Source: Wenjunlia vitaminophila DSM 41686 | Lineage (GTDB): Bacteria > Actinomycetota > Actinomycetes > Streptomycetales > Streptomycetaceae | Direction: 5' to 3' | Length of the DNA stretch: 64,000 nucleotides | Assembly (NCBI RefSeq): GCF_000380165.1 | Contig: NZ_KB904735.1 | Span: 25,683-89,682, forward strand | Part shown: positions 1 to 64,000 of the stretch, in pieces | How the letters are laid out: every line of letters begins with the position of its first letter | How positions within the stretch are numbered: the stretch's first letter is position 1 | Made by a program: the position numbers and the translations under genes | Notes under the pieces: generated by a model | What the model saw: only the letters and a program-made list of their open reading frames with translations | What the model was told of the DNA's origin: nothing | Databases searched by the model: none

Positions 1-44
1 CCCCCGCCCTCCGGGCGGACGGCGCCACTCATCAGACAGGCCCT
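1..44. repeat. MITE-like element, truncated by window edge (one end only)
   Basis: This stretch matches the terminal part of the two complete copies at 50738-50919 and 61661-61841: the CCGCCCTCCGGGCGGAC block followed by ACTCATCAGACAGGCCCT. It ends in the same terminal inverted repeat. The rest of the copy lies outside the window. It is directly followed by the opposite end of another copy. Confidence 0.75.
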
Positions 45-92
45 GGGCCCTGTCTGAGACATCCCGCCTGGGTCGTGGCGCCCGGCACGCAC
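45..92. repeat. MITE-like element, other end (partial copy)
   Basis: GGGCCCTGTCTGAGACATCC and the following CGCCTGGGTCGTGGCGCC / GGCACGCACG match the other end of the complete copies with a few substitutions. Similarity stops near 92, so this is a decayed or truncated copy abutting the preceding one, giving a junction of two element ends. Confidence 0.65.
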
Positions 93-227
93 GTGCCGCC
101 AGGAGGTGCCGTCACCCGCCGGGAGCCCACGCCTGGGCCGGGACCGTCGGCCCGCCCCACGTGCTCACTCCCGGCGACCGTTCGAACCGGGTGCCGCGGT
201 GGCCGCCTGAGGAGGCGTGGAACGTGG

Positions 228-256
228 TTGCCCCGGCGGGTTCCCCCACCTAGGGT
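228..256 (+). promoter_or_regulatory. Promoter for leader peptide / EamA transporter
   Basis: TTGCCC at 228-233 and TAGGGT at 251-256 are separated by 17 bp, a good housekeeping-sigma arrangement. The predicted start of transcription falls on or next to the ATG at 263, so the first reading frame of the transcript would be leaderless. Confidence 0.45.
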
Positions 257-262
257 CCGATC

Positions 263-313
263 ATGCTGATCTCCCGCACCCACCGCCCGCTGCCGCCGCC
301 CGCCGCCCGGTAG
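263..313 (+). CDS. Candidate leaderless 16-residue leader peptide
   Basis: An ATG six bases after a well-spaced promoter opens a 16-codon frame ending in TAG, 118 bp ahead of the EamA transporter. The peptide starts MLISRTHR and ends in LPPPAAR, so it carries a triple proline, a sequence that generally slows ribosomes. The opening resembles the short leader peptides found upstream of regulated genes in streptomycetes, but the cysteines of the sulphur-responsive type are absent. A G+C-rich stretch follows (314-431) that could fold, for example GCGGGCGG with downstream CCGCCGCGCGC. Function as an attenuator is inference; the frame could also be fortuitous. Confidence 0.3.
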   Translation: MLISRTHRPLPPPAAR

Positions 314-431
314 CGGGCGGCCCCACGGAAGACTCCTGCTCCCGCCGCGCGCCTCGAGCCGGCGGTGAGCGGTTCGGTGCTGCCCGCGTACGCGACCAGT
401 CACCGATTCGCCTCTTCCGCGGGAGACCGTC

Positions 432-1370
432 TTGTCCTCTTCTTCTGCCCTGCCCGTCAGCCGGGGCATCCTCTACCTCGCAGCCGCCGCCACCTCCTGG
501 GGCACCGCCGGTGCGGCTGCCGCCCTGCTCTACCGCGGCAGCGACCTCGGCCCCGTGGCCGTGTCCTTCTGGCGCCACCTCGGTGGTGTGCTGCTGCTCC
601 TGCCCCTGGTCCGACCGTCCCTGTGGGCCGGGGGACGGCACCGCGCCGACCACGGTGGCCGGACCCCGCGTCGAAGGGGTGACCGGTGCCACGCGCTGGT
701 CACCGGCGTCGCCATGGCGGTGTTCCAGACCGGCTACTTCGCGGCGGTGGCGGCCACGGGGTTGGCCGTGGCCACAGTGATCACGCTGGGCAGCGGCCCG
801 GTGCTGATCGCCGTCGGCGCCCGGATCACCGTGGGGGAACGGCTCGGCTCCGGCGGCACGGTCGCCGTCCTCGGGGCGTTGGCCGGGCTCGGCGTCCTGG
901 TGCTCGGCGGGGGAGCGGCGTCGGTCCGCCCCGCGGGGGTCGCCCTGTCCCTGCTCTCGGCCGGGGGGTACGCCGTGGTCACCCTGCTGTCCCGGGCCAG
1001 GGGCGCGGCCGGCGCCGACCCGCTGCGCATCGCGCTGGCCGCGTTCGGGGTGGGCGCCGTCTGCCTGTTGCCGCTCGCCGCGGCGGAGGGACTGTGGCCG
1101 GACCACTTCACCACGGGTTCCACGCCGGTGCTGCTGGTGTACCTGGCGGCGGTGCCCACCGCGCTGGGATACGGGCTGTACTTCGCCGGACTGGCGGTGG
1201 TCCGTGCGGCGACCGCCTCGGTGATCACCTTGGTGGAGCCGGTCACCGCGGCGGTGGTCGCGGTGGTCGTCCTGGGGGAACGCCTGACCCCGGCCACGGT
1301 GGCCGGGACGTCCGTGCTGCTGGTGTCCATCGGCGTCCTGGCCGTGGCGGAGGCCCGCCACCAGAGCTGA
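432..1370 (+). CDS. EamA/DMT family transporter
   Basis: This 312-residue protein is almost entirely hydrophobic and shows the two tandem EamA halves (roughly residues 12-145 and 155-305) of drug/metabolite transporters, about ten membrane helices. The first half opens with the typical [12 protein letters not shown] segment. Members export amino acids, nucleobases, drugs or other small metabolites; the substrate here cannot be read from sequence. The TTG start at 432 is chosen because the protein then begins just before the first helix. It may be controlled by the small upstream frame at 263-313. The next gene, at 1475, has its own promoter. Confidence 0.85.
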
Positions 1371-1474
1371 CCCCGTGTGGGGACCTCCAGGAGCCGTCCG
1401 GCGGGTCGACGCCGGGTGCTGCCCACGAGGAATAACCCCTCGCGCGGTGTCCTGTCATCCGTTACAAAGATCCG

Positions 1475-2725
1475 ATGTCCGACACCTATCTGCTGCGCCC
1501 GGTTCGCGACGACGAGTTCCCGACCTGGGCCCGGGCCATCGCCAACACCTACGGCCTGGACCTCTCCGACGAGAACCTGGCCGAGCGACGAGCAACCATC
1601 GAACTGGAGCGCACCATAGCCGCGTTCGAAGGCGATGTGCCGGTGGGCGGCACCGCGGCATACGGTCGTCTGCTCACCGTGCCCGGGGCCGTGCTTCCGG
1701 TGGCGGGCGTCGCCTGGGTCGGTGTCGCCCCCACCCATCGCCGCCGCGGCATCCTCACGGCGATGATGCGAAAACAGCTCACGGACCTGCACGAGAACGG
1801 AGGTGAGCCGATTGCCGCGCTCTATCCCTCCGAGGCGGCCATCTACGGCCGGTACGGCTACGGTCCCGCGGCCCGGGGAGCCGAGCTGCGGTGCGAGAAG
1901 CGCTCCATGCGCTTCCGCGAGGACACGGACTTCGGAGACGGAGGCATCCGTCTCCTGGACCGTGAGGAGGCTCGTCCCCAGATCGAGAAGGTGTACGAAC
2001 AGGTGCGTGTCGGCTCGGTCGGCTGGCCCGACCGGGCCGACCGGTTCTGGGACGCGCGCCTCGCCGAGGGGCCGCGGGCGAGCGGGGGCGTCAGCGCCCT
2101 GCGGTACGCCGTGCACGGGGAACCCGGTGGCGGGGCGACCGGGTACGCGCTGTACCGGCTGAGGAACGAACGGGACGTCTTCGGCGCCAACGCGAGCGCG
2201 GTGCAGGTCGTGGAGCTGGCAGCGGTCTCCCGCCAGGCGTACGCCGCACTGTGGCGCTTCCTCGCCGGGATCGACCTGATGCCGTGGATCGAGTACGAGG
2301 GGGCGGTGGACGAGCCCCTGCCGCACCTGCTCGCCGACCCTCGTGCCGTGCGCTCGACCGAGGTGGACCGCCTGTGGGTGCGCCTCGTCGATGTGGACCG
2401 GGCACTGGCCGGACGCCGCTACCTCACGGCGATCGACGTCGTCCTGGACGTCCAGGACGACTTCTGCCCGTGGAACACCGCCCGCTTCCGGCTGCGGGCC
2501 GACGGGCACACGGTCCGTTGCGAGCGCACGGGTGCTCCCCCCGACCTGCGGCTGACTGCGGCGGAACTGGGTGCGGCCTTCCTCGGTGGCACGACCCTCG
2601 CCTCACTTGCGAGCGCCGGACGCGTGCGGGAGCTCCGGCCGGGCGCACTGGCTCGCGCGTCGGCCGCCTTCCGCGGCAGCGCGGAACCCTTCTACCCAGG
2701 AGGCCGCGGCTTCCCCACCTACTGA
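1475..2725 (+). CDS. Eis-like GNAT N-acetyltransferase
   Basis: The 416-residue protein has the architecture of the Eis family: an N-terminal GNAT domain (about residues 3-150, with the acetyl-CoA loop RRRGILTAMM near 89-98), a second GNAT-like domain, and a C-terminal sterol-carrier-like domain. Eis proteins acetylate amines of aminoglycosides, peptides or proteins and use the chain's terminal carboxylate as base; here the chain ends in GFPTY. Length fits the family (about 400). The ATG at 1475 sits seven bases after TACAAA (1463-1468), consistent with a leaderless transcript. The acceptor substrate is unknown. Confidence 0.85.
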   Translation: MSDTYLLRPVRDDEFPTWARAIANTYGLDLSDENLAERRATIELERTIAAFEGDVPVGGTAAYGRLLTVPGAVLPVAGVAWVGVAPTHRRRGILTAMMRKQLTDLHENGGEPIAALYPSEAAIYGRYGYGPAARGAELRCEKRSMRFREDTDFGDGGIRLLDREEARPQIEKVYEQVRVGSVGWPDRADRFWDARLAEGPRASGGVSALRYAVHGEPGGGATGYALYRLRNERDVFGANASAVQVVELAAVSRQAYAALWRFLAGIDLMPWIEYEGAVDEPLPHLLADPRAVRSTEVDRLWVRLVDVDRALAGRRYLTAIDVVLDVQDDFCPWNTARFRLRADGHTVRCERTGAPPDLRLTAAELGAAFLGGTTLASLASAGRVRELRPGALARASAAFRGSAEPFYPGGRGFPTY

Positions 2726-2763
2726 ACCCCCGTTCCCCGGAGGCGCGGGCGGCTGGGCCGCCG

Positions 2764-3462
2764 CTACCGCCCGGCTCCGTTCCGCGGCCCGCCCCCGGCG
2801 AGGTAGTGGGGCAGCGGAACGGTGGGGTCGAGGTCGTCGGCGGGTATCGGGACGCCGAAGCCCGTGGTGACCGGAAGGACGCCGGACCAGTGCGGCAACG
2901 CCAGGTCCTCGGGCTCGTCATGGGGACCACCGGTGCGTGCCTTGGCGGACACCTCCCGCAGGTCGAGCCGGATCACCGCGGTGGCGGCCAACTCCCGTGC
3001 GTCGCCCGGGCGGCAGTCAGCGGCGCGCCCGGCCAGGACGCCGTCGACCACCGCGTCCAGCGCCAGGGCGCGTTCGGCGGGGTCGGTGACCTGGTGGGCG
3101 TGCCCGTGCACCACCACCGAGCGGTAGTTGACGGAGTGGTGGAACGCGGACCTGGCCAGGACCAGGCCGTCCACCAGGGTCACGGTGACGCACACCGGCA
3201 GTCCGTCGTCCCGTTCGCCCGCGCCCCGCAGCGGCCGGCTCCCGGTCGAGCCGTGCAGGTACAGCCTGTCCTCCACCCGGGCGAAGAGCGTGGGCAGGAC
3301 CACCGGGCGGCCGTCCTCGGCGACGAAACCCAGGTGGCACAGGAAGGTGGAGTCGAGGATCTGGTGGACCAGGGTGCGGTCGTAGCTCGCCCGTTCGCGG
3401 CTGCGGGTGGGGACGGTGCGTTCGGTGGGCTGGTAGGCCCCCTTGAGGGTTTCCTCCGACAT
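2764..3462 (-). CDS. Pyridoxamine 5'-phosphate oxidase-family protein
   Basis: The 232-residue protein is of the split-barrel FMN-binding type: the segment FLCHLGFVAEDGRPVVLPT and the later SVVVHGHA are characteristic of the PNPOx-like group often annotated as nitroimidazole-resistance/heme-utilisation relatives. GAGGTG lies five bases before the ATG. It is transcribed divergently from a MocR regulator only 34 bp away, an arrangement common for MocR and its target, so it is probably a B6- or flavin-related enzyme under that regulator. The exact substrate is not recognisable. Confidence 0.8.
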   Translation of the reverse strand: MSEETLKGAYQPTERTVPTRSRERASYDRTLVHQILDSTFLCHLGFVAEDGRPVVLPTLFARVEDRLYLHGSTGSRPLRGAGERDDGLPVCVTVTLVDGLVLARSAFHHSVNYRSVVVHGHAHQVTDPAERALALDAVVDGVLAGRAADCRPGDARELAATAVIRLDLREVSAKARTGGPHDEPEDLALPHWSGVLPVTTGFGVPIPADDLDPTVPLPHYLAGGGPRNGAGR

Positions 3463-3489
3463 GACACCTCAATTGCACTAGTGCATAAT
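3461..3489 (+). promoter_or_regulatory. Promoter of mocR with palindromic operator TGCACTAGTGCA
   Basis: ATGACA (3461-3466) and CATAAT (3484-3489) with 17 bp between form a strong promoter for the mocR gene. The perfect 12-bp palindrome TGCACTAGTGCA occupies 3474-3485, between the two hexamers, and a related half TTGTGCTAG follows at 3495-3503. The same palindrome lies just upstream of the divergent PNPOx gene, so one regulator bound here could control both. Confidence 0.6.
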
Positions 3490-3496
3490 GTTTTTT

Positions 3497-4843
3497 GTGC
3501 TAGGAGAATATCGGATTCGCGGTCGGGGCGCAGCGGAGATCGCCGCGGACATCGAACGGGCCGTGGGAGAGGGGACGTTGATGCCCGGACAGCTCCTGCC
3601 GCCGCTGCGGACGCTCGCCGCCGACCTGGGGGTCAACCCGAACACCGTGGCCACGGCCTACCGGCGGCTGCGCGACCGGGGAGTGGTCGAGACCGCCGGC
3701 CGCCGGGGGACCAGGGTGCGGTCGCGGCCGGCCAACACCCCCCGGGACGAGGCGCGGCACGACGTTCCGGCCGGGGCGCGGGACCTGGCCACGGGTAACC
3801 CCGATCCGGCGCTGCTGCCGCCGCTGGACGCCGCCCTGGCCGCCGCCGCCCGCGCCGCGGCCCGCCCCACGCTGTACGGGGAGCCCGCCGTGCTCCCGGA
3901 GCTGGAACGCCTCGCCCGGGCCGCGTTGGACGCCGACGGGGTGCCCGAGGGCCCGTTGGCGGTGACCTCCGGTTCGCTCGACGCGATCGAACGGGTACTC
4001 AGGGCCCATCTGCGCCCGGGGGACGCCGTGGCCGTGGAGGACCCCGGCTGGAGCAGCCTGTTGGACATCGTCCCCGCGCTGGGGCTGCGCCCGGTACCGG
4101 TGCCCCTGGACGACGAAGGGCCGTTGCTGTCCGGTGTCACCCGGGCTCTCGCCGGGGGCGCCCGTGCCCTGGTGGTCACCGCCCGCGCACAGAACCCCAC
4201 CGGGGCCGCCGTCACCGCCGCCCGCGCCGCCGCGCTGCGGGCGGTCCTCGACAGGTACCCCGGCGTGCTGCTCGTCGAGGACGACCACGGGCACGGCATC
4301 GTGGACGCCCCGCTGAACCCGCTCGCCGCGCGCCCGATGCGCGCCGGGGCCGCGGGGAGCTGGGCGTTCGTCCGCTCGGTGGCCAAGGCGTACGGCCCCG
4401 ACCTGCGACTGGCCGTGCTCACCGGCGACCCGTCCACCGTGGACCGGGTGCTCGGGATGCACCGCCTCGGCCCGGGCTGGGTGAGCCACCTGCTGCAGAA
4501 CGCGGTGGTCCACCTGTGGCGGTCCGGGGCGGTGGACCCGGAGCGGGTCGCCGCCCGTTACGCCGCCCGCCGTGACGTCCTGGTGCGCGCCCTGGCCGCC
4601 CGGGGCGTGCCGGCGTCGGGCTGCAGCGGGTTCAACGTGTGGGTGCCCGTGCCGGACGAGACCGCGGTGGTGGTGCGGCTGTCGCACGCGGGCTGGGCGG
4701 TGGCGGCCGGGGCCGGGTTCCGGCTGGCCTCCCCGCCCGGGGTGCGGATCTCCGTTTCCCTGCTGCGCCCCGAGGAGGTCACCGCGCTCGCCGACGCGGT
4801 GGCCGCCGCCCTGCGGCCGGCCACCGCCGGGCGGCACGCCTGA
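3497..4843 (+). CDS. MocR-type GntR regulator (wHTH plus aminotransferase-like domain)
   Basis: An N-terminal GntR winged helix (about residues 10-75, with LPPLRTLAADLGVNPNTVA and GVVETAGRRGT) is fused to a fold-type I aminotransferase-like domain of some 350 residues. MocR proteins bind PLP through that domain and regulate vitamin B6, GABA or taurine genes. The in-frame ATG at 3488 overlaps the -10 hexamer, so the GTG at 3497, seven bases after CATAAT, is the better start and gives MLGEYRIRGRG. The C-terminal domain keeps NPTG-like AQNPTG and the SVAKAYGPDLR lysine segment. Likely target: the divergent PNPOx-family gene. Confidence 0.85.
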   Translation: MLGEYRIRGRGAAEIAADIERAVGEGTLMPGQLLPPLRTLAADLGVNPNTVATAYRRLRDRGVVETAGRRGTRVRSRPANTPRDEARHDVPAGARDLATGNPDPALLPPLDAALAAAARAAARPTLYGEPAVLPELERLARAALDADGVPEGPLAVTSGSLDAIERVLRAHLRPGDAVAVEDPGWSSLLDIVPALGLRPVPVPLDDEGPLLSGVTRALAGGARALVVTARAQNPTGAAVTAARAAALRAVLDRYPGVLLVEDDHGHGIVDAPLNPLAARPMRAGAAGSWAFVRSVAKAYGPDLRLAVLTGDPSTVDRVLGMHRLGPGWVSHLLQNAVVHLWRSGAVDPERVAARYAARRDVLVRALAARGVPASGCSGFNVWVPVPDETAVVVRLSHAGWAVAAGAGFRLASPPGVRISVSLLRPEEVTALADAVAAALRPATAGRHA

Positions 4844-4860
4844 GCGGCGCCCGGGCCCGG

Positions 4861-5856
4861 TCAGCCGCGTCGGTGCTGGGCCAGGGCCGCGCCGACCAGG
4901 ATGACCGCCGCGCCCACCGGCAGGTTCCAGGTCAGTCGCTCGTCGAGCAGCAGGACGCCGGCCGCGGTGGCCACGATGGGCATCAGGTAGGTGACCATGG
5001 TGCCGATGGTGGCGCCGGCGTCGCGCACCAGGCTGTGCTGGAGCAGCAGCGCCAGGCCGGTACCCACGGCACCCAGGCAGAGCACGCTGAGCGAGGAGTC
5101 GACGGGGAAACGGGTGGGCGGCTCGGTGAGGAGCAGCACCGCGACGGTCAGCAGGCCGGCGGCGATCAGCAACTGGGCGGAGGTCATGGACAGGCTCGAC
5201 AGGCCCCGGCCGGAGAGGAAACGTCGCACGTAGGCCCAGCCGACGGCGTAACAGGAGGAGGCCAGCAGCGCCATCGACGTGCCGCCGGCGTGTACCCCGG
5301 CGAAGCCCTGCCAGGCCCCGAGGACGACCATGACCCCGGCGAAGCCCAGCACCATGCCGGTGACGCGTCGGCGGGTGGGCCGTTCGTCCCGCAGCGCCAC
5401 CAGCGCCACCAGCAGGCCGAAGAGCGGGGTGGTGGCGTTGCAGATCCCGGCGAGGGTGGACGAGATGTGCAGCTCCGCGTAGGCGAACAGCGAGAACGGC
5501 AGCGCGCTGATGAGGATCGAGGTCACCGCCAGGTGTCCCCAGGTGCCCAGTCCCCGGGGCAGGGACTCGCCCCGCAGCAGCAGGGCGGCCAGGAGCACCA
5601 CGCTCCCGAAGGTCACCCGGCCCACGGTCACCTGGAGCGGTGCGAAGCCCTCAGTTCCGATCTTGATGAAGAAGAACGAGAAGCCCCATATCACTCCGAG
5701 GACGACGAACTTCAGGCGCCAGTCCCGCAGGTTCCAGCGGGTTGTCCGGCGCGGTGGGGAGGTGTCGCTCGGTTGGGCCGAAGTGGGGCTCGGGGCGGAG
5801 GGGCGGTCGGAGGGCTGGGCAGGGGGCGACGCCGGCGGGGACGCGGGAGGGGTCAT
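4861..5856 (-). CDS. EamA/DMT family transporter
   Basis: This 331-residue protein has a Pro/Ser-rich N-terminal tail of about 45 residues followed by ten predicted membrane helices in two EamA halves; FVVLGVIWGFSFFFIK starts the first. Such proteins export or import metabolites, commonly amino acids. It is divergent from a LysR regulator 73 bp away, the classical layout for a LysR-controlled exporter. It is not a close copy of the EamA protein at 432-1370. Confidence 0.85.
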   Translation of the reverse strand: MTPPASPPASPPAQPSDRPSAPSPTSAQPSDTSPPRRTTRWNLRDWRLKFVVLGVIWGFSFFFIKIGTEGFAPLQVTVGRVTFGSVVLLAALLLRGESLPRGLGTWGHLAVTSILISALPFSLFAYAELHISSTLAGICNATTPLFGLLVALVALRDERPTRRRVTGMVLGFAGVMVVLGAWQGFAGVHAGGTSMALLASSCYAVGWAYVRRFLSGRGLSSLSMTSAQLLIAAGLLTVAVLLLTEPPTRFPVDSSLSVLCLGAVGTGLALLLQHSLVRDAGATIGTMVTYLMPIVATAAGVLLLDERLTWNLPVGAAVILVGAALAQHRRG

Positions 5857-5929
5857 GGCGTCAGCCTGGTGAATGCCAGTGAGTAGAACAAGTTAATAAT
5901 ATTACCGAGCACTGTGTAGCATCACTGAG

Positions 5930-6829
5930 ATGTTGAATCTTGAGCGACTTCGGGTGCTGTACGCCGTGGCCAGACACGGCTCGATCAGCGGCGCGGCCGA
6001 GGGGTTGCACGTCACCACCTCCGCGGTCTCCCAGCAGATCGGGAAGTTGGAACGGGAGACCGGCCAGCAACTGCTCACCCGCAACGGGCGCGGGGTGCGG
6101 CTGACCGACGCGGCCCGTGTGCTGGCCCAGCACGCCGGGCGCATCCTGTCCCAGATGGAGGCCGCCGAGGCCGACCTCGAGGCCCACCGGGGCTCCGTGG
6201 TCGGGGACCTGGTCATCGGTGCGTTCCCCACCGCGGCCCGCGGTCTCGGCCCCCGTGCGCTGAGCACCCTGAGCCGGGACCACGGCCGGCTGCGGGCCAG
6301 CCTGTACGAGATGGAGCCGGACGAGTCGCTGCCCCGGCTGCGACGGGGAGACGTCGACGTCGCCATCGTCACCGACTGGGCCAACGCGCCGCTGGCGATA
6401 CCCCAGGGGCTGGCCAGGAGTCGCCTGTGCGACGACGTCGTGGACGTGGCCCTGCCCAGCGACCACCCGTTGGCCGGCAACGATGCGGTCGAACTGCGGC
6501 AGCTCGCCGGTGAGTCCTGGATCTGCTGGCCCAAGGGCGCGTTCTGCCAGGAATGGCTGATCCTGACCCTTCGCGCGCAGGGCGTCGAGCCCCGGGTCAC
6601 CCACACCGCGGCCGAACACCCCACCCAACTCGCCCTGGTCGCCGCCGGACTCGGGGTCGCCGTGACGCCCCGGATGGGCCGCGGCCCGGTGCCCGGAGGA
6701 GTGCGGGTGGTGCCGGTGGTGCGCGCCCCGTTGACCCGCCACGTGCACGCGGCCTGGCGGGCCGACGCCGCTGGGCGCCCCTCCATCCGCGCGGTGGTGG
6801 AGGCGTTCCAGGCCGCCGGAGCGGGATGA
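5930..6829 (+). CDS. LysR-family transcriptional regulator
   Basis: The 299-residue protein has the LysR helix-turn-helix at residues 1-60 (LRVLYAVARHGSISGAAEGL, VTTSAVSQQIGKLE) and a periplasmic-binding-like effector domain from about residue 90. The intergenic region to the divergent DMT gene is unusually A+T rich and holds the palindrome TAATATTA (5897-5904). TAGCAT (5917-5922) ends seven bases before the ATG, so the transcript is probably leaderless. It most likely controls the adjacent transporter; the inducer is unknown. Confidence 0.88.
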   Translation: MLNLERLRVLYAVARHGSISGAAEGLHVTTSAVSQQIGKLERETGQQLLTRNGRGVRLTDAARVLAQHAGRILSQMEAAEADLEAHRGSVVGDLVIGAFPTAARGLGPRALSTLSRDHGRLRASLYEMEPDESLPRLRRGDVDVAIVTDWANAPLAIPQGLARSRLCDDVVDVALPSDHPLAGNDAVELRQLAGESWICWPKGAFCQEWLILTLRAQGVEPRVTHTAAEHPTQLALVAAGLGVAVTPRMGRGPVPGGVRVVPVVRAPLTRHVHAAWRADAAGRPSIRAVVEAFQAAGAG

Positions 6830-6947
6830 GGCCGACGGACCCCCCGGGGACGTGGCCGCCGGGGCCGGACGACGGGGAACCAGTGCCCCGACAAGGCAGT
6901 GCTCCCGCCTGTTGGCGGCCGGTGTGCCGCCGGTCCAGACTGTCCGC

Positions 6948-7616
6948 ATGGAGTTGATCGCGCGCGGGCGGGACGCTGACGTGTATGCCCTGGACGAGTC
7001 CCGGGTGTTGCGGCGTTATCGGCGGGAGGGGCCGACGGAGCAGGAAGCGCGGTTGATGTCACACCTGGCGGCCTGCGGGTATCCCGTGCCGAAGGTGTAC
7101 GAGGTGACCCGTACCGACATGGTCCTGGAACGGCTGACCGGGCCGACGATGCTGGAGGTGCTGTCCCGGCGCCCGTGGCGGGTCGGCTCCCTCGGTCGGA
7201 CGTTGGGCCGCCTGCACGACCGGTTGCACGCGTTGCCGGCACCGAAGTGGCTGCCGCAGCGGTTCGCGACGCCGGGTGACGACCGGGTGCTGCACCTGGA
7301 TCTGCACCCGGGCAACGTGATGCTGACCCGGCGGGGCCCCGTGGTGATCGACTGGCGCAACGCGGGCGCTGGTGATCCCGCTGCGGACGTGGCGATGACC
7401 ATGGTGACCGTCGGTGGCGCGGACGTCCCCGGACTGGCCGTCCGCCTGGGGCGGAGCCTGCTTGTGCACAGCGTGCGCAGGGGCTGTCGGACCGATCCCG
7501 CGGGACGTATCGGGGAAGTGGTCGAAGCCAAGCTGGCCGACCCGAACCTCACGCCCGCGGAGGCGGCGTGGCTGCGGCGTCGCGCCGGCGGCCGGACCGG
7601 GAAGCCGGACTGCTGA
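6948..7616 (+). CDS. Small APH-family phosphotransferase
   Basis: The protein has 222 residues and a compact aminoglycoside-phosphotransferase/choline-kinase fold: the catalytic loop HLDLHPGN is at 116-123 and the metal-binding IDWRN at 134-138. It is short for the family (about 300) because the C-terminal lobe is reduced, but both key motifs are intact. The ATG at 6948 is preferred over upstream in-frame starts because the coding signal and the conserved start (MELIARGRDADVYAL) begin there, and CAGACT six bases upstream could be a -10 for a leaderless message. The substrate is unknown. Confidence 0.75.
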   Translation: MELIARGRDADVYALDESRVLRRYRREGPTEQEARLMSHLAACGYPVPKVYEVTRTDMVLERLTGPTMLEVLSRRPWRVGSLGRTLGRLHDRLHALPAPKWLPQRFATPGDDRVLHLDLHPGNVMLTRRGPVVIDWRNAGAGDPAADVAMTMVTVGGADVPGLAVRLGRSLLVHSVRRGCRTDPAGRIGEVVEAKLADPNLTPAEAAWLRRRAGGRTGKPDC

Positions 7617-7763
7617 TCGGTGGCCAGGGCGTGCGTTCGTGGGGTCGGTGAACGCCTCCCGGCCCCACCGGATCGGGGCCCGGTCCACCGCCCTGCGCCA
7701 CCACGGCCCCCGACGGCCCGGCCACCGGGCGAACGTCGCCTGGTGCGGCACTAGGCTGGGCCG

Positions 7764-8591
7764 ATGCTGACCGAGGTGACGGCGACCCGCTATGTCACGC
7801 CCCTGCGCGAGGGCGGATCGCTCCCCGGCATCGTCGAGGCCGATGACCTGGGGACCTATGTGATGAAGTTCGTCGGCGCCGGGCAGGGCCGCAAGGCCCT
7901 GGTGGCGGAGGTGATCGCGGGGGAGCTGGCGCGACGGCTGGGGCTGCGGGTGCCGGACCTGGTGCGCATCCAGCTCGACCCGGTGATCGGCCTCGGCGAA
8001 CCCGACCAGGAGGTGCAGGAGCTGCTGAAGGCCAGCGGCGGCCTCAACCTGGGCATGGACTACCTCCCGGGTTCCCTCGGCTTCGACCCGCTGGCCTTCC
8101 AGGTCGACCCGGCCGAGGCCGGGCGGGTGATCTGGTTCGACGGCCTGGTGGGCAACGTGGACCGCTCCTGGCGCAACCCCAACCTGCTGGTCTGGCACGG
8201 TGACCTGTGGCTGATCGACCACGGCGCCACCCTGATCTGGCACCACAACTGGCCCACCGCCCCCGCCTCCGCGGCCAGGCCGTACGCCGCGGACGACCAC
8301 GCGCTCGCCACGTTCTCCCCGGATCTCGACCACGCCGAGGCCACGCTCTCCCCGCTGGTCACCGAGGAACTGCTGCGCGAGGTGGTGGCGCTGGTCCCGG
8401 ACGAGTGGCTGGCCGACGAGCCCGGGTTCACCACCCCGGACGCCGTCCGCGACGCCTACGTGGCCAGGCTCCTGGACCGGCACCGCGCCCGGGACCAGTG
8501 GCGGCCCCGCATCCCGACCGACCTCTCCCAGGCCCCGAGGACGCCGCGCGCCAGCAACGCGCCGGAATGGCTGAAGGGATCGACACGCTGA
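7764..8591 (+). CDS. HipA_2-like kinase-fold protein
   Basis: The 275-residue protein resembles the HipA_2 group of HipA-related kinases: NVDRSWRNPN at 131-140 matches the catalytic loop and LIDHG at 150-154 the metal-binding motif. It lacks the N-terminal extension of classical HipA toxins and no HipB-type antitoxin is nearby. TAGGCT (7752-7757) ends six bases before the ATG, suggesting a leaderless mRNA. Its stop overlaps the ATG of the DUF3037 gene (TGATG), so the two are translated together. Phosphorylation of a protein or small molecule is plausible; the target is unknown. Confidence 0.75.
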   Translation: MLTEVTATRYVTPLREGGSLPGIVEADDLGTYVMKFVGAGQGRKALVAEVIAGELARRLGLRVPDLVRIQLDPVIGLGEPDQEVQELLKASGGLNLGMDYLPGSLGFDPLAFQVDPAEAGRVIWFDGLVGNVDRSWRNPNLLVWHGDLWLIDHGATLIWHHNWPTAPASAARPYAADDHALATFSPDLDHAEATLSPLVTEELLREVVALVPDEWLADEPGFTTPDAVRDAYVARLLDRHRARDQWRPRIPTDLSQAPRTPRASNAPEWLKGSTR

Positions 8592-8974
8592 TGGCCGAGC
8601 GCCACGTCTTCGAGTACGCGTTGCTGCGGGTCGTGCCGCGGGTGGAACGCGGCGAACTGATCAACGCCGGGGTACTGGTCTACTGCCGGGCGAGGAGCTT
8701 CGTCGCCGCCCGCACCCACCTGGACGAACAACGCCTGCGCTGCCTCGACCCCGCGGTGGACGTGGCCGCGGTGCGGGCGGCGCTGTGCGGGGTGGAGGGC
8801 GTCTGCCACGGGGGTCCCGAGGCGGGCAGGGCCGCCGATGACGAACCGGGCCGGAGGTTCCGCTGGCTCACCGCGCCGCGCAGCACCGTGGTCCAGCCCG
8901 GCCCCGTGCACACCGGCCTGACCACCGACCCACGGGCCGAGGTCGAACGGCTCCTGGACCTCCTGGTGCGCTGA
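8591..8974 (+). CDS. DUF3037 protein, partner of the HipA_2-like kinase
   Basis: This 127-residue protein starts MAERHVFEYALLRVVPRVERG and contains the LINAGVLVYC segment typical of DUF3037. No catalytic motif is evident. Its start codon overlaps the stop of the HipA_2-like gene by one base, so the two products are probably made in fixed ratio. From memory this pairing recurs in other bacteria, which would suggest that DUF3037 is the substrate, regulator or antidote of the kinase; this is not established by the sequence here. Confidence 0.75.
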   Translation: MAERHVFEYALLRVVPRVERGELINAGVLVYCRARSFVAARTHLDEQRLRCLDPAVDVAAVRAALCGVEGVCHGGPEAGRAADDEPGRRFRWLTAPRSTVVQPGPVHTGLTTDPRAEVERLLDLLVR

Positions 8975-8981
8975 CACCTCC

Positions 8982-9024
8982 ACCCCGGCCGGGGCCGGCC
9001 GCCACGGTCGGCTCCGGCCGGGGT
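8982..9024. terminator. Hairpin terminator after the HipA_2/DUF3037 operon
   Basis: ACCCCGGCCGG (8982-8992) and CCGGCCGGGGT (9014-9024) are perfect 11-bp inverted repeats 21 bp apart, just past the DUF3037 stop. There is no T-run, as usual for high-GC actinomycetes. It separates convergent genes. Confidence 0.55.
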
Positions 9025-9201
9025 CTTCCGAACCGGGTGTCTCCGCTTCCCCGTTGCGCAACCGCCGGACCTCCACGGACTTCCGGCGCCGCCGGCCGCG
9101 AATTCCCCGGGGAACTGTTTTCCGTGAATCCACGGGAATTCGAGGAAGCCGTCCGGAGAATCGGGAAAGTGCTGGAGGGCGTGACGGCGTCCGTTTCACC
9201 G

Positions 9202-9819
9202 TCAGGGGCGCTGGACCGCGATGCCGTTGAGGAACATCTCCGCCAGGCCCTCCCCGATCTGTCGGGGGCGCAGCGCCCCGTCGGAGCGGTACCAGGTGCC
9301 GAGGTGGTGCACGGCGCCGAAGAAGTGGTGGGTCGCCAGGTCGGGGCTGATGTCGGCGCGCACGGAACCCTCCCGCTGCCCCTCCGCCACCAACGCCCGG
9401 AACCGCTCGTGGTACCGCCGTCGCTCCGCCCGCACCTGCGCCCTGATGTGCGGGGCGAGCAGGTGCAGGGAGTGCATCAGCACCACGCCGTCGTCCAGGT
9501 GCGCCAGGGTGCTCACCACCACGTCGGCCGTGGCCTCACGCAGCCGCTGCGCCGCGGTGCCGGGACCGTCGGCGATCCGCTCCAGCGACCTGGTCTGGAG
9601 GCCGAGGAGCCGGCGGTAGATCTCCCGGATCAGGTCGTCCTTGGACGAGAAGTAGTGGTACATCGCGCCCTTGGTGACCCCCGCGGCGTCCACGATCTCC
9701 TGGACCGAGGTCCGTTCGAAACCCTGGGCGGCGAACAGCCGGGTGGCGACGGCGAGCAGCCGGTCGGGCACCGGGGCGCCGTCCGCCGCGCCGCGCCCGG
9801 ACGTGCGCGTGGTCACCAT
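9202..9819 (-). CDS. TetR/AcrR-family regulator of the adjacent lipid cluster
   Basis: The 205-residue protein has an N-terminal TetR helix-turn-helix (about residues 20-65: LLAVATRLFAAQGFERTSV, IVDAAGVTKGAMYHYFSSK) followed by a helical ligand domain. The ATG at 9819 has GGAGG eight bases upstream and is preferred to a longer in-frame start at 9942, which would swallow an operator-like site. It faces away from the phosphotransferase/acyl-CoA dehydrogenase/SDR genes, and three copies of an ACCNACTGGTA motif lie in the shared 285-bp region. It probably represses both sides and responds to an acyl-CoA-like ligand (inference). Confidence 0.85.
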   Translation of the reverse strand: MVTTRTSGRGAADGAPVPDRLLAVATRLFAAQGFERTSVQEIVDAAGVTKGAMYHYFSSKDDLIREIYRRLLGLQTRSLERIADGPGTAAQRLREATADVVVSTLAHLDDGVVLMHSLHLLAPHIRAQVRAERRRYHERFRALVAEGQREGSVRADISPDLATHHFFGAVHHLGTWYRSDGALRPRQIGEGLAEMFLNGIAVQRP

Positions 9820-9880
9820 GTGGCTCGCCTCCTCCACCGCCGGGCGGGGGTCGGCGACGTCCTGCCGGCCCGAAACGCAA

Positions 9881-10025
9881 CATACCAGTGGGTCGGTCAC
9901 CGTTGAAGGGTGCGGAAAACGGCCCGACGGTGGCGTTGACACCCGCCCTCGATGCTCCTACGGTTTCCGCTGTCGTCACATTACCGACTGGTAGTTCGGT
10001 GCGTGACATACCAGTTGGTCGGTCG
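9881..10025. promoter_or_regulatory. Three TetR operator-like sites (ACCNACTGGTA)
   Basis: CATACCAGTGGGTCGGTC (9881-9898) and CATACCAGTTGGTCGGTC (10007-10024) differ at one base. A third, shorter copy in the other orientation, ACCGACTGGTA, is at 9983-9993. All share the core ACCNACTGGTA or its complement. They lie between tetR and the phosphotransferase gene, one near each gene, as expected for autoregulation plus control of the cluster. Confidence 0.6.
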
Positions 10026-10104
10026 CGTGCACCTCGCGGCGCAGGGTCCGGAGAACGTCGCCGACGACGGGCGTCGCGCCCGAGGGGCGCGGGAGAGGTC
10101 GCTG

Positions 10105-11151
10105 ATGGAGTCACCCGAGGCGAAGGGCCTGCCGGGCCTCGACCTGGACGCGTTGGGCACCTGGCTGAACACCGAGCACCCAGGGTTCCTCGAGGGACCG
10201 CTCCGCGGCGAAGTGATCTCGGGAGGCAGGTCGAACCTCACGTACGCGATCGGCGACGGCACCCACCGCTGGGTGCTGCGCCGGCCACCCCTGGGACACG
10301 TACTGGCCACCGCCCACGACATGGGCCGCGAGTACCGGGTGATCTCGGCGCTGGCCCACACCCCGGTCCCCGTGCCCACCACCCACCTGCTCTGCCAGGA
10401 CCCCGGGGTCATCGGGGCGCCCTTCTACCTCATGGAACACGTCCCCGGTCAGGTGCTGCGGAACGCGGGCCAGACCGCCCGGCTCGGCCGGGACCGGGCG
10501 TGTGGGCTCGCCGAGCACCTGGTGGACGTGCTCGCCGTGCTCCACGGCGTCGATCCCCACGAGGTGGACCTCGCCGACTTCGGACGCCCCGACGGGTACC
10601 TGCACCGGCAGGTGGTGCGCTGGGGCAAGCAGTTGGCGGCGTCGCGCAGCCGGGAGACCCCGGACCTCGACGCCCTCCGGGAGGAACTGCTGGACCGCGT
10701 GCCGAGCAGCCAGCGCTCCGGCATCGTCCACGGCGACTACCGGCTGGACAACGTGGTGGTCGGCGACGACGACCGCATCAACGCCGTGCTGGACTGGGAG
10801 ATGGCCACGCTCGGTGACCCGCTCGCCGACCTCGGGCTGTTCCTGGTCTACTGGGACGTCATCCGCGAGCTGGTGCCGGACAACCCGGTGGCCGCGGGCG
10901 TCAGCGACGCCGCAGGCTTCCCTCCCGGGCACCGCCTGGTGTCCCGGTACGCCCGGTTGACCGGCCTGGACCTGGACCCGCTGCCCTGGTACGTCTCCCT
11001 GGGCTGCTTCAAGCTGGCGGTGGTCGCCGAAGGCATCCACTTCCGCTACCTGCGGGGGCTGACGGTGGGGGAGGGGTTCGAGCGGATCGGGGCCATGGCC
11101 GCGCCGCTGGCGTCCCGGGGCCGCGCCGTCCTCGCCGCGAAGGACCACTGA
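10105..11151 (+). CDS. Phosphotransferase family protein (ACAD10/11-type APH domain)
   Basis: This 348-residue protein belongs to the APH-like group that accompanies acyl-CoA dehydrogenases: SGGRSNLTYAI in the N-lobe, IVHGDYRLDN as catalytic loop and VLDWEMATLGDPLADL as the metal-binding motif. In animals the corresponding domain of ACAD10/11 phosphorylates 4-hydroxyacyl-CoA so that the dehydrogenase partner can take it into beta-oxidation. The ATG at 10105 follows GGAGAGG; a longer frame from 9952 would read through operator sites. It begins a run of co-directional fatty-acid-type genes. Confidence 0.85.
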   Translation: MESPEAKGLPGLDLDALGTWLNTEHPGFLEGPLRGEVISGGRSNLTYAIGDGTHRWVLRRPPLGHVLATAHDMGREYRVISALAHTPVPVPTTHLLCQDPGVIGAPFYLMEHVPGQVLRNAGQTARLGRDRACGLAEHLVDVLAVLHGVDPHEVDLADFGRPDGYLHRQVVRWGKQLAASRSRETPDLDALREELLDRVPSSQRSGIVHGDYRLDNVVVGDDDRINAVLDWEMATLGDPLADLGLFLVYWDVIRELVPDNPVAAGVSDAAGFPPGHRLVSRYARLTGLDLDPLPWYVSLGCFKLAVVAEGIHFRYLRGLTVGEGFERIGAMAAPLASRGRAVLAAKDH

Positions 11152-11190
11152 CCCGTTCGAGTCACAGGCTCCCCCCAGAAGGGTCCGCTC

Positions 11191-12426
11191 ATGGAGTTCG
11201 CACCCGACGCCCGCACCGAGGAACTGGCCGAGCGCCTGCACGCGTTCATGGAGGAGCACGTCTACCCGGCGGAACCGGTCTTCGCCGAGCAGGTGGCCGA
11301 GGCCCGGCGCCTGGGCGGGGGCTGGTCGCGCCCGCCCGTGACCGGGGAGCTGAAGGCCCGGGCGCGCGCCCTCGGACTGTGGAACCTGTTCTTCACCGGC
11401 TCGCGGGGTCCGGACGAGCCGCACGGCGCCGGCCTCAGCAACCTGCAGTACGCTCCGCTGGCCGAGATCACCGGCCGCAGTCCCGCGCTCGCCCCGGAGG
11501 CGCTGAACTGCGCGGCCCCGGACACCGGCAACATGGACCTGCTGGCGGAGTTCGGCACCCCGCAGCAACGCGAGCGCTGGCTGCGGCCCCTGCTGGAGGG
11601 GGAGATCCGCTCCGCGTTCTGCATGACCGAACCCGACGTCGCCTCCTCGGACGCCACGAACATCACCACCCGGATCGACCGGGACGGCGACGAGTACGTG
11701 GTCAACGGCCGCAAGTGGTGGTCGTCGGGAGCGATGGACCCGAACTGCGCGCTCCTCATCGTGATGGGCAGGACCGACCCGGACGCGGAGCGGCACCGTC
11801 AGCAGTCCATGGTCCTGGTGCCGCGGGACACCCCCGGGGTGTCCGTGCGCCGCCCGCTGACGGTGATGGGCTATGACGACGGCCCGCACGGCGGGCACGC
11901 GGAGGTGGAGTTCACCGACGTCCGGGTGGGCGCGGACCAGCTCATCGGCGAGCCCGGGTCCGGCTTCGCCATCGCCCAGGCACGACTCGGCCCCGGTCGC
12001 GTCCACCACTGCATGCGGTTGATCGGGATGGCCGAGAGGGCCCTCGAACTGATGTGCCGTCGGGTGATCGACCGGGTCGCCTTCGGGGGACCGCTCGCCC
12101 GACAGGGGGTGATCCAGGAGTGGATCGCCGAGTCCCGGGTGCGGATCGAGCAGGCCAGGCTACTTGTGCTGAAGACGGCGTGGCTGATGGACACGGTGGG
12201 CAACCGGGGGGCCCACACCGAGATCCAGGCCATCAAGATCGTGACACCACTGATGGCCGAATGGGTCATCGACAAGTCGATCCAGGCCCACGGCGCGGCG
12301 GGGCTGTCCCAGGACTTCCCCCTCGCCCACCTCTGGGCGAGCGCCCGCACCCTGCGGCTCGCGGACGGTCCGGACGAGGTGCACCGCAGGTCCCTGGCCC
12401 GCCGTGAGCTGAGCAGATACCGCTGA
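11191..12426 (+). CDS. Acyl-CoA dehydrogenase (ACAD10/11-like)
   Basis: The 411-residue protein has the acyl-CoA dehydrogenase fold: an N-terminal helical domain, the FAD-contacting beta domain with [16 protein letters not shown] (about residues 145-160) and GRKWWSSGA, and a C-terminal four-helix domain with [21 protein letters not shown]. It would introduce a C2-C3 double bond in an acyl-CoA. It lies 39 bp after the APH-like gene, the usual partner in processing 4-hydroxy acids, so both probably serve the same beta-oxidation route. Confidence 0.9.
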
Positions 12427-12605
12427 CCCACCGAACCCGTCGGGACGACACCCGCGCTTCCGCCGCGGCCGACCGTCACGGCACCCGACACGTCCGGGGC
12501 CCGCAAGGTAGCGAACCCCGGCCCGCGGAGCACGATCCACGGAACCCGAACCACCACCGCGGTCCGCCGGTACGGCGAGGACCACGCAAACGAGGAGGCA
12601 CACCG

Positions 12606-13370
12606 ATGTCCAGCACCGAGCAGCAGCGCGTCGCCATCGTCACCGGGGGCGCCCGGGGTATCGGCGCGGCGACCGCCGAGCGGTTGGCCGCCGACGGCCG
12701 TGCCGTCGCCGTCCTCGACCTCGACGAGGGCGCCTGCGCCGAGGTCGTGGAGAAGATCACCGCCGGGGGCGGCCGGGCCATGGGCGTGGGCGCCGACGTC
12801 TCGGACGCCGAGCAGGTCACCGCCGCCGTGGCGCGCGTCGCCGAGGAGCTCGGCCCGCCCACCGTCCTGGTCAACAACGCCGGGGTGCTCCGGGACAACC
12901 TGCTGTTCAAGATGACCGAGTCGGACTGGGACACCGTCCTCGACGTCCACCTCAAGGGCGCGTTCCTGATGACGCGCGCCACCCAGAAGCACATGGTGGA
13001 CGCCGGGTTCGGCCGGATCGTCAACCTGTCGAGCAGCTCGGCGCTCGGCAACCGGGGACAGGCGAACTACGCCGCGGCCAAGGCCGGGATGCAGGGCTTC
13101 ACCAAGACCCTCGCCATCGAGCTGGGCAAGTTCGGGATCACCGCCAACGCCGTGGCTCCCGGGTTCATCGTGACCGACATGACCGCGGCCACCGCCGAGC
13201 GGATGCGGATGACCTTCGAGGAGTTCCAGAAGCTCGCCGCCTCACAGATCCCCGTCCAGCGGGTCGGCCGCCCCGAGGACGTGGCGAACACCATCGCGTT
13301 CCTCGCCGGCGACGCGGCCGGGTTCGTCTCCGGCCAGGTGGTCTACGTGGCCGGCGGTCCCCTCGACTAA
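12606..13370 (+). CDS. SDR oxidoreductase, FabG-like 3-ketoacyl reductase
   Basis: The 254-residue classical SDR has the cofactor motif TGGARGIG near residue 14, NNAG near 95, the catalytic NLSSSS / YAAAK pair and VAPGFIVTDM. It is about the usual length of FabG and ends in GGPLD. It probably interconverts 3-hydroxyacyl and 3-ketoacyl thioesters in the same pathway as the preceding acyl-CoA dehydrogenase. ACGAGGAGG lies just before the ATG. The 179 bp upstream show no other gene. Confidence 0.87.
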   Translation: MSSTEQQRVAIVTGGARGIGAATAERLAADGRAVAVLDLDEGACAEVVEKITAGGGRAMGVGADVSDAEQVTAAVARVAEELGPPTVLVNNAGVLRDNLLFKMTESDWDTVLDVHLKGAFLMTRATQKHMVDAGFGRIVNLSSSSALGNRGQANYAAAKAGMQGFTKTLAIELGKFGITANAVAPGFIVTDMTAATAERMRMTFEEFQKLAASQIPVQRVGRPEDVANTIAFLAGDAAGFVSGQVVYVAGGPLD

Positions 13371-13433
13371 GGACTGTCCCGAGCCGCCCGTCCGCGTCCG
13401 TTCGTCCGCCCGAGCCCCGTGGAGTCGTGCCGC

Positions 13434-14258
13434 ATGAGCCCACACAGCGAGCAGTCCCGTCCGGAACCCCGACCGGACCCCGTCACCTCCCGGGCCCCCG
13501 GCGGTCCCCCCGACGGCGGGCGCGTGGCGCTGGTCACCGGGGCCAGTCGGGGCATCGGCCTCGGTGTCGCACGGGCCCTGGTCGCCAGGGGCGACCGGGT
13601 GTGTGTCACCGGCCGGAACGAGGAGGCGCTCGCCGCCGCGGTGGAGCAGCTCGGCGGGCCCGGGCGGGCCATGGGGGTCGCCGGCAAGGCCCACGACCAG
13701 GCCCACCAGGCGGAGGTCGTGGACCGGGTCCTCGAGGCGTACGGCAGGCTGGACTACCTGGTCAACAACGCGGGCACCAACCCGGCGGCGGTGCCGCTGG
13801 CGGAGGCGGACCTCCGGCTGGCCCACAAGGTCTTCGAGACCAACGTGCTGTCGGCGCTCGGCCTCGCCCAGCAGGCGCACCGGGCGTGGCAGCGCGAGCA
13901 CGGGGGCGCGATCGTCAACGTCGCCTCGGTGTCCGGTCTCGGCGCCTCGCCGTTCCTCGGCATGTACGGCATGAGCAAGGCCGCCATGATCAACCTCACT
14001 CAGCAGCTCGCCCACGAGCTCGCGCCGCGGGTCCGGGTCAACGCCGTGGCCCCGGCGGTGGTCAAGACCCGGTTCGCCGCGATGCTCTGGGAGGGGCGGG
14101 AGCAGGAGGTGTCGGGCGCCTACCCGATGGGCCGGCTCGGGGTGCCGCAGGACGTGGCCGGAGCCGTGGCGTTCCTGCTCTCCGACGAGGCCGGCTGGAT
14201 CACCGGGCAGACCCTGGTGATCGACGGTGGGCTGCTGCTGAGCGCGGGGGTGTCATGA
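13434..14258 (+). CDS. SDR family oxidoreductase
   Basis: The 274-residue SDR carries TGASRGIG (about residues 34-41), NNAGTNP, ASVSGLG and YGMSKAAM with the catalytic Ser-Tyr-Lys set, and ends with a GG-containing loop. The first 25 residues form a Pro-rich tail ahead of the Rossmann fold. The ATG at 13434 has GGAG nine bases upstream; a GTG at 13419 is possible. The last four bases overlap the next SDR start (ATGA). It is likely a 3-hydroxyacyl-CoA or alcohol dehydrogenase of the TetR-controlled cluster. Confidence 0.85.
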   Translation: MSPHSEQSRPEPRPDPVTSRAPGGPPDGGRVALVTGASRGIGLGVARALVARGDRVCVTGRNEEALAAAVEQLGGPGRAMGVAGKAHDQAHQAEVVDRVLEAYGRLDYLVNNAGTNPAAVPLAEADLRLAHKVFETNVLSALGLAQQAHRAWQREHGGAIVNVASVSGLGASPFLGMYGMSKAAMINLTQQLAHELAPRVRVNAVAPAVVKTRFAAMLWEGREQEVSGAYPMGRLGVPQDVAGAVAFLLSDEAGWITGQTLVIDGGLLLSAGVS

Positions 14259-15034
14259 GCTTCGCCCTGCCCGGCGCGGGGGTGGTCGTCACCGGTGCCG
14301 GGCACGGGATCGGGGCCGCCCTCGCCCGGAGGTTCGCCGCCGAGGGCGCGAACGTGGTGGTCAACGACGTGGACGGCGAGGCCGCCGGCGAGGTGGCCGG
14401 CGAGATCGGCGGCACCGCCGCGCCGGGTGACGCCGCGACTCCGGACGGGGTCGCCGCCCTGATCGACACCGCCCGTTCCGCGCTGGGCGCGATCGACCTG
14501 TACTGCGCCAACGCCGGAGTGGGCACCGGCGGGAGCGAGCAGGCCGACGACGCGGACTGGGAGCTGACCTGGCAGGTCAACGTCATGGCGCACGTGCGGG
14601 CGGCCCGGCTGCTCGTCCCACACTGGCTGGACCGCGGAAGGGGCCGCTGGCTGAGCACCGTCTCCGCCGCGGGACTGCTCACCATGCTGGGCGCCGCCCC
14701 GTACACGGTGTCCAAGCACGCCGCGCTGTCGTTCGCCGAGTGGCTGTCGGCGACCTACGGACACCGCGGGATCACCGTCCAGGCACTGTGTCCCGCGGGG
14801 GTGCGCACCCGGATGCTGGACGGCACCGGCGCCGCCGGGGACCTGCTGCTCGCCGCGAGCGCGGTCGAACCAGAACGGGTGGCGGACAGTGTGGTCGATG
14901 CCTTCGGCGACGACCGCTTCCTGGTGCTGCCCCACCCCGACACGGCGCGGATGTACCAGGGGCGGGCCCAGGACACCGACCGGTGGCTGAGCGGCATGAA
15001 CCGCCTCCAGGGGCAGCTCGACGCGATGGGGTGA
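14255..15034 (+). CDS. SDR family oxidoreductase
   Basis: The 259-residue protein shows TGAGHGIG near residue 13, NAGVG, STVSAAG and YTVSKHAAL, so all catalytic residues of a classical SDR are present. Its C-terminal third (PHPDTARMYQGRAQDTDRWL) is typical of the SDR group often seen next to acyl-CoA dehydrogenases. It overlaps the preceding SDR gene by four bases and so is translationally coupled to it. Substrate not determined. Confidence 0.85.
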   Translation: MSFALPGAGVVVTGAGHGIGAALARRFAAEGANVVVNDVDGEAAGEVAGEIGGTAAPGDAATPDGVAALIDTARSALGAIDLYCANAGVGTGGSEQADDADWELTWQVNVMAHVRAARLLVPHWLDRGRGRWLSTVSAAGLLTMLGAAPYTVSKHAALSFAEWLSATYGHRGITVQALCPAGVRTRMLDGTGAAGDLLLAASAVEPERVADSVVDAFGDDRFLVLPHPDTARMYQGRAQDTDRWLSGMNRLQGQLDAMG

Positions 15035-15125
15035 GGAGGGTGTCGGTGGGGACCGGTACGTTCTTCTCCGGAGCCCGAGTTGGGCTCGGTCCGTCATCAC
15101 GCACGCCTATCCGGAGGTCCCTGCC

Positions 15126-15806
15126 GTGTCCTACACCCTGCCCGAGTCCTGGTTGTCCGTCCTCGGGGAAGAGGTGTCCAAGCCGTACTTCAAGGAGCTC
15201 ACCGAGTTCGTCGAGCAGGAGCGGGAACAGCACCCGGTCTACCCGCCCCGCGAGCAGGTGTTCGCAGCCCTGGAGGCCACGCCGTTCGACCAGGTCAAGG
15301 TGCTGGTACTGGGCCAGGACCCGTACCACGGGGCAGGTCAGGGGCACGGGTTGTGCTTCTCCGTGCTGCCCGGGGTGAAGACCCCGCCGAGCCTGCGCAA
15401 CATCTTCAAGGAGATGCGGGAGGAGCTCGGCCACCCCGTCCCGGACAACGGCTACCTGATGCCCTGGGCCCAGCAGGGGGTGCTGCTGCTCAACGCCGTG
15501 CTGACGGTGCGCGAGGCCCAGCCCAACTCGCACAAGAACCAGGGCTGGGAGAAGTTCACCGACGCGGTGATCCAGGCCGTGGCCAACCGCCCCCAGCCGG
15601 CGGTGTTCGTGCTGTGGGGGGCCTACGCGAAGAAGAAGCTGCGCCTGATCGACACCGAGCGGCACGCCGTGGTGCAGGGCGCCCACCCGTCGCCGCTGTC
15701 CGCCAAGTTGTTCTTCGGCAGCCGCCCGTTCACCCAGATAAACGAGGCCCTGGACGCCCAGGGCCACCAGCCGATCGACTGGCGCCTGCCCGACCTGGCC
15801 CAGTAG
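15126..15806 (+). CDS. ung: Uracil-DNA glycosylase
   Basis: The 226-residue protein is a family 1 uracil-DNA glycosylase. GQDPYHG at 63-69 contains the water-activating Asp65, LLLNAVLTV supplies the uracil-specific Asn, and GAHPSPLSA places catalytic His187 before the DNA-intercalating loop. Family length is about 225. It excises uracil arising from cytosine deamination, a frequent lesion in DNA of this composition. GGAGGT precedes the GTG start. It is alone in its transcription unit. Confidence 0.96.
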   Translation: MSYTLPESWLSVLGEEVSKPYFKELTEFVEQEREQHPVYPPREQVFAALEATPFDQVKVLVLGQDPYHGAGQGHGLCFSVLPGVKTPPSLRNIFKEMREELGHPVPDNGYLMPWAQQGVLLLNAVLTVREAQPNSHKNQGWEKFTDAVIQAVANRPQPAVFVLWGAYAKKKLRLIDTERHAVVQGAHPSPLSAKLFFGSRPFTQINEALDAQGHQPIDWRLPDLAQ

Positions 15807-15927
15807 TTCGCGCGCGCCCGCCGCCCGGGAGCGACGCACCTCGTCGGCCCGGTTCACCGGCTCGACGCCGCGGCGGGTCCAGACTGGGGACCGACACTCG
15901 TCGTGACGAGGAAGGAACCCTGAGCTG

Positions 15928-17484
15928 ATGACGGCACGTCGGGCCCTGTTGGTGGCGTTGGCCGGAGCCCTGCCGGCACTCGCCTTCCCTGAGCCGTCGC
16001 TGTGGTGGTTGGCCTTCGGTGCCCTGGTGCCGTGGATGTTGCTGGTCCGACGGGCGCCGCACGGACGCTGTGCGGCGCTGGACGGGTGGATCGGCGGCAC
16101 CGGCTTCATGCTCGCCGTCCACCACTGGCTGCTGCCGAACCTGCTGGTGTTCACTCCGGTCGTCGCGGCGTTCCTGGGGCTGCTGTGGGCGCCGTGGGGA
16201 TGGCTGGTGTGGCGGCTGCTGCGCGGGGAGCCGGCGGGCTGGCGGGCCGCCGCGGCGGTGGTGCTGGTGCCCAGCGCGTGGCTGATGGCCGAGCTGGTGC
16301 GCTCCTGGCAGTACCTGGGCGGTCCGTGGGCGCTGATCGGCGCCAGCCAGTGGCAGGTGCGCCCGGCGCTGGACCTGGCCTCGGTGGGCGGCATCTGGCT
16401 GGTGAGCTGGTTGGTGGTGGCCGCCAACGCGGGGGTGGCGACGTTGGCTGCGCTGGGCCGGGGCCGGAAGCCCGCGGTGGCGGTGCTCCTGGCGCTCGCG
16501 GCGGGGTGCGGCGCGGTGTGGACCTGGGCGCCCCAGCCGGAGCAGGGCGGGTCGGTGCGGGTGGCGGTGGTGCAGCCGGGCGTGGTGCGCGGGCCCGAGC
16601 TGCGCTTCGACACCGCCGAGCGGCTGACCCGTCAGCTCGCCGGGCGGCGGGTGGACCTGGTGGTGTGGGGGGAGAGCAGCGTCGGGTTCGACCTGGACGA
16701 GCGGCCCGACCTGTCCCGGCGGCTGGCCGCGCTGTCCCGGCTGGTCGGCGCCGACCTGCTGGTCAACGTGGACGCCCGCCGGGCGGACGGGAAGGGCATC
16801 TACAAGACGGCGGTGCTGGTCGGTCCGGGCGGACCGACCGGGCAGCGCTACGACAAGACCCGCCTGGTGCCGTTCGGGGAGTACGTTCCGCTGCGCCCGG
16901 TCCTGGGGTGGGTGACCGGCATGAGCGAGGCGGCGGCGGAGAACCGCCGCCGGGGGCGGGGCCCGGTGCTGATGGACACCGCTGGCGTGCGGCTGGGGCC
17001 GCTGGTCTGCTTCGAGTCGGCGTTCCCGGACATGAGCAGGGCCCTGGCCGGGCGCGGGGCCCAGCTCCTGGTGGTCCAGTCCGCGACCTCCACGTTCCAG
17101 GGGAGCTGGGCGCCCGAGCAGCACGCCTCACTGGCCGCGATCCGGGCGGCGGAGACCTGGCGCCCGGTGGTGCACGCCACGCTCACCGGGGCCAGTGCCG
17201 TCGCGGACGCCCGGGGGCGGCAGGTCGGGCAGTGGTTGGGCACCAGCGAGCGGACGGCCGAGGTCTTCCAGGTTCCGCTGGCCTCGGGCACCAGTCCCTA
17301 CGTGCGGTTCGGTCCCTGGGTGCCGTGGCTGGCGGCGGGTCTTCTGGGGGTCGCGGCGCTCGCGGCGGCGGCTCGCCGGCTGCGCGGCGGCGGTGCCTTC
17401 CCCGGTGGTCGCCCCGGGGCCGCGGCCCGTCCGGAGCTGGCCGAGAACGACCGGCTCAGCGGTGCCGGCCCTCAGCGGCCCTGA
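15928..17484 (+). CDS. lnt: Apolipoprotein N-acyltransferase
   Basis: The 518-residue membrane protein has an N-terminal block of about six helices (residues 1-200), a carbon-nitrogen-hydrolase domain facing outside, and a last helix near 455-475. The nitrilase triad is visible: Glu249 in WGESS, Lys310 in YDKTRLVPFGEYVP and Cys361 in VCFES. Lnt transfers a third acyl chain onto the N-terminal cysteine of lipoproteins. AGGAAGGAACC is 10 bases upstream of the ATG. Its last 29 bases overlap the convergent Gfo/Idh gene. Confidence 0.93.
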   Translation: MTARRALLVALAGALPALAFPEPSLWWLAFGALVPWMLLVRRAPHGRCAALDGWIGGTGFMLAVHHWLLPNLLVFTPVVAAFLGLLWAPWGWLVWRLLRGEPAGWRAAAAVVLVPSAWLMAELVRSWQYLGGPWALIGASQWQVRPALDLASVGGIWLVSWLVVAANAGVATLAALGRGRKPAVAVLLALAAGCGAVWTWAPQPEQGGSVRVAVVQPGVVRGPELRFDTAERLTRQLAGRRVDLVVWGESSVGFDLDERPDLSRRLAALSRLVGADLLVNVDARRADGKGIYKTAVLVGPGGPTGQRYDKTRLVPFGEYVPLRPVLGWVTGMSEAAAENRRRGRGPVLMDTAGVRLGPLVCFESAFPDMSRALAGRGAQLLVVQSATSTFQGSWAPEQHASLAAIRAAETWRPVVHATLTGASAVADARGRQVGQWLGTSERTAEVFQVPLASGTSPYVRFGPWVPWLAAGLLGVAALAAAARRLRGGGAFPGGRPGAAARPELAENDRLSGAGPQRP

Positions 17485-18370
17485 CCACCCGCTCGCACAG
17501 CTCGTGGGTGGCCAGCGCCTCCCCGCCATGGAGCACCTTGCCCGACCGCAGCGCCTCGAGGAAGGCCCTGCTGACCTGCTCGATGCCGCGCTGGCGGGAG
17601 ACCGGCACCCAGTCGCCGCGCCGGCGCACGGTCGGTTGGCCACGGTGGTCGATGACCTCGGCGAGGTTCACCACCTCGCGTTTGGCGCCCTGGCCACTCA
17701 CCTCCAGGCGCTCCTCGGCGGAGCCGCTCACCCGGTTCATCATGCCGACCGCCGCGAAGCCGTCCCCGGAGAGCTGGAGGACCACCTGGTGCAGCAGCCC
17801 GTCCCGGACCCGGGTCCGCACGTCCACGTGGTCCACGGTGCCGGGGACCAGGAAACGCAGGGTGTCCACGACGTGGATGAAGTCGTCGAAGACCACTTCC
17901 CGCGGCGCGGCCGGCGAGCCCGCCCTGTTCTTCTGCATGACGATCAGGTCGCGGGGGTGTTCCAGGAGCTGTGCGTACGCGGGGGCGTGGCGTCGGTTGA
18001 ACCCGACCGACAGGGAGCGCTCGCGCCGCTCGGCGAGGGTGACCAGGCGTTCCGCTCCCTCGAGCCGGTAGTCCAGGGGCTTGTCGACGTACACGTGGAC
18101 GCCGGCGTCGAGGAGCCGTTCCACGATCGGCACGTGCTGGTCGGTGGGGGCGTGGACGAACGCCACCTCGATCCGGCCGTGCCGGATCAGCGACTGGAGG
18201 TCCTGGTGGCGCTGCTCGGCCGGTATCCGGTACTGGTCGCCGACCCGGTCCAGGGTCTGCCGGGTGCGGGTGTGCAGGTGCAGCTCCAGCCCGGGTTCGG
18301 TGGTGAGGACCGGGAGGTAGGCCTTGAGGGCGATGTCGCCCAAGCCGATGACTCCTGTCCGCAACGCCAT
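17456..18370 (-). CDS. Gfo/Idh/MocA family oxidoreductase
   Basis: The 304-residue protein has the N-terminal NAD(P) Rossmann fold (GVIGLGDIALKAYLP, residues 6-20), the family's VDKPLDY motif near residue 95 (usually EKP) and SVGFNRRHAPAY. It would oxidise or reduce a sugar or inositol-like substrate. It is slightly short for the family. It lies divergent to a TetR regulator with 148 bp between them, and converges on lnt with overlapping 3' ends. Substrate unknown. Confidence 0.85.
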   Translation of the reverse strand: MALRTGVIGLGDIALKAYLPVLTTEPGLELHLHTRTRQTLDRVGDQYRIPAEQRHQDLQSLIRHGRIEVAFVHAPTDQHVPIVERLLDAGVHVYVDKPLDYRLEGAERLVTLAERRERSLSVGFNRRHAPAYAQLLEHPRDLIVMQKNRAGSPAAPREVVFDDFIHVVDTLRFLVPGTVDHVDVRTRVRDGLLHQVVLQLSGDGFAAVGMMNRVSGSAEERLEVSGQGAKREVVNLAEVIDHRGQPTVRRRGDWVPVSRQRGIEQVSRAFLEALRSGKVLHGGEALATHELCERVVRAAEGRHR

Positions 18371-18493
18371 GACGGCCTCCGTCGTTGAGTGTGCGAGCGC
18401 ATGTGTGCCGGTGCGGCGTCCCGGCGCGGCCGGCTCGGTCGCAGCATACGGGCAACGGAGGAGTCCGCTTCGTTGCGGGAAACCCTATTTCTG

Positions 18494-18512
18494 TAGCGAA
18501 CGCTAGTAAGAT
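18494..18512. promoter_or_regulatory. Operator-like palindrome and -10 of tetR
   Basis: TAGCGAACGCTA (18494-18505) is an inverted repeat of five-base arms with a 2-bp centre. It directly precedes TAAGAT (18507-18512), a good -10 whose predicted start site falls at the ATG at 18519. Binding of the regulator here would block its own leaderless transcript and perhaps the divergent Gfo/Idh gene. Confidence 0.5.
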
Positions 18513-18518
18513 AAGGGC

Positions 18519-19226
18519 ATGGTGGACCGTCATTGCGCATCCCGTACCGACCTGATCGCCGACAGTGCCCTGACTCTGCTCTCCGAGCGCGGCATGCGGG
18601 GGCTCACCCACCGGGCGGTGGACGAGACGGCGGGGCTGCCGCCCGGCTCGACCTCCAACTACGCCCGCACCCGGGCGGCCCTCCTCGAGACGACCGTCGC
18701 CCGCCTGGTGGCCCTGGAGTCCGCGGTGCTCAACGACCTGTGGGCCGACGGCCTGCCGCGGAGTCGCGAGGTCACCGCGGACATCCTCGCGGCCATGCTG
18801 CACCGCCTGATCACCACCGACCGGGCGCACACCGTCGCCCGGTTCGAACTGTCCCTGGAGACCATCCGGCGGCCAGCGCTGCGCGTCGCGTACGACGAGG
18901 TGGCACAGAGCTTCCTCGACCCCCTGGCCAGCCTGCTGTCCACCCTCGGGTCCAGGGAGCCGCAGCGGCACGCCCGCTCGTTGCTCTCCTGGATGGAGGG
19001 CACCGTCTTCACCAGCGTGGCCGGCGGCTGGTCCGCTCAGCAGCCGAGCGAGGAGATGTTGCGCCACGGGCTCGGGGAACTGCTCGACGGCATGCTCCAC
19101 GCCGGGCCGGCTGGGCCGGCCGGGGTGCCGGGTGGACGCGGCGAGGCCGAGAGTGGACCACCAGCGGAGAAAAAACGGTTCGCTGAACCGGGAACCGGGC
19201 CGGCACCATGCGTTCATGAAGACTGA
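18519..19226 (+). CDS. TetR/AcrR-family regulator
   Basis: The 235-residue protein has a TetR-type DNA-binding domain in the first 55 residues (LIADSALTLLSERGMRGLTHRAV) and a helical C-terminal domain of the kind seen in many streptomycete TetR_C regulators. The last 45 residues are Gly/Pro-rich and look unstructured. The ATG lies six bases after TAAGAT, so it is probably leaderless. It overlaps the DinB gene by 11 bp and is divergent to the Gfo/Idh gene, either of which may be its target. Confidence 0.82.
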   Translation: MVDRHCASRTDLIADSALTLLSERGMRGLTHRAVDETAGLPPGSTSNYARTRAALLETTVARLVALESAVLNDLWADGLPRSREVTADILAAMLHRLITTDRAHTVARFELSLETIRRPALRVAYDEVAQSFLDPLASLLSTLGSREPQRHARSLLSWMEGTVFTSVAGGWSAQQPSEEMLRHGLGELLDGMLHAGPAGPAGVPGGRGEAESGPPAEKKRFAEPGTGPAPCVHED

Positions 19227-19716
19227 ACGTCAGGACCCGCCGTTGACCGGGTCGGAACGAGCCACCCTCGATGCCTTCCTGGACTACCACCGGGCCACCC
19301 TCGCCCTGAAGTGTGAGGGACTCAGCGACGAGCAGTGGCGGACCTGCTCCGCCGCCCCGTCGAACCTGTCGCTGCTCGGACTGGTCCGCCACATGGCGGA
19401 GGTGGAGCGCCACTGGTTCCGCAGGGTGCTCAACGGCGAGGACGCCGAGCCGCTCTACTACAGCAGGGAACACCCCGACGGGGACTTCGAACTGCTTGAC
19501 CAGGCCGACCCGGCGGAGGCACTCGCCACCTGGCAGGCCGAGTGCGCGCACTCCCGAACGCTGGCGGCGGCAGCCGACCTCGACGCCACCGGGACGCACC
19601 GGGAACGGGAACACTCGCTGCGCTGGATCCTCGTGCACATGATCGAGGAGTACGCACGGCACAACGGGCACGCCGACCTGATCCGGGAGCGCATCGACGG
19701 CGTCGTCGGCGAGTGA
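19216..19716 (+). CDS. DinB/DUF664-family protein
   Basis: This 166-residue protein has the four-helix DinB-like fold of DUF664: VRHMAEVERHWFRR provides the first metal His and EEYARHNGHADLIRE the HxxxH pair. Relatives are mycothiol- or bacillithiol-dependent transferases and related hydrolases. The start at 19216 (MKTERQD) lies inside the end of the tetR gene, so the pair is co-transcribed and coupled. Mycothiol-linked detoxification under TetR control is a reasonable guess. Confidence 0.82.
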   Translation: MKTERQDPPLTGSERATLDAFLDYHRATLALKCEGLSDEQWRTCSAAPSNLSLLGLVRHMAEVERHWFRRVLNGEDAEPLYYSREHPDGDFELLDQADPAEALATWQAECAHSRTLAAAADLDATGTHREREHSLRWILVHMIEEYARHNGHADLIRERIDGVVGE

Positions 19717-19779
19717 GGCACCGCCCGGGGGCCGTTCGGCGGCACGACCGCCCCGGTGGGCCGCGGGAGTTGCCACCGC

Positions 19780-22323
19780 TCAGGTGAGGGAGGCGCCGGC
19801 CGGCTCCTTGCGGAAGGTCAGCCTGCCGTTGGGACAGTCCACCTCCACCCGGCTGTGCGACGGCAGTTCCCCGGCGAGCAGCATGCGGGAGAGCTGGTTG
19901 TCCACCTCCCGCTGGATGGTGCGGCGCAGCGGTCGGGCGCCGTACTCCGGCTGGTAGCCCTGGTGGGCGAGCCAGTCCACCGCCGCCGGGGTGAAGTCCA
20001 CGCGCACGTCCTGGGCGTGCAGGCGGCGCCGGGTCTCCTCCAACAGCATGTCGGTGATCCGCCGGAGCTGGGCGTCGGTGAGCCGGCGGAAGATCACGAC
20101 CTCGTCCACGCGGTTGAGGAACTCCGGGCGGAAGTGCTCGCGCAGCGGACGCATCACCCGGTCGCGCCGCGCCGCCTCCTCGGCCTCGGCGTCCCGCCGG
20201 GAGGTCCCGAAGCCCATGCCGCCCTCGGGGCCGCCCATCGCCTCCGAGCCGAGGTTGCTGGTCATCACGATGACCGTGTTGGTGAAGTCGATGGTGCGGC
20301 CCTGGGAGTCGGTCAGCCGCCCGTCGTCGAGGACCTGGAGCAGGATGTTGAACACGTCCGGGTGCGCCTTCTCGATCTCGTCGAGGAGCAGCAGCGAGTA
20401 CGGGTGGCGGCGGACCGCCTCGGTGAGCTGACCGGCCTCCTCGTGGCCGACGTACCCCGGGGGCGCCCCGACCAGCCGGCTGACCGTGTGCCGCTCCTGG
20501 TACTCGCTCATGTCCAACCGGACCATCCGTTCCTCGCTGCCGAACAGCGCCTCGGCGAGCGCCTTGGCCAGCTCCGTCTTGCCCACCCCGGTGGGCCCGA
20601 GGAACAGGAAGCTGCCGATCGGCCGTTGCGGACTGGCCAGGCCGGCCCGGGAACGCAGCACCGCGTCGGCCACCACGCTCACCGCCTCGTCCTGACCCAC
20701 CACCCGCCGGTGCAGGTGCTCCTCGAGGCCGAGCAGGCGGTCCTTCTCCTCCTGGGTGAGGGTGCTCACCGGAATCCCCGTCTGCCGGGAGACGATGTCC
20801 GCGATGTCCTCGACGGTGACCTCGGGGATCTGCCCGCGGGTCGGCTTCTCCCGGCGCCCCCGCTCGATCCGCTCCTCCAGTTCGGCGATCCGGTCCCGCA
20901 GCCGGGTCGCCCGTTCGTACTGCTCGGCGGCGACGGCCTGGGCCTTGTCCAGGTGGAGCTGCTCGGCCTCCCGCTCCAGGGCCCGCACGTCGGTGGTGGT
21001 GGTGGACGAGCGCAACCGCACCCGCGCCCCGGCCTGGTCCATCAGGTCGATGGCCTTGTCCGGCAGGTAGCGGTCGGTGAGGTAGCGGTCGGACAGTTCG
21101 ACGGCGGCGAGCAGCGCCTCGTCGGTGTAGCGCACCTGGTGGTGCGCCTCGTACCGGTCGCGCAGCCCGCGCAGGATCTCCGTGGCGTCCGCGGGCGTCG
21201 GCTCGGGGATCAGGATGGGCTGGAAACGACGGGCCAGCGCGGCGTCCTTCTCGATGTGCCTGCGGTGTTCGTCCAGGGTGCTGGCGCCGATCACGTGCAG
21301 CTCGCCGCGGGCCAGCGCCGGCTTGAGGATGTTGCTGGCGTCCATGGAGCCGCCCTCGGAGCCGCCTCCCGCGCCCACCACGGTGTGCAGCTCGTCAATG
21401 AAGATGATCAGCTCGTCGGAGTTTTCCCTGATCTCGTCGATGATCCCGGTGAGGCGTTCCTCGAAGTCCCCGCGGTAACGGGTGCCGGCGACGACCCCCG
21501 CCAGGTCGAGCTGGACGACCCGTCGTCCCAACAGGATCCCCGGTACGTCACCGTCGATGATGCGCTGGGCCAGGCCCTCCACCACCGCGGTCTTGCCCAC
21601 CCCCGCCTCACCGATGAGCACCGGGTTGTTCTTGCCGCGGCGGGCCAGCACCTCGACGGTCTGCTCGATCTCCTGTTCCCTGCCGATCACCGGGTCGATC
21701 CGCCCCTCCCGGGCGAGCGCGGACAGGTCCCGGCCGAACTTGTCCAGGTTGGGGGTGGTGCTGGCCGGATGACCGCGCTGCTCACCGGCCCCCGCTCCGC
21801 CCTGTCCCTGCGGGGCGAGGGCCCTGGGGTCGAAGTGCGCCGCGTTGAGGATCTGCCCCGCCGTCGAGTCCCGGTTGGCGGCCAGCGCCATCAACAGGTG
21901 CTCGGGACCGATGAACGAGTCCCCCATGGACAGGGCGATCTGGTGGGCGTCCAGCAGGGCCCGCTTCACCGCGGGCGTCACCGAGACGCTGCTGCGCACC
22001 GGCCCCTCACCCACCTGCCGGTCGATCTCGGCGGTGAGCGCGTCGGGGTCGGCTCCCGCCCGGGAGACGATCGCCCGGGTGGGCTCGGAGGTGAGCGCCG
22101 CCCGCAGCAGGTGCTCGGTGTCCAGGTCCGTACTGCCGTGTTCCGCGGCGTAGGAGGCCGCGGCCGAGACGAGCTGCCGGGCGGGGCCGCTCATCAGCCG
22201 GGCGAAGTCGAGGTACCGGGGGTCGGGCCGCTGGCCGCTCGACGCGGAACCGAAGAACTGTGCGAAGAAATCTCCGAACGGGTCCCGATCGTAGCCCCAG
22301 GGACCGCTGTACCCGCTGGTCAT
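19780..22323 (-). CDS. ClpC-like AAA+ unfoldase
   Basis: The 847-residue protein has two Clp-N repeats (about residues 50-165), AAA module 1 (GEAGVGKT at 238-245, FIDE at 308-311), a short UVR-like middle segment ([20 protein letters not shown]) instead of the long ClpB coiled coil, and AAA module 2 (GPTGVGKT). A GMGFGT segment in module 2 occupies the place of the ClpP-binding loop. It is therefore ClpC-type, feeding proteins to ClpP. The first 40 residues ([20 protein letters not shown]) are unlike housekeeping ClpC, so this is probably a paralogue. The ATG at 22323 fits the coding signal. Confidence 0.9.
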
Positions 22324-22547
22324 AAGTGTCCGTCCCGCTGGCCCCACCGCTGCCGGGCCACGCTGTCTCGCTGCACGTGAGGCTTTGGCGGGTTCCCCGT
22401 CCGGACGGGGGCCACACCTGGATGTTCCGGGCCGATGTCGCACCCATGTGCGAATGCGCACTCGTAGGATGGTCGACGCGGCACGACACGCCCGCGATCC
22501 CGGCGTCCAGGCCCGGGCTCGCGGCCGACCGGGAGGCGGGACTTGTC

Positions 22548-23135
22548 ATGGGGAAGACCTACGAGCGGCTGGACGGTCGACTGCGCGCGTTCATCGAGAA
22601 CCAGCCACTGCTGTTCACCGCGACCGCACCACTCGCCGCGGACGGCCACGTGAACGTCTCCCCGAAGGGCCTGCGCGGCTCCTTCGCCGTCGTCGACGAC
22701 CGCACGGTCGCCTATCTCGACCTCGGTGGCAGCGGCGCTGAGACCATCGCCCACCTGCGGGAGAATGGCCGCATCACCCTGATGTGGTGCGCCTTCACCG
22801 GCCCGCCGAACATCGTCCGCGTGCACGGCCGCGGCGAGCCCGTCCTCCGGGACGACCCCCGCTGGGACAGCCTCCTGCCGCACTTCGGCGACGAGTTCCG
22901 CGCACGCACCGACCTGCGGGCCATCATCCTGGTCACCGCCCAACGCATCAGCGACACCTGCGGTTACGCCGTGCCCTTCATGGAGTACGCCGGTGACCGC
23001 CCGCTGCACACCCAGCGCTTCGCCCGTGAGACCGAGGAGTCGTTCTCCGCCTACTGTGAGAAGAAGGAGCACGTCGCCACCAGTCTCGACGGCCTCCCAG
23101 GGCTGCCCCTGCCCCTGCCGCCACGGACTAGCTGA
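22548..23135 (+). CDS. Pyridoxamine 5'-phosphate oxidase-family protein
   Basis: The 195-residue protein matches the flavin-dependent split-barrel family: LLFTATAPLAADGHVNVSPKG at the N-terminus, TIAHLRENGRITLMWCAF, and IVRVHGRGEPV. It probably binds FMN or F420; the reaction is unknown. GGGAGGCGGG lies about ten bases before the ATG. It is divergent from the ClpC-like gene, with the inverted repeat GTGCGAATGCGCAC at 22448-22461 between them. Confidence 0.8.
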   Translation: MGKTYERLDGRLRAFIENQPLLFTATAPLAADGHVNVSPKGLRGSFAVVDDRTVAYLDLGGSGAETIAHLRENGRITLMWCAFTGPPNIVRVHGRGEPVLRDDPRWDSLLPHFGDEFRARTDLRAIILVTAQRISDTCGYAVPFMEYAGDRPLHTQRFARETEESFSAYCEKKEHVATSLDGLPGLPLPLPPRTS

Positions 23136-23237
23136 CCGGGGAGACTGACAGATCGACACCGGCGTGGTTACGATGCCGGGGATGAAGAACTCCTCCTCGT
23201 ACGGATTGGGGGAATCGTTCGAGCAAGGTGAGCGCTG

Positions 23238-24722
23238 ATGGCGCATCACCTGCCGAACGGGATTCCTCCCCGCCTGCTGATGTGGCAGCGCGTGCGCGAG
23301 TACGCCGTGCCACCGTCCATGATCGAGACCGTGACCGCCCGACGTGCGGCCGGAGACTGGGCGGGGGCCTGCGCCGCCGCCCGTGTCGACGTCGATCTCG
23401 ATCTGCGCGCCGTGCGCGACCGCCACGGCATCGATGTCGCCACCCGCCTCCGCGCGGACCTGCGTCGGCTGGCGCCGGACCTGCTCCGCTGGCACATGCC
23501 CCGGATCGCCCCCGACGGGCGGCTCCGGCCAGGCATCACCATCCCCCTGGCCCGTTACCGCGGTTCCGGGGCCACGTCGCCGCACCTGGTGGTGCGTACC
23601 CCGCCGGCCTGGGCGGACGCAGGACAGCGGATGTCCCTGGCCCTGTGGGAGGGGCCAGGGGGCGGCGCCCCCGGGCACCATCCGCACCCGCACCCCGACC
23701 GGCGTTTCCGGCTCGACCTGCACCGCCACCTCTGGGACTCCGGGCGGAGCGGCGAACTGGCGCGGCGGTGCGGTGCCGGTGGGGCACCGTCCACGGCGCC
23801 GCTCGACCGACCCCACGCACCCGGCTGGCCAGTCCTGCGGGGCCGACCCACCGTTGACGCATCCCCGTGGGCGGTGGCCCGTTGGGCCGCCGAGGCGGAG
23901 TTGCTGTTGCGGTTCGAGGGGCGCGCTCGCGGGATCTTCACCGTGCGGCTCGGTGCGCGCAGACGCGCCGTGCTCGAACTGGTCGCCCCCGACGAGAGCC
24001 ACGCCCCGACGTTCCGGCCGGTACGGGAGGCGCTCGCGCCGCAGGAGGTCGCGGCGCTCCCGGTTCTCCCGGAGGCGGCGGCCCGGGTCCTTCCGGATCT
24101 GGAACTGCTACGGGCCGGGCTGGTCGCGGCCGAGCGGCTGCACCCCCTGGTCGCGGCAGCACTGGCGCCGTCCGGCGCGGTCACGGTGGCCGCTCCCACC
24201 CCCGAGCCCGGCGATCCGCACCGGGTGGAGTGCCGGGGAGAGGTCCACCGGATCGCGCTGCGGGACGGGGTGCTGACGGCGATCGACCACGACCCGGCCC
24301 AACTGCGCCGGGAGGAGCTGGTCTCGGCCCTCGGTGGGCCGGTTCTGCCCTGCCTGCGGGCGATCGACACAGTGCACCGCGACCCGGAGGCGCTGCCCGC
24401 GGTCCGGGAGCGGCTCGGCCACGGTGATGTCGCCGGGGCGCTGGCCGTGGTCGAAGGGCTGCTCGGCCCCGGGGCGGTCCTGCGCGACGGGCCACTGCGG
24501 GAGGAACTGGAGTCGGCCGCCGCCCGCCGCGTCGACCACGGGCTCTTCCGCTCCGGGCTGGTCGCCGCGCACCCCGGTGCGTGCGTGACGGAGGGCGGCA
24601 CCGCGTCGTGGCCGGGGTACGCCAAGGCGGGTCACCGCCCCCGGCTCGACCGCCGCACGCCTCTCGAAATGCGCCACAAGCGGAGCAGCCGAGCCCGGCC
24701 CCGTACCGGCCTGACCCGCTGA
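23238..24722 (+). CDS. Uncharacterised protein linked to a MoxR/vWA module
   Basis: I do not recognise a domain in this 494-residue protein. It is Arg/Ala/Pro-rich, without membrane segment or signal peptide. The N-terminal third opens with MAHHLPNGIPPRLLMWQRVREYAVPPSMIE without its last residues in any known motif, and contains an His-rich stretch HHPHPHPD near 150. The C-terminal half is helical (EELVSALGGPVLPCLRAID). It lies 101 bp ahead of a MoxR ATPase whose stop overlaps a vWA/metallopeptidase gene. The constant order suggests it is a substrate, adaptor or effector of that module; this is inference. Confidence 0.7.
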   Translation: MAHHLPNGIPPRLLMWQRVREYAVPPSMIETVTARRAAGDWAGACAAARVDVDLDLRAVRDRHGIDVATRLRADLRRLAPDLLRWHMPRIAPDGRLRPGITIPLARYRGSGATSPHLVVRTPPAWADAGQRMSLALWEGPGGGAPGHHPHPHPDRRFRLDLHRHLWDSGRSGELARRCGAGGAPSTAPLDRPHAPGWPVLRGRPTVDASPWAVARWAAEAELLLRFEGRARGIFTVRLGARRRAVLELVAPDESHAPTFRPVREALAPQEVAALPVLPEAAARVLPDLELLRAGLVAAERLHPLVAAALAPSGAVTVAAPTPEPGDPHRVECRGEVHRIALRDGVLTAIDHDPAQLRREELVSALGGPVLPCLRAIDTVHRDPEALPAVRERLGHGDVAGALAVVEGLLGPGAVLRDGPLREELESAAARRVDHGLFRSGLVAAHPGACVTEGGTASWPGYAKAGHRPRLDRRTPLEMRHKRSSRARPRTGLTR

Positions 24723-24823
24723 CCGGCCGCCCCACCCACGTTCCCTCCGCACCCCGCGCACTCCGCGCCGCACGTCCCCGACGTCCGGGACGGGCCGTCC
24801 CGTCCCCCTGCCCACCCCAGGTG

Positions 24824-26137
24824 ATGCCCATGCCCACCAGCACCGTCCTGCCCGCACCGGGTCCGGCCGCCGGAGCGCCCGCGCCCACCCCTGCCGACAC
24901 GCCCGGGAGCCGCGCCCGTCTCGCCCTCGCCGACGACCTCCTCACGCTCCTGCGGACGACCACCACCGAACCCCGCCCCGACGAGCAGCTCGAAGCGCTC
25001 AGCCTGGCCGTCGCTGCCGACCTGCCCGTGTTGCTCTGGGGCGAGCCGGGAATCGGCAAGACCGCGGCCCTGACGCAGCTCGCCGACTCCCTCGACCTGC
25101 CGCTGACGACCGTGATCGCCAGCGTTCACGAGCCCTCCGACTTCTCCGGGCTGCCGATCGTCGGCGACGACCCGGCCGCGCAGGGGGTGCCGATGGCGCC
25201 GCCGCGGTGGGCCGTGGAGCTCGTGCGGGCCGGTAGGGGACTGCTCTTCCTGGACGAACTCTCCACCGCCACCCCGGCCGTCCAGGCCGCGCTGCTCCGG
25301 GTCGTCCTGGAGCGGCGGGTCGGTGAGCTTCGACTGCCACCGGGGGTGCGGATCGTGGCCGCCGCCAACCCGCGCGCGTCGGCGGCGGACGGGTGGGAGC
25401 TGAGCCCCCCGCTGGCCAACCGGTTCCTGCACCTGTACTGGGTGCACGACCGGGAGGTGGTGGTGCGCGGGCTCGGCGGGGTCTGGCCCCGGGCCGAGCT
25501 GCCCCGGCTGGTGCCGGAACGGCTGCCGGAGGCGGTGGCCTTCGCCCGGCGCGCGGTCTGCGGCTTCCTGGAGGCCCGACCGACGCTGATCCACCGGCTG
25601 CCGAGCACCGAGACGCGGCGCGGCGGTGCCTGGCCCTCACCCCGGAGCTGGGAGGCCGCGTTGACCCTGCTGGCCTTCGGCACCGCTGCCTCCGTCTCCC
25701 GGGAGGTGCTCGCCCTGCTGGTGCGGGGAGCGGTGGGGGACGGGCCCGGGCTCGAACTCCTCGCCCACCTGGACCGGATGGACCTGCCCGACCCGGAGTC
25801 GCTGCTGGCCGACCCGGCCTCCGCCGAGCTGCCGGTGCGGGGTGACCTGCGTCAGGCGGCGCTGGAGGCGGTGGTGGCCGCGGTCGGGGCGCGGCCGGCG
25901 CGGGAGCGCTGGGAGGCGGGCTGGGCGGTGCTGGTCCGGGCGCTGGAGACGGGCGCCCCGGACCTGCTGGTCGCCCCGGCGACGGCGCTGGCCGCGCTGC
26001 GGCGCGACGACTGGGAGGTGCCGGAGGCGGTGGAGCGGCTGGCCGGGGTGGTCGGTCTCGCCCGACGGGCGGACCAGTCGGTGGGGCGGGCCGCCGCGGC
26101 GGCCGACGCCGGGCGTGCGACGGGGGTGCGCCGGTGA
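24824..26137 (+). CDS. MoxR-type AAA ATPase
   Basis: The 437-residue protein is a single AAA module of the MoxR/CbbQ type: Walker A GEPGIGKT at about 71-78, Walker B LLFLDE followed by LSTATPAVQAALL, sensor AAANPR, and arginine-finger region SPPLANRF. MoxR proteins remodel a partner that carries a vWA domain. Its last four bases (GTGA) overlap the start of exactly such a gene. The ATG at 24824 is preferred, with another six bases later. The C-terminal third (RRGGAWPSPRSWEAALTLL) is the winged/lid region of this subgroup. Confidence 0.88.
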   Translation: MPMPTSTVLPAPGPAAGAPAPTPADTPGSRARLALADDLLTLLRTTTTEPRPDEQLEALSLAVAADLPVLLWGEPGIGKTAALTQLADSLDLPLTTVIASVHEPSDFSGLPIVGDDPAAQGVPMAPPRWAVELVRAGRGLLFLDELSTATPAVQAALLRVVLERRVGELRLPPGVRIVAAANPRASAADGWELSPPLANRFLHLYWVHDREVVVRGLGGVWPRAELPRLVPERLPEAVAFARRAVCGFLEARPTLIHRLPSTETRRGGAWPSPRSWEAALTLLAFGTAASVSREVLALLVRGAVGDGPGLELLAHLDRMDLPDPESLLADPASAELPVRGDLRQAALEAVVAAVGARPARERWEAGWAVLVRALETGAPDLLVAPATALAALRRDDWEVPEAVERLAGVVGLARRADQSVGRAAAAADAGRATGVRR

Positions 26138-27486
26138 CGGGGGCCGCGAAGCCCCCGGGGGCCCGCCCGCTGCCGCACCCGCTGCCCCGGCCCGCGCCGC
26201 CGCGCCCGGTGCGGGCGACCGTGCCGGGCCCGCCGGCCGGCTCCGGCGGCCCGGTCGGCCCACCCGGACTCCCGTTGGACACGGACAAGTTGCTGGCCGC
26301 CCGACTGCACGCGGTGAAGGTCCGTCCCTACCTGGCCAGCGCGCTCTTCGCGCTGCACGTGGTGGAGGACAGGTCGGTGCCGACCATGGCCGTGGACGCG
26401 CACTGGCGCTGCTACGTGTCCCCGGCCTTCGTGGCGCGCACCCCGGTGGAGGAGCTGGCGGGCGTCTGGGTGCACGAGGTCTCCCACCTGCTCAGGGACC
26501 ACCACGGGCGGGGCCAGCGCTACGCGCGTGAGCACGAGGAGCACGGACCGGGCGCGCGGTTGCGGTGGAACATCGCCGCCGACTTCGAGATCAACGACGA
26601 CGTCTACGGTGACGGCCTGCCCCTGCCCGCCGGGGCGGTGCTCCCGTCGCTCCTCGGGTTGTCCGACGGGCTGCTGATGGAGGAGTACCTGCGGACGGCG
26701 TCGCTGGCCGGGCTCGCCGCGGACCTGTCCTGGCTGGACTGCGGCAGTGGTGCCGACGGGCAGGACCGGCCCTGGGAGCTGGGGCCCGACGGGGCCCACG
26801 GGCTGAGCAGGCAGCAGCGGGACGCGGTCCGCTTCCGGGTCACCGAGGGCATCAAGGGCCGACCGGGCGACGTGCCGGAGGGCTGGCGGCGCTGGGCGGA
26901 CCAGGCGTTCCATCCGCCGCAGCCGTGGCGGCAGTTGCTGGGGGCGGCGGTCCGCACGGCGGCTGGCGGGCCTGGTGCGGGCGAGAACCACAGCTACCGG
27001 CGTCCCTCCCGGCGCTCGGCCGGCGTCCCCGGGGTGGTGCTGCCGAGCCTGCGCCGTACGCCGCCCCGGGTCTGCGTCGTGATCGACACCTCCGGGTCGG
27101 TGAGCGACGCCGAGTTGGGCAGCGCCCTGCTGGAGGTGGCGGCGATCGCGCGGGCGGTGGGCGGACGGCGCGACCTGGTCTCGGTGGTCTCCTGTGACGC
27201 GGCGGCCGGGGTCGCCGTCCCGCTCTGCCGCGCCGAGAGCATCGCGCTGGTCGGCGGCGGGGGGACGGATCTGCGCTCCGGTTTCGCCCAGGCGCTCCGC
27301 TGCCGGCCCCTCCCGGACGTGATCGTTGTTCTGACGGATGGTCAGACTTCATGGCCGTCCACCCAGCCGCCCTGCCGCACCGTCGTCGGTCTGTTCCCCC
27401 GTCCCGCCCGTGCCACGGACGAGGAGGACCCCTCCTACGTCCCGGACGCCCCGCCACCCTGGGCGCACGTCGTCACCATCACCTGA
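26134..27486 (+). CDS. vWA-like / putative metallopeptidase protein (DUF2201 type)
   Basis: The 450-residue protein joins a putative zinc-peptidase domain, with HEVSH at 114-118 inside WVHEVSHLLRDHHGR, to a C-terminal von Willebrand A-like domain whose MIDAS motif DTSGS is at 318-322 and GGGGTD further on. This layout is that of the COG3864/DUF2201 family, regularly encoded next to MoxR ATPases. The GTG start overlaps the ATPase stop. The ATPase probably loads or remodels this protein. Substrate and physiological role are unknown. Confidence 0.88.
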   Translation: MTGAAKPPGARPLPHPLPRPAPPRPVRATVPGPPAGSGGPVGPPGLPLDTDKLLAARLHAVKVRPYLASALFALHVVEDRSVPTMAVDAHWRCYVSPAFVARTPVEELAGVWVHEVSHLLRDHHGRGQRYAREHEEHGPGARLRWNIAADFEINDDVYGDGLPLPAGAVLPSLLGLSDGLLMEEYLRTASLAGLAADLSWLDCGSGADGQDRPWELGPDGAHGLSRQQRDAVRFRVTEGIKGRPGDVPEGWRRWADQAFHPPQPWRQLLGAAVRTAAGGPGAGENHSYRRPSRRSAGVPGVVLPSLRRTPPRVCVVIDTSGSVSDAELGSALLEVAAIARAVGGRRDLVSVVSCDAAAGVAVPLCRAESIALVGGGGTDLRSGFAQALRCRPLPDVIVVLTDGQTSWPSTQPPCRTVVGLFPRPARATDEEDPSYVPDAPPPWAHVVTIT

Positions 27487-27555
27487 GAGGGATTGACGCG
27501 GCATCGCCGCCCGTGACGAGCGGCCCGTGACCGTACGCCTGGCCCTCACGTCGCG

Positions 27556-28071
27556 TCAGGTCGGAAACCCGGAGGGGGCCCGGCCGCAGTGCAGGTAGGC
27601 GGTGGTGCCGGTGACGAGGGCTCGGGAGACGGCGTGCAGGCGGCGCACCTTGTGCGGGGGGACCAGGTGCTCCCACTGCTCGGGGGAGGCGAGGCACCAG
27701 TCGGTGACCTCACGGCCGTCCACGCGCAGGTGCTGCTCGGCCCACGTCTGGGTGATCTCACCACCGTCGAAGAGGTAGTTGGCCAGCGGGGGCCGGCCGT
27801 CGGGCTGCTCGGGCATCCAGTCCATGGCCAACAGCCGCCCCAGGGCCGGATCGATGCCAAGCTCCTCCCTCACCTCGCGCCGGGCGCAGCGCCACGGGTC
27901 CTCGCCGCCGTCCAGGGCACCGCCGGGGATCTCCCAGCTACCGCCCTGGTAGGTGGGGCGCACCAGGATGATCCGCTGCTCGCGGTCGTGGAGGATCGCG
28001 CCGGCACTCACGATGATCTTCGGCAGGGTGGCGTAGTACTGCGCGGGAGGCAGTGGGAGGTCGGCACTCAT
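27556..28071 (-). CDS. NUDIX hydrolase
   Basis: The 171-residue protein has a complete Nudix box, GGALDGGEDPWRCARREVREELGI, beginning near residue 50 (Gly, Glu, Arg-Glu-x-x-Glu-Glu and Gly all in place). It hydrolyses a nucleoside diphosphate linked to another moiety. The remainder (YLFDGGEITQTW, DWCLASPEQWEHLVPPHK) does not reveal the substrate. It converges on the vWA gene with 69 bp between. Confidence 0.88.
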   Translation of the reverse strand: MSADLPLPPAQYYATLPKIIVSAGAILHDREQRIILVRPTYQGGSWEIPGGALDGGEDPWRCARREVREELGIDPALGRLLAMDWMPEQPDGRPPLANYLFDGGEITQTWAEQHLRVDGREVTDWCLASPEQWEHLVPPHKVRRLHAVSRALVTGTTAYLHCGRAPSGFPT

Positions 28072-28368
28072 GTCCGGTCACGCTAGCGCGCCGTGGTCCG
28101 TCGCAGAGGGGGCCGCGCCCGCCGGGGGCGGGGCGCGGTCCCGGTGCGGGCTTCCACACCCCGTTCGCCGGGGGCCGTCGCGTCCCCCCGGGCCCGCCGG
28201 GGCCCGGCGAACGGGCGGAAGGAATTTCTGCCGTCCTCCGGCCCCCTCCGGCCCCGGCTCCTCATGGAACATCCGCCTTCGTGGGCACCGGAGTTGACCG
28301 CCGCCGGTGGGCTCCCACCGGTGGCCCCGCCGCGACCGCCGCGGGCGCAACGCAGGATTTACCTCGCC

Positions 28369-28419
28369 GCAACCGTTGCCATACACAGCACCCTGATGCT
28401 TACCTGGCAACTGTTGACA
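28369..28419. promoter_or_regulatory. Paired GCAACNGTTG operator sites and -35 of the catabolic operon
   Basis: GCAACCGTTGC (28369-28379) is a perfect 11-bp palindrome and GCAACTGTTGA (28407-28417) a near copy 38 bp away. The second overlaps TTGACA (28414-28419), a consensus -35; no good -10 was seen at the expected distance. Both lie 40-90 bp before the substrate-binding-protein gene. They are the likely binding sites of the GntR regulator encoded in the operon. The rest of the 387-bp region 28072-28458 contains GC-rich repeats but no gene. Confidence 0.5.
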
Positions 28420-28458
28420 GAATCTCCTGACCTTGGAGAACGCCCATAGGGAGCGCCC

Positions 28459-29355
28459 GTGAGGCTGAGAAAAACCTGTCCGGCCGCCGTCTTCGCGGCC
28501 GTTGTCCTGATGGCCGGAACGACGGCCTGCGGCGACTCCGGAAGGAAGGCCGACGCCAACGCGGAGGTGACCGCCCCGAAGAACCTGGTCACGTCCGGAA
28601 CACTGACCTACGGGACCGCTGCGACCTTCCCGCCCTTCGAATCCAAGGCACCCGGGGGTGACCTCGAGGGATTCGACATCGAAATGGTGAACGCCCTGTC
28701 GAAGTCCATGGGGTTGCACCCCAAGGCGATGGACATGGACTTCGACGGCCTCGTCCCCGCGCTGGCCGGCCGCCGGATCGACATCATCAACTCGGCGATG
28801 TACATCACCCCGGAACGCGAGGCGAAGGTGGACTTCGTCCCGTACCTCGTCATAGGCGAGGCGCTGCTGACGCCCTCCGGCAACCCGAAGAACATCCAAC
28901 GCGTCCCAGAGGACCTTGCGGGCAAGACCGTGGCGGTCACCCGCGGGGCCATCGGCGAGACGTACATGAAGGAGTTCAACGAGGAGTTGAAGAAGCAGGG
29001 CCTGTCAACGATGAAGATCATGACCCTGCCGAACAACCAGGACGCGATGCTCGCGGTGAGGTCCGGGCGGGCCGACGCGTTCGACACCTCGACCCCCGGT
29101 GCGGCGACCACGATGCAGAAGACCAAGGACTTCACCATCGCCGCCACCTTCAAGAACGAGACGAAGATCGGCATCGCCGTCCGCAAGGGCGACTCCGCGA
29201 CCGCGACCGCCGTCCGTGAGGCGTTGCGCCTGTTCGAGGAGTCCGGCGGGTACGCGGCGCTGATGGCCAAGTACAAGCTGCCGCAGGAGTCGAGGCTGCT
29301 CGGCGCGGACGAGACCGGCGAGCCCCCGTCGCCGGGTGCGTCGAAGGGTTCCTAG
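28459..29355 (+). CDS. ABC importer substrate-binding lipoprotein (amino acid type)
   Basis: The 298-residue protein belongs to bacterial extracellular solute-binding protein family 3. A basic start, hydrophobic stretch and Cys24 in GTTACGDSG form a lipoprotein signal, although the residues before the Cys are not the consensus Leu-Ala-Gly. The family motifs YGTAATFPPFES, GFDIEMVNAL and FDGLVPALAGRRIDI are clear. It captures a polar amino acid or derivative outside the membrane. The GTG start follows GGGAGCGCCC. First gene of the operon, two bases... ahead of the permease gene. Confidence 0.9.
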   Translation: MRLRKTCPAAVFAAVVLMAGTTACGDSGRKADANAEVTAPKNLVTSGTLTYGTAATFPPFESKAPGGDLEGFDIEMVNALSKSMGLHPKAMDMDFDGLVPALAGRRIDIINSAMYITPEREAKVDFVPYLVIGEALLTPSGNPKNIQRVPEDLAGKTVAVTRGAIGETYMKEFNEELKKQGLSTMKIMTLPNNQDAMLAVRSGRADAFDTSTPGAATTMQKTKDFTIAATFKNETKIGIAVRKGDSATATAVREALRLFEESGGYAALMAKYKLPQESRLLGADETGEPPSPGASKGS

Positions 29356-29356
29356 C

Positions 29357-30064
29357 ATGAGCTTCCTGGACAAGGCGCTCTCCGAGCAGTTCTTCTCCGC
29401 AGCCGCGCTCACCTTCCAGTTGACCGTGCTGTCGATGGTCCTCGGGGTCGCGGGTGGAGTGGTGCTCGCGCTGGCCAAGGGCGCCCCCGCACCGCTGCGG
29501 TGGCTGGTCGACGGCTACGTGTGGCTGTTCCGCGGCACCCCCGTGCTGCTCCAGTTGATCTTCGTCTTCAACGTGCTCCCGCTCTGGGGACTGAACTTCT
29601 CGCCGTTCACCTGCGCCGTGATCGCCCTGAGCCTCAACGAGATCGCCTACATGGCGGAGATCGTCCGCGGGGGGCTGCTCGGCGTGGACCGCGGCCAGCG
29701 CACGGCCGCCCGGATGCTCGGTCTCTCCGAAGCGAAGATCCTGCGCTGGGTGGTGCTGCCCCAGGCGGCCCGGCTGGTCCTCCCACCGACCGGCAACCAG
29801 TTCATCGGGATGCTGAAGACCTCCGCGCTGGCATCGGTGGTCAGCGTCCAGGACCTGATGCTGACCGCTCAGCGCCAGGCCGCGGCCGACTTCGACTACA
29901 CCGGCTCGCTGGTCGCGGCGGCCCTGCACTACCTGGTGCTCACCACCCTGTTCACGATCGCGCTGCGCCAGGTGGAACGGCGTCTTGACGTCACCCGCCG
30001 CGCCGCCTCCCGGCGGTCGCCGGCCCCGGCCAGCACCGCGCTCCTCGACCCGGCGGCTCGATGA
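29357..30064 (+). CDS. ABC importer permease (polar amino acid type)
   Basis: The 235-residue membrane protein has about five helices and the binding-protein-dependent permease motif: YMAEIVRGGLLGVDRGQRTAARMLG and LPQAARLVLPPTGNQF. These are typical of HisM/GlnP-type permeases, which here would work as a homodimer because only one permease gene is present. The ATG at 29357 follows the stop of the binding-protein gene by one base, and its own stop overlaps an ATG at 30061. Confidence 0.9.
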   Translation: MSFLDKALSEQFFSAAALTFQLTVLSMVLGVAGGVVLALAKGAPAPLRWLVDGYVWLFRGTPVLLQLIFVFNVLPLWGLNFSPFTCAVIALSLNEIAYMAEIVRGGLLGVDRGQRTAARMLGLSEAKILRWVVLPQAARLVLPPTGNQFIGMLKTSALASVVSVQDLMLTAQRQAAADFDYTGSLVAAALHYLVLTTLFTIALRQVERRLDVTRRAASRRSPAPASTALLDPAAR

Positions 30065-30120
30065 ACCGCCCGCCGTCACCGCCAACGACACCGACACGGG
30101 AACCCGGAAGGAACAGCGTC

Positions 30121-30930
<810 letters not shown>

Positions 30931-30934
30931 GGAC

Positions 30935-31801
30935 ATGACCAAGACCCCCCCGGAAGAGCCGGCCGCCATCCGCAGCATCCCCGGGCCGGCCCCGGCCCCG
31001 TGGAGCCTGCGCAAACAGGACTGGGCCTACCAGCAGTTGCGCGAGCGCATCCTGACCGGCCGCCTGGCCCCCGGCGAACGGCTCAGTCAGGAGCGCCTCG
31101 CCAACGAGCTCGGCATCAGCCGGGGTCCGCTGCGTGACGCGCTGTCCCGGCTCGCCGCGGAGATGCTGGTGGTGGACCGCCCGCACCAGAAGTGGACGGT
31201 GGCCGAGGTCTCCGTCGCCGACGCCCGGGACATCTACAACGGCCGGGCGGCGCTGGAGAGCATGCTCGCGGCTGCCGCCGCCCAGTCCCCCTCCGATGTG
31301 CGCGCGGCGCGCTGCACGGAACTCGAGGTGCTGTTGGAGCGGCAGCGCACCGCCACCTCGCTGGGGGACGTGGCCGAGGTCCGGCTGTGGGACCGGCGGT
31401 TCCACGACGGCATCTACGCCCTGGCCGGTATGCCCGCCTCCCTCGGCGCGCTGGACCACCTGCGGGCGAAGAGCGACCGCTACATCTCCCTGTACCTGTC
31501 GGACACCAGTCGGGCCCACACCTCCGCGGACGAGCACGCGGACATCCTCGACGCGCTGAGCGCGGGGAACCCGGAGCGGTCAGGGGCGCTCACCAGGACG
31601 CACGTGCTGGGCGGGCTGACCCTGTTGACCGGGACGATCGGTGACCAACCGGCGACGTTCTCCGACAGTGCCTCGGTGCCCTCCGACGCGCGCACCAGCT
31701 TAGGAGCAGCCGCGCGGAACCACCGGACGACGCAGTCCCGACCCGCCCACGCACCCGATGACGGCGAAGTGCCGCCCCGCGCGGTGCGTCCGAGGAAGTG
31801 A
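30935..31801 (+). CDS. GntR-family regulator (FCD-like) of the operon
   Basis: The 288-residue protein carries a GntR winged helix at about residues 27-95 (AYQQLRERILTGRLAPGERL, NELGISRGPLRDALSRL) and a helical FCD-type effector domain after it. The last 45 residues are low complexity. It starts four bases after the ATPase gene, inside the operon, and is the natural candidate to bind the two GCAACNGTTG sites upstream. Such regulators usually release DNA on binding a pathway intermediate. Confidence 0.87.
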   Translation: MTKTPPEEPAAIRSIPGPAPAPWSLRKQDWAYQQLRERILTGRLAPGERLSQERLANELGISRGPLRDALSRLAAEMLVVDRPHQKWTVAEVSVADARDIYNGRAALESMLAAAAAQSPSDVRAARCTELEVLLERQRTATSLGDVAEVRLWDRRFHDGIYALAGMPASLGALDHLRAKSDRYISLYLSDTSRAHTSADEHADILDALSAGNPERSGALTRTHVLGGLTLLTGTIGDQPATFSDSASVPSDARTSLGAAARNHRTTQSRPAHAPDDGEVPPRAVRPRK

Positions 31802-31813
31802 GGAACCTCCACC

Positions 31814-33040
31814 GTGTTCGACCTGCCCGAGGCCATCCAGCGCCTGTCCATGCCCGAGCTGTCCGGTCAGCTCGGCATGTCGCTGCGCGACGCGGAACGC
31901 GCCCTGGAGAACGCTCCCGGCCCCGCGGAGCTCCTGGACGCCACCTACGCCGACACCCACCGATTCCCCCCTCCGGCGTGGGCACTGCCCACCTTCGTTG
32001 ACGCGGCCGGCGGCAGCGGCATGACCTACACGCCGTACCGGGGCGACCGGGCCGTCCGCGAGGCCGTGGCGGACAACGTGTCCACCGTCCTGGGGATACC
32101 CGCGACCGGGCCCACCGACGTGATCCTCACCCCGGGAACCCAGGGGGCGCTGTTCGTGGCGCTCGCTGCCCTGCTGTCGCCGGGTGACCTGGTGCTGCTG
32201 CCCGACCCCGACTACCTGTCCACCGAGCGGATGCTGCGCTACTTCGGCGCCGAGGTGCGCCGGATCCCGATGGTCTGGCCGCACGAGGGCGACACCGGTC
32301 GCGGCGCCCGCCCGACGCTGGACCTCGACGCGCTGGAACGGGCAGCCGCCGAGCGACCCAGGCTCATGGTGTTCTCCCACCCCAACAACCCGACCGGCGC
32401 CGTCTACGACGAGGGAACGATCACGGCGATCGCCGACCTCGCACGTCGGTTTGACTTCGCGGTCATCGCCGACGAGCTGTACTGCCGGCTGGTCTATGAC
32501 GGAGAAACGTTTCATCACATCGCCGCGCTCGAGGGCATGGCCGAGCGGACGGTGACCCTGCTCGGTCCGTCCAAGACCGAGTCGCTCTCCGGGTACCGGC
32601 TCGGTGTCGCCGTCGGCCCCCGCCCCCTGGTCGATGCCATGGAGGACGTCCAGTCCTGCACCGCGCTGCGCGCCCCTTCCTACGCCCAGCACCTGCTGGC
32701 GCGGTGGATCGCCGAGGACGGCACCTTCCTCGAGCGGCGGCTGAGGGAGTACCAGGCCCTACGCGACACCACGGTGAAGAAGCTCAACGACTCCTCGCTG
32801 TTCCGGGTGAACGCCAGCTACGGCACCGCCTACGTCTTCCCCGAGGTCCTGACCGCGGCCAGCGACCAGGAGGTGGCCCTCGCCCTGAAGGAGAAGGCCG
32901 GCGTGGTGGTCAACCCCGGCTACCAGTTCGGCCCCGCGGGCACCGGGCGGATGCGACTGTGCTTCGCCCAGGACGAGGCCGTCTGGGACGCCGCCCTCGA
33001 CCGGATCATCGACGTCGTGGGCGCTCTGGGGCCGGCGTGA
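31814..33040 (+). CDS. Class I/II PLP-dependent aminotransferase
   Basis: The 408-residue fold-type I enzyme has the PLP-phosphate and substrate motifs SHPNNPTGAVYDE and ADELYCRLVYD, with the cofactor lysine in LGPSKTESLSGYRLG. It transfers an amino group to or from a 2-oxo acid. The GTG at 31814 follows AGGAACC. Its end overlaps the next gene (GTGA), so it is translationally tied to the enolase-superfamily enzyme. In this context it probably removes the amino group from the imported and processed substrate. Confidence 0.88.
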   Translation: MFDLPEAIQRLSMPELSGQLGMSLRDAERALENAPGPAELLDATYADTHRFPPPAWALPTFVDAAGGSGMTYTPYRGDRAVREAVADNVSTVLGIPATGPTDVILTPGTQGALFVALAALLSPGDLVLLPDPDYLSTERMLRYFGAEVRRIPMVWPHEGDTGRGARPTLDLDALERAAAERPRLMVFSHPNNPTGAVYDEGTITAIADLARRFDFAVIADELYCRLVYDGETFHHIAALEGMAERTVTLLGPSKTESLSGYRLGVAVGPRPLVDAMEDVQSCTALRAPSYAQHLLARWIAEDGTFLERRLREYQALRDTTVKKLNDSSLFRVNASYGTAYVFPEVLTAASDQEVALALKEKAGVVVNPGYQFGPAGTGRMRLCFAQDEAVWDAALDRIIDVVGALGPA

Positions 33041-34260
33041 CCGGCACCGCGGCGGTCGTGACGCAGGCCGCGTACGGCGTCGTCGGCCTCCCGTTGCGCC
33101 GCCGGCTGCGGCACACCACCGCGGACACCGGCGAACTCACCGTGGTGCTGCTGCGCCTCACCCTGGCCACCGGGCACGTGGGGTGGGCGGAGACCAGGGG
33201 CAACGGTGAGTACGCCACCCACCACACCACCGGCGACATCGTCGCCGCCCTGGCCGGCCTGCCACCCGTCACCGACCCGGTGTGGGGCGCCCCGTCCGCC
33301 CTCGCCGACGCCCTCGCCGAGCGGTGTCCACCCGCCGCCATGCTGCTGGACGTCGCCACCCGCGACGCCGAGGCCCGCTCCCGCGGGCTTCCGCTCTGGG
33401 CGACCCTGCCCGGTGCCGGCCCGCCGGGAGGGCGGGGCCCGCGGTCGCTGGCGACGCACGCCCAGATCGGCTTCGGCACCGCGGAGGAAGCCGGAGTGCT
33501 GGCGGCCGAGGCAGCCCGTGCGGGCTTCGGCCGGATCAAGATCCGGGTCGGTGGCCGACCGGAGGAGGACCGGGCCCGGGTGACCCTCGCACGGCGGGCC
33601 GTGGACCGAGCGGTCGGTGCCGGCGTGGTGGCCATCGCCGTGGACGCCAACGGCGGCTGGGACCCGGCCACCGCGATCAGCGCCACGGCCTGGCTCGCCG
33701 ACCAGGGCGTGGCCTGGCTGGAACAGCCCACCCCACCGGACGACCCCGCCGCGCTGGCCGCGGTGCGCTCCGTGGCCCGAGTGCCCGTCTGGGCCGACGA
33801 ATCGGTGCGCGGCGCCTCCGACGTGCACGCTCTCGCCGCCCTCGGGGCCGTGGACGGCGTCCACCTGAAACTGGAGAAGACCGGGACCGTCGGCGCGCTG
33901 ACCGCCGCCGTGGCGGCGGCCCGCGGCCACGGCCTGGACGTGGGGCTCGGCCAGATGGACTGCGGCCGGCTGGGCTGCGCCACCACCACGCACCTGGCGG
34001 CGGGACTCGGGACCGCCGTGGCCGAACTCTGGGGCTGCGCCAACGTCGCCCGCGACGTCACCGAGGGCCTGGAGCTGCGTGCCGGCGCCGTCGGCCTCCC
34101 GCGGGGGCCCGGCCTCGGGGTGCGCGTCACCCTCCACCCCGCGGAACTCACCCCTCTGGGGCAGCACTCCCGCTCCGGCGCGCGGCGCCAGGGACCCTGG
34201 TCCGGCGGGGGACCCGCCGGCGCGGGCACACCCGCACCCGAAGGCAAGGAACTGGTATGA
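33037..34260 (+). CDS. Mandelate racemase/muconate-lactonizing (enolase superfamily) enzyme
   Basis: The 407-residue protein has the N-terminal capping domain (GWAETRGNGEY) and TIM barrel of the superfamily. Visible barrel-end motifs are IKIRVGG (where Lys-x-Lys is usual; here Lys-x-Arg), VDANGGW, LEQP, WADES and HLKLEK, giving the Asp, Glu, Glu metal ligands and a Lys on the opposite side. This pattern fits a racemase or epimerase such as N-acylamino-acid or dipeptide epimerases. A Pro/Gly-rich tail of 30 residues follows. It overlaps both neighbours by four bases. Confidence 0.85.
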   Translation: MTGTAAVVTQAAYGVVGLPLRRRLRHTTADTGELTVVLLRLTLATGHVGWAETRGNGEYATHHTTGDIVAALAGLPPVTDPVWGAPSALADALAERCPPAAMLLDVATRDAEARSRGLPLWATLPGAGPPGGRGPRSLATHAQIGFGTAEEAGVLAAEAARAGFGRIKIRVGGRPEEDRARVTLARRAVDRAVGAGVVAIAVDANGGWDPATAISATAWLADQGVAWLEQPTPPDDPAALAAVRSVARVPVWADESVRGASDVHALAALGAVDGVHLKLEKTGTVGALTAAVAAARGHGLDVGLGQMDCGRLGCATTTHLAAGLGTAVAELWGCANVARDVTEGLELRAGAVGLPRGPGLGVRVTLHPAELTPLGQHSRSGARRQGPWSGGGPAGAGTPAPEGKELV

Positions 34261-35480
34261 GCAGCAGCATCACCGCCCCGGTCACCGCCTCCGGCGGCGC
34301 ACCCGACAGCACCGTCCTGGACCTGCTCACCGCCATGGTGGCGTGCGACTCCACGACCCCCACCGGCGAGGAGGAGAGCACCGCCGAGCTGCTCGCCGAG
34401 CGGCTGTCCGAGGCGGGGTTCGAGGTGGAGACCGAACGCCTGGGGCCGGGCCGGGTCAACCTCACCGCACGCCACCGCTTCGCCCCGACCGGTCCTTCGG
34501 TGATGCTCAACTCCCACCTGGACGTGGTCCCCGCGGGCAGCGGCTGGACCAGCCCGCCGTTCCGACCGACGCTGCGCGACGGACGGCTGTACGGGCGCGG
34601 GGCCGCCGACGCCAAGGGCCCCCTCGCGGCCATGGCCTGCGCCGCGATCGACCTGGTCCGCGGCCCGGACCGGGACCGGCTGCACGGGGAGGTGGTGTTC
34701 TCCGCCGTCTCCCAGGAGGAGGGCGACTCCGCCGGTGCCCGTCACCTGGTGCCCCGGCTCCGGCGGGACGGACGGCTGCCCGACGCGGTCATCGTGGGCG
34801 AGCCCACCGGGATGCGCCTGCTGACCGCCCACAAGGGTTCGGTCCGGCCGGTGATCGAGGTCGTCGGGGTGGCCGCGCACGCCGCCAACCCCGGGGCCGG
34901 CGTGAACGCGGTGACCGCCGCGGGCCTCCTGCTCGACCGGCTCGGGGAGTACGCCGCCGGTCTCGCCGCCCACGGCCACCCCCTGCTCGGCGCACCCACC
35001 TGCACCCCGGTGTTCATCGCCGGCGGCGAGGCCCCGAACGCGGTGCCCGAGCGGTGCCGGATCACCCTGGACCGGCGGATGGTCCCGGGCGAGACCCCGC
35101 AGTCGGTGCTGGCCACGATCGACGCGGTGCTCGCCGACTTCAACACCGGGGGACACGGGGCGCACGCCTCCGTCGTGGAGTGCGCCCCGAGCACCGGCGG
35201 GCCCTCCGAGACCCCGCAGGACCACCCGTTCGTCCAGCTCTGCCAGCGGGCCCTGGCCGCCGCGGGAGCCGACGACGCCCTCGGCGGCCTCACCGTCAAC
35301 TGCGACATGACGCACTTCAGGGCCGCGGGCGTGCCCGCGCTGGTGTGCGGACCCGGCCGCCTCGAGGTGATGCACGCGCTCGACGAGCACATCGTCGTCA
35401 GCGAGCTCGAACAGGCCGTTGACCAGTACCGCGCCATCCTCCTCGAGGCGCTGGACGGCGGGAGCCCGCGATGGGTCTGA
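34257..35480 (+). CDS. M20-family (ArgE/DapE-type) hydrolase
   Basis: The 407-residue protein has the dinuclear-zinc motifs of M20 enzymes: NSHLDVVPAG, GRGAADAKGP, SQEEGDSAGA with the catalytic Glu pair, VGEPTG and a final MHALDEHI. The lid domain lies at about residues 190-300. Relatives remove acyl or carbamoyl groups from amino acids or cleave dipeptides. AAGGA precedes the ATG, which overlaps the previous stop; the end overlaps the next gene by 10 bp. Next to a racemase-type enzyme this suggests deacylation of an N-acyl amino acid. Confidence 0.88.
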   Translation: MSSSITAPVTASGGAPDSTVLDLLTAMVACDSTTPTGEEESTAELLAERLSEAGFEVETERLGPGRVNLTARHRFAPTGPSVMLNSHLDVVPAGSGWTSPPFRPTLRDGRLYGRGAADAKGPLAAMACAAIDLVRGPDRDRLHGEVVFSAVSQEEGDSAGARHLVPRLRRDGRLPDAVIVGEPTGMRLLTAHKGSVRPVIEVVGVAAHAANPGAGVNAVTAAGLLLDRLGEYAAGLAAHGHPLLGAPTCTPVFIAGGEAPNAVPERCRITLDRRMVPGETPQSVLATIDAVLADFNTGGHGAHASVVECAPSTGGPSETPQDHPFVQLCQRALAAAGADDALGGLTVNCDMTHFRAAGVPALVCGPGRLEVMHALDEHIVVSELEQAVDQYRAILLEALDGGSPRWV

Positions 35481-36415
35481 GGATCGCTCTGGGCCAGGCC
35501 GCCAGTGTCCCCGGCGACCTCACCACCAACGTGGCCACCGCGGTGCGGCTGGTGACCGAGGCCGCCCGTGCGGGCGCCCGCCTGCTTGCCCTGCCCGAGC
35601 TGTTCGCCTGCGGCTACGACCCCGCGGCCATCGCGGCGGGCCGGCCCGGCTACGTGCTGGACGCACCCGCCGCCGACGGGCGGTGGCCCGCCGGCTCCGT
35701 GCTCGCCCCACTGGCCGAGGCGGCGGACCGCCACGGGATGTGGGTGCTCCTCGGGGCCGCGCTCGTCACCGCGGACGACCCGGTCGGCGGCGAACCGGGC
35801 GGGACCGACCACCTGCCGGACCGTCGCGGAACACCTGCCCGACCGCAGAACGCCGTGCTGGTGTTCGACCCCACCGGCCGCATCCGGGGCCGTTACGCCA
35901 AGGCCCACCTGTGGGGGCCGGAACGGACGGCGTTCACCCCGGGAGCGGAGCTGGTGATGGTCGAGGACGGCGGGGTCTCGGTGGGGATCGGCATCTGCTA
36001 CGACGCCGGTTTCCCCGAGCTGACCCGCGCCTACGCCCGTGCCGGCGCGCACGCGGTGCTGTTCAGCTCGGCGTTCGCCGAAGGCCCCACCGCCTACCGG
36101 TACCACGTCTACCACCCGGCGCGAGCGGTGGAGAACACGGTCTACACGCTGGCGGTCAACGCCGTCGGGGACCTCGCCGGCGACCACTACTTCGGATGCA
36201 GCTCCGCCTGGCACCCGGACGGCCGCCCGCTGGTCACGCACCCGGGTGGCACGGGGGTCGTCGTCGCGGACATCGTCCCCGAGGAGGTGGACCGGGTCCG
36301 GGGTGCCCTGCGCTACCTCGCCGAACTGCGCACCGACATGTTCGCCCCCGGGCCGCCGGCGCCGCTCACCCGTATCCGCACCACAGCCGTCACCATGACA
36401 GGAGCAGCACAGTGA
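35471..36415 (+). CDS. Carbon-nitrogen hydrolase (nitrilase superfamily amidase)
   Basis: The 314-residue protein has the Glu-Lys-Cys triad: Glu43 in LPELF, Lys144 in YAKAHLW and Cys176 in GICYD. The fold and length are those of aliphatic amidase/carbamoylase/omega-amidase branches. It would hydrolyse an amide, nitrile or carbamoyl bond in the pathway. Its stop overlaps the GTG of the M24 gene. The substrate is unknown. Confidence 0.88.
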   Translation: MGLRIALGQAASVPGDLTTNVATAVRLVTEAARAGARLLALPELFACGYDPAAIAAGRPGYVLDAPAADGRWPAGSVLAPLAEAADRHGMWVLLGAALVTADDPVGGEPGGTDHLPDRRGTPARPQNAVLVFDPTGRIRGRYAKAHLWGPERTAFTPGAELVMVEDGGVSVGIGICYDAGFPELTRAYARAGAHAVLFSSAFAEGPTAYRYHVYHPARAVENTVYTLAVNAVGDLAGDHYFGCSSAWHPDGRPLVTHPGGTGVVVADIVPEEVDRVRGALRYLAELRTDMFAPGPPAPLTRIRTTAVTMTGAAQ

Positions 36416-37560
36416 GCCCCGTCTTCCCCCCGTCCGAGTACCAGCAGCGGCTGGGCGCCCTGCGCGCCACCCTGGAGGCCGAGGGACTGGACGCCGTCGT
36501 CGTCCACACCCCGGAGAACGTCTGCTACCTCTCCGGGCACGCCACGCCCGGTTACTACACCTACCAGTGCCTCGTCGTCACGACCGCCGGAGACGCCGCG
36601 CTGCTGATGCGGCAGACCGAGACCGACAACGCCGCGGACACCAGCTACCTGGAGCGGATCGTCGGGTTCCCGGACAGCGCCGACCCGGTGCGGGCCACCG
36701 CGGACCTGCTGGCGGAACTCGCCCCGGGCGCACGCGCCGTGGGAGTGGAGGCACGTTCCTGGTTCCTGCCGCCGGAGCCGTTCGCCCGGCTCGGCGCGCT
36801 GCTCAGCGACCGCGGGGCCCGGGTGGCGCACATCGACGGTGTGCTGGCCGCCGCCCGACTGGTGAAGTCGCCGCTGGAGATCGCGCAGATCCGGGCCGCG
36901 GCGCGCAGCACCAACGCCGGTGTGGCCGCGGCGGCGTCCGCGGCCGTTCCCGGCGCCTCGGAGCGCACGGTCGCCGCTGCCGCGTTCGAGGCGCTGATCG
37001 CCTCCGGCTCCGAGTACTTCGGCATGGAGCCGTTCGTGGCCTCCGGTCCACGGGCCGGCACGATCCACGCCAGTTGGTCGGACCGGGTCATCCAGCGGGA
37101 CGAGGCGGTGCTGCTGGAGATGTCGGCCACGTGCGGGCGCTACAACGCGCCCCTGATGCACACGGTGTGGACCGGGGCACTGGCTGGTGAGGCCGCGGCC
37201 ATGGCCACCGCCTGTGCCCGGGCCAGGGACGCGGCGCTGGCCCACGTCCGCCCCGGCGGCTCGCCCGCCGCCGCGCACGCCGCCTGCAAGGAGGCGATCG
37301 CCGACGCCGGGCTCGCCCACACCTACCGCAAGCGCAGCGGCTACTCGGTGGGCATCGCCTTCGCCCCGGACTGGGGGGAGGGGCACCTGTTGTCGCTGGG
37401 CGAGAACGAACAACGGGCCTTCGCCCCGGGAATGGTCGTCCACGTGGTGCCCACGCTGCGCGTTCGGGGCACCGCGGGGATCGGGCTGTCCGCGACCGTG
37501 CTGGTCACCGACGACGGCCACGAGGTGCTCACCTCGTGCGACGTGGGACCGCAGCGGTGA
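36412..37560 (+). CDS. Creatinase/ectoine-hydrolase-type M24 protein lacking metal ligands
   Basis: The 382-residue protein has the N-terminal creatinase domain (VVVHTPENVCYLSGHAT) and the C-terminal pita-bread domain. The five metal ligands of aminopeptidase P (Asp, Asp, His, Glu, Glu) are absent: the first Asp pair is replaced in LLEMSATCGRYNAPLMHT and the last Glu in GIGLSATVLVT. A His is kept in TIHASW. GYSVGIAFAPDWGEGHLLSL resembles ectoine hydrolase (DoeA/EutD) and creatinase, which act without metal. It probably opens an amidine, guanidino or amide bond in the operon's substrate. Confidence 0.83.
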   Translation: MSPVFPPSEYQQRLGALRATLEAEGLDAVVVHTPENVCYLSGHATPGYYTYQCLVVTTAGDAALLMRQTETDNAADTSYLERIVGFPDSADPVRATADLLAELAPGARAVGVEARSWFLPPEPFARLGALLSDRGARVAHIDGVLAAARLVKSPLEIAQIRAAARSTNAGVAAAASAAVPGASERTVAAAAFEALIASGSEYFGMEPFVASGPRAGTIHASWSDRVIQRDEAVLLEMSATCGRYNAPLMHTVWTGALAGEAAAMATACARARDAALAHVRPGGSPAAAHAACKEAIADAGLAHTYRKRSGYSVGIAFAPDWGEGHLLSLGENEQRAFAPGMVVHVVPTLRVRGTAGIGLSATVLVTDDGHEVLTSCDVGPQR

Positions 37561-38015
37561 GTGCCGCCACACCGACACCGGACGCGCCGGTGCCCCAGGG
37601 CGACTACCAGGCGGCCCGGGTGGTCGGCGGGCTGGTGTTCACCGCGGGGATGACGCCCCGTGCGGACGGAGGGTTGCCCGTGGTCGGAGTGCTCGGAGCT
37701 GACCTGACGGCTCTCCAGGCGGTGCCGTTGGCGGCCCTGGCCGCGGCCCGCGCGGTCGAGGCGGGCCGGCGGGCGGCGGAGGCGGCCGGACTACGGCTGA
37801 CCTCGGGGATTTCCATGACCGTGTACCTCGCCGCGACGCCTGGCTTCACCGAGCACAGCCGGGTCGCGGACGGTGCGAGCTCCCGCCTGCGCGCCCTGCT
37901 GCCCGGGCCGGCGCCGGTCCGGGCAGCGGTCGGCGTGGCCAGCCTGCCGTCGGGCGCTCCGGTCGAGGTCACCCTGGTGCTGGCTACCGAGCCGGCTCTC
38001 AGCCGTCAACCGTGA
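37557..38015 (+). CDS. Rid (YjgF/YER057c) family protein
   Basis: This 152-residue protein has the Rid fold: RVVGGLVFTAGMTPR at the start, then PVRAAVGVASLPSGAPVEV, in which the Arg and the Pro-x-x-Ala-type spacing match the active site of enamine/imine deaminases. Rid proteins remove reactive enamines released by PLP enzymes, which fits the aminotransferase in the same operon. It overlaps the M24 stop by four bases and is the operon's last gene; its end overlaps the convergent NUDIX gene by 17 bp. Confidence 0.85.
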   Translation: MSAATPTPDAPVPQGDYQAARVVGGLVFTAGMTPRADGGLPVVGVLGADLTALQAVPLAALAAARAVEAGRRAAEAAGLRLTSGISMTVYLAATPGFTEHSRVADGASSRLRALLPGPAPVRAAVGVASLPSGAPVEVTLVLATEPALSRQP

Positions 38016-38493
38016 TCGGCTGGTCCGGTGGGCCGTCCGCCAGGAGCGACGCCACCAACGTCGGCAACCCGGTCGGCCGCAGCAGCTCCTGGGTGGCGGC
38101 CAGTTCCGCGGGGGTCCACCAGTGGTGTCCGGTGATCACGGCCCTCTCCACCTTCTCGAGACCGGAGGTGTCCACCGCGAAGGCGGTCACCCGGGCCAGG
38201 TAGTAGCGCTGCTGCACCTCGCGGGCGACGCCCTTCCACACCGCCACCCAGGGACGCCCCCGCCATATCTCCGGGCCCAGCGACACCGTCGTCAGCCCGG
38301 TCTCCTCCCGCAACTCCCGCACCGCTGCCTGCTCGTGGGTCTCGCCCGGCTTGACGCCTCCACCGGGGGTGAACCAGCGGACGCGCTCGTCCGCCTCGTC
38401 CCGGGTGGAGAACAGCAGCAGTCGGTCGGCGTCGTCCAGCACCACCACGCGCGCGGTCGGGCGCGGCACCAACTTCCCCTTCGACCTCTTCAT
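37999..38493 (-). CDS. NUDIX hydrolase
   Basis: The 164-residue protein has a full Nudix box, GGGVKPGETHEQAAVRELREETGL, starting near residue 43, preceded by RVRWFTPGG. A Lys/Arg-rich start (MKRSKGKLVP) precedes the first strand. Substrate unknown. It converges on the Rid gene with overlapping 3' ends and is divergent, by 12 bp, from the small frame at 38506. Confidence 0.87.
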   Translation of the reverse strand: MKRSKGKLVPRPTARVVVLDDADRLLLFSTRDEADERVRWFTPGGGVKPGETHEQAAVRELREETGLTTVSLGPEIWRGRPWVAVWKGVAREVQQRYYLARVTAFAVDTSGLEKVERAVITGHHWWTPAELAATQELLRPTGLPTLVASLLADGPPDQPITVDG

Positions 38494-38505
38494 CCCGTCA
38501 GATTA

Positions 38506-38853
38506 ATGCTGGTGTGTCACGCACGCTGGGGCGTTCTCGAGGACGGGTACGACGGCGTCGCCGGTGGTGCCCTCCCCGGCGTCGAGGCGTGCGCGGTGCT
38601 GACGCGCGGCCACATCGTCCTCATGCCGGGCGACGGCGCGTTCGGTTCGGACCCGCTCGCTGGCGAACGGCCCGTGTGCGACCGGTACACGTACGACAGG
38701 CTGCGCCCCCACGTCATCGCCTCGCTCGCCGACCAGTTCGCCGAACTGGCCGAGTCGGCCCGCGCCGCCGCCGACGCCTCATCAGCGAACGGACGAAGAA
38801 AAGTCACGTTCCATCCACATCTGCTTCATAATTCCGCCGCACCTGTCCGTTGA
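38506..38853 (+). CDS. Small hypothetical protein
   Basis: I do not recognise this 115-residue frame. Codon positions from the ATG to about codon 87 show the G/C-rich third bases of neighbouring genes, which supports coding; the last 28 codons are less typical. The sequence has no membrane segment and ends in an amphipathic helix (SLADQFAELAESARAAA). No ribosome-binding site is visible, so it may be leaderless. A hairpin with a short T-run follows 24 bp after its stop. Confidence 0.45.
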   Translation: MLVCHARWGVLEDGYDGVAGGALPGVEACAVLTRGHIVLMPGDGAFGSDPLAGERPVCDRYTYDRLRPHVIASLADQFAELAESARAAADASSANGRRKVTFHPHLLHNSAAPVR

Positions 38854-38876
38854 ATGCCCTACGCTGCGCGTACCAG

Positions 38877-38916
38877 CCGCGGCCCGCACCCAGCGGGCGC
38901 AGCGCGGCCCTCTTTT
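38877..38916 (+). terminator. Hairpin with T-run between 38853 and 38936
   Basis: CCGCG-G-CCCGC (38877-38887) pairs with GCGGGC and, after a 4-base bulge, CGCGG (38893-38907), followed by CCCTCTTTTCC. This is a good intrinsic-terminator shape for this genome. It could end transcription of the small upstream frame or act in the leader of the secreted-protein gene that starts at 38936. Confidence 0.5.
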
Positions 38917-38935
38917 CCGTGGGGGTTACACCACT

Positions 38936-40903
38936 GTGCGTGTGCGCAGAATCTCGACCGCTACAGCCTTAGCGGTCCTCTTCAGCTCTGTTGCTCTCTT
39001 CGGCGCCGGCACTGCGGCGGCCGACAGCAGCAGGTCCCTGCCGATCACGTCGAGCGGGGACATCGTGGTGGACAAGGTCCACCAGCGGATCTTCATCAGT
39101 GACCCGCAGAGCGGCAAGATCGTCGCCACTGACTACACCGGCACCGTCGTGGGCACCGTCCCGGACCTGCCCGGGGTGACCGGCCTCCAACTCGCCCCCG
39201 ACTACGCGACGCTGTACGCCGCGGTGCCCGGGGCCAGCGCCATCACCGCCTTCGACACCGCCAGCCTGACCGAGTCCGGCCGGTACGCCACGGGTGAGGG
39301 AACCACTCCGAGGCACCTCGCGCTCGCCGGGCAGAAGCTCTGGTTCGGGTACGGCAGCGGCAGCGACGGCGACCTGGGCTCACTCGACCTGTCCGGCGCG
39401 GAACCCGTGGTGACGCTCGGCCAGGAAGGTGACGTCGAGTTCACCCGGGCGCCACGGCTCGCCGCGACCCCGGGTGCGCCCGGCACCCTGGCCACGGCGA
39501 CCGACCAGTCCAGCCTCGCGGTGTACGACGTCGCCGGCGACCGGGCCGGTCTGACCGCGCGGTCCCAGACGACGTCGACCAGCAGCATCGACGACCTGGC
39601 GCTCACCCCGGACGGCACTCGGCTCGTCACCGCCAACCGGTCCGGCACCCAGCACCGGGTCTGGCAGACGACCGACCTCTCCGAGCAGCCGGCCTACGCC
39701 ACGGCCTACTACCCCAACGCGGTGGCCATCGCCGAGGACGGGACGGTCGCCGCCGGCAGTGAGTCCTGGTCGGAACCGGACATCCAGATCTTCCAGCCGG
39801 GTGCCACCACACCGCTGCGGAACTACATGTTCTCCAGCACCAGTGGTTCCGAGAACCTCGGCACCGCGGGCCTGGCCTGGGAGCCGGACGGGACGCGCCT
39901 GTTCGCGGTCTCCAACAACGGGGGGACGCACACCCTGCGCGTCCTCTCCGCGCCGCGCAAGTCGGTCACGAAGATCACGGTGAACGCGCCGAGCACCGCC
40001 ACCCGGGCCAAGCCGCTCACCGTGTCCGGGACGGTCTCCGCGTCGCTGCCGCTCCCGGCGGGCACCCCGCTGACGGTCACCCGTACCGACATGGAGTCAC
40101 CCACCGGCAAATCGCTGGGGACCAAGACCCTCAACGCGGACGGGACGTTCTCGTTCTCCGACACCCCGCCGTCCGGCGGCACGGTGACCTACAAGGTCAG
40201 CTACGCGGGGAGCGCCACCCACACCCCGACCTACGCGTCGGACTCGGTCCTCGTCTCCCGCACCGCCACCACACTGACCCTGAACAACAACAAGAAGGTC
40301 TATGCCTGGGGCAGCGAGGTGAAGTTCACCGCGCACCTGGGCGCCACCTACAAGAACCGCACGGTGTCCATCTACGCGGACCCCGAGGGGCTCTACGCCC
40401 CCAAGCGGCTGGTGCGGACCGCCGTCGTGAACAGCGAGGGCAACATCTCCGCCACCATCACGCTGACCAGGGACACCACTGTCTCCGCGACCTTCGCCGG
40501 GGACTCCCGCACCCTGGGCAGGACGGCCAGTTCCTGGGTGGGCACCAGGGTCAGGGTCGCCACCAGCCTGAGCGGCAGCTACAAGACGGCGAAGATCGGC
40601 AGCCTCTACTACCAGTACTTCAAGACGACCGCCACGCCGGTGCACAAGACGTCGATGTCGGCCTACGAGTACCGCAGGTACCGGATCACCATCCAGGTGT
40701 ACGCCAACGGCGCCTGGCACTACAACGACGTCGACAACGACTACTTCCCGGTCGGCACCCCGGGGGTGCAGCTCGTCGGCTTCAACGAGCCCGGGTACCG
40801 CTTCCGCATCCGTTCCTCCTACATCCCCGGTACCTCCGCGTCCGGTGACTCCGTGAACACCATCACCCACAGCAGCTGGCGGTACTTCACCTTCGTCAGG
40901 TAA
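38936..40903 (+). CDS. Secreted beta-propeller / Ig-like repeat protein
   Basis: The 655-residue protein has a clear signal peptide (basic MRVRR start, hydrophobic core, cleavage after GTAAA near 28-29). Residues 40-340 form a YVTN/WD-type propeller: repeats such as VDKVHQRIFISDPQSGKIV and LAPDYATLYAAVPGASAI recur about every 40-45 residues. Residues 345-530 hold two Ig-like repeats (TVSGTVSASLPLPAG; VKFTAHLGATYKNRTV), and a C-terminal domain follows. No catalytic residues are seen; a cell-surface or exported binding role is likely. Confidence 0.8.
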   Translation: MRVRRISTATALAVLFSSVALFGAGTAAADSSRSLPITSSGDIVVDKVHQRIFISDPQSGKIVATDYTGTVVGTVPDLPGVTGLQLAPDYATLYAAVPGASAITAFDTASLTESGRYATGEGTTPRHLALAGQKLWFGYGSGSDGDLGSLDLSGAEPVVTLGQEGDVEFTRAPRLAATPGAPGTLATATDQSSLAVYDVAGDRAGLTARSQTTSTSSIDDLALTPDGTRLVTANRSGTQHRVWQTTDLSEQPAYATAYYPNAVAIAEDGTVAAGSESWSEPDIQIFQPGATTPLRNYMFSSTSGSENLGTAGLAWEPDGTRLFAVSNNGGTHTLRVLSAPRKSVTKITVNAPSTATRAKPLTVSGTVSASLPLPAGTPLTVTRTDMESPTGKSLGTKTLNADGTFSFSDTPPSGGTVTYKVSYAGSATHTPTYASDSVLVSRTATTLTLNNNKKVYAWGSEVKFTAHLGATYKNRTVSIYADPEGLYAPKRLVRTAVVNSEGNISATITLTRDTTVSATFAGDSRTLGRTASSWVGTRVRVATSLSGSYKTAKIGSLYYQYFKTTATPVHKTSMSAYEYRRYRITIQVYANGAWHYNDVDNDYFPVGTPGVQLVGFNEPGYRFRIRSSYIPGTSASGDSVNTITHSSWRYFTFVR

Positions 40904-40921
40904 GCCACCGCACCCCAGAAA

Positions 40922-40958
40922 GCCTCCGGCCGTTCCCCCGAGGGGGACGGCCGGAGGC
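40922..40958. terminator. Bidirectional hairpin terminator
   Basis: GCCTCCGGCCGT (40922-40933) and ACGGCCGGAGGC (40947-40958) are perfect 12-bp complements. The loop itself contains CCCCC and GGGGG, extending the stem. It lies between the convergent secreted-protein and S9 peptidase genes and can serve both. Confidence 0.75.
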
Positions 40959-41013
40959 ATGAGCGCGGGGCCGCTGGGCGGCCGGCCCCCGCGCCGGGAC
41001 CCGGCGGCCCCGG

Positions 41014-43020
41014 TCAGGAGGGGACGAGCCGCAGTTCCGGGACCCCGGGCGCGGCGAAGCCGAAGACCTGCCCGTACAGCGCGAGTTCCGCCTCGAGGCA
41101 GGCCACCAGGGTGTCCGCCCGGCGGAAGCCGTGCTGCTCGCCCTCGAACGCCAGGTAGGCGTGGGGCACGCCCCGCCCGCGGAGCCCTTCCAGCAGGCGT
41201 TCGCTCTGCCTCGGCGGGCAGACCTCGTCCTCCAGCCCCTGGAGCAGCAGGAACGGCACGGTGAGCCGGTCGGCGTGGTGCACCGGGGAGCGCTCCCGGT
41301 ACCGGTCCGCGGACTGCGGCAGGGGCCCCACCAGGGTGTCGAGGTAGCGCGACTCGAAGTCGTGGGTCTCCCCGTCGGCCCACTGGGTCAGGTCGAGCAC
41401 CGGGTACTTGATCACGCCGCAGCGGTAGGTGTCTGTGGTGGTCAGTGACGCCGCGGCGGTCCACCCGCCGGCGCTGCCCCCGCGGATCGCCAGCCGGGCC
41501 GGGTCCGCGGTGCCCTCGGCGGCCAGGGCCGCGGCCACCGCCGCGCAGTCCTCGACGTCCACCACGCCCCAGTTCTGACGGAGCCGGTCGCGGTAGGCGC
41601 GGCCGTACCCGGTGGAGCCGCCGTAGTCCACGTCGACCACGCCGATGCCCCGGGTGGTGAAGAACGCGACGCCCAGGTCGTGGACGGGCGTGGCACGCCC
41701 GGTGGGGCCACCGTGTGCCCGCACCACGTAGGGCGGGAGCTCGCCCTGTGGCGCGGTGACGTCGGGGTTCCGCGGCGGGTAGACGTGGGCGTGGACGTCC
41801 CGGCCGTCCGGTCCTGTGAAGGTGCGCAGGACCGGCTGGGGGACGTAGGCGGGGTCCACGACGTCCCGGTGCGGGCACCCCACCACCTCGGTGTGGCCGG
41901 TGTCCGGGTCCGTGGCCACCACCTCCAACGCGCGGTGCGGTCCCCCGGCGACGCCCACGACGGTGGTGCCGCTCACGGCGACGCAGGGCGTCCACTCGGT
42001 CCAGGGGCCGGTGGCGTCGGTGAGCGCGCCGGTGCTCGGGTCGAGCACCCCGAGCCGCTGGGCGCCGACGCCGTGGGCCACCGCGATCCGTCCGTCGCGC
42101 AGCGGGGCGAACCACCGGTACCCCGGCTGCCACAGCGGCCCGGCGAACTCCTCCTGCCGCGGGCACAGCGCGGTCGCCACGCCGGTGTCCGCGTCGATCC
42201 GGTACAGGTTCCACCAGCCACCGCGGTCGCTGGCGGTCAGCAGGGCTCCCGGGGCCGTCCACTCCACCTGGGCGATGGACTCCCCGGGGCCGCCGGCGAC
42301 GGTGCGGCAGGCGGTGAACGTCCCGTCCGCGGCCACCTCCGCCACCTTCAGCTCGGTGCTGTCCCACGGCATCGCCGGGTGGTCCCACCCGAGCCAGGCC
42401 ACCCGGCCGCCGTCGGGGGAGAGCCGCGGGCCGGTGAGGAAACGGGTGTCGCCGCCGAGCCGTCTGATCCCGCCGCGGTCGTCGGCCGCCGAACCGTCCA
42501 ACGGCACCGCGACCAACAACCGTCGCAGGTCGCCGGGACGGGGCCCGGTGAGCTCCTCCAGGACGCACCACACCTCGCCGCGGTCGGGCAGCACCGTCAG
42601 GTCGGCGTAGCGCAGACCGCTGGGGAGCGGTGGGACGGGGGTCAACGGCACCGGCTCGGCGTCGGGTCCGTCGGTGGGGTGGGCGTCCAGCCGGTACATC
42701 CGCTGGTCGGCGAAGTCCACGAAGACCACGACGGGGCGTCCGTCAGGGCCGGGGGCGCCCGCCCAGGGACGGCCCCCGTACTCCATGACCCGGCTGCGCA
42801 CGTTCCACGGCGAGGCGAGGACCTCGACCCCGGGGCCACCGCCGGCGGGACGGCGCACCAGGGTGTACCGGCCCCCCTCGGCCGGGCGTGACTCGACCCA
42901 CCAGATCTCGTCCCCCACGGTGTCCGCCCACTCGGGGACGCGTCCGTCCGCCGCGGCGAGCCGGGCGGTCACCGGTGAGGTCCACGAACCGTAGGGCGCG
43001 GTCTGCGGTATGGCCACCAT
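41014..43020 (-). CDS. S9-family prolyl oligopeptidase-like serine peptidase
   Basis: The 668-residue protein has an N-terminal beta-propeller (residues 20-400) and a C-terminal alpha/beta-hydrolase domain. The catalytic set is complete: Ser516 in GGSAGG, Asp598 in LEDEV and His630 in GEQHGF. No signal peptide is seen, so it is probably cytoplasmic and degrades short peptides, in the manner of acylaminoacyl-peptidases and dipeptidyl-peptidase relatives. The ATG at 43020 starts MVAIPQTAPYGSW, the usual beginning of this subgroup, and is preferred over an in-frame start 69 bp earlier. Confidence 0.9.
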   Translation of the reverse strand: MVAIPQTAPYGSWTSPVTARLAAADGRVPEWADTVGDEIWWVESRPAEGGRYTLVRRPAGGGPGVEVLASPWNVRSRVMEYGGRPWAGAPGPDGRPVVVFVDFADQRMYRLDAHPTDGPDAEPVPLTPVPPLPSGLRYADLTVLPDRGEVWCVLEELTGPRPGDLRRLLVAVPLDGSAADDRGGIRRLGGDTRFLTGPRLSPDGGRVAWLGWDHPAMPWDSTELKVAEVAADGTFTACRTVAGGPGESIAQVEWTAPGALLTASDRGGWWNLYRIDADTGVATALCPRQEEFAGPLWQPGYRWFAPLRDGRIAVAHGVGAQRLGVLDPSTGALTDATGPWTEWTPCVAVSGTTVVGVAGGPHRALEVVATDPDTGHTEVVGCPHRDVVDPAYVPQPVLRTFTGPDGRDVHAHVYPPRNPDVTAPQGELPPYVVRAHGGPTGRATPVHDLGVAFFTTRGIGVVDVDYGGSTGYGRAYRDRLRQNWGVVDVEDCAAVAAALAAEGTADPARLAIRGGSAGGWTAAASLTTTDTYRCGVIKYPVLDLTQWADGETHDFESRYLDTLVGPLPQSADRYRERSPVHHADRLTVPFLLLQGLEDEVCPPRQSERLLEGLRGRGVPHAYLAFEGEQHGFRRADTLVACLEAELALYGQVFGFAAPGVPELRLVPS

Positions 43021-43220
43021 CTGCCTCACTTCGTCAGGGTCGGTGCGGGACACGGGGCGGCCGCCAGGACGGGGAGAGGCGGAACACACCCGCCGTTCCG
43101 CGCCACCGCGACCACGTGTTGCTCACGCGTCACCGTACGCGCACCCCTCGACCCGGCCCAAGAGCAGCACCGGACCCGGACGGCCCCCGCCGCCGGCCCT
43201 TGTCCTCCTGCACCACCTGG

Positions 43221-44813
43221 TCAGCCCGGGCCGCTGCCCGCCACGCGGGCCGACTCGAGCGCCGTCGCGACGTCCCGCGGGTAGGTGCGCAGGGCGAGGA
43301 GGGAGACCAGACCCGCGGCGAACAGGGCGACGAGGCCCAGGTGGAAGGTGGTCTCGAGGCCGCCGGTGCCACCACGCCCGGTGAACACCTGGGAGGAGAG
43401 CGCCCCGAAGAGCAGGGGGCCCACGAACTCCCCCGACGTGCGCACGAATGTCCGGGTGCCCTCCGACCGGCCCCAGAGGCCCGGGGGGACGATGTCCAAC
43501 CGGGCCGCGTCCAGCGGCGGGTTGGCGGCGGCGAGCAGCGCGCCGCCGAGCGCGAGCAACGGCACCGCGAGGACCGGTGACCCGGTGGTGAGCCCGGGGG
43601 CGAAGGCCAGTGGTGCGGTGAGCAGCACCACGGCGGGGACCAGCACCCGGCCGTTGGCCCGGCCCCGCCACAGCGCCCAGTCCGGTGCCCTGGCGCCGAG
43701 CAGCAGGCCCGCCAGGACACCGACGCCGATCAGGAGTGTCATGGCGCCGGCCGTGAAGCGGCCCACCCCGTAGTGGTGGATGACGTAGAACAGGGCGAAG
43801 GTGCGCAGACCGGCGAAGAAGAAGTAGGCGAGGGTCGAGGCCACGATCATCAACACGACGGTGCGGATGCGCAGCACGTAGACGAACGCGCGCCAGGCCG
43901 GCATGCACGCCGGGTCCTCGTGGAGCACCCGGCCCGGGTACGGTTGCGCGGCGGGGCCCCCGGCAGTGCCCCGGACCGGCTCCGGCGCCACCCCCGCGCC
44001 CCGGGCGACCTCCTCGGACCGGGCGACCTCCTCGGACCGGTCGGGCTGGTGTTTGACGCCGCCCCCGCCGGAGGGGATGTGGCGCAGACCCGGACGGAGC
44101 CAGTCTCCGCCGCTCCTCGGGGGTTCGGGTACGCGCCACAGCACCCAGGCGAGGAACGCCCCCGGAAACGCCAGCCAGGCGAAGGAGTAGCGCCAGGTCA
44201 GGAGCGCCGTGACGGTGTTCGACAGCACATAGCCGGCCCCGGTGCCCAGCACCTCCCCGGCCAGGACGTACCCGTACAACCGGGCACGCTCGGCGGCGGG
44301 GAAGCAGTCGCCCATGAGCGAGGCCACGGCGGGCGCGGCAGTCGCCGTCACGGCACCCAGGGCGACACGCGACAGCAGCAGCCACAGGTACGAGCCGGAC
44401 GCGCCGGCGAGCAGGGTGGCGGCCGACCAGAGCACCACGCTCACCGCGAGCAGCCGGGTCCGGGCGATCCGGTCGACCAGCACGCCGGCGGGCAGCGTGC
44501 ACAGCGCCCCGGTCAGGGAGGTGAGGGAGATCAGCAGCCCGATGTCGGTGTGCCCCACCTGGAAGGCGTTCTCGATGTCCCCGGCGTTGACCGAGACGGT
44601 GGCCTTGTCCGCCCCGTCCAGCCCGATCACGGCGCTCAGCAACGCGATCACCTTCAGCCGGGCACGACCGCCCACCGCGGCGTCCGCCCGGCGCCCCACG
44701 GCTCCGGTGGCACGTCGCGGAGCCGAACGCAGGACGCCCCTCACGGGCCGCGTCTGCCGCCCGGCGCGGCCCCGGACCGGGGGCGTCGCCCGACGTGGGT
44801 GGCCAGGTCGCAC
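43221..44813 (-). CDS. MFS transporter
   Basis: The protein (up to 530 residues) has about twelve membrane helices, with the MFS loop LVDRIARTRLL after helix 2 and a long hydrophilic central loop (residues 250-310) containing the duplicated SEEVARSEEVAR. The start is uncertain: a GTG at 44744 would remove 23 Arg-rich residues, and the first helix begins only near residue 53. The substrate cannot be inferred. It is divergent from the radical SAM gene, with 231 bp between. Confidence 0.8.
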   Translation of the reverse strand: MRPGHPRRATPPVRGRAGRQTRPVRGVLRSAPRRATGAVGRRADAAVGGRARLKVIALLSAVIGLDGADKATVSVNAGDIENAFQVGHTDIGLLISLTSLTGALCTLPAGVLVDRIARTRLLAVSVVLWSAATLLAGASGSYLWLLLSRVALGAVTATAAPAVASLMGDCFPAAERARLYGYVLAGEVLGTGAGYVLSNTVTALLTWRYSFAWLAFPGAFLAWVLWRVPEPPRSGGDWLRPGLRHIPSGGGGVKHQPDRSEEVARSEEVARGAGVAPEPVRGTAGGPAAQPYPGRVLHEDPACMPAWRAFVYVLRIRTVVLMIVASTLAYFFFAGLRTFALFYVIHHYGVGRFTAGAMTLLIGVGVLAGLLLGARAPDWALWRGRANGRVLVPAVVLLTAPLAFAPGLTTGSPVLAVPLLALGGALLAAANPPLDAARLDIVPPGLWGRSEGTRTFVRTSGEFVGPLLFGALSSQVFTGRGGTGGLETTFHLGLVALFAAGLVSLLALRTYPRDVATALESARVAGSGPG

Positions 44814-45044
44814 ACGAGCACGTCAACCGGATGCCCCGCTGCCAGCTTCCGCATTCCGCCCGGGCGCGGTATTAGCCCGGCGGGTGGCGGGGGGACGACG
44901 AGACGGAGGGCTCGGGCGTCCCTGTTGGGCCATCAGGTCGATGGTGAACCCCCGAGGGGTGGTCGTGACCCTCGTGGCGTTACCCCGACGCGTTCTCCGG
45001 ACACAGGTGATGATCACACCGTTGTTCCTGGCTGGAGTTCGCGT

Positions 45045-46556
45045 ATGCGCCTGCTGCTGGTCCATCCGAGTGCCCTGATGTACTCGGAGATCTTCCTCCG
45101 GCTCGAGCCCCTCGGGCTGGAGCGCGTGGCCGGTGCCGCCCGCGACGCGGGCCACGAGGTCCGTGTCCTCGACCTGCAGACGGAACCCCCCGCCGCGCTC
45201 GCACGGGCCGTCGCCTCCTTCCGCCCCGAGGCGGTCGGTGTCTCGCTCAACTACCTGGCGAACATCCCCGAGGCCATCGGGATCGCCCAGCAGGCCAAAC
45301 GGATCGTGCCCGGCGCCTTCGTCTTCTTCGGCGGCCACAGCGTCTCCTTCGTCGCGGACGAGGTGCTCGAACAGGCCGACGGCGCCGTCGACGCGGTCGT
45401 CCGGGGCGAGGGCGAGACCGCCGTGGGCCCCCTCCTCGAGGCCGCCGCCGACGGTGACGTTACGGCAGCGCCTGGGGTGGTGACCCGTGAGGGCCGCGGC
45501 CCAGCCCCGCGGATGCTGCACAGCATCGACTCGCCCCGCCCCGCGCGTGACCTGCTGCGACACCGGCGCCGCTACTTCATCGGGGAACTCGACCCGTGCG
45601 CCTCCATCGAGTTCACCCGGGGCTGCCCCTGGGACTGCTCCTTCTGCTCGGCGTGGACGTTCTACGGGCGCAGCTACCGCAAGGCGTCACCGGACGCGGC
45701 AGCCGAGGAGATGGCGAGCATCCGCGAGCGGAACGTGTTCATCGTGGACGACGTCGCCTTCATCCGCCCCGAGCACGGCGACGCCATCGCCGCCGAACTG
45801 GAACGCCGCCGCATCCGCAAGAGGTACTACCTGGAGACCCGGGCCGACGTCCTGCTGCGCAACACGGAGGTGTTCGAACGCTGGCACCGGCTGGGTCTGA
45901 AGTACATGTTCCTGGGGATGGAGGCCATCGACGCCGAGGGCCTCGACCTGTACCGCAAGCGGATCAGCCCGGACGAGAACTTCCGCGCCCTGCGGACGGC
46001 CCGCAGGCTGGGCATCACGGTCGCGATCAACCTGATCGTCGATCCCTCCTGGGACGAGGAGCGTTTCCGCGTCGTGCGGGAGTTCGCGCTGTCCGTGCCG
46101 GAGATCGTCCACCTGACCGTGATGACCCCCTACCCCGGCACCGAGGTCTGGCACACCGAGTCGCGCCGGCTCACCACCCGCGACTACCGGCTCTTCGACA
46201 TCCAGCACGCCGTCGTTCCCACCACCCTCCCGCTCGACCTCTTCTACCGCGAACTGGTCCGCACCCAGGCCGTGATCAACCGCAAACACCTCGGCCTGCG
46301 CACGGCGCTGGGCGCGGCCCGCGTCCTCGGCGGCAACCTCGTCCGCGGCCAGACCAACTTCGCCCGCATGCTGTGGCGCTTCAACGACGTCTACAACCCG
46401 CGAAGGCAACTCGCCGACCACAGCCGCCCTGTGCGGTACGAACTGCCGCTGCCCCGGCCCCTCGACGTCGGCGACCGACGCCAGCTCTACGTCCACACCA
46501 GGCCCGCTCCCCGCGGCACCGCCGCGGCCCGACGCGACCAGCAGCCCTCCGGGTAG
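45045..46556 (+). CDS. hpnR: Hopanoid C-3 methylase-like B12-binding radical SAM enzyme
   Basis: The 503-residue protein has an N-terminal cobalamin-binding domain (MRLLLVHPSALMYSEIF, residues 1-140), then a radical SAM domain with the cluster cysteines Cys194, Cys198 and Cys201 in CPWDCSFC, and a C-terminal extension. The opening, length and domain order match HpnR, which methylates hopanoids at C-3 using SAM and methylcobalamin. Other radical SAM methylases are possible. GGAG lies before the ATG. No other hopanoid gene is in the window. Confidence 0.75.
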   Translation: MRLLLVHPSALMYSEIFLRLEPLGLERVAGAARDAGHEVRVLDLQTEPPAALARAVASFRPEAVGVSLNYLANIPEAIGIAQQAKRIVPGAFVFFGGHSVSFVADEVLEQADGAVDAVVRGEGETAVGPLLEAAADGDVTAAPGVVTREGRGPAPRMLHSIDSPRPARDLLRHRRRYFIGELDPCASIEFTRGCPWDCSFCSAWTFYGRSYRKASPDAAAEEMASIRERNVFIVDDVAFIRPEHGDAIAAELERRRIRKRYYLETRADVLLRNTEVFERWHRLGLKYMFLGMEAIDAEGLDLYRKRISPDENFRALRTARRLGITVAINLIVDPSWDEERFRVVREFALSVPEIVHLTVMTPYPGTEVWHTESRRLTTRDYRLFDIQHAVVPTTLPLDLFYRELVRTQAVINRKHLGLRTALGAARVLGGNLVRGQTNFARMLWRFNDVYNPRRQLADHSRPVRYELPLPRPLDVGDRRQLYVHTRPAPRGTAAARRDQQPSG

Positions 46557-46716
46557 GGCGCCGCACGCCGTCGGAAGCCGTCGGAGCCCGCCGCGGTCGT
46601 CCGCACCTCCAGGACCACCGGCCGTCCCGCGCACGCCCCCCGGGGGGAGGGGGAAAGCGACGGCTCGCCGGAGCGGGACCGCACACGGAGGACCGCCGCC
46701 GAAGGAGGCCACCAGG

Positions 46717-47268
46717 GTGGGACCGGAGAGGGACGGGCGGGACGACGGCCCCTGGCCGGGCCGGGCCGCGGTGGCGGCGCGGCTCTTCGTGCTGTCGGCC
46801 GCCCTGTTGACGGCCGTCGGTGCCCTGGGGCAGGCGATCGGCTGGACGACGCTCACCAGCACCCTGGGACCCACCGCGTACCTCGTCCTCGTCCACCCCG
46901 ACAGCGTCACCGCCCGGGTGCGCAACGCGGTGCTCGGCCACGGTGCCGCCCTGGCCTGCGCCCTCGCCTGCCTGGCCGGGTTCGACCTGTGGGACCACCC
47001 GCCCGTCACCGTGTCGAACGAGGCCCCCTGGCCCCGGATCGGTGCCCAATCCTTGGCCGTCGGCGGCACCCTCGTCCTGCTGACCCTGCTGCGTGCCCAC
47101 CACCCGCCCGCGGCGGCCACCGCCCTGCTGGTGGCCTCCGGCATCTCCCGGCCCGGCCCCCCGCTGTACGGCCTGCTGGTCGGCCTCGTCCTCACCGTCG
47201 TCCTCGCCCCGGCGCTCGCCCGGCTCCCTCCGTTCCGGAGCCGGACGGCGCGGGAGCACGCACCCTGA
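46717..47268 (+). CDS. HPP-family membrane protein
   Basis: The 183-residue protein has four or five hydrophobic segments (AALLTAVGALGQAIG, LVLLTLLRAHHPPAAATALL) and the family's HHPP motif near residue 128. HPP-family proteins have been linked to nitrite transport in cyanobacteria and plants; the role here is unknown. GAAGGAGG is seven bases before the GTG start. It stands alone, ahead of the subtilase gene. Confidence 0.78.
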   Translation: MGPERDGRDDGPWPGRAAVAARLFVLSAALLTAVGALGQAIGWTTLTSTLGPTAYLVLVHPDSVTARVRNAVLGHGAALACALACLAGFDLWDHPPVTVSNEAPWPRIGAQSLAVGGTLVLLTLLRAHHPPAAATALLVASGISRPGPPLYGLLVGLVLTVVLAPALARLPPFRSRTAREHAP

Positions 47269-47405
47269 CACCGCGGCAGGACCCGGCGGCCCGGGCCGCC
47301 GGCGGCTCCCGGCCGTCCGCGACGATCCCGCGCCGCCGTGCAACCCCCGGGGGCACAGCGGGAGTACGCAGGGGCGAACGGTCCGTACGAGGGACAGGTA
47401 TCGCC

Positions 47406-50400
47406 ATGAGACCAAGACATCCACGCCGTCGGTACGCGCTGCTGATCGCGGCGATAGCGCTGGCCACCGGCGCCACGGCCACCCCCGCGGTCGGGGAGGA
47501 CACCGGTGGGCCAGCGTCCGCCGGCGACAGGCCAGGGGGAAAACCGGCCGGGACGCACACGGTGACGCTGATCACCGGCGACCGGGTAACGCTCACCACC
47601 GAGAACGGCAGCAAGGGCCTGACGATAGAGCCGGGGGAGGGCAGGAAGGACGTCGGGTTCGTCCGCAGTGTCACCGGCGACCGGGTCACCGTGCTGCCGT
47701 CGGACGCCCTCGCCCTGGTCCGGCAGGGCCGGCTGGACGAGCGGCTCTTCGACGTCCAGGGACTCGTGGCCATGGGCTACGACGACGCGTCCCGCTCCAC
47801 GCTGCCGCTGATCGTCGGCTACGCCCAGGGCACCGCGGGCAGCCAGGCCCGCGCCGCGCTGGACACGGGCCGATCCGGCCCGGAACTGCGCAGCATCCGG
47901 GGGCAGGCCGTCGCCCCGGCCAAGGTCCGTGCCGAGGACTTCTGGGCCTCGGTGACCGAGGACGGCACCACCGCCAGGGCCAGGGGCAGCGCGGGACAGC
48001 GGACCCTCGCCCCCGGGGTCTCCCGGATCTGGCTCGACGGCGTGGTCCGCGCGGACCTCGACCGCAGCGTCAACCAGATCAAGGCCCCGCAGGCGTGGAG
48101 CAGCGGCCTCACCGGCAAGGGGGTGCGGGTGGCGGTCCTGGACACCGGGATCGACGCGGAACACCCCGACCTGACCGACGCCGTGTCCGACTCCCGTGAC
48201 TTCACCGGCAACCCCGCCGGTGTCGCCGACGGCTCAGGGCACGGCACCCACGTGGCGTCGATCATCACCGGCAGCGGGGCGGCGGCCGACGGCACGTACG
48301 TCGGGGTGGCCCCGGACGCCCAACTGCTGGTCGGCAAGGTCCTCACCGACGACGGCTGGGGCACGGAGTCACAGATCATCGCCGGCATGCAGTGGGCCGC
48401 GGACAGCGGCGCCGACGTGGTCAACATGAGCCTGGGCGCCGGGCCCACGGACGGTACCGACCCCATGGCCCAGGCGGTCAACGCGCTCACCGCGTCGTCC
48501 GACACGCTGTTCGTGGTCGCCGCGGGCAACGACGGCATGCCCCAGGCGGTGTCCACCCCGGCGTCCGCCGACGCCGCGCTCGCGGTCGGCGCCGTCGACC
48601 GCGACGGCGTCCTGGCCGGCTTCTCCAACCGCGGCCCCCGGGTGCGCGACCACGCGGTCAAACCCGAGATCACCGCCCCGGGGACGGGCATCGTCGCCGC
48701 GCGGGCACAGGGCACCGAACGCGGGGAGCCGGTCGGTGAGCACTACACCGCGCTCAGCGGCACCTCCATGGCGACCCCCCATGTGGCCGGGGCCGCCGCC
48801 ATCCTGGCGCAGCAACACCCCGACTGGTCGGCGGACCAGCTCAAGGCGGCTCTGACCAGCAGCGCGGAACCCCACGCCGGGAACGACGTGTTCGAGCAGG
48901 GCACCGGCCTCGTCGATGTCGCCAGGGCCGTCGGGCAGCCCGCCCACGCCAGTCCCAGCACGGTGTCCACGGTGCTGCCCTGGTCCCAGAGCACGCCCGC
49001 GACCAGGACCGTGACCTACCACAACGACGGGGACACACCGCTGTCCCTGGACCTGGCGCTGGACGTCACCGATGACCAGGGCAACGCCGCGCCGGTCTAC
49101 GCCCTCGACGGCACCTCGGTCACCGTGCCCGCGCACGGCACCCTCCAGGTGCCGCTGACCACGCGGCCCGACGCGGTGACCCCCGGCACCACCTACCGCG
49201 GGACCCTCACCGCGCGGGGCGCCGACGGCACCGTGATCCGCACGGCGCTGAGCCTCCTGGCCCAGCGGGAGACGTACCCGGTGACCCTCGACGTCATCGA
49301 CCGCGCCGGCAACCACGACGGCGGGTACGGGTACCTCCTCGTGGACGTCGAGCACGCGGAGAGCATCCCGTTCGAGGAGCGGGACGGGGCGTTCGTCGGC
49401 GACGCGCCGCCCGGCACCTACAGCCTCCTGGTGTTCAGCTACTCGGGAGGAAGCGTCACCCTGATCTCCGAGGAGGTGACCGTGGGCAAGGCCCCGTTGA
49501 CCCTGACCGCCGACGCCCGCCGGGGTGTGCCGGTCACCACCACCGTGGACAGCGCCGCCGCCAGGCCGACCGTCCGGCACATCGGTGTGAGCGAGACGAT
49601 GAACAACGGCAGCCTGGTCGAGAACACCGCCTACGCCTTCGACGACCAGCCGCTGTACGCGGTGCCCAGCACCGCGCCGGTGACGTCACGACCGTTCACC
49701 TTCCTCTACCTCGCGACCCTCGCCGACCCGCTGGACACCCCGGGCCGGCGCCTGTACAACCTGGCGTTCGCCCACGACGACGCCGTCCCCGCCACCCCGC
49801 GCTTCACCGCGCACGACAAGGACCTGGCCCAGGTCCGGGCGAGGTACCACTCCGCGGAGCCCGGCACCGGCAGCCGCAACAACCTCGTGTCCTTCCGTGG
49901 GAGCGGGTTCAGCAGCGGCGGTTTCTACGACGTCGCCGCGCCCGGCGAGGCCACCGAGTACTTCACCCCCGGGCCCGACTTCACCTGGGACCACCGGTCC
50001 AGCTCCCTCCCCGGGTGGTTCGGCGGCAGCCCGCCCAGGACCTACGCGGCCGGCGGGCGGTACGTGGAGAACTGGAACGCCGCCGCGTTCAGCCCCTGGG
50101 TCGAGACCGCGCGCTGTGCCGACATGCTGGTCGCGCACGTGTACCCGGCCAGTCCCTCAGGACGTGGCAACGTCGGCGGGACCGACCGCGCCGACACCAC
50201 CAGCCACCTCACCCTGCTCCGCGACGGCCAGGAGGTCGCCGCCAGCGACGACCCGTCGGGGTACCTGGTCGCCGAGAAACTGCCCGACGCGTCCGCCCGC
50301 TACGCCCTCAAACTGGACTACCGGCACGGGGCGCCGTCGTTCCCGCTGTCCACCAGGGTCGCGACGGAGTGGGGCTTCTCCTCGGCGAAGGGCGACTGCG

Positions 50401-50741
50401 ACGCGGAGCTGTCCCTGCTCAACGTCAAGTTGGACGGCGCCTTCCGGCTGGACAACAGCGCGCCGGCCAACAGCTCCTTCCCGCTCACCCTCACCGGGGA
50501 GCACCAGACCACGTCCGACCCGGTCGCCCTGACCGGCGCCACCGTGCAGGCGTCGTTCGACGACGGACGCACCTGGACCGCCGTCCCCACCGAGCAGACC
50601 CGCAACGGTGCGTTCCGCGCCGTCGTCCCCGCGCCGTGCGGTGAACAGCAGACGGGCTTCGTCTCGCTGCGCACCACCGCCCGGGACGGGCAGGGCAACA
50701 CCGTCAGCCAGGAGGTCATCCGTGCCTACAAGGTGCGCTAG
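47406..50741 (+). CDS. Secreted S8 subtilisin-like peptidase, 1111 residues
   Basis: A signal peptide (MRPRHPRRRYALLIAAIAL, cleavage near 30) and propeptide precede the catalytic domain. The triad is Asp246 in LDTGID, His279 in GHGTHVAS and Ser454 in GTSMATPH; NMSLGAG and AAGND are also present. After residue 510 come about 600 residues of beta-sandwich repeats, and no cell-wall anchor is seen. It is an exported peptidase, likely calcium-dependent and self-processed. Its stop codon TAG is part of the CTAG at the edge of the MITE, so the present C-terminus may have been set by that insertion. Confidence 0.92.
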   Translation: MRPRHPRRRYALLIAAIALATGATATPAVGEDTGGPASAGDRPGGKPAGTHTVTLITGDRVTLTTENGSKGLTIEPGEGRKDVGFVRSVTGDRVTVLPSDALALVRQGRLDERLFDVQGLVAMGYDDASRSTLPLIVGYAQGTAGSQARAALDTGRSGPELRSIRGQAVAPAKVRAEDFWASVTEDGTTARARGSAGQRTLAPGVSRIWLDGVVRADLDRSVNQIKAPQAWSSGLTGKGVRVAVLDTGIDAEHPDLTDAVSDSRDFTGNPAGVADGSGHGTHVASIITGSGAAADGTYVGVAPDAQLLVGKVLTDDGWGTESQIIAGMQWAADSGADVVNMSLGAGPTDGTDPMAQAVNALTASSDTLFVVAAGNDGMPQAVSTPASADAALAVGAVDRDGVLAGFSNRGPRVRDHAVKPEITAPGTGIVAARAQGTERGEPVGEHYTALSGTSMATPHVAGAAAILAQQHPDWSADQLKAALTSSAEPHAGNDVFEQGTGLVDVARAVGQPAHASPSTVSTVLPWSQSTPATRTVTYHNDGDTPLSLDLALDVTDDQGNAAPVYALDGTSVTVPAHGTLQVPLTTRPDAVTPGTTYRGTLTARGADGTVIRTALSLLAQRETYPVTLDVIDRAGNHDGGYGYLLVDVEHAESIPFEERDGAFVGDAPPGTYSLLVFSYSGGSVTLISEEVTVGKAPLTLTADARRGVPVTTTVDSAAARPTVRHIGVSETMNNGSLVENTAYAFDDQPLYAVPSTAPVTSRPFTFLYLATLADPLDTPGRRLYNLAFAHDDAVPATPRFTAHDKDLAQVRARYHSAEPGTGSRNNLVSFRGSGFSSGGFYDVAAPGEATEYFTPGPDFTWDHRSSSLPGWFGGSPPRTYAAGGRYVENWNAAAFSPWVETARCADMLVAHVYPASPSGRGNVGGTDRADTTSHLTLLRDGQEVAASDDPSGYLVAEKLPDASARYALKLDYRHGAPSFPLSTRVATEWGFSSAKGDCDAELSLLNVKLDGAFRLDNSAPANSSFPLTLTGEHQTTSDPVALTGATVQASFDDGRTWTAVPTEQTRNGAFRAVVPAPCGEQQTGFVSLRTTARDGQGNTVSQEVIRAYKVR

Positions 50742-50919
50742 GGCCTGTCTGATAAATCCCGCCTGGGTCGTGACGCCTGGCACGCACGCTCGCTGTCGTT
50801 GTCGGGATCGTCCATGTACGCCCAGTACGAGGACGACCCTCCGCCTTGCGATCGCACGCACCAGACGCCGCGACCCCCGCCCTCCGGGCGGACTGCGCCA
50901 CTCATCAGACAGGCCCTAG
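50738..50919. repeat. MITE-like element, complete copy
   Basis: A 182-bp element begins and ends with the inverted repeat CTAGGGCCTGTCTGAT. The flanking CTAG on both sides fits a 4-bp CTAG (YTAR) target duplication, as made by some IS5-family transposases; the family is inference. It has no coding capacity. It is about 95 % alike, in reverse orientation, to the copy at 61661-61841, so both moved fairly recently. It carries the stop codon of the subtilase gene at one edge and received an IS481 insertion at the other. Confidence 0.8.
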
Positions 50920-51884
50920 CTGTATTGACCTGAAGCGTTGTTCGCGCGGCTGATTGGTGGGTGGCCGCCGAGTGCGGTGTGGCAACGGTGGTGGTTGTAG
51001 TTGTGCAGGAAGTCTGTCAGGGCGGCGGTTCGTTCGTCGTTGCTCGCGTAGGGTCGCAGGTAGGCCCACTCCTCCAGCAGGGTGCGGTTGAAGCGTTCGA
51101 CCTTGCCGTTGGTCTGTGGCCGGTAGGCCCGGGTGAGCTTGCCGGCCGCGCCGAGGTCGGCGAGCGCCTGCCGCCAGGCGAAGCTTTTGCGGTAGGGCCA
51201 GGCATTATCTGTCAGGACACGCTCGATGCGTGCAACGCCGCAGGTGGCGAAGAAGGCCGCGGCACGGGTCAGGAAGCCCGCACAGGTGGCGGCCTTCTCG
51301 TCTGGGTGAACCTCGCTGTAGGCGAGGCGGCTGTGGTCGTCCACAGCGGAGTGGATGTAGTCGAAGCCAGTGGTGCGGCGGCGGTCGGGGCAGGCGGCAC
51401 GGCCGTGGACGCGCCAGCCTCCGCCGTCGGGAATGCGGCCCAGTTTCTTGACGTCCACGTGGAGGAGTTCGCCGGGTCGGCCGCGTTCATAGCGGCGGAT
51501 GACCTGGCCGGTGGGCCGGTCCAGGAAGGACAGGCGGTTCAGGCCGTGCCGGGCCAGGACCCGGTGGACGGTGGAGACAGGCAGGCCCAGGATCGGCCCG
51601 ATGCGGGCCGGGCCCAGCTTGCGCTCTCGCCGAAGGCGACAGACCTGTTCCTCCACTGCTGCCGGCGTCCGGTGCGGCGTGCTGTGAGGTCGGCTGGGAC
51701 GGTCATGCAGGCCGGCTTCGCCCTCTGCCCGCCAACGACGCAGCCACTTGTGAGCCGTGGGCCGCGAGATGCCCATCTCAGCCGCCACGTGCGCGACAGG
51801 ACGGCCGGAACGAACACGCTCGACCAACAGCCGCCTGCCGTGAACAGTCAGCCGGGCATTACGGTGGGACACGAAGACCTCCAT
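50916..51884 (-). CDS. IS481-family transposase
   Basis: The 322-residue protein has two N-terminal helix-turn-helix segments (HVAAEMGISRPTAHKWLRR; LGLPVSTVHRVLARHG) and an rve integrase core. The catalytic Asp (LHVDVKK), Asp (VLTDNAWPY) and Glu (GKVERFNRT) are all present, so the enzyme should be active. The ATG at 51884 is preferred to one 30 bases upstream. The stop TAG is not in the element: it is the CTAG of the target site, so the frame closes at the junction with the host DNA. Confidence 0.93.
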   Translation of the reverse strand: MEVFVSHRNARLTVHGRRLLVERVRSGRPVAHVAAEMGISRPTAHKWLRRWRAEGEAGLHDRPSRPHSTPHRTPAAVEEQVCRLRRERKLGPARIGPILGLPVSTVHRVLARHGLNRLSFLDRPTGQVIRRYERGRPGELLHVDVKKLGRIPDGGGWRVHGRAACPDRRRTTGFDYIHSAVDDHSRLAYSEVHPDEKAATCAGFLTRAAAFFATCGVARIERVLTDNAWPYRKSFAWRQALADLGAAGKLTRAYRPQTNGKVERFNRTLLEEWAYLRPYASNDERTAALTDFLHNYNHHRCHTALGGHPPISRANNASGQYS

Positions 51885-51972
51885 GTGGTGCGTTCCTAGA
51901 CAGCTCCACCACATCGGAGGTCTTCACCATGATCAAGTCCGACAGGCGTTAACAACGCTCATGACCAATACA
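50921..51972. mobile_element. IS481-family insertion sequence, complete
   Basis: Imperfect terminal repeats TGTATTGACCTGAAGCGTTGTT (left, 22 bp, split here as TGTATTGACC and TGAAGCGTTGTT) and its partner starting TGTATTGGTC at the right end match at 17 of 22 positions. CCTAGC flanks both ends (50915-50920 and 51973-51978): a 6-bp target duplication with the NCTAGN core known for IS481. The 1052-bp element contains one intact transposase gene on the minus strand. It inserted in the CTAG at the right edge of the 50738-50919 element. Confidence 0.88.
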
Positions 51973-52043
51973 CCTAGCCGCGCCCGGCACCCGCACCGCC
52001 GGTGACGCGCAGGCGGGCCCGCGCCGCGGGCCCGCCGCAACCC

Positions 52044-54356
52044 TCACCGACCGTCCGGCGCTGACCCCTCCTCGCCCAGCAGCCTCCGGCGTTGCGCGAC
52101 CGCCCACCCGTAGGAGGGGTCAGCCCCCACGGCCCGGGTGAGATCGGCCAGCGCCTCCTCCCGCCGCCCCAGCGCCTCCAGGGCCAGCGCCCGACTGCCC
52201 AGCGCCCACACGTAGCCCGGGTCCAGCGCGAGCGCCCGGTCGTACTGGGCGACGGCCTCCCCGTGGCGCCCCAGCATCCGGTAGACCTCACCCCGCTCGC
52301 CCGGGACGCCCGGGGTGTCGGGCTCCAACTCCTCCGCCCGCTCCAGGTCGTCCAGGGCCCCCCTCGGGTCCCCGAGCCGGCTGCGCACCCGGGCCCGCCG
52401 CACCAGGGCCCACGCGTAGTCGGGGTGGAGGTCCAGCGCCCGGTCCAGGTCCGACAGGGCGTCGTGCTCCCTGCGCAGCAACGCCCTGGTCTGGCCCCTG
52501 CCGGCCAGGGCCAGCGGGTCGTCAGGATCGGCCGCCACGGCCCGGTCGAGCTGTTCCAACGCCTCCTGGTACCGGCCGGCCCTGCGGTACGTCTCCCCGC
52601 GTTCCCGGACGACCCACGGCGCGTCCGGCTCCCGTTCGGCGCAGCGGTCCAGCGCGGTCAGCGCACGCTCGGTGTCGCCCCGCGCCCGGAAGACCACCGC
52701 CCGCCCGAAGTGGGCGCGGGTGAGCTCCGGGTCGAGTTCCAGGGCCTGGCGGAAGTCGGCCAGCGCGGCGTCGTACCCGTTCAGCGACCGGTGCTGCCAT
52801 CCCCGCACGACCAGCGCTCGCGCCCGGTCCACGGCGTCCAGCGGCGCCTCCGCGAGCAGCAGCCCGAGGAGGTCCACGCTCCGCCGTCGCTCGTGGACCA
52901 GGGTGGCCAGGGCCCGTTGGCCCCACTCCCGCAACGTCTGCGCGTCGGCGTCCTCGCCGGCCTCGAGCAGGACCCACGCCCAGCGTCTGGCCGCCGGCTG
53001 CCCCGCGCCGCAGGCGGCGATCCCCTCGCGGAGCACCCCGGGCAGCGCTGCCGACGGCCGGGCGCACAACCGGTGGTACAGCTCCTCCAGCCGCAGCTCG
53101 CGCCACTCCTCCTGCTTCCACGCCTCGGCCGGCCCCGTCTCGTGGAGGGCGGCCCGGCCCGCCTGCGCGAAGGTGTCCGCCAGTCGGGTGTGCAGCTCGG
53201 CCCACCGACGCGGTGAGGTGTTGCGCAGCAACCGCAGCATGGGAACCCGGACCACGTCGTGGTACTGCCGACGACCGGGGTGCCCGCTGACGAACGGCAG
53301 GGAGCACAGCCAGGCGAACAGCTCCGGGGCGTCGTTGCCCACGGCGACCCGGAAGACGTCCTCGTCCAGCCGCCGCGGCAACGCCCCGGTCAGGGCCGCG
53401 GACCGGCGCACCGGGTCCTGCTCCCAGCGCAGGAAACGCTCCACCGCCGTCGCACTGGCGTCATCGCCCGCGCCGGGGTTCTCCGCCAGCGTGGACACCA
53501 GCACCGGCAGTCCGTGCGACAGCCGCAGGACGTCCCGCACCACCTGCTCGTCCCTGACCCCCCGGGCGGTGAGCAGGTCCCGCGCCTCGGCGTCGGTGAA
53601 CGGCCCCAACGGCACCTGGGTGACCGCGGCGCCGAGGTGGGCCCACCCGCCCGGGTCGGGCGGACGCTGCCCGGCCAGCACGAAGACCAGGTTGGCCGGC
53701 AGCGGCTCGTGGTGCCCGCCGGTCAGCAGCTCCCGCAGCCACGGATCGAGGAACGGCTGGGTGCGCTCGTAGGTGTCGAAGAACAGCACGATCCACGGCA
53801 CCCTGGCCGCGGCCCGGGACAACCCCTTGACCAGCGGCGGGGTCAGGGCACTGGCCGGGTCCACCACCAGGGCGGCGTCCCCGGTGTCGCGTGGCCGCCC
53901 GCTCCGTGGGGCGCTGACCAGGCCGGCGCCCGGAGCGAGGGCCGCGCCTGCCGCGGACGGCCCACCGTCCGTGTCGACCAACGCCGTGGAGCCCGTCTCC
54001 AGGCGGTGCCGCCGGTACGTGGCGAGCGTTCTGTCCAGCGCCGTCAACGGGTGGCCCTGCTCGGCGAACTGGGAGCCGATCGTGGACAGCACCTCGGGGA
54101 CGTCGCTCGCGGTCTCGTCCACCAGGGCGGTGAGCGCACCGTGCTCGTGGCGAGCCAGGTCGGCCATCCGGCGCAGCAGGAACGTCTTGCCGACCCCGGC
54201 GTCGCCGTGCACGTACAGCAGGGACCGGTGGTTCGGGTCCCCGGCGGGGACCTGGAGGTTCCGGGTGAACACGGCCAGCTCGGCCTGCCGCCCGACGAAC
54301 CGCTGCTGGCGGCGTTGCCGCGCCAGCTCGCGCGTCGACGGCCGTGCCCGCGCCAT
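52044..54356 (-). CDS. AAA-16/STAND-like ATPase with C-terminal TPR repeats
   Basis: The 770-residue protein opens with FVGRQAELAVF and an NTPase domain: Walker A GDAGVGKT at 51-58, a Walker B-like WIVLFFDTYE near 200, and a helical region after it. About eight tetratricopeptide repeats fill residues 480-760 (for example YDAALADFRQALELDPELTRAHFGRA, spaced 34 residues; shown in part). This layout is that of STAND signalling NTPases, which oligomerise on sensing a ligand, but no effector domain is attached. GGAGG precedes the ATG. It lies right beside the IS481 element. Confidence 0.82.
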   Translation of the reverse strand: MARARPSTRELARQRRQQRFVGRQAELAVFTRNLQVPAGDPNHRSLLYVHGDAGVGKTFLLRRMADLARHEHGALTALVDETASDVPEVLSTIGSQFAEQGHPLTALDRTLATYRRHRLETGSTALVDTDGGPSAAGAALAPGAGLVSAPRSGRPRDTGDAALVVDPASALTPPLVKGLSRAAARVPWIVLFFDTYERTQPFLDPWLRELLTGGHHEPLPANLVFVLAGQRPPDPGGWAHLGAAVTQVPLGPFTDAEARDLLTARGVRDEQVVRDVLRLSHGLPVLVSTLAENPGAGDDASATAVERFLRWEQDPVRRSAALTGALPRRLDEDVFRVAVGNDAPELFAWLCSLPFVSGHPGRRQYHDVVRVPMLRLLRNTSPRRWAELHTRLADTFAQAGRAALHETGPAEAWKQEEWRELRLEELYHRLCARPSAALPGVLREGIAACGAGQPAARRWAWVLLEAGEDADAQTLREWGQRALATLVHERRRSVDLLGLLLAEAPLDAVDRARALVVRGWQHRSLNGYDAALADFRQALELDPELTRAHFGRAVVFRARGDTERALTALDRCAEREPDAPWVVRERGETYRRAGRYQEALEQLDRAVAADPDDPLALAGRGQTRALLRREHDALSDLDRALDLHPDYAWALVRRARVRSRLGDPRGALDDLERAEELEPDTPGVPGERGEVYRMLGRHGEAVAQYDRALALDPGYVWALGSRALALEALGRREEALADLTRAVGADPSYGWAVAQRRRLLGEEGSAPDGR

Positions 54357-54470
54357 TGGCGTTCCCCTCCCAGGTTCCCCGGCCAGTGTGCCAGCCGGGC
54401 CACCGGGCCGGGGCGATCCGCCGGCGGCCGACGGTGGGTCACGCGGTCGGACGGCGGTGCCGACCCGCGG

Positions 54471-54920
54471 TCACTGGACGTCGAACTCGTTCCCCTCGGG
54501 GTCGGCCATGGTGACGTGGCTCGTTCCGGGCTCCTCCACGACCCGCAGCACCGTGGCGCCGAGCTCCGTCAGCCGTCGCACCTCCGCGTCCCGCCGGCCG
54601 GCACCCACGTGCAGGTCGAGGTGGAGCCGGTTCTTGCCCTGCTTCGGCTCGGGTACCGCGTTGAACAGCAGCCGTCGGCCCAGGCCCACACCGGTGTCCC
54701 GGTCCACCGGGTCGTCGGGGTGGCGGATGCCGGCGGCGTGCCGCCAGGCCTTGTGTCCGTCCACCGTGGTGTGGTCCCCGGCACCGACCACGCCGGTTGC
54801 CAGGAGCCGGTCGATGAGGGAACTGTGGTCCTCCACCTGGTAGCCCAGGGCCCGCGCCCAGAAGTCGGCGAGGGCGATGGGCTCGGTGCAGTCGATGACC
54901 AGTTTGTACGCGATGGCCAT
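54471..54920 (-). CDS. VOC (glyoxalase/dioxygenase-fold) protein
   Basis: The 149-residue protein has the vicinal-oxygen-chelate fold: YKLVIDCTEPIALADFWARALG at the start, LHLDLHV in the middle and VTMADPEGNEFDV at the end. It probably acts as a small-molecule lyase, dioxygenase or binding protein. The ATG at 54920 is chosen because the fold begins there; an in-frame start at 55037 would add a basic, poorly coding segment. Substrate unknown. Confidence 0.82.
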   Translation of the reverse strand: MAIAYKLVIDCTEPIALADFWARALGYQVEDHSSLIDRLLATGVVGAGDHTTVDGHKAWRHAAGIRHPDDPVDRDTGVGLGRRLLFNAVPEPKQGKNRLHLDLHVGAGRRDAEVRRLTELGATVLRVVEEPGTSHVTMADPEGNEFDVQ

Positions 54921-55240
54921 GGTGATCCTTCCACGACGGGAACGCCGACCGGCTCGGTCGGCCACCATCATGCCGGCCACCCAGGACATCCCACGGCCGG
55001 CCCCCGGGGCCCCTGCGCCGAACCGGTGACGGGACATGCGTGCCGGCGGAGGGCGGCGCCGCCCGGCCGCGCCACACCAGCGCGTCCGGAAGATGTCAGG
55101 TGCCCCCGCTCACCGGCATCTTGAGCGACTCTTGAGGTACCGTCCAGACAGAGTCAACGGGGGCGAGGCGCGGTGGGACAGGAGAGCCGTGCACCGGGGC
55201 GGTTCTGTCCGTGCCTGCGATGCTGTGAAGGAGCCGCCGC
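54921..55240. other. 320-bp divergent intergenic region
   Basis: This region separates two divergent VOC genes. TTGAGC (55121-55126) with CAGACA (55145-55150), spacer 18 bp, is a weak promoter candidate for the gene at 55241. A short repeat, CTTGAGCGACTCTTGAGG, overlaps it. No gene or strong palindrome was seen. Confidence 0.35.
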
Positions 55241-55603
55241 ATGCCTGCCCTTGTCGAGTTCGACACGGTCGTCCTGAACTGCGCCGACCCGGAGGGACTC
55301 GCTGCCTTCTACCAGGAGCTGACCGGCTGGGGGGTCGTCCACCGCGACCGGGACTGGGTCTGGCTGGGGGAGGGCGCGTCGGTCCGGCTCGGCCTCCGGC
55401 GGCGCCCAGGCTGGCAGCCCCCACCCCGACCAGGCGCCGGCACCCCGACGGGCCCGGACGTCCGGATCTCCACCCTGCGCCGGGGCACCAGGGAGCTGTT
55501 CGCGATGGGAGCGAGCCTCCCCGAGTTCCAGCCCGGCGGGGACGTCTGGGTGCTCCTCGCCGACCCGGAGGGGCACCTGTTCCGGCTCACCGTCGACGGT
55601 TGA
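55241..55603 (+). CDS. VOC family protein
   Basis: The 120-residue protein has one VOC module: EFDTVVLNCADPEGLAAFYQ at the N-terminus and VWVLLADPEGHLFRLTV at the C-terminus. This resembles the glyoxalase-like group of short cytosolic proteins common in streptomycetes. GAAGGAG lies seven bases before the ATG. No partner gene is evident. Confidence 0.82.
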   Translation: MPALVEFDTVVLNCADPEGLAAFYQELTGWGVVHRDRDWVWLGEGASVRLGLRRRPGWQPPPRPGAGTPTGPDVRISTLRRGTRELFAMGASLPEFQPGGDVWVLLADPEGHLFRLTVDG

Positions 55604-55685
55604 CGCCCTGCCCGGCGCCCGCCCTGGTGGCGGGGGGCGGGTACGGCCCCACCGGGCGTCGCGCACTGCGTTCGGTGACGAGCCG

Positions 55686-56294
55686 TCAGTGCACCGTGAC
55701 GACGGCGTCCCAGGCCGCCATCGCCCGGTCCACGATCTTCGTCAGGGTGGCGTGGGAGGCCCCGTCCCGGGCCTGCACCGACATCCCCTGGATCACGGCG
55801 GTGTAGTAGGACGCCACCGCCGAGGTGTCCACCCCGGCGGGCAGGTCCCCCTCGCGCACGCCCCGGTCGAGCCGCTGGGCCAGCTCCCGCATCCCGACGC
55901 ACCGCCACCGCGCGAGATGGTCCCTGACCTCGGTGTTCGCCTCGGCGCAGTGGGTCGCGGCCAGCACGATCATGCACCCGCGCGGCTTGTCCTCCTGGGT
56001 GAAGGCGCACGCGTTGTGGCGCAGCACGGCCTCGACGGCGTCACGGGCGGTGGGCGCCTCGGTGAGCGCCCGTGTCACCGGCCCGCCCTCGGTGGCGTCG
56101 TACAGCGCCACCGCCTCGCGGAAGAGCTGTTCCTTGCAGCCGAAGGCCGCGTAGAGGCTGGGTGAGTTGATGCCCATGGCCGTGGTCAGGTCGGTCATGG
56201 AGGTCGTCTCGTAGCCGCGTTCCCAGAACACCCGCATCGCCCGCTCCAGTGCCGCGGCGCGGTCGAAGCTCCTGGGACGCCCGGGTCCGGCCAC
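55686..56294 (-). CDS. TetR/AcrR-family regulator
   Basis: The 202-residue protein has the TetR DNA-binding domain (residues 8-55: ALERAMRVFWERGYETTSM, LYAAFGCKEQLF) and a C-terminal domain of the group that controls SDR and efflux genes. It is divergent from an SDR gene with 119 bp between, where two inverted repeats with TCTGT/ACAGA half-sites lie. It almost surely represses that SDR gene and itself. Confidence 0.87.
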   Translation of the reverse strand: MAGPGRPRSFDRAAALERAMRVFWERGYETTSMTDLTTAMGINSPSLYAAFGCKEQLFREAVALYDATEGGPVTRALTEAPTARDAVEAVLRHNACAFTQEDKPRGCMIVLAATHCAEANTEVRDHLARWRCVGMRELAQRLDRGVREGDLPAGVDTSAVASYYTAVIQGMSVQARDGASHATLTKIVDRAMAAWDAVVTVH

Positions 56295-56316
56295 GTCCTC
56301 ACCTCCTGTCCGGGGC

Positions 56317-56403
56317 CACAGAGATTCTGTGTCGCCCGTTAAAGATACGCCTTGACGTGGGCGGGAGGGCGTGTGATGGTTTCTGTGCTGAGCGATACAG
56401 AAA
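56317..56403. promoter_or_regulatory. Two TetR operators with ACAGA/TCTGT half-sites
   Basis: CACAGAGATTCTGTG (56317-56331) has 6-bp arms with a 3-bp centre and lies just upstream of tetR. TTTCTGT (56380-56386) and ACAGAAA (56397-56403), 10 bp apart, are perfect 7-bp complements just upstream of the SDR start. Shared half-sites at both genes support one regulator binding each. Confidence 0.65.
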
Positions 56404-56413
56404 TGGAGCGCCC

Positions 56414-57160
56414 ATGAACGCGCTGACGGGCAAGGCCGTTGTGGTGACCGGTGGGAGCAGGGGCATCGGGGCCGCGATCAGCAGGCGGTTGGCGCGGGAC
56501 GGCGCCGACGTGGCGCTCACCCACGTCAGCCCTGCCGGCAGGGCGAGGGCCGAGGAGGTGGTGGCCGACATCGAGGCGGCCGGCCGACGCGCACTGGCGA
56601 TCCGGGCCGACTCGGCGGACCCCCACGCCGTCACCGCCGCGGTGGACCAGGCCGCGGAGGCGTTCGGCCGGCTGGACGTCCTGGTCAACAACGCCGGGAT
56701 CTTCCCGTACGGGCCGGTCGAGCAGGTCTCCCTGGAAGAGCTGGACCGGACCCTGGCCATCCACGTCCGCGCCGCCTTCCTCGCGGCGCAGGCGGCGGTG
56801 CGGCACCTCCCCGACGGCGGACGCATCATCAGCATCGGCAGCAACCTCGCCGACCGGGTACCAACCCCCGGCACCACCCTGTACACCATGTCGAAGGCCG
56901 CCCTCGCCGGCCTCACCAGGGGACTGGCGCGCGAACTCGGACCGCGGGGCATCACCGTCAACCTCGTCAACCCCGGCTCGACGGACACCGACATGAACCC
57001 GGCGGACGCCCCGGGGGCCGACGACCAGCGGCGGCTCGCCGCGCTCGGTCGGTTCCTCGACCCGGACGACGTCGCGGCGACCGTGGCCCACCTCGCCGGG
57101 CCCGCGGGCCGGAACATCACCGGCACCACGGTGACCGTGGACGCGGGCAGCAACGCCTGA
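56414..57160 (+). CDS. SDR family oxidoreductase
   Basis: The 248-residue classical SDR has TGGSRGIG near residue 14, NNAGIFPYGP, the catalytic Ser in ISIGSNLA and YTMSK, and the C-terminal TVDAGSNA. It is of the group commonly annotated as 3-oxoacyl reductase, often induced by xenobiotics. ATGGAGCGCCC precedes the ATG, with a TetR operator immediately upstream. Substrate unknown. Confidence 0.88.
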   Translation: MNALTGKAVVVTGGSRGIGAAISRRLARDGADVALTHVSPAGRARAEEVVADIEAAGRRALAIRADSADPHAVTAAVDQAAEAFGRLDVLVNNAGIFPYGPVEQVSLEELDRTLAIHVRAAFLAAQAAVRHLPDGGRIISIGSNLADRVPTPGTTLYTMSKAALAGLTRGLARELGPRGITVNLVNPGSTDTDMNPADAPGADDQRRLAALGRFLDPDDVAATVAHLAGPAGRNITGTTVTVDAGSNA

Positions 57161-57263
57161 CCGCGGCCCCGGCGGGGGGCGGGCACACCGTTCGGCCCGG
57201 GCTTGAGGGGGCGCGTGGCACCATCGTCGCGCCGTGTGCTCCGGCTGCTGAGAAGGGGGTCCC

Positions 57264-59009
57264 TTGAACACCAGCACCACCACCCGCAACGACGTCGACT
57301 GGTGGCGGGAGAGCGTCGTCTACCAGGTCTACGTGCCCAGCTTCGCCGACTCCGACGGCGACGGGATCGGGGACCTACCAGGGATCACCGGCAGGCTGGA
57401 ACACCTCGCGGGACTCGGGGTGGACGCGGTGTGGCTGACCCCCTTCTACCCCTCCCCGTGGGCCGACGGCGGCTACGACGTCGTGGACCACCGCGCCGTG
57501 GACCCCAGGCACGGCACGCTGGACGACGCCCGGGCCCTCCTGGACCGTGCCCACCACCTCGGGCTGCGGGTCATCGTGGACCTGGTGCCCAACCACTGCT
57601 CGGACCAGCACCCGTGGTTCCGTGAGGCGCTCGACTCACCCCCCGGCTCCAGGGCCAGGGACCGCTTCGTGTTCCGGGACGGCGCCGGCCGTGACGGCGG
57701 CGACCCCCCTGCCGACTGGCAGTCCAAGTTCGGCGGCGCCGCCTGGACCCGGGTGGCCGACGGGCAGTGGTACATGCACATATTCGCCGCCGAACAGCCG
57801 GACCTGAACTGGGACAACGCCGAGGTCGCCGAGGACTTCGAAGAGACGATCAGGTTCTGGTTGGACCTCGGCGTGGACGGCTTCCGGATCGACGTCGCCC
57901 ACGGGCTGCGCAAGGACCTCACCTGGCCGCTGCGCGACACCAACGGCGAGGACTCCGCGCCGCTCGACGCCCCGCCCGAGGGGAGGGACCACCCCTTCTG
58001 GGACCGCGACGAGGTGCACGAGGTGCACCGCTCCTGGCGGAAGATCATCGACCAGTACGACCCGCCCCGGATCACCGTCGCCGAAGCCGGGGTGAGCGCC
58101 GCCCGGCTGCCCCTCTACACCCGCCCCGACGAACTCCACCAGGCGTTCAACTTCTTCCACCTGCGCTGCCCCTGGGACGCCGCCGCGTTCCGCGAGGTCA
58201 TCGACACCTCCCTGGCCGGGGCCCGGTCGGTCGGGTCCCTGCCGACCTGGGTGCTGTCCAACCACGACGTGGTGCGCCACCGGAGCCGCTACGCCCTGCC
58301 CGAAAGGACCGACCTCGCCGCGTGGCTGGCCGCCGACGGCCTGGACCCGCGACCCGACGACGCCCGGGGCGGGCGCCGCGCCCGCGCCGCCGCGCTGCTC
58401 ACCCTCGCGCTGCCCGGCACCACCTACCTCTACCAGGGGGAGGAGTTGGGCCTGCCGGAGGTCCCCGACCTGCCCCGGCACGCCCTGCGCGACCCCATGT
58501 GGGAGCGGACGGGACACCGGGTCAAGGGACGTGACGGCTGCCGGGTGCCGCTGCCGTGGACGTGCTCCGGGCCCTCCCACGGCTTCGGCCCCGGCGCGGC
58601 CTGGCTGCCCCAGCCGGACGGCTGGGGCGCCCACTCGGTCGAGGCCCAGACGGGCACGGCCGGTTCCTTCCTCGAGCTGTACCGGGCGGCGTTGGCGGTG
58701 CGTCGAACGTACCGCGGTGACGAGGGTTTCTCCTGGCTCGCCGGGAACGAAGGCGAACTCGCCTTCCGCAAGGGAGCGGGGCTGGTCTGCCGCGTCAACC
58801 TCTCCGACCGCCCGGTGCCGCTGACCGCCGGCCGACTGCTGCTGGCCAGCGGACCGCTGGGGGACGCGCCCGCGGCCGGCGCCACCAGGACCACGGAGGC
58901 TCCGCGGAGCCGGGTCGCCCCGGGCCACGGACGGCCGTTGTCCCGCGGGGAACTGCTGCCCGCGGACACGGCGGTCTGGCTGGCCGACGAAGGCCCGGCC
59001 AGGGCCTGA
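57264..59009 (+). CDS. GH13 alpha-glucosidase-type glycoside hydrolase
   Basis: The 581-residue protein has the GH13 (beta/alpha)8 barrel: WWRESVVYQVYVPSFADSDGDG, VDLVPNH, catalytic nucleophile Asp in GFRIDVAHG, acid/base Glu in ITVAEAG and the stabilising SNHD. A small C-terminal beta domain follows. Motifs and length fit the oligo-1,6-glucosidase/alpha-glucosidase subfamilies. A TTG start at 57264 follows AAGGGGG. No signal peptide is present, so it works in the cytoplasm, on imported maltooligosaccharides or isomaltose-type sugars. Confidence 0.9.
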   Translation: MNTSTTTRNDVDWWRESVVYQVYVPSFADSDGDGIGDLPGITGRLEHLAGLGVDAVWLTPFYPSPWADGGYDVVDHRAVDPRHGTLDDARALLDRAHHLGLRVIVDLVPNHCSDQHPWFREALDSPPGSRARDRFVFRDGAGRDGGDPPADWQSKFGGAAWTRVADGQWYMHIFAAEQPDLNWDNAEVAEDFEETIRFWLDLGVDGFRIDVAHGLRKDLTWPLRDTNGEDSAPLDAPPEGRDHPFWDRDEVHEVHRSWRKIIDQYDPPRITVAEAGVSAARLPLYTRPDELHQAFNFFHLRCPWDAAAFREVIDTSLAGARSVGSLPTWVLSNHDVVRHRSRYALPERTDLAAWLAADGLDPRPDDARGGRRARAAALLTLALPGTTYLYQGEELGLPEVPDLPRHALRDPMWERTGHRVKGRDGCRVPLPWTCSGPSHGFGPGAAWLPQPDGWGAHSVEAQTGTAGSFLELYRAALAVRRTYRGDEGFSWLAGNEGELAFRKGAGLVCRVNLSDRPVPLTAGRLLLASGPLGDAPAAGATRTTEAPRSRVAPGHGRPLSRGELLPADTAVWLADEGPARA

Positions 59010-59067
59010 CCGCCGCGTCCCACCACGCCTCCTGGCCGGCGGCCGTGCCGACGGCCGCCGGCCCAGG

Positions 59068-59463
59068 TCAACGGTGCTCGGGGGCGTCCCCGTAGGGCTG
59101 GGTGATGATCTCCATGGTGTGGCCCACCGGGTCCAGGAAGTACAGCCCGCGACCGCCGTAGTGGTGGTTGATCTCGCCCGGCTCCGTACGGTGCGGATCG
59201 GCGTAGTAGGTGATCCCGGCCCGCTTGATCCGCTCGAACGCGGCGTCGAACTCCCGGTCGGAGACGAGGAAGGCGTAGTGCTGTGGCGTGATCGACTCCG
59301 TCGGGGCGTCGGCGTAGTCGAGGGTCACGCCGTTGCCGGTGGCAACGGGGACGAACGGACCGAACACCGGTCCGACCTCGAGGTCGAGGATGTCAGCGAG
59401 GAACGCCGCGGACACGTGGCGGTCCCGGGCGTGGACGATGGTGTGATTGAGATCGACTGACAC
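59068..59463 (-). CDS. VOC family protein
   Basis: The 131-residue protein is a single VOC module: DLNHTIVHARDRHVSAAFLAD, HYAFLVSDREFDAAFERIK, and HHYGGRGLYFLDPVGHTMEI supplying the His and Glu metal ligands. The GTG at 59463 follows GGAGGGG; an in-frame extension to 59838 lacks coding character. It is likely a glyoxalase or dioxygenase-like enzyme; substrate unknown. Confidence 0.83.
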   Translation of the reverse strand: MSVDLNHTIVHARDRHVSAAFLADILDLEVGPVFGPFVPVATGNGVTLDYADAPTESITPQHYAFLVSDREFDAAFERIKRAGITYYADPHRTEPGEINHHYGGRGLYFLDPVGHTMEIITQPYGDAPEHR

Positions 59464-59586
59464 GGTGGAAACCCCTCCGCACTGTCGCTGGCTCCGGCCC
59501 CAGCGGGCTCGCCCGGTGGCTGGCCCTGACGCGCTCCCTCGATCATAGGCAGGGGCGCGCTGGAGCGTCGAGGAAGGAACTCGCCG

Positions 59587-59615
59587 TTGGTTTGTTCGGA
59601 TTTCATGCGTACTGT
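59587..59615 (+). promoter_or_regulatory. Promoter candidate for poxB
   Basis: TTGGTT (59587-59592) and TACTGT (59610-59615) are 17 bp apart, in a locally A+T-richer stretch, and would give a leader of about 150 bases to the ATG at 59774. The rest of the 310-bp gap (59464-59773) holds no recognisable gene. Confidence 0.4.
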
Positions 59616-59773
59616 GCTGTCCGCCAGCGCCGAGGACGTCACCGGACGGGAGGGCCGTCGCCTGGCAGGATGGGCAACGTTCCGTGTGGCCACCCCCGAC
59701 ACCGACCACCCCGCCACCCCGCTGACGTCCCGCCCGACGCAGTACCACCACGGCCCTGAAGGGGAACCGAGCC

Positions 59774-61540
59774 ATGGCCAAGCAGACCGTTGCCGAACAA
59801 CTTGTCGACCTGCTGCGCAAAGCCGGGGTCGAGCGCATCTACGGGGTCGTCGGTGACAGCCTCAACCCGGTGGTGGACGCGGTGCGCCGCACCCCGGGCG
59901 TCACCTGGGTCCAGGTGCGGCACGAGGAGGCCGGGGCGTTCGCGGCGAGCGCGGAGGCCCAGCTCTCCGGCCGCCTCGCGGTGTGCGCGGGAAGCTGCGG
60001 GCCGGGGAACCTCCACCTCGTCAACGGCCTGTACGACGCCCACCGCAGCATGGCTCCGGTGCTCGGCATCGCCGCGCAGATCCCCAGCGCGGAGATCGGC
60101 ACCGGGTACTTCCAGGAGACCCACCCGGACCGCACCTTCGCCGAGTGCAGCCACTGCTCCGAACTGGTGTCGGTGCCGGAGCAGATGCCGCGCGCCGCCC
60201 AGTCCGCCATCCAGCACGCCGTCGGCCGCTCCGGGGTGTCGGTGCTCAGCCTCCCCGGCGACGTCGCGGCCAAGCAGGCCCCCGGCGGCGCCGCGGAGCT
60301 GCCGCTGGTCGCCCAACGCCCCACCGTCCGCCCCGGGGACGCCGAGCTGGCCGAACTCGCGGCCCTGGTGAACGGCGCCCGCCGGGTGACCCTGTTCTGC
60401 GGCAGCGGAACCCAGGGGGCCCACCAGGAGGTGATGCGGTTCGCGGAACTGGTCAAGTCCCCGGTGGGCCACTCCCTGCGCGGAAAGGAGTACATCCAGT
60501 ACGACAATCCCTTTGACGTGGGGATGTCCGGCCTCCTCGGCTACGGCGCCGCCTACGACGCGATGCACGAGGCCGACCTGCTGATCCTGCTCGGCACCGA
60601 CTTCCCCTACCAGGCCTTCCTCCCGGACGACGTGCCCACCGTGCAGATCGACATCCGCCCCGAGAACCTGGGCCGGCGCACCACCCTGGACCTGGCGGTG
60701 TGGGGAGACGTCCGGGAGACGCTGAACTGCCTGATCCCGCTGGTCCAGGAGAAGACCGACCGCCGTTTCCTGGACCGGATGCTGCGCCGACACGCCGATG
60801 CCCTGGAGGGAGTGGTCAGCGCCTACACCCGCAACGTGGAACGCCACGTCCCGATCCACCCGGAGTACGTCGCCTCCGTCCTGGACGAGGAGGCGGCGGA
60901 CGACGCCGTCTTCACCGTGGACACCGGGATGTGCAACGTCTGGGCCGCGCGCTACCTCACGCCGAACGGGCGGCGAAGGGTGATCGGCTCGTTCACCCAC
61001 GGGTCCATGGCCAACGCGCTGCCCCAGGCGATCGGCGCCCAGTGCCTCCAGCCCGGGCGCCAGGTGATCTCCATGTCCGGTGACGGCGGGTTCAGCATGC
61101 TGATGGGTGACTTCCTCACCCTGGTCCAGTACGCCCTGCCGGTGAAGGTCGTGCTGTTCAACAACTCCGCCCTCGGCATGATCGACCTGGAGATGATGGT
61201 CGCCGGGCTGCCGCCGTACGCCACCTCGTACACCAATCCGGACTTCGCCGCGGTCGCCAGGGCCATGGGCGCCCACGGGATCAGGGTGGAGGACCCCCGG
61301 GGTGTCCGTGACGCGCTGCGGGAGGCGTTCCGCCACCCGGGACCCGCCCTGGTGGACGTGGTCACCGACCCCAACGCCCTGTCCATCCCCCCGCACATCA
61401 CCGGCAAGCAGGTCGGCGGCTTCGCGGTCTCCTCCAGCAAGCTGGTGCTCAACGGCGGTGTGGGGCGCATGGTGCAGATGGCGAGGTCCAACCTGCGGAA
61501 CGTGCCCCCCGGGGACTACGGGAGCCGTTTTCGCCGGTAG
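59774..61540 (+). CDS. poxB: Pyruvate dehydrogenase (quinone), PoxB-type ThDP enzyme
   Basis: The 588-residue enzyme has the three ThDP-family domains: the N-terminal pyrimidine-binding domain with the cofactor Glu in VRHEEAGAF, a central FAD domain, and the C-terminal pyrophosphate domain with GDGGFSMLMGDFLTLVQYALPVKVV. Spacing and sequence fit pyruvate:quinone oxidoreductase, which decarboxylates pyruvate to acetate at the membrane. PoxB's C-terminal membrane-binding helix is replaced by a basic SRFRR tail. GAAGGGG precedes the ATG. Confidence 0.88.
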   Translation: MAKQTVAEQLVDLLRKAGVERIYGVVGDSLNPVVDAVRRTPGVTWVQVRHEEAGAFAASAEAQLSGRLAVCAGSCGPGNLHLVNGLYDAHRSMAPVLGIAAQIPSAEIGTGYFQETHPDRTFAECSHCSELVSVPEQMPRAAQSAIQHAVGRSGVSVLSLPGDVAAKQAPGGAAELPLVAQRPTVRPGDAELAELAALVNGARRVTLFCGSGTQGAHQEVMRFAELVKSPVGHSLRGKEYIQYDNPFDVGMSGLLGYGAAYDAMHEADLLILLGTDFPYQAFLPDDVPTVQIDIRPENLGRRTTLDLAVWGDVRETLNCLIPLVQEKTDRRFLDRMLRRHADALEGVVSAYTRNVERHVPIHPEYVASVLDEEAADDAVFTVDTGMCNVWAARYLTPNGRRRVIGSFTHGSMANALPQAIGAQCLQPGRQVISMSGDGGFSMLMGDFLTLVQYALPVKVVLFNNSALGMIDLEMMVAGLPPYATSYTNPDFAAVARAMGAHGIRVEDPRGVRDALREAFRHPGPALVDVVTDPNALSIPPHITGKQVGGFAVSSSKLVLNGGVGRMVQMARSNLRNVPPGDYGSRFRR

Positions 61541-61660
61541 GCCGGCGGCCTTCCGCTCCGCTCCGGCTCGGTGGCGGAGGCGTTCCTGCTTGACGAGGGG
61601 GCGCCGGGCAGGCACGGTCCGCCCGCGCAGCGGTGCGCTACCTCCCGGTGGCCACCGTCC

Positions 61661-61841
61661 CTAGGGCCTGTCTGATGAGTAGCGTCGTCCGCCCGGAGGG
61701 CGGGGGTCGCGGCGTCTGGTGCGTGCGATCGCAAGGCAGAGGGTCGTCCTCGTACTGGGTGTACATGGACGATCCCGACAACGCAGCGAGCGTGCGTGCC
61801 AGGCGTCACGACCCAGGCAGGATTTATCAGACAGGCCCTAG
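61661..61841. repeat. MITE-like element, complete copy (inverted)
   Basis: A 181-bp element bounded by CTAGGGCCTGTCTGAT and ATCAGACAGGCCCTAG. Read on the minus strand it nearly equals the copy at 50738-50919, differing by a few substitutions and a short deletion. No coding frame of its own. Its right end overlaps the last codons and stop of the sigma factor gene. Confidence 0.82.
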
Positions 61842-62765
61842 CACCGGACCCACGCCGCCCCGGGCGGGTGCCGGGCCACCGCCCGGCCCCGGGGTGCCGA
61901 GCCCGAGACGCGTCAGGCGCCTGGAGTCGGCCAGGATGTCGATGGTGGTGATCCTCCCCCCGGTGACGGTGAACCCCAGCACCGCAGAGGGCTTCCCGAG
62001 CGGTGCCGCCAGCACCCCGGGCGCACCGTTCACCAGCACCGGGTGGGCGAACCTGGCGATCCGCTGGAAGGTCAGGGCCTGCCGGGCGACGTCCGCGGCC
62101 CCCCGCAGGGGTGGGAAGCCGCCGGCCGGGTGGGCACCGCGGTCCGCCCGCAGCACCACGTCCGGGTCGAGGACGGCGACCAGCGCCTCGAAGTCGCCGC
62201 CGCGGGCGGCGGCGAGGAAGGCCCCGACGACCTCCCGCTGCCGGGGCAGGTCGGTGTCCGGGACCGGCGCCGCCGACTGGACCCTGCGGCGGGCCCGGCT
62301 GGCCAACTGCCGGGCCGCGGTGGGGGTGCGCCCCACGATCGGGGCGATCTCGTCGAAGGGCACCGCGAACATGTCGTGCAGCACGAAGGCCAGACGCTCC
62401 GCCGGGGCCAGCGTGTCCAGCACCACCAGCATGGCCAGGCCCACCGAGTCCGCCAGCAGGGCCTCCTGCTCGGGGTCCACCTCGTCATCGCGGACCACGA
62501 TCGGGTCAGGCAGCCGCATCCCCAACGGCTCCTCGCGGCGCGACCTCCGCGAACGCAGCATGTCCAGGGCGACCCGGCCGACCACCGTGGTCAGCCAGCC
62601 GCCCAGGTTCTCCACGCGTTCGCTGTCGCAGCGGCTCAGTCGCAGCCAGGCCTCCTGCACGGCGTCGTCGGCCTCACTCAGGGAGCCGAGCATGCGGTAG
62701 GCCACCGCCCTGAGCTGGCTCCGGTGCGCCTCGAAGCGGTCGGCCAGCCATTCCGGTTCGTCCAT
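61827..62765 (-). CDS. ECF sigma factor with SnoaL-like tail (SigJ/ECF41-like)
   Basis: The 312-residue protein has ECF sigma region 2 (RFEAHRSQLRAVAYRMLGS, DAVQEAWLRL), region 4 (LAFVLHDMFAVPFDEIAPIVG) and a C-terminal SnoaL-like domain of about 110 residues (VVGAFLAAARGGDFEALVAVLDPDVV is its start, given in part). Factors of this type carry their own regulatory tail in place of a separate anti-sigma factor. The ATG at 62765 begins MDEPEWLADRF. The last residues (LGPV) and the stop lie inside the MITE, so the natural C-terminus was altered by the insertion. Confidence 0.87.
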   Translation of the reverse strand: MDEPEWLADRFEAHRSQLRAVAYRMLGSLSEADDAVQEAWLRLSRCDSERVENLGGWLTTVVGRVALDMLRSRRSRREEPLGMRLPDPIVVRDDEVDPEQEALLADSVGLAMLVVLDTLAPAERLAFVLHDMFAVPFDEIAPIVGRTPTAARQLASRARRRVQSAAPVPDTDLPRQREVVGAFLAAARGGDFEALVAVLDPDVVLRADRGAHPAGGFPPLRGAADVARQALTFQRIARFAHPVLVNGAPGVLAAPLGKPSAVLGFTVTGGRITTIDILADSRRLTRLGLGTPGPGGGPAPARGGVGPVLGPV

Positions 62766-62866
62766 GGGACACGTTCCTCGGTCGGTTTTCCCGGGGTTGT
62801 TCCGCTCCGTCATCGCTGCGACGAACCAGATCCAGCCAATGTGACACCACCTGCCCGATGCGCCGC

Positions 62867-64000
62867 TCAAAGGGCGGTCGCGCAGAGCACCATGTCCCGT
62901 TCCTCGAGCACCCAGTAGTAGGAGCCGGGGCCGCAGCGATCGGACGAGGACCGGGAGGTCCCCTGGTGGAGCCCGGTGATCTGGAACATGGTGTTGTTGA
63001 GCTGGGACAGCTCACTCTTCCGGCAGGGCTGGACAGCGAGGAGCTGCGAACGGCTGTCCGCCTCCTTCTGGGCGACGAGTCCGGGGAAGCACTGCCCGAC
63101 CCGGAACCGCCGCTGGAGGCAGACCGAGATCTCCACCGGGTTGACGTACGCGTGCTGGGTGCTGAACTGGCCGAGCCCGCCACCCCGCGGACACTGGTCC
63201 TCACCCCACCGCACATCGGTGACCTGCATGTAGGCGGTGCGGGAGGAGCACGGCACCGCGTCCAACTCCTCCTTGGTCCAGGGCTCGAAGATGGCGACGT
63301 TGGGGTCGTCCGAACCGGCGAGGTCCACGCAGTCGCCCTTGGCGACGTCCACGAACTCGGTGACCGGCCGGGCAGTGATCTCCTCCTTCGGCGTGTACAG
63401 GGGGGTCAGCGGCGGTCGGGAGTCCGACGGGGAGCCTGACGGGGAGTCCGGCGCGTCGCTGACGGTGGACGTCGCCCGTTCTGCCTGACCGGGGTCCTCG
63501 GACGGGGAACTGCCCGCTGTCGCCGCGTAGGTGAACACCGCGACCGAGGCCACCACCAACGAGGCGACCGCGGCGAGCCGCACACGCCTGGCCCGGGCGG
63601 CGGGAGCGGGGGCCGGGGGCGGGACGGGGCCGAAGGGCGCGACGTCCGGCAGGGTCGGGGGGTGGGGGGCGATCCGCGCCGTGGTGGCCTCGGCGGGGGG
63701 CAGTGGGACCGGCCGGTCGGCACCGTCCGCCCCCGCGGCCGGTGTCGTCGGGGTCGCCGGCCCGCCCGCCGCCGACGCGCGCTCCGCGTACCCGGCGATC
63801 CGTTCCCGCCAGGACGGTGGCAGCCACGGGGCCCCGCCCACCGCCTCGGGCCGGGCGTCGAGGTGCTCGGTGAGCAACCGGAGGAGCTCGGGCAGCGGGG
63901 TGCGCTCGGCCGGGTCGTGGCGCAGGCAGGCCAGCACCACGGGGGCCACCGCCTCCGGCAGCCCGGCCAGCTCCAGGGTGCCCTCGGCGACCCGGACCAG
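62867..64000 (-). CDS. Serine/threonine protein kinase, C-terminal part (runs off the window)
   Basis: The frame is open to the window edge. Its first visible residues (VVLACLRHDPAERTPLPELLRLL) are the end of a Hanks-type kinase domain. A Pro/Ala linker (RPVPLPPAEATTARIAP) follows, then one membrane helix (VASLVVASVAVFTYA) and an external domain of about 190 residues with six or more cysteines (GDCVDLAG, EDQCPRGGG, VQPCRKSEL). The cysteines suggest disulphide-bonded ligand binding. The catalytic part lies beyond 64000. It is only 101 bp upstream of the sigma gene start, in the same direction. Confidence 0.85.
   Translation of the reverse strand: MVRVAEGTLELAGLPEAVAPVVLACLRHDPAERTPLPELLRLLTEHLDARPEAVGGAPWLPPSWRERIAGYAERASAAGGPATPTTPAAGADGADRPVPLPPAEATTARIAPHPPTLPDVAPFGPVPPPAPAPAARARRVRLAAVASLVVASVAVFTYAATAGSSPSEDPGQAERATSTVSDAPDSPSGSPSDSRPPLTPLYTPKEEITARPVTEFVDVAKGDCVDLAGSDDPNVAIFEPWTKEELDAVPCSSRTAYMQVTDVRWGEDQCPRGGGLGQFSTQHAYVNPVEISVCLQRRFRVGQCFPGLVAQKEADSRSQLLAVQPCRKSELSQLNNTMFQITGLHQGTSRSSSDRCGPGSYYWVLEERDMVLCATAL

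Follow-up and report, generated by a model that had tools for sequence, protein, structure and literature searches.

A probable hopanoid C-3 methylase gene, hpnR, in Wenjunlia vitaminophila, a streptomycete that seems to have lost cobalamin synthesis genes

The gene at positions 45045-46556 of the 64-kb stretch of DNA analysed here (the window) most probably encodes an HpnR orthologue. Such an enzyme is a radical SAM methylase dependent on cobalamin, and it would methylate the host's own hopanoids at C-3 of ring A. Judging from sequence comparisons, we give this reading a probability of about 0.85. The gene is an ordinary member of an already known group, as the occurrence of hpnR in some Streptomyces has been on record since 2012. 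The only unexpected detail is the apparent loss of cobalamin synthesis genes by the host, in which C-3 methylation would be conditional on the supply of B12.

The hpnR reading frame is open from an ATG at 45045 to a stop codon at 46554-46556 in the open reading frame list, and an upstream GTG at 43773 gives a longer frame that encloses it. The ATG was preferred as the start because residue 1 of the TIGR04367 profile aligns with it and because a GGAG lies 7 bases upstream. The features of the gene are as follows.

45034-45037, + strand: GGAG, 7 bases ahead of the hpnR start codon, a possible ribosome-binding site
45045-46556, + strand: hpnR, hopanoid C-3 methylase, 503 aa plus stop (TIGR04367, 859.2 bits; cut-off, 650)
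45096-45425, + strand: B12-binding domain, residues 18-127 (PF02310, 1.4e-24)
45606-46085, + strand: radical SAM core, residues 188-347 (PF04055, 5.1e-20)
45624-45647, + strand: CxxxCxxC motif CPWDCSFC, residues 194-201 (from the alignment), which we take to be the ligand of the 4Fe-4S cluster

The NCBIfam equivalog TIGR04367 (hopanoid C-3 methylase HpnR) matched residues 1-485 with an E value of 7.5e-259 and was the sole family above its own cut-off, the 22 other listed families being below theirs. The runner-up, BchE (TIGR02026), scored 146.7 bits against a cut-off of 481.35, and HpnJ (TIGR03471) scored 74.5 bits against 577.6. Such families have both of the domains listed above and score weakly, which could be taken to mean that the name HpnR is a wrong label for BchE, HpnJ, a natural-product methylase or the like, i.e., for a different radical SAM enzyme dependent on B12. 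We consider the likelihood of such an error negligible, given that TIGR04367 alone passed its cut-off and that the HpnR-like paralogues of the family, at 33-34% identity, fall far outside the HpnRs in the tree described below. The identification as HpnR made in the earlier note is thus upheld by the profile score, the conserved residues and the tree placement. Among solved structures, only remote matches were obtained, to TokK, an apramycin enzyme and one unnamed radical SAM protein.

The HpnR-like paralogues are found at locus L081 (G006 C1) and at the related loci L080 (G336) and L082 (G221). Within ~9 kb, L081 encodes an AMP-binding enzyme and three proteins that each combine a B12-binding with a radical SAM domain, and a search there detected no hopanoid genes.

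Comparison with 61 other HpnRs, comprising 37 from Streptomycetaceae and 24 from proteobacteria (Kozakia and 23 of the best 80 loci), revealed that the window HpnR retains the conserved residue at all 178 invariant columns. It also matches 208 of the 257 columns that show no variation when the 24 proteobacterial rows are taken by themselves. The dN/dS ratios were 0.17-0.30 against 7 of the 37 family HpnRs. Judged by these comparisons, hpnR is an intact gene on which purifying selection has acted. The GC content by codon position was 0.72/0.48/0.93, with a GC3 resembling that of the MFS, S9 and TM_HPP neighbours; a foreign origin was therefore dropped, composition giving no sign of recent import. 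An IS481-type transposase gene is present at 50916-51914 (- strand) of the window, the plasmid copies listed for it being ~79-83% identical at the DNA level.

Standing alone is usual for hpnR. HpnC, HpnD, HpnE, HpnG, HpnH, SHC and prenyl-diphosphate synthase were absent from the 64-kb window in a tblastn search with the genome's own proteins (E<=1e-5), so that the description of the gene as isolated, with no other hopanoid gene present, was right for the window. Hopanoid genes were found beside hpnR at none of 38 streptomycete loci (the window and 37 others; up to 6 kb on each side, less at contig ends). They were likewise found at none of 80 proteobacterial loci (up to 6 kb on each side, some much shorter), in a search that used streptomycete proteins as queries and had no positive control of sensitivity. 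Crude gene calls around the 38 streptomycete loci were also clustered in a search for shared neighbours. One family recurring in 12 loci was YceI-like by reading, and another recurring in 10 was carboxylase-like by reading. No functional partner emerged, the called neighbours in the window matching none of the 37 other loci.

The host genome (6.43 Mb, 111 contigs, 99.2% complete) carries a hopanoid cluster on a contig other than that of hpnR, within positions 534-9271 of C46 and running towards the contig end. Its members are as follows.

C46 cluster: SHC, 799 bits, above the cut-off
C46 cluster: HpnH, 535 bits, above the cut-off
C46 cluster: HpnE, 448 bits, above the cut-off
C46 cluster: HpnC, 330 bits, above the cut-off
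C46 cluster: HpnD, 294 bits, above the cut-off
C46 cluster: HpnG, weak match, 68 bits, below the cut-off of 187.1
C46 cluster: prenyl-diphosphate synthase

The host thus has hopanoid-making genes (SHC, HpnC, HpnD, HpnE and HpnH), its capacity to make hopanoids being predicted here from genes. The earlier note had proposed a search for squalene-hopene cyclase elsewhere in the genome and had allowed for the case of a genome with no hopanoid pathway; the search located both the cyclase and the pathway on C46. The doubt that the note expressed about the lipid substrate is thereby largely settled at the level of genes, with bacteriohopanepolyols as the presumptive substrate.

A second SHC-type cyclase is encoded at C46:222691-224520 (471 bits; cut-off, 431.1). 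Its neighbours (L041:8665-17899) encode a flavin-monooxygenase-like protein, a UbiA prenyltransferase, a methyltransferase, a luciferase-like monooxygenase, a tryptophan 2,3-dioxygenase and a DUF6875 protein, and the region is possibly an unstudied terpenoid cluster. The window protein could conceivably be a descendant of HpnR that now acts on another terpenoid, such as the product of this second cyclase, since this cyclase exists, with the first three of the neighbours just listed beside it, and hpnR is genetically linked to neither cyclase. We regard this as very unlikely, because the protein shows zero deviations at the 178 invariant HpnR positions and because a second cyclase is not needed: 11 of the 38 hpnR-positive genomes show only one SHC-type match among the best three candidates scored per genome, which makes the ordinary hopanoid the shared candidate substrate.

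TIGR04367 was above its cut-off in 38 of 394 genomes in the family sample of Streptomycetaceae (17 genera), in one of the two genomes of the genus and in 2 of 396 genomes in the phylum sample, both from Streptomycetaceae. The host lies within this family, in keeping with the actinomycete assignment of the earlier note, and of the 56 plasmid records matched by positions 39001-64000 of the window, most were from Streptomyces (40), with 3 from Kitasatospora. SHC was above its cut-off in 380 of the 394 family genomes, i.e., in 38/38 hpnR carriers and 342/356 others. Since SHC is nearly universal in the family, its co-occurrence with hpnR carries no information, and we dropped it as evidence for hpnR function. 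Partial hpnR matches below the cut-off were detected in G067 C35, G008 C11, G034 C16 and G341 C1. These may be decaying copies and, if so, would indicate losses besides transfers in the history of the family. The suggestion that the window gene extends the list of potential sources of 3-methylhopanoids is not supported: according to PMC5462960, Welander and Summons (2012) had already reported hpnR from Actinobacteria, in which 8 of 43 Streptomyces genomes carried it and all carried shc. The window strain is one more carrier in a known, patchy set of Streptomycetaceae. Our literature search, which missed most subscription papers and makes no claim of absence from print, returned no paper in which 3-methylhopanoids had been measured in a streptomycete. 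This additional carrier provides a further reason against reading 3-methylhopanes as proof of methanotrophs.

HpnR should need methylcobalamin, and its expected mechanism is that of class B radical SAM methylases. The hopanoid substrate would be supplied by SHC, HpnC, HpnD, HpnE and HpnH, whose genes lie on another contig. The CxxxCxxC-bound 4Fe-4S cluster would cleave SAM, the resulting 5'-deoxyadenosyl radical would take a hydrogen from C-3 of the hopanoid, and methylcobalamin on the N-terminal domain would donate the methyl group. The cobalamin cofactor would come from uptake.

CobQ was above its cut-off in 48 of the 49 genomes searched (all 38 hpnR carriers, the window genome being one, together with the genus-mate G001 and ten genomes lacking an over-cut-off hpnR), three of the 48 passing only with neighbouring pieces in frame. 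The sole failure was the window genome, with a best score of 20.5 bits. A CobN profile search, performed on the window genome only, gave no match; these two profiles are the firm tests of cobalamin gene absence. In G001, a stretch of C2 (L214) contains a cobalamin riboswitch, CobQ, a putative cobaltochelatase subunit, the adenosyltransferase CobA/CobO, CobB and CobC. We compared 20 kb of this DNA with the window genome, scoring 40 of 1294 candidates. Matches to the flanks of the stretch lie within contig C44 with their order preserved, and there 7.9 kb of the query (7036-14897) is replaced by ~750 bases and a further 1.4 kb (15206-16588) is also missing, the corresponding sites being C44:9277-10022 and 10331-10547 (L230). 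A CbiX-type gene remains between the two missing segments. An assembly gap was rejected as the cause, the flanks being in order inside a single contig with no N bases at that site. Thus, the window strain seems to have lost cobalamin synthesis genes and to be unable to make its own cobalamin.

Users of the cofactor are retained. MetH (B12-dependent) scored 1434 bits in the window genome against a cut-off of 1010.85, the C-terminal domain of methylmalonyl-CoA mutase is kept, and five B12-binding domains, including that of HpnR, are above the cut-off. Two loci share a membrane protein (53% identical), one of them also encoding an SCO2321-family protein and ECF/CbiO-type ATPases. We read both as putative ECF transport loci; both have cobalamin riboswitch matches, at 26.0 and 24.3 bits, below the gathering score of 31.5. 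With CobQ, CobN and the cobalamin gene stretch missing, the window strain probably obtains the cofactor by uptake, as we infer from these data, and its C-3 methylation is probably dependent on this import. A strong cobalamin riboswitch match (86 bits) is present elsewhere, at C38:38207-38434 (L212, L169), just upstream of a gene for a 144-aa 4HBT thioesterase-like protein, an odd partner for such a riboswitch.

Carrying hpnR is no guarantee of a 3-methylhopanoid product. Four hpnR carriers, including Gluconacetobacter diazotrophicus and Gluconobacter oxydans, formed no 3-methylhopanoids as grown, according to PMC12583986. The window gene might similarly encode a genuine HpnR that stays silent or is short of its cofactor, with no 3-methylhopanoid made in nature, as the missing CobQ and CobN and the hint of gene decay given by the hpnR fragments in four other genomes would allow. 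This is improbable in view of the purifying selection on hpnR and of the other B12 enzymes, whose retention implies that cobalamin presumably reaches the cell. We therefore retain an active C-3 methylase as the preferred reading. As an extension of it, and a rather doubtful one, HpnR may have stayed under selection after cobalamin synthesis was lost, C-3 methylation being switched by cobalamin from neighbouring microbes. If true, 3-methylhopanoids from such bacteria would record the B12 supply of the soil community, not methane oxidation.

The relationship to other HpnRs was analysed with a quick maximum-likelihood tree of 65 rows: the window, the 37 family HpnRs, Kozakia, 23 of the best 80 proteobacterial loci and, as the outgroup, three HpnR-like paralogues. 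The best 80 were drawn from 354 relatives and were all Acetobacteraceae or Burkholderiaceae by title, Methylococcus capsulatus and named streptomycetes lying outside the sample. All 62 HpnRs were on one side of a branch with an SH-aLRT support of 100. Acetobacteraceae (96) and Burkholderiaceae (98) each formed one group. Streptomycete rows fell on both sides of these groups and were not recovered as a single clade, because the very distant outgroup does not fix the root. In this tree, which is without M. capsulatus, the window HpnR groups with those of lipid-verified species, Acetobacter pasteurianus and Kozakia being among the rows; the phylogeny that the earlier note had called for thus places it with Acetobacteraceae HpnRs, two of them from documented producer species. 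The nearest row was the HpnR of G006 (86% identity).

Among known systems, the founding member is the HpnR of M. capsulatus (MCA0738), which is outside the sequence comparison made here; its gene is required for C-3 methylation, as stated in PMC5462960. Among hpnR carriers, both A. pasteurianus and Kozakia baliensis are producers of 3-methyl BHPs, and HpnR methylated BHPs, not C30 hopanoids, in the species studied (PMC12583986). The window HpnR is 56% identical to that of A. pasteurianus LMG 1262 (L111) and 58% identical to that encoded by a K. baliensis plasmid (L084), over 503 aligned columns in both cases, the sequenced strains not necessarily being the producing ones. Identity was 57% with G. 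oxydans, 59% with G. diazotrophicus and 60% with Paraburkholderia xenovorans. The Acetobacteraceae HpnRs belong to another phylum and are separated by a long branch (0.99 changes per column). The HpnRs of the 37 other Streptomycetaceae genomes are 77-86% identical to the window protein, with the same domains and motif, and their genes likewise have no adjoining hopanoid genes. The window genome differs from these 37 in the neighbours of hpnR, common to none of their loci, and in CobQ, which is above the cut-off in every one of them and not in the window genome.
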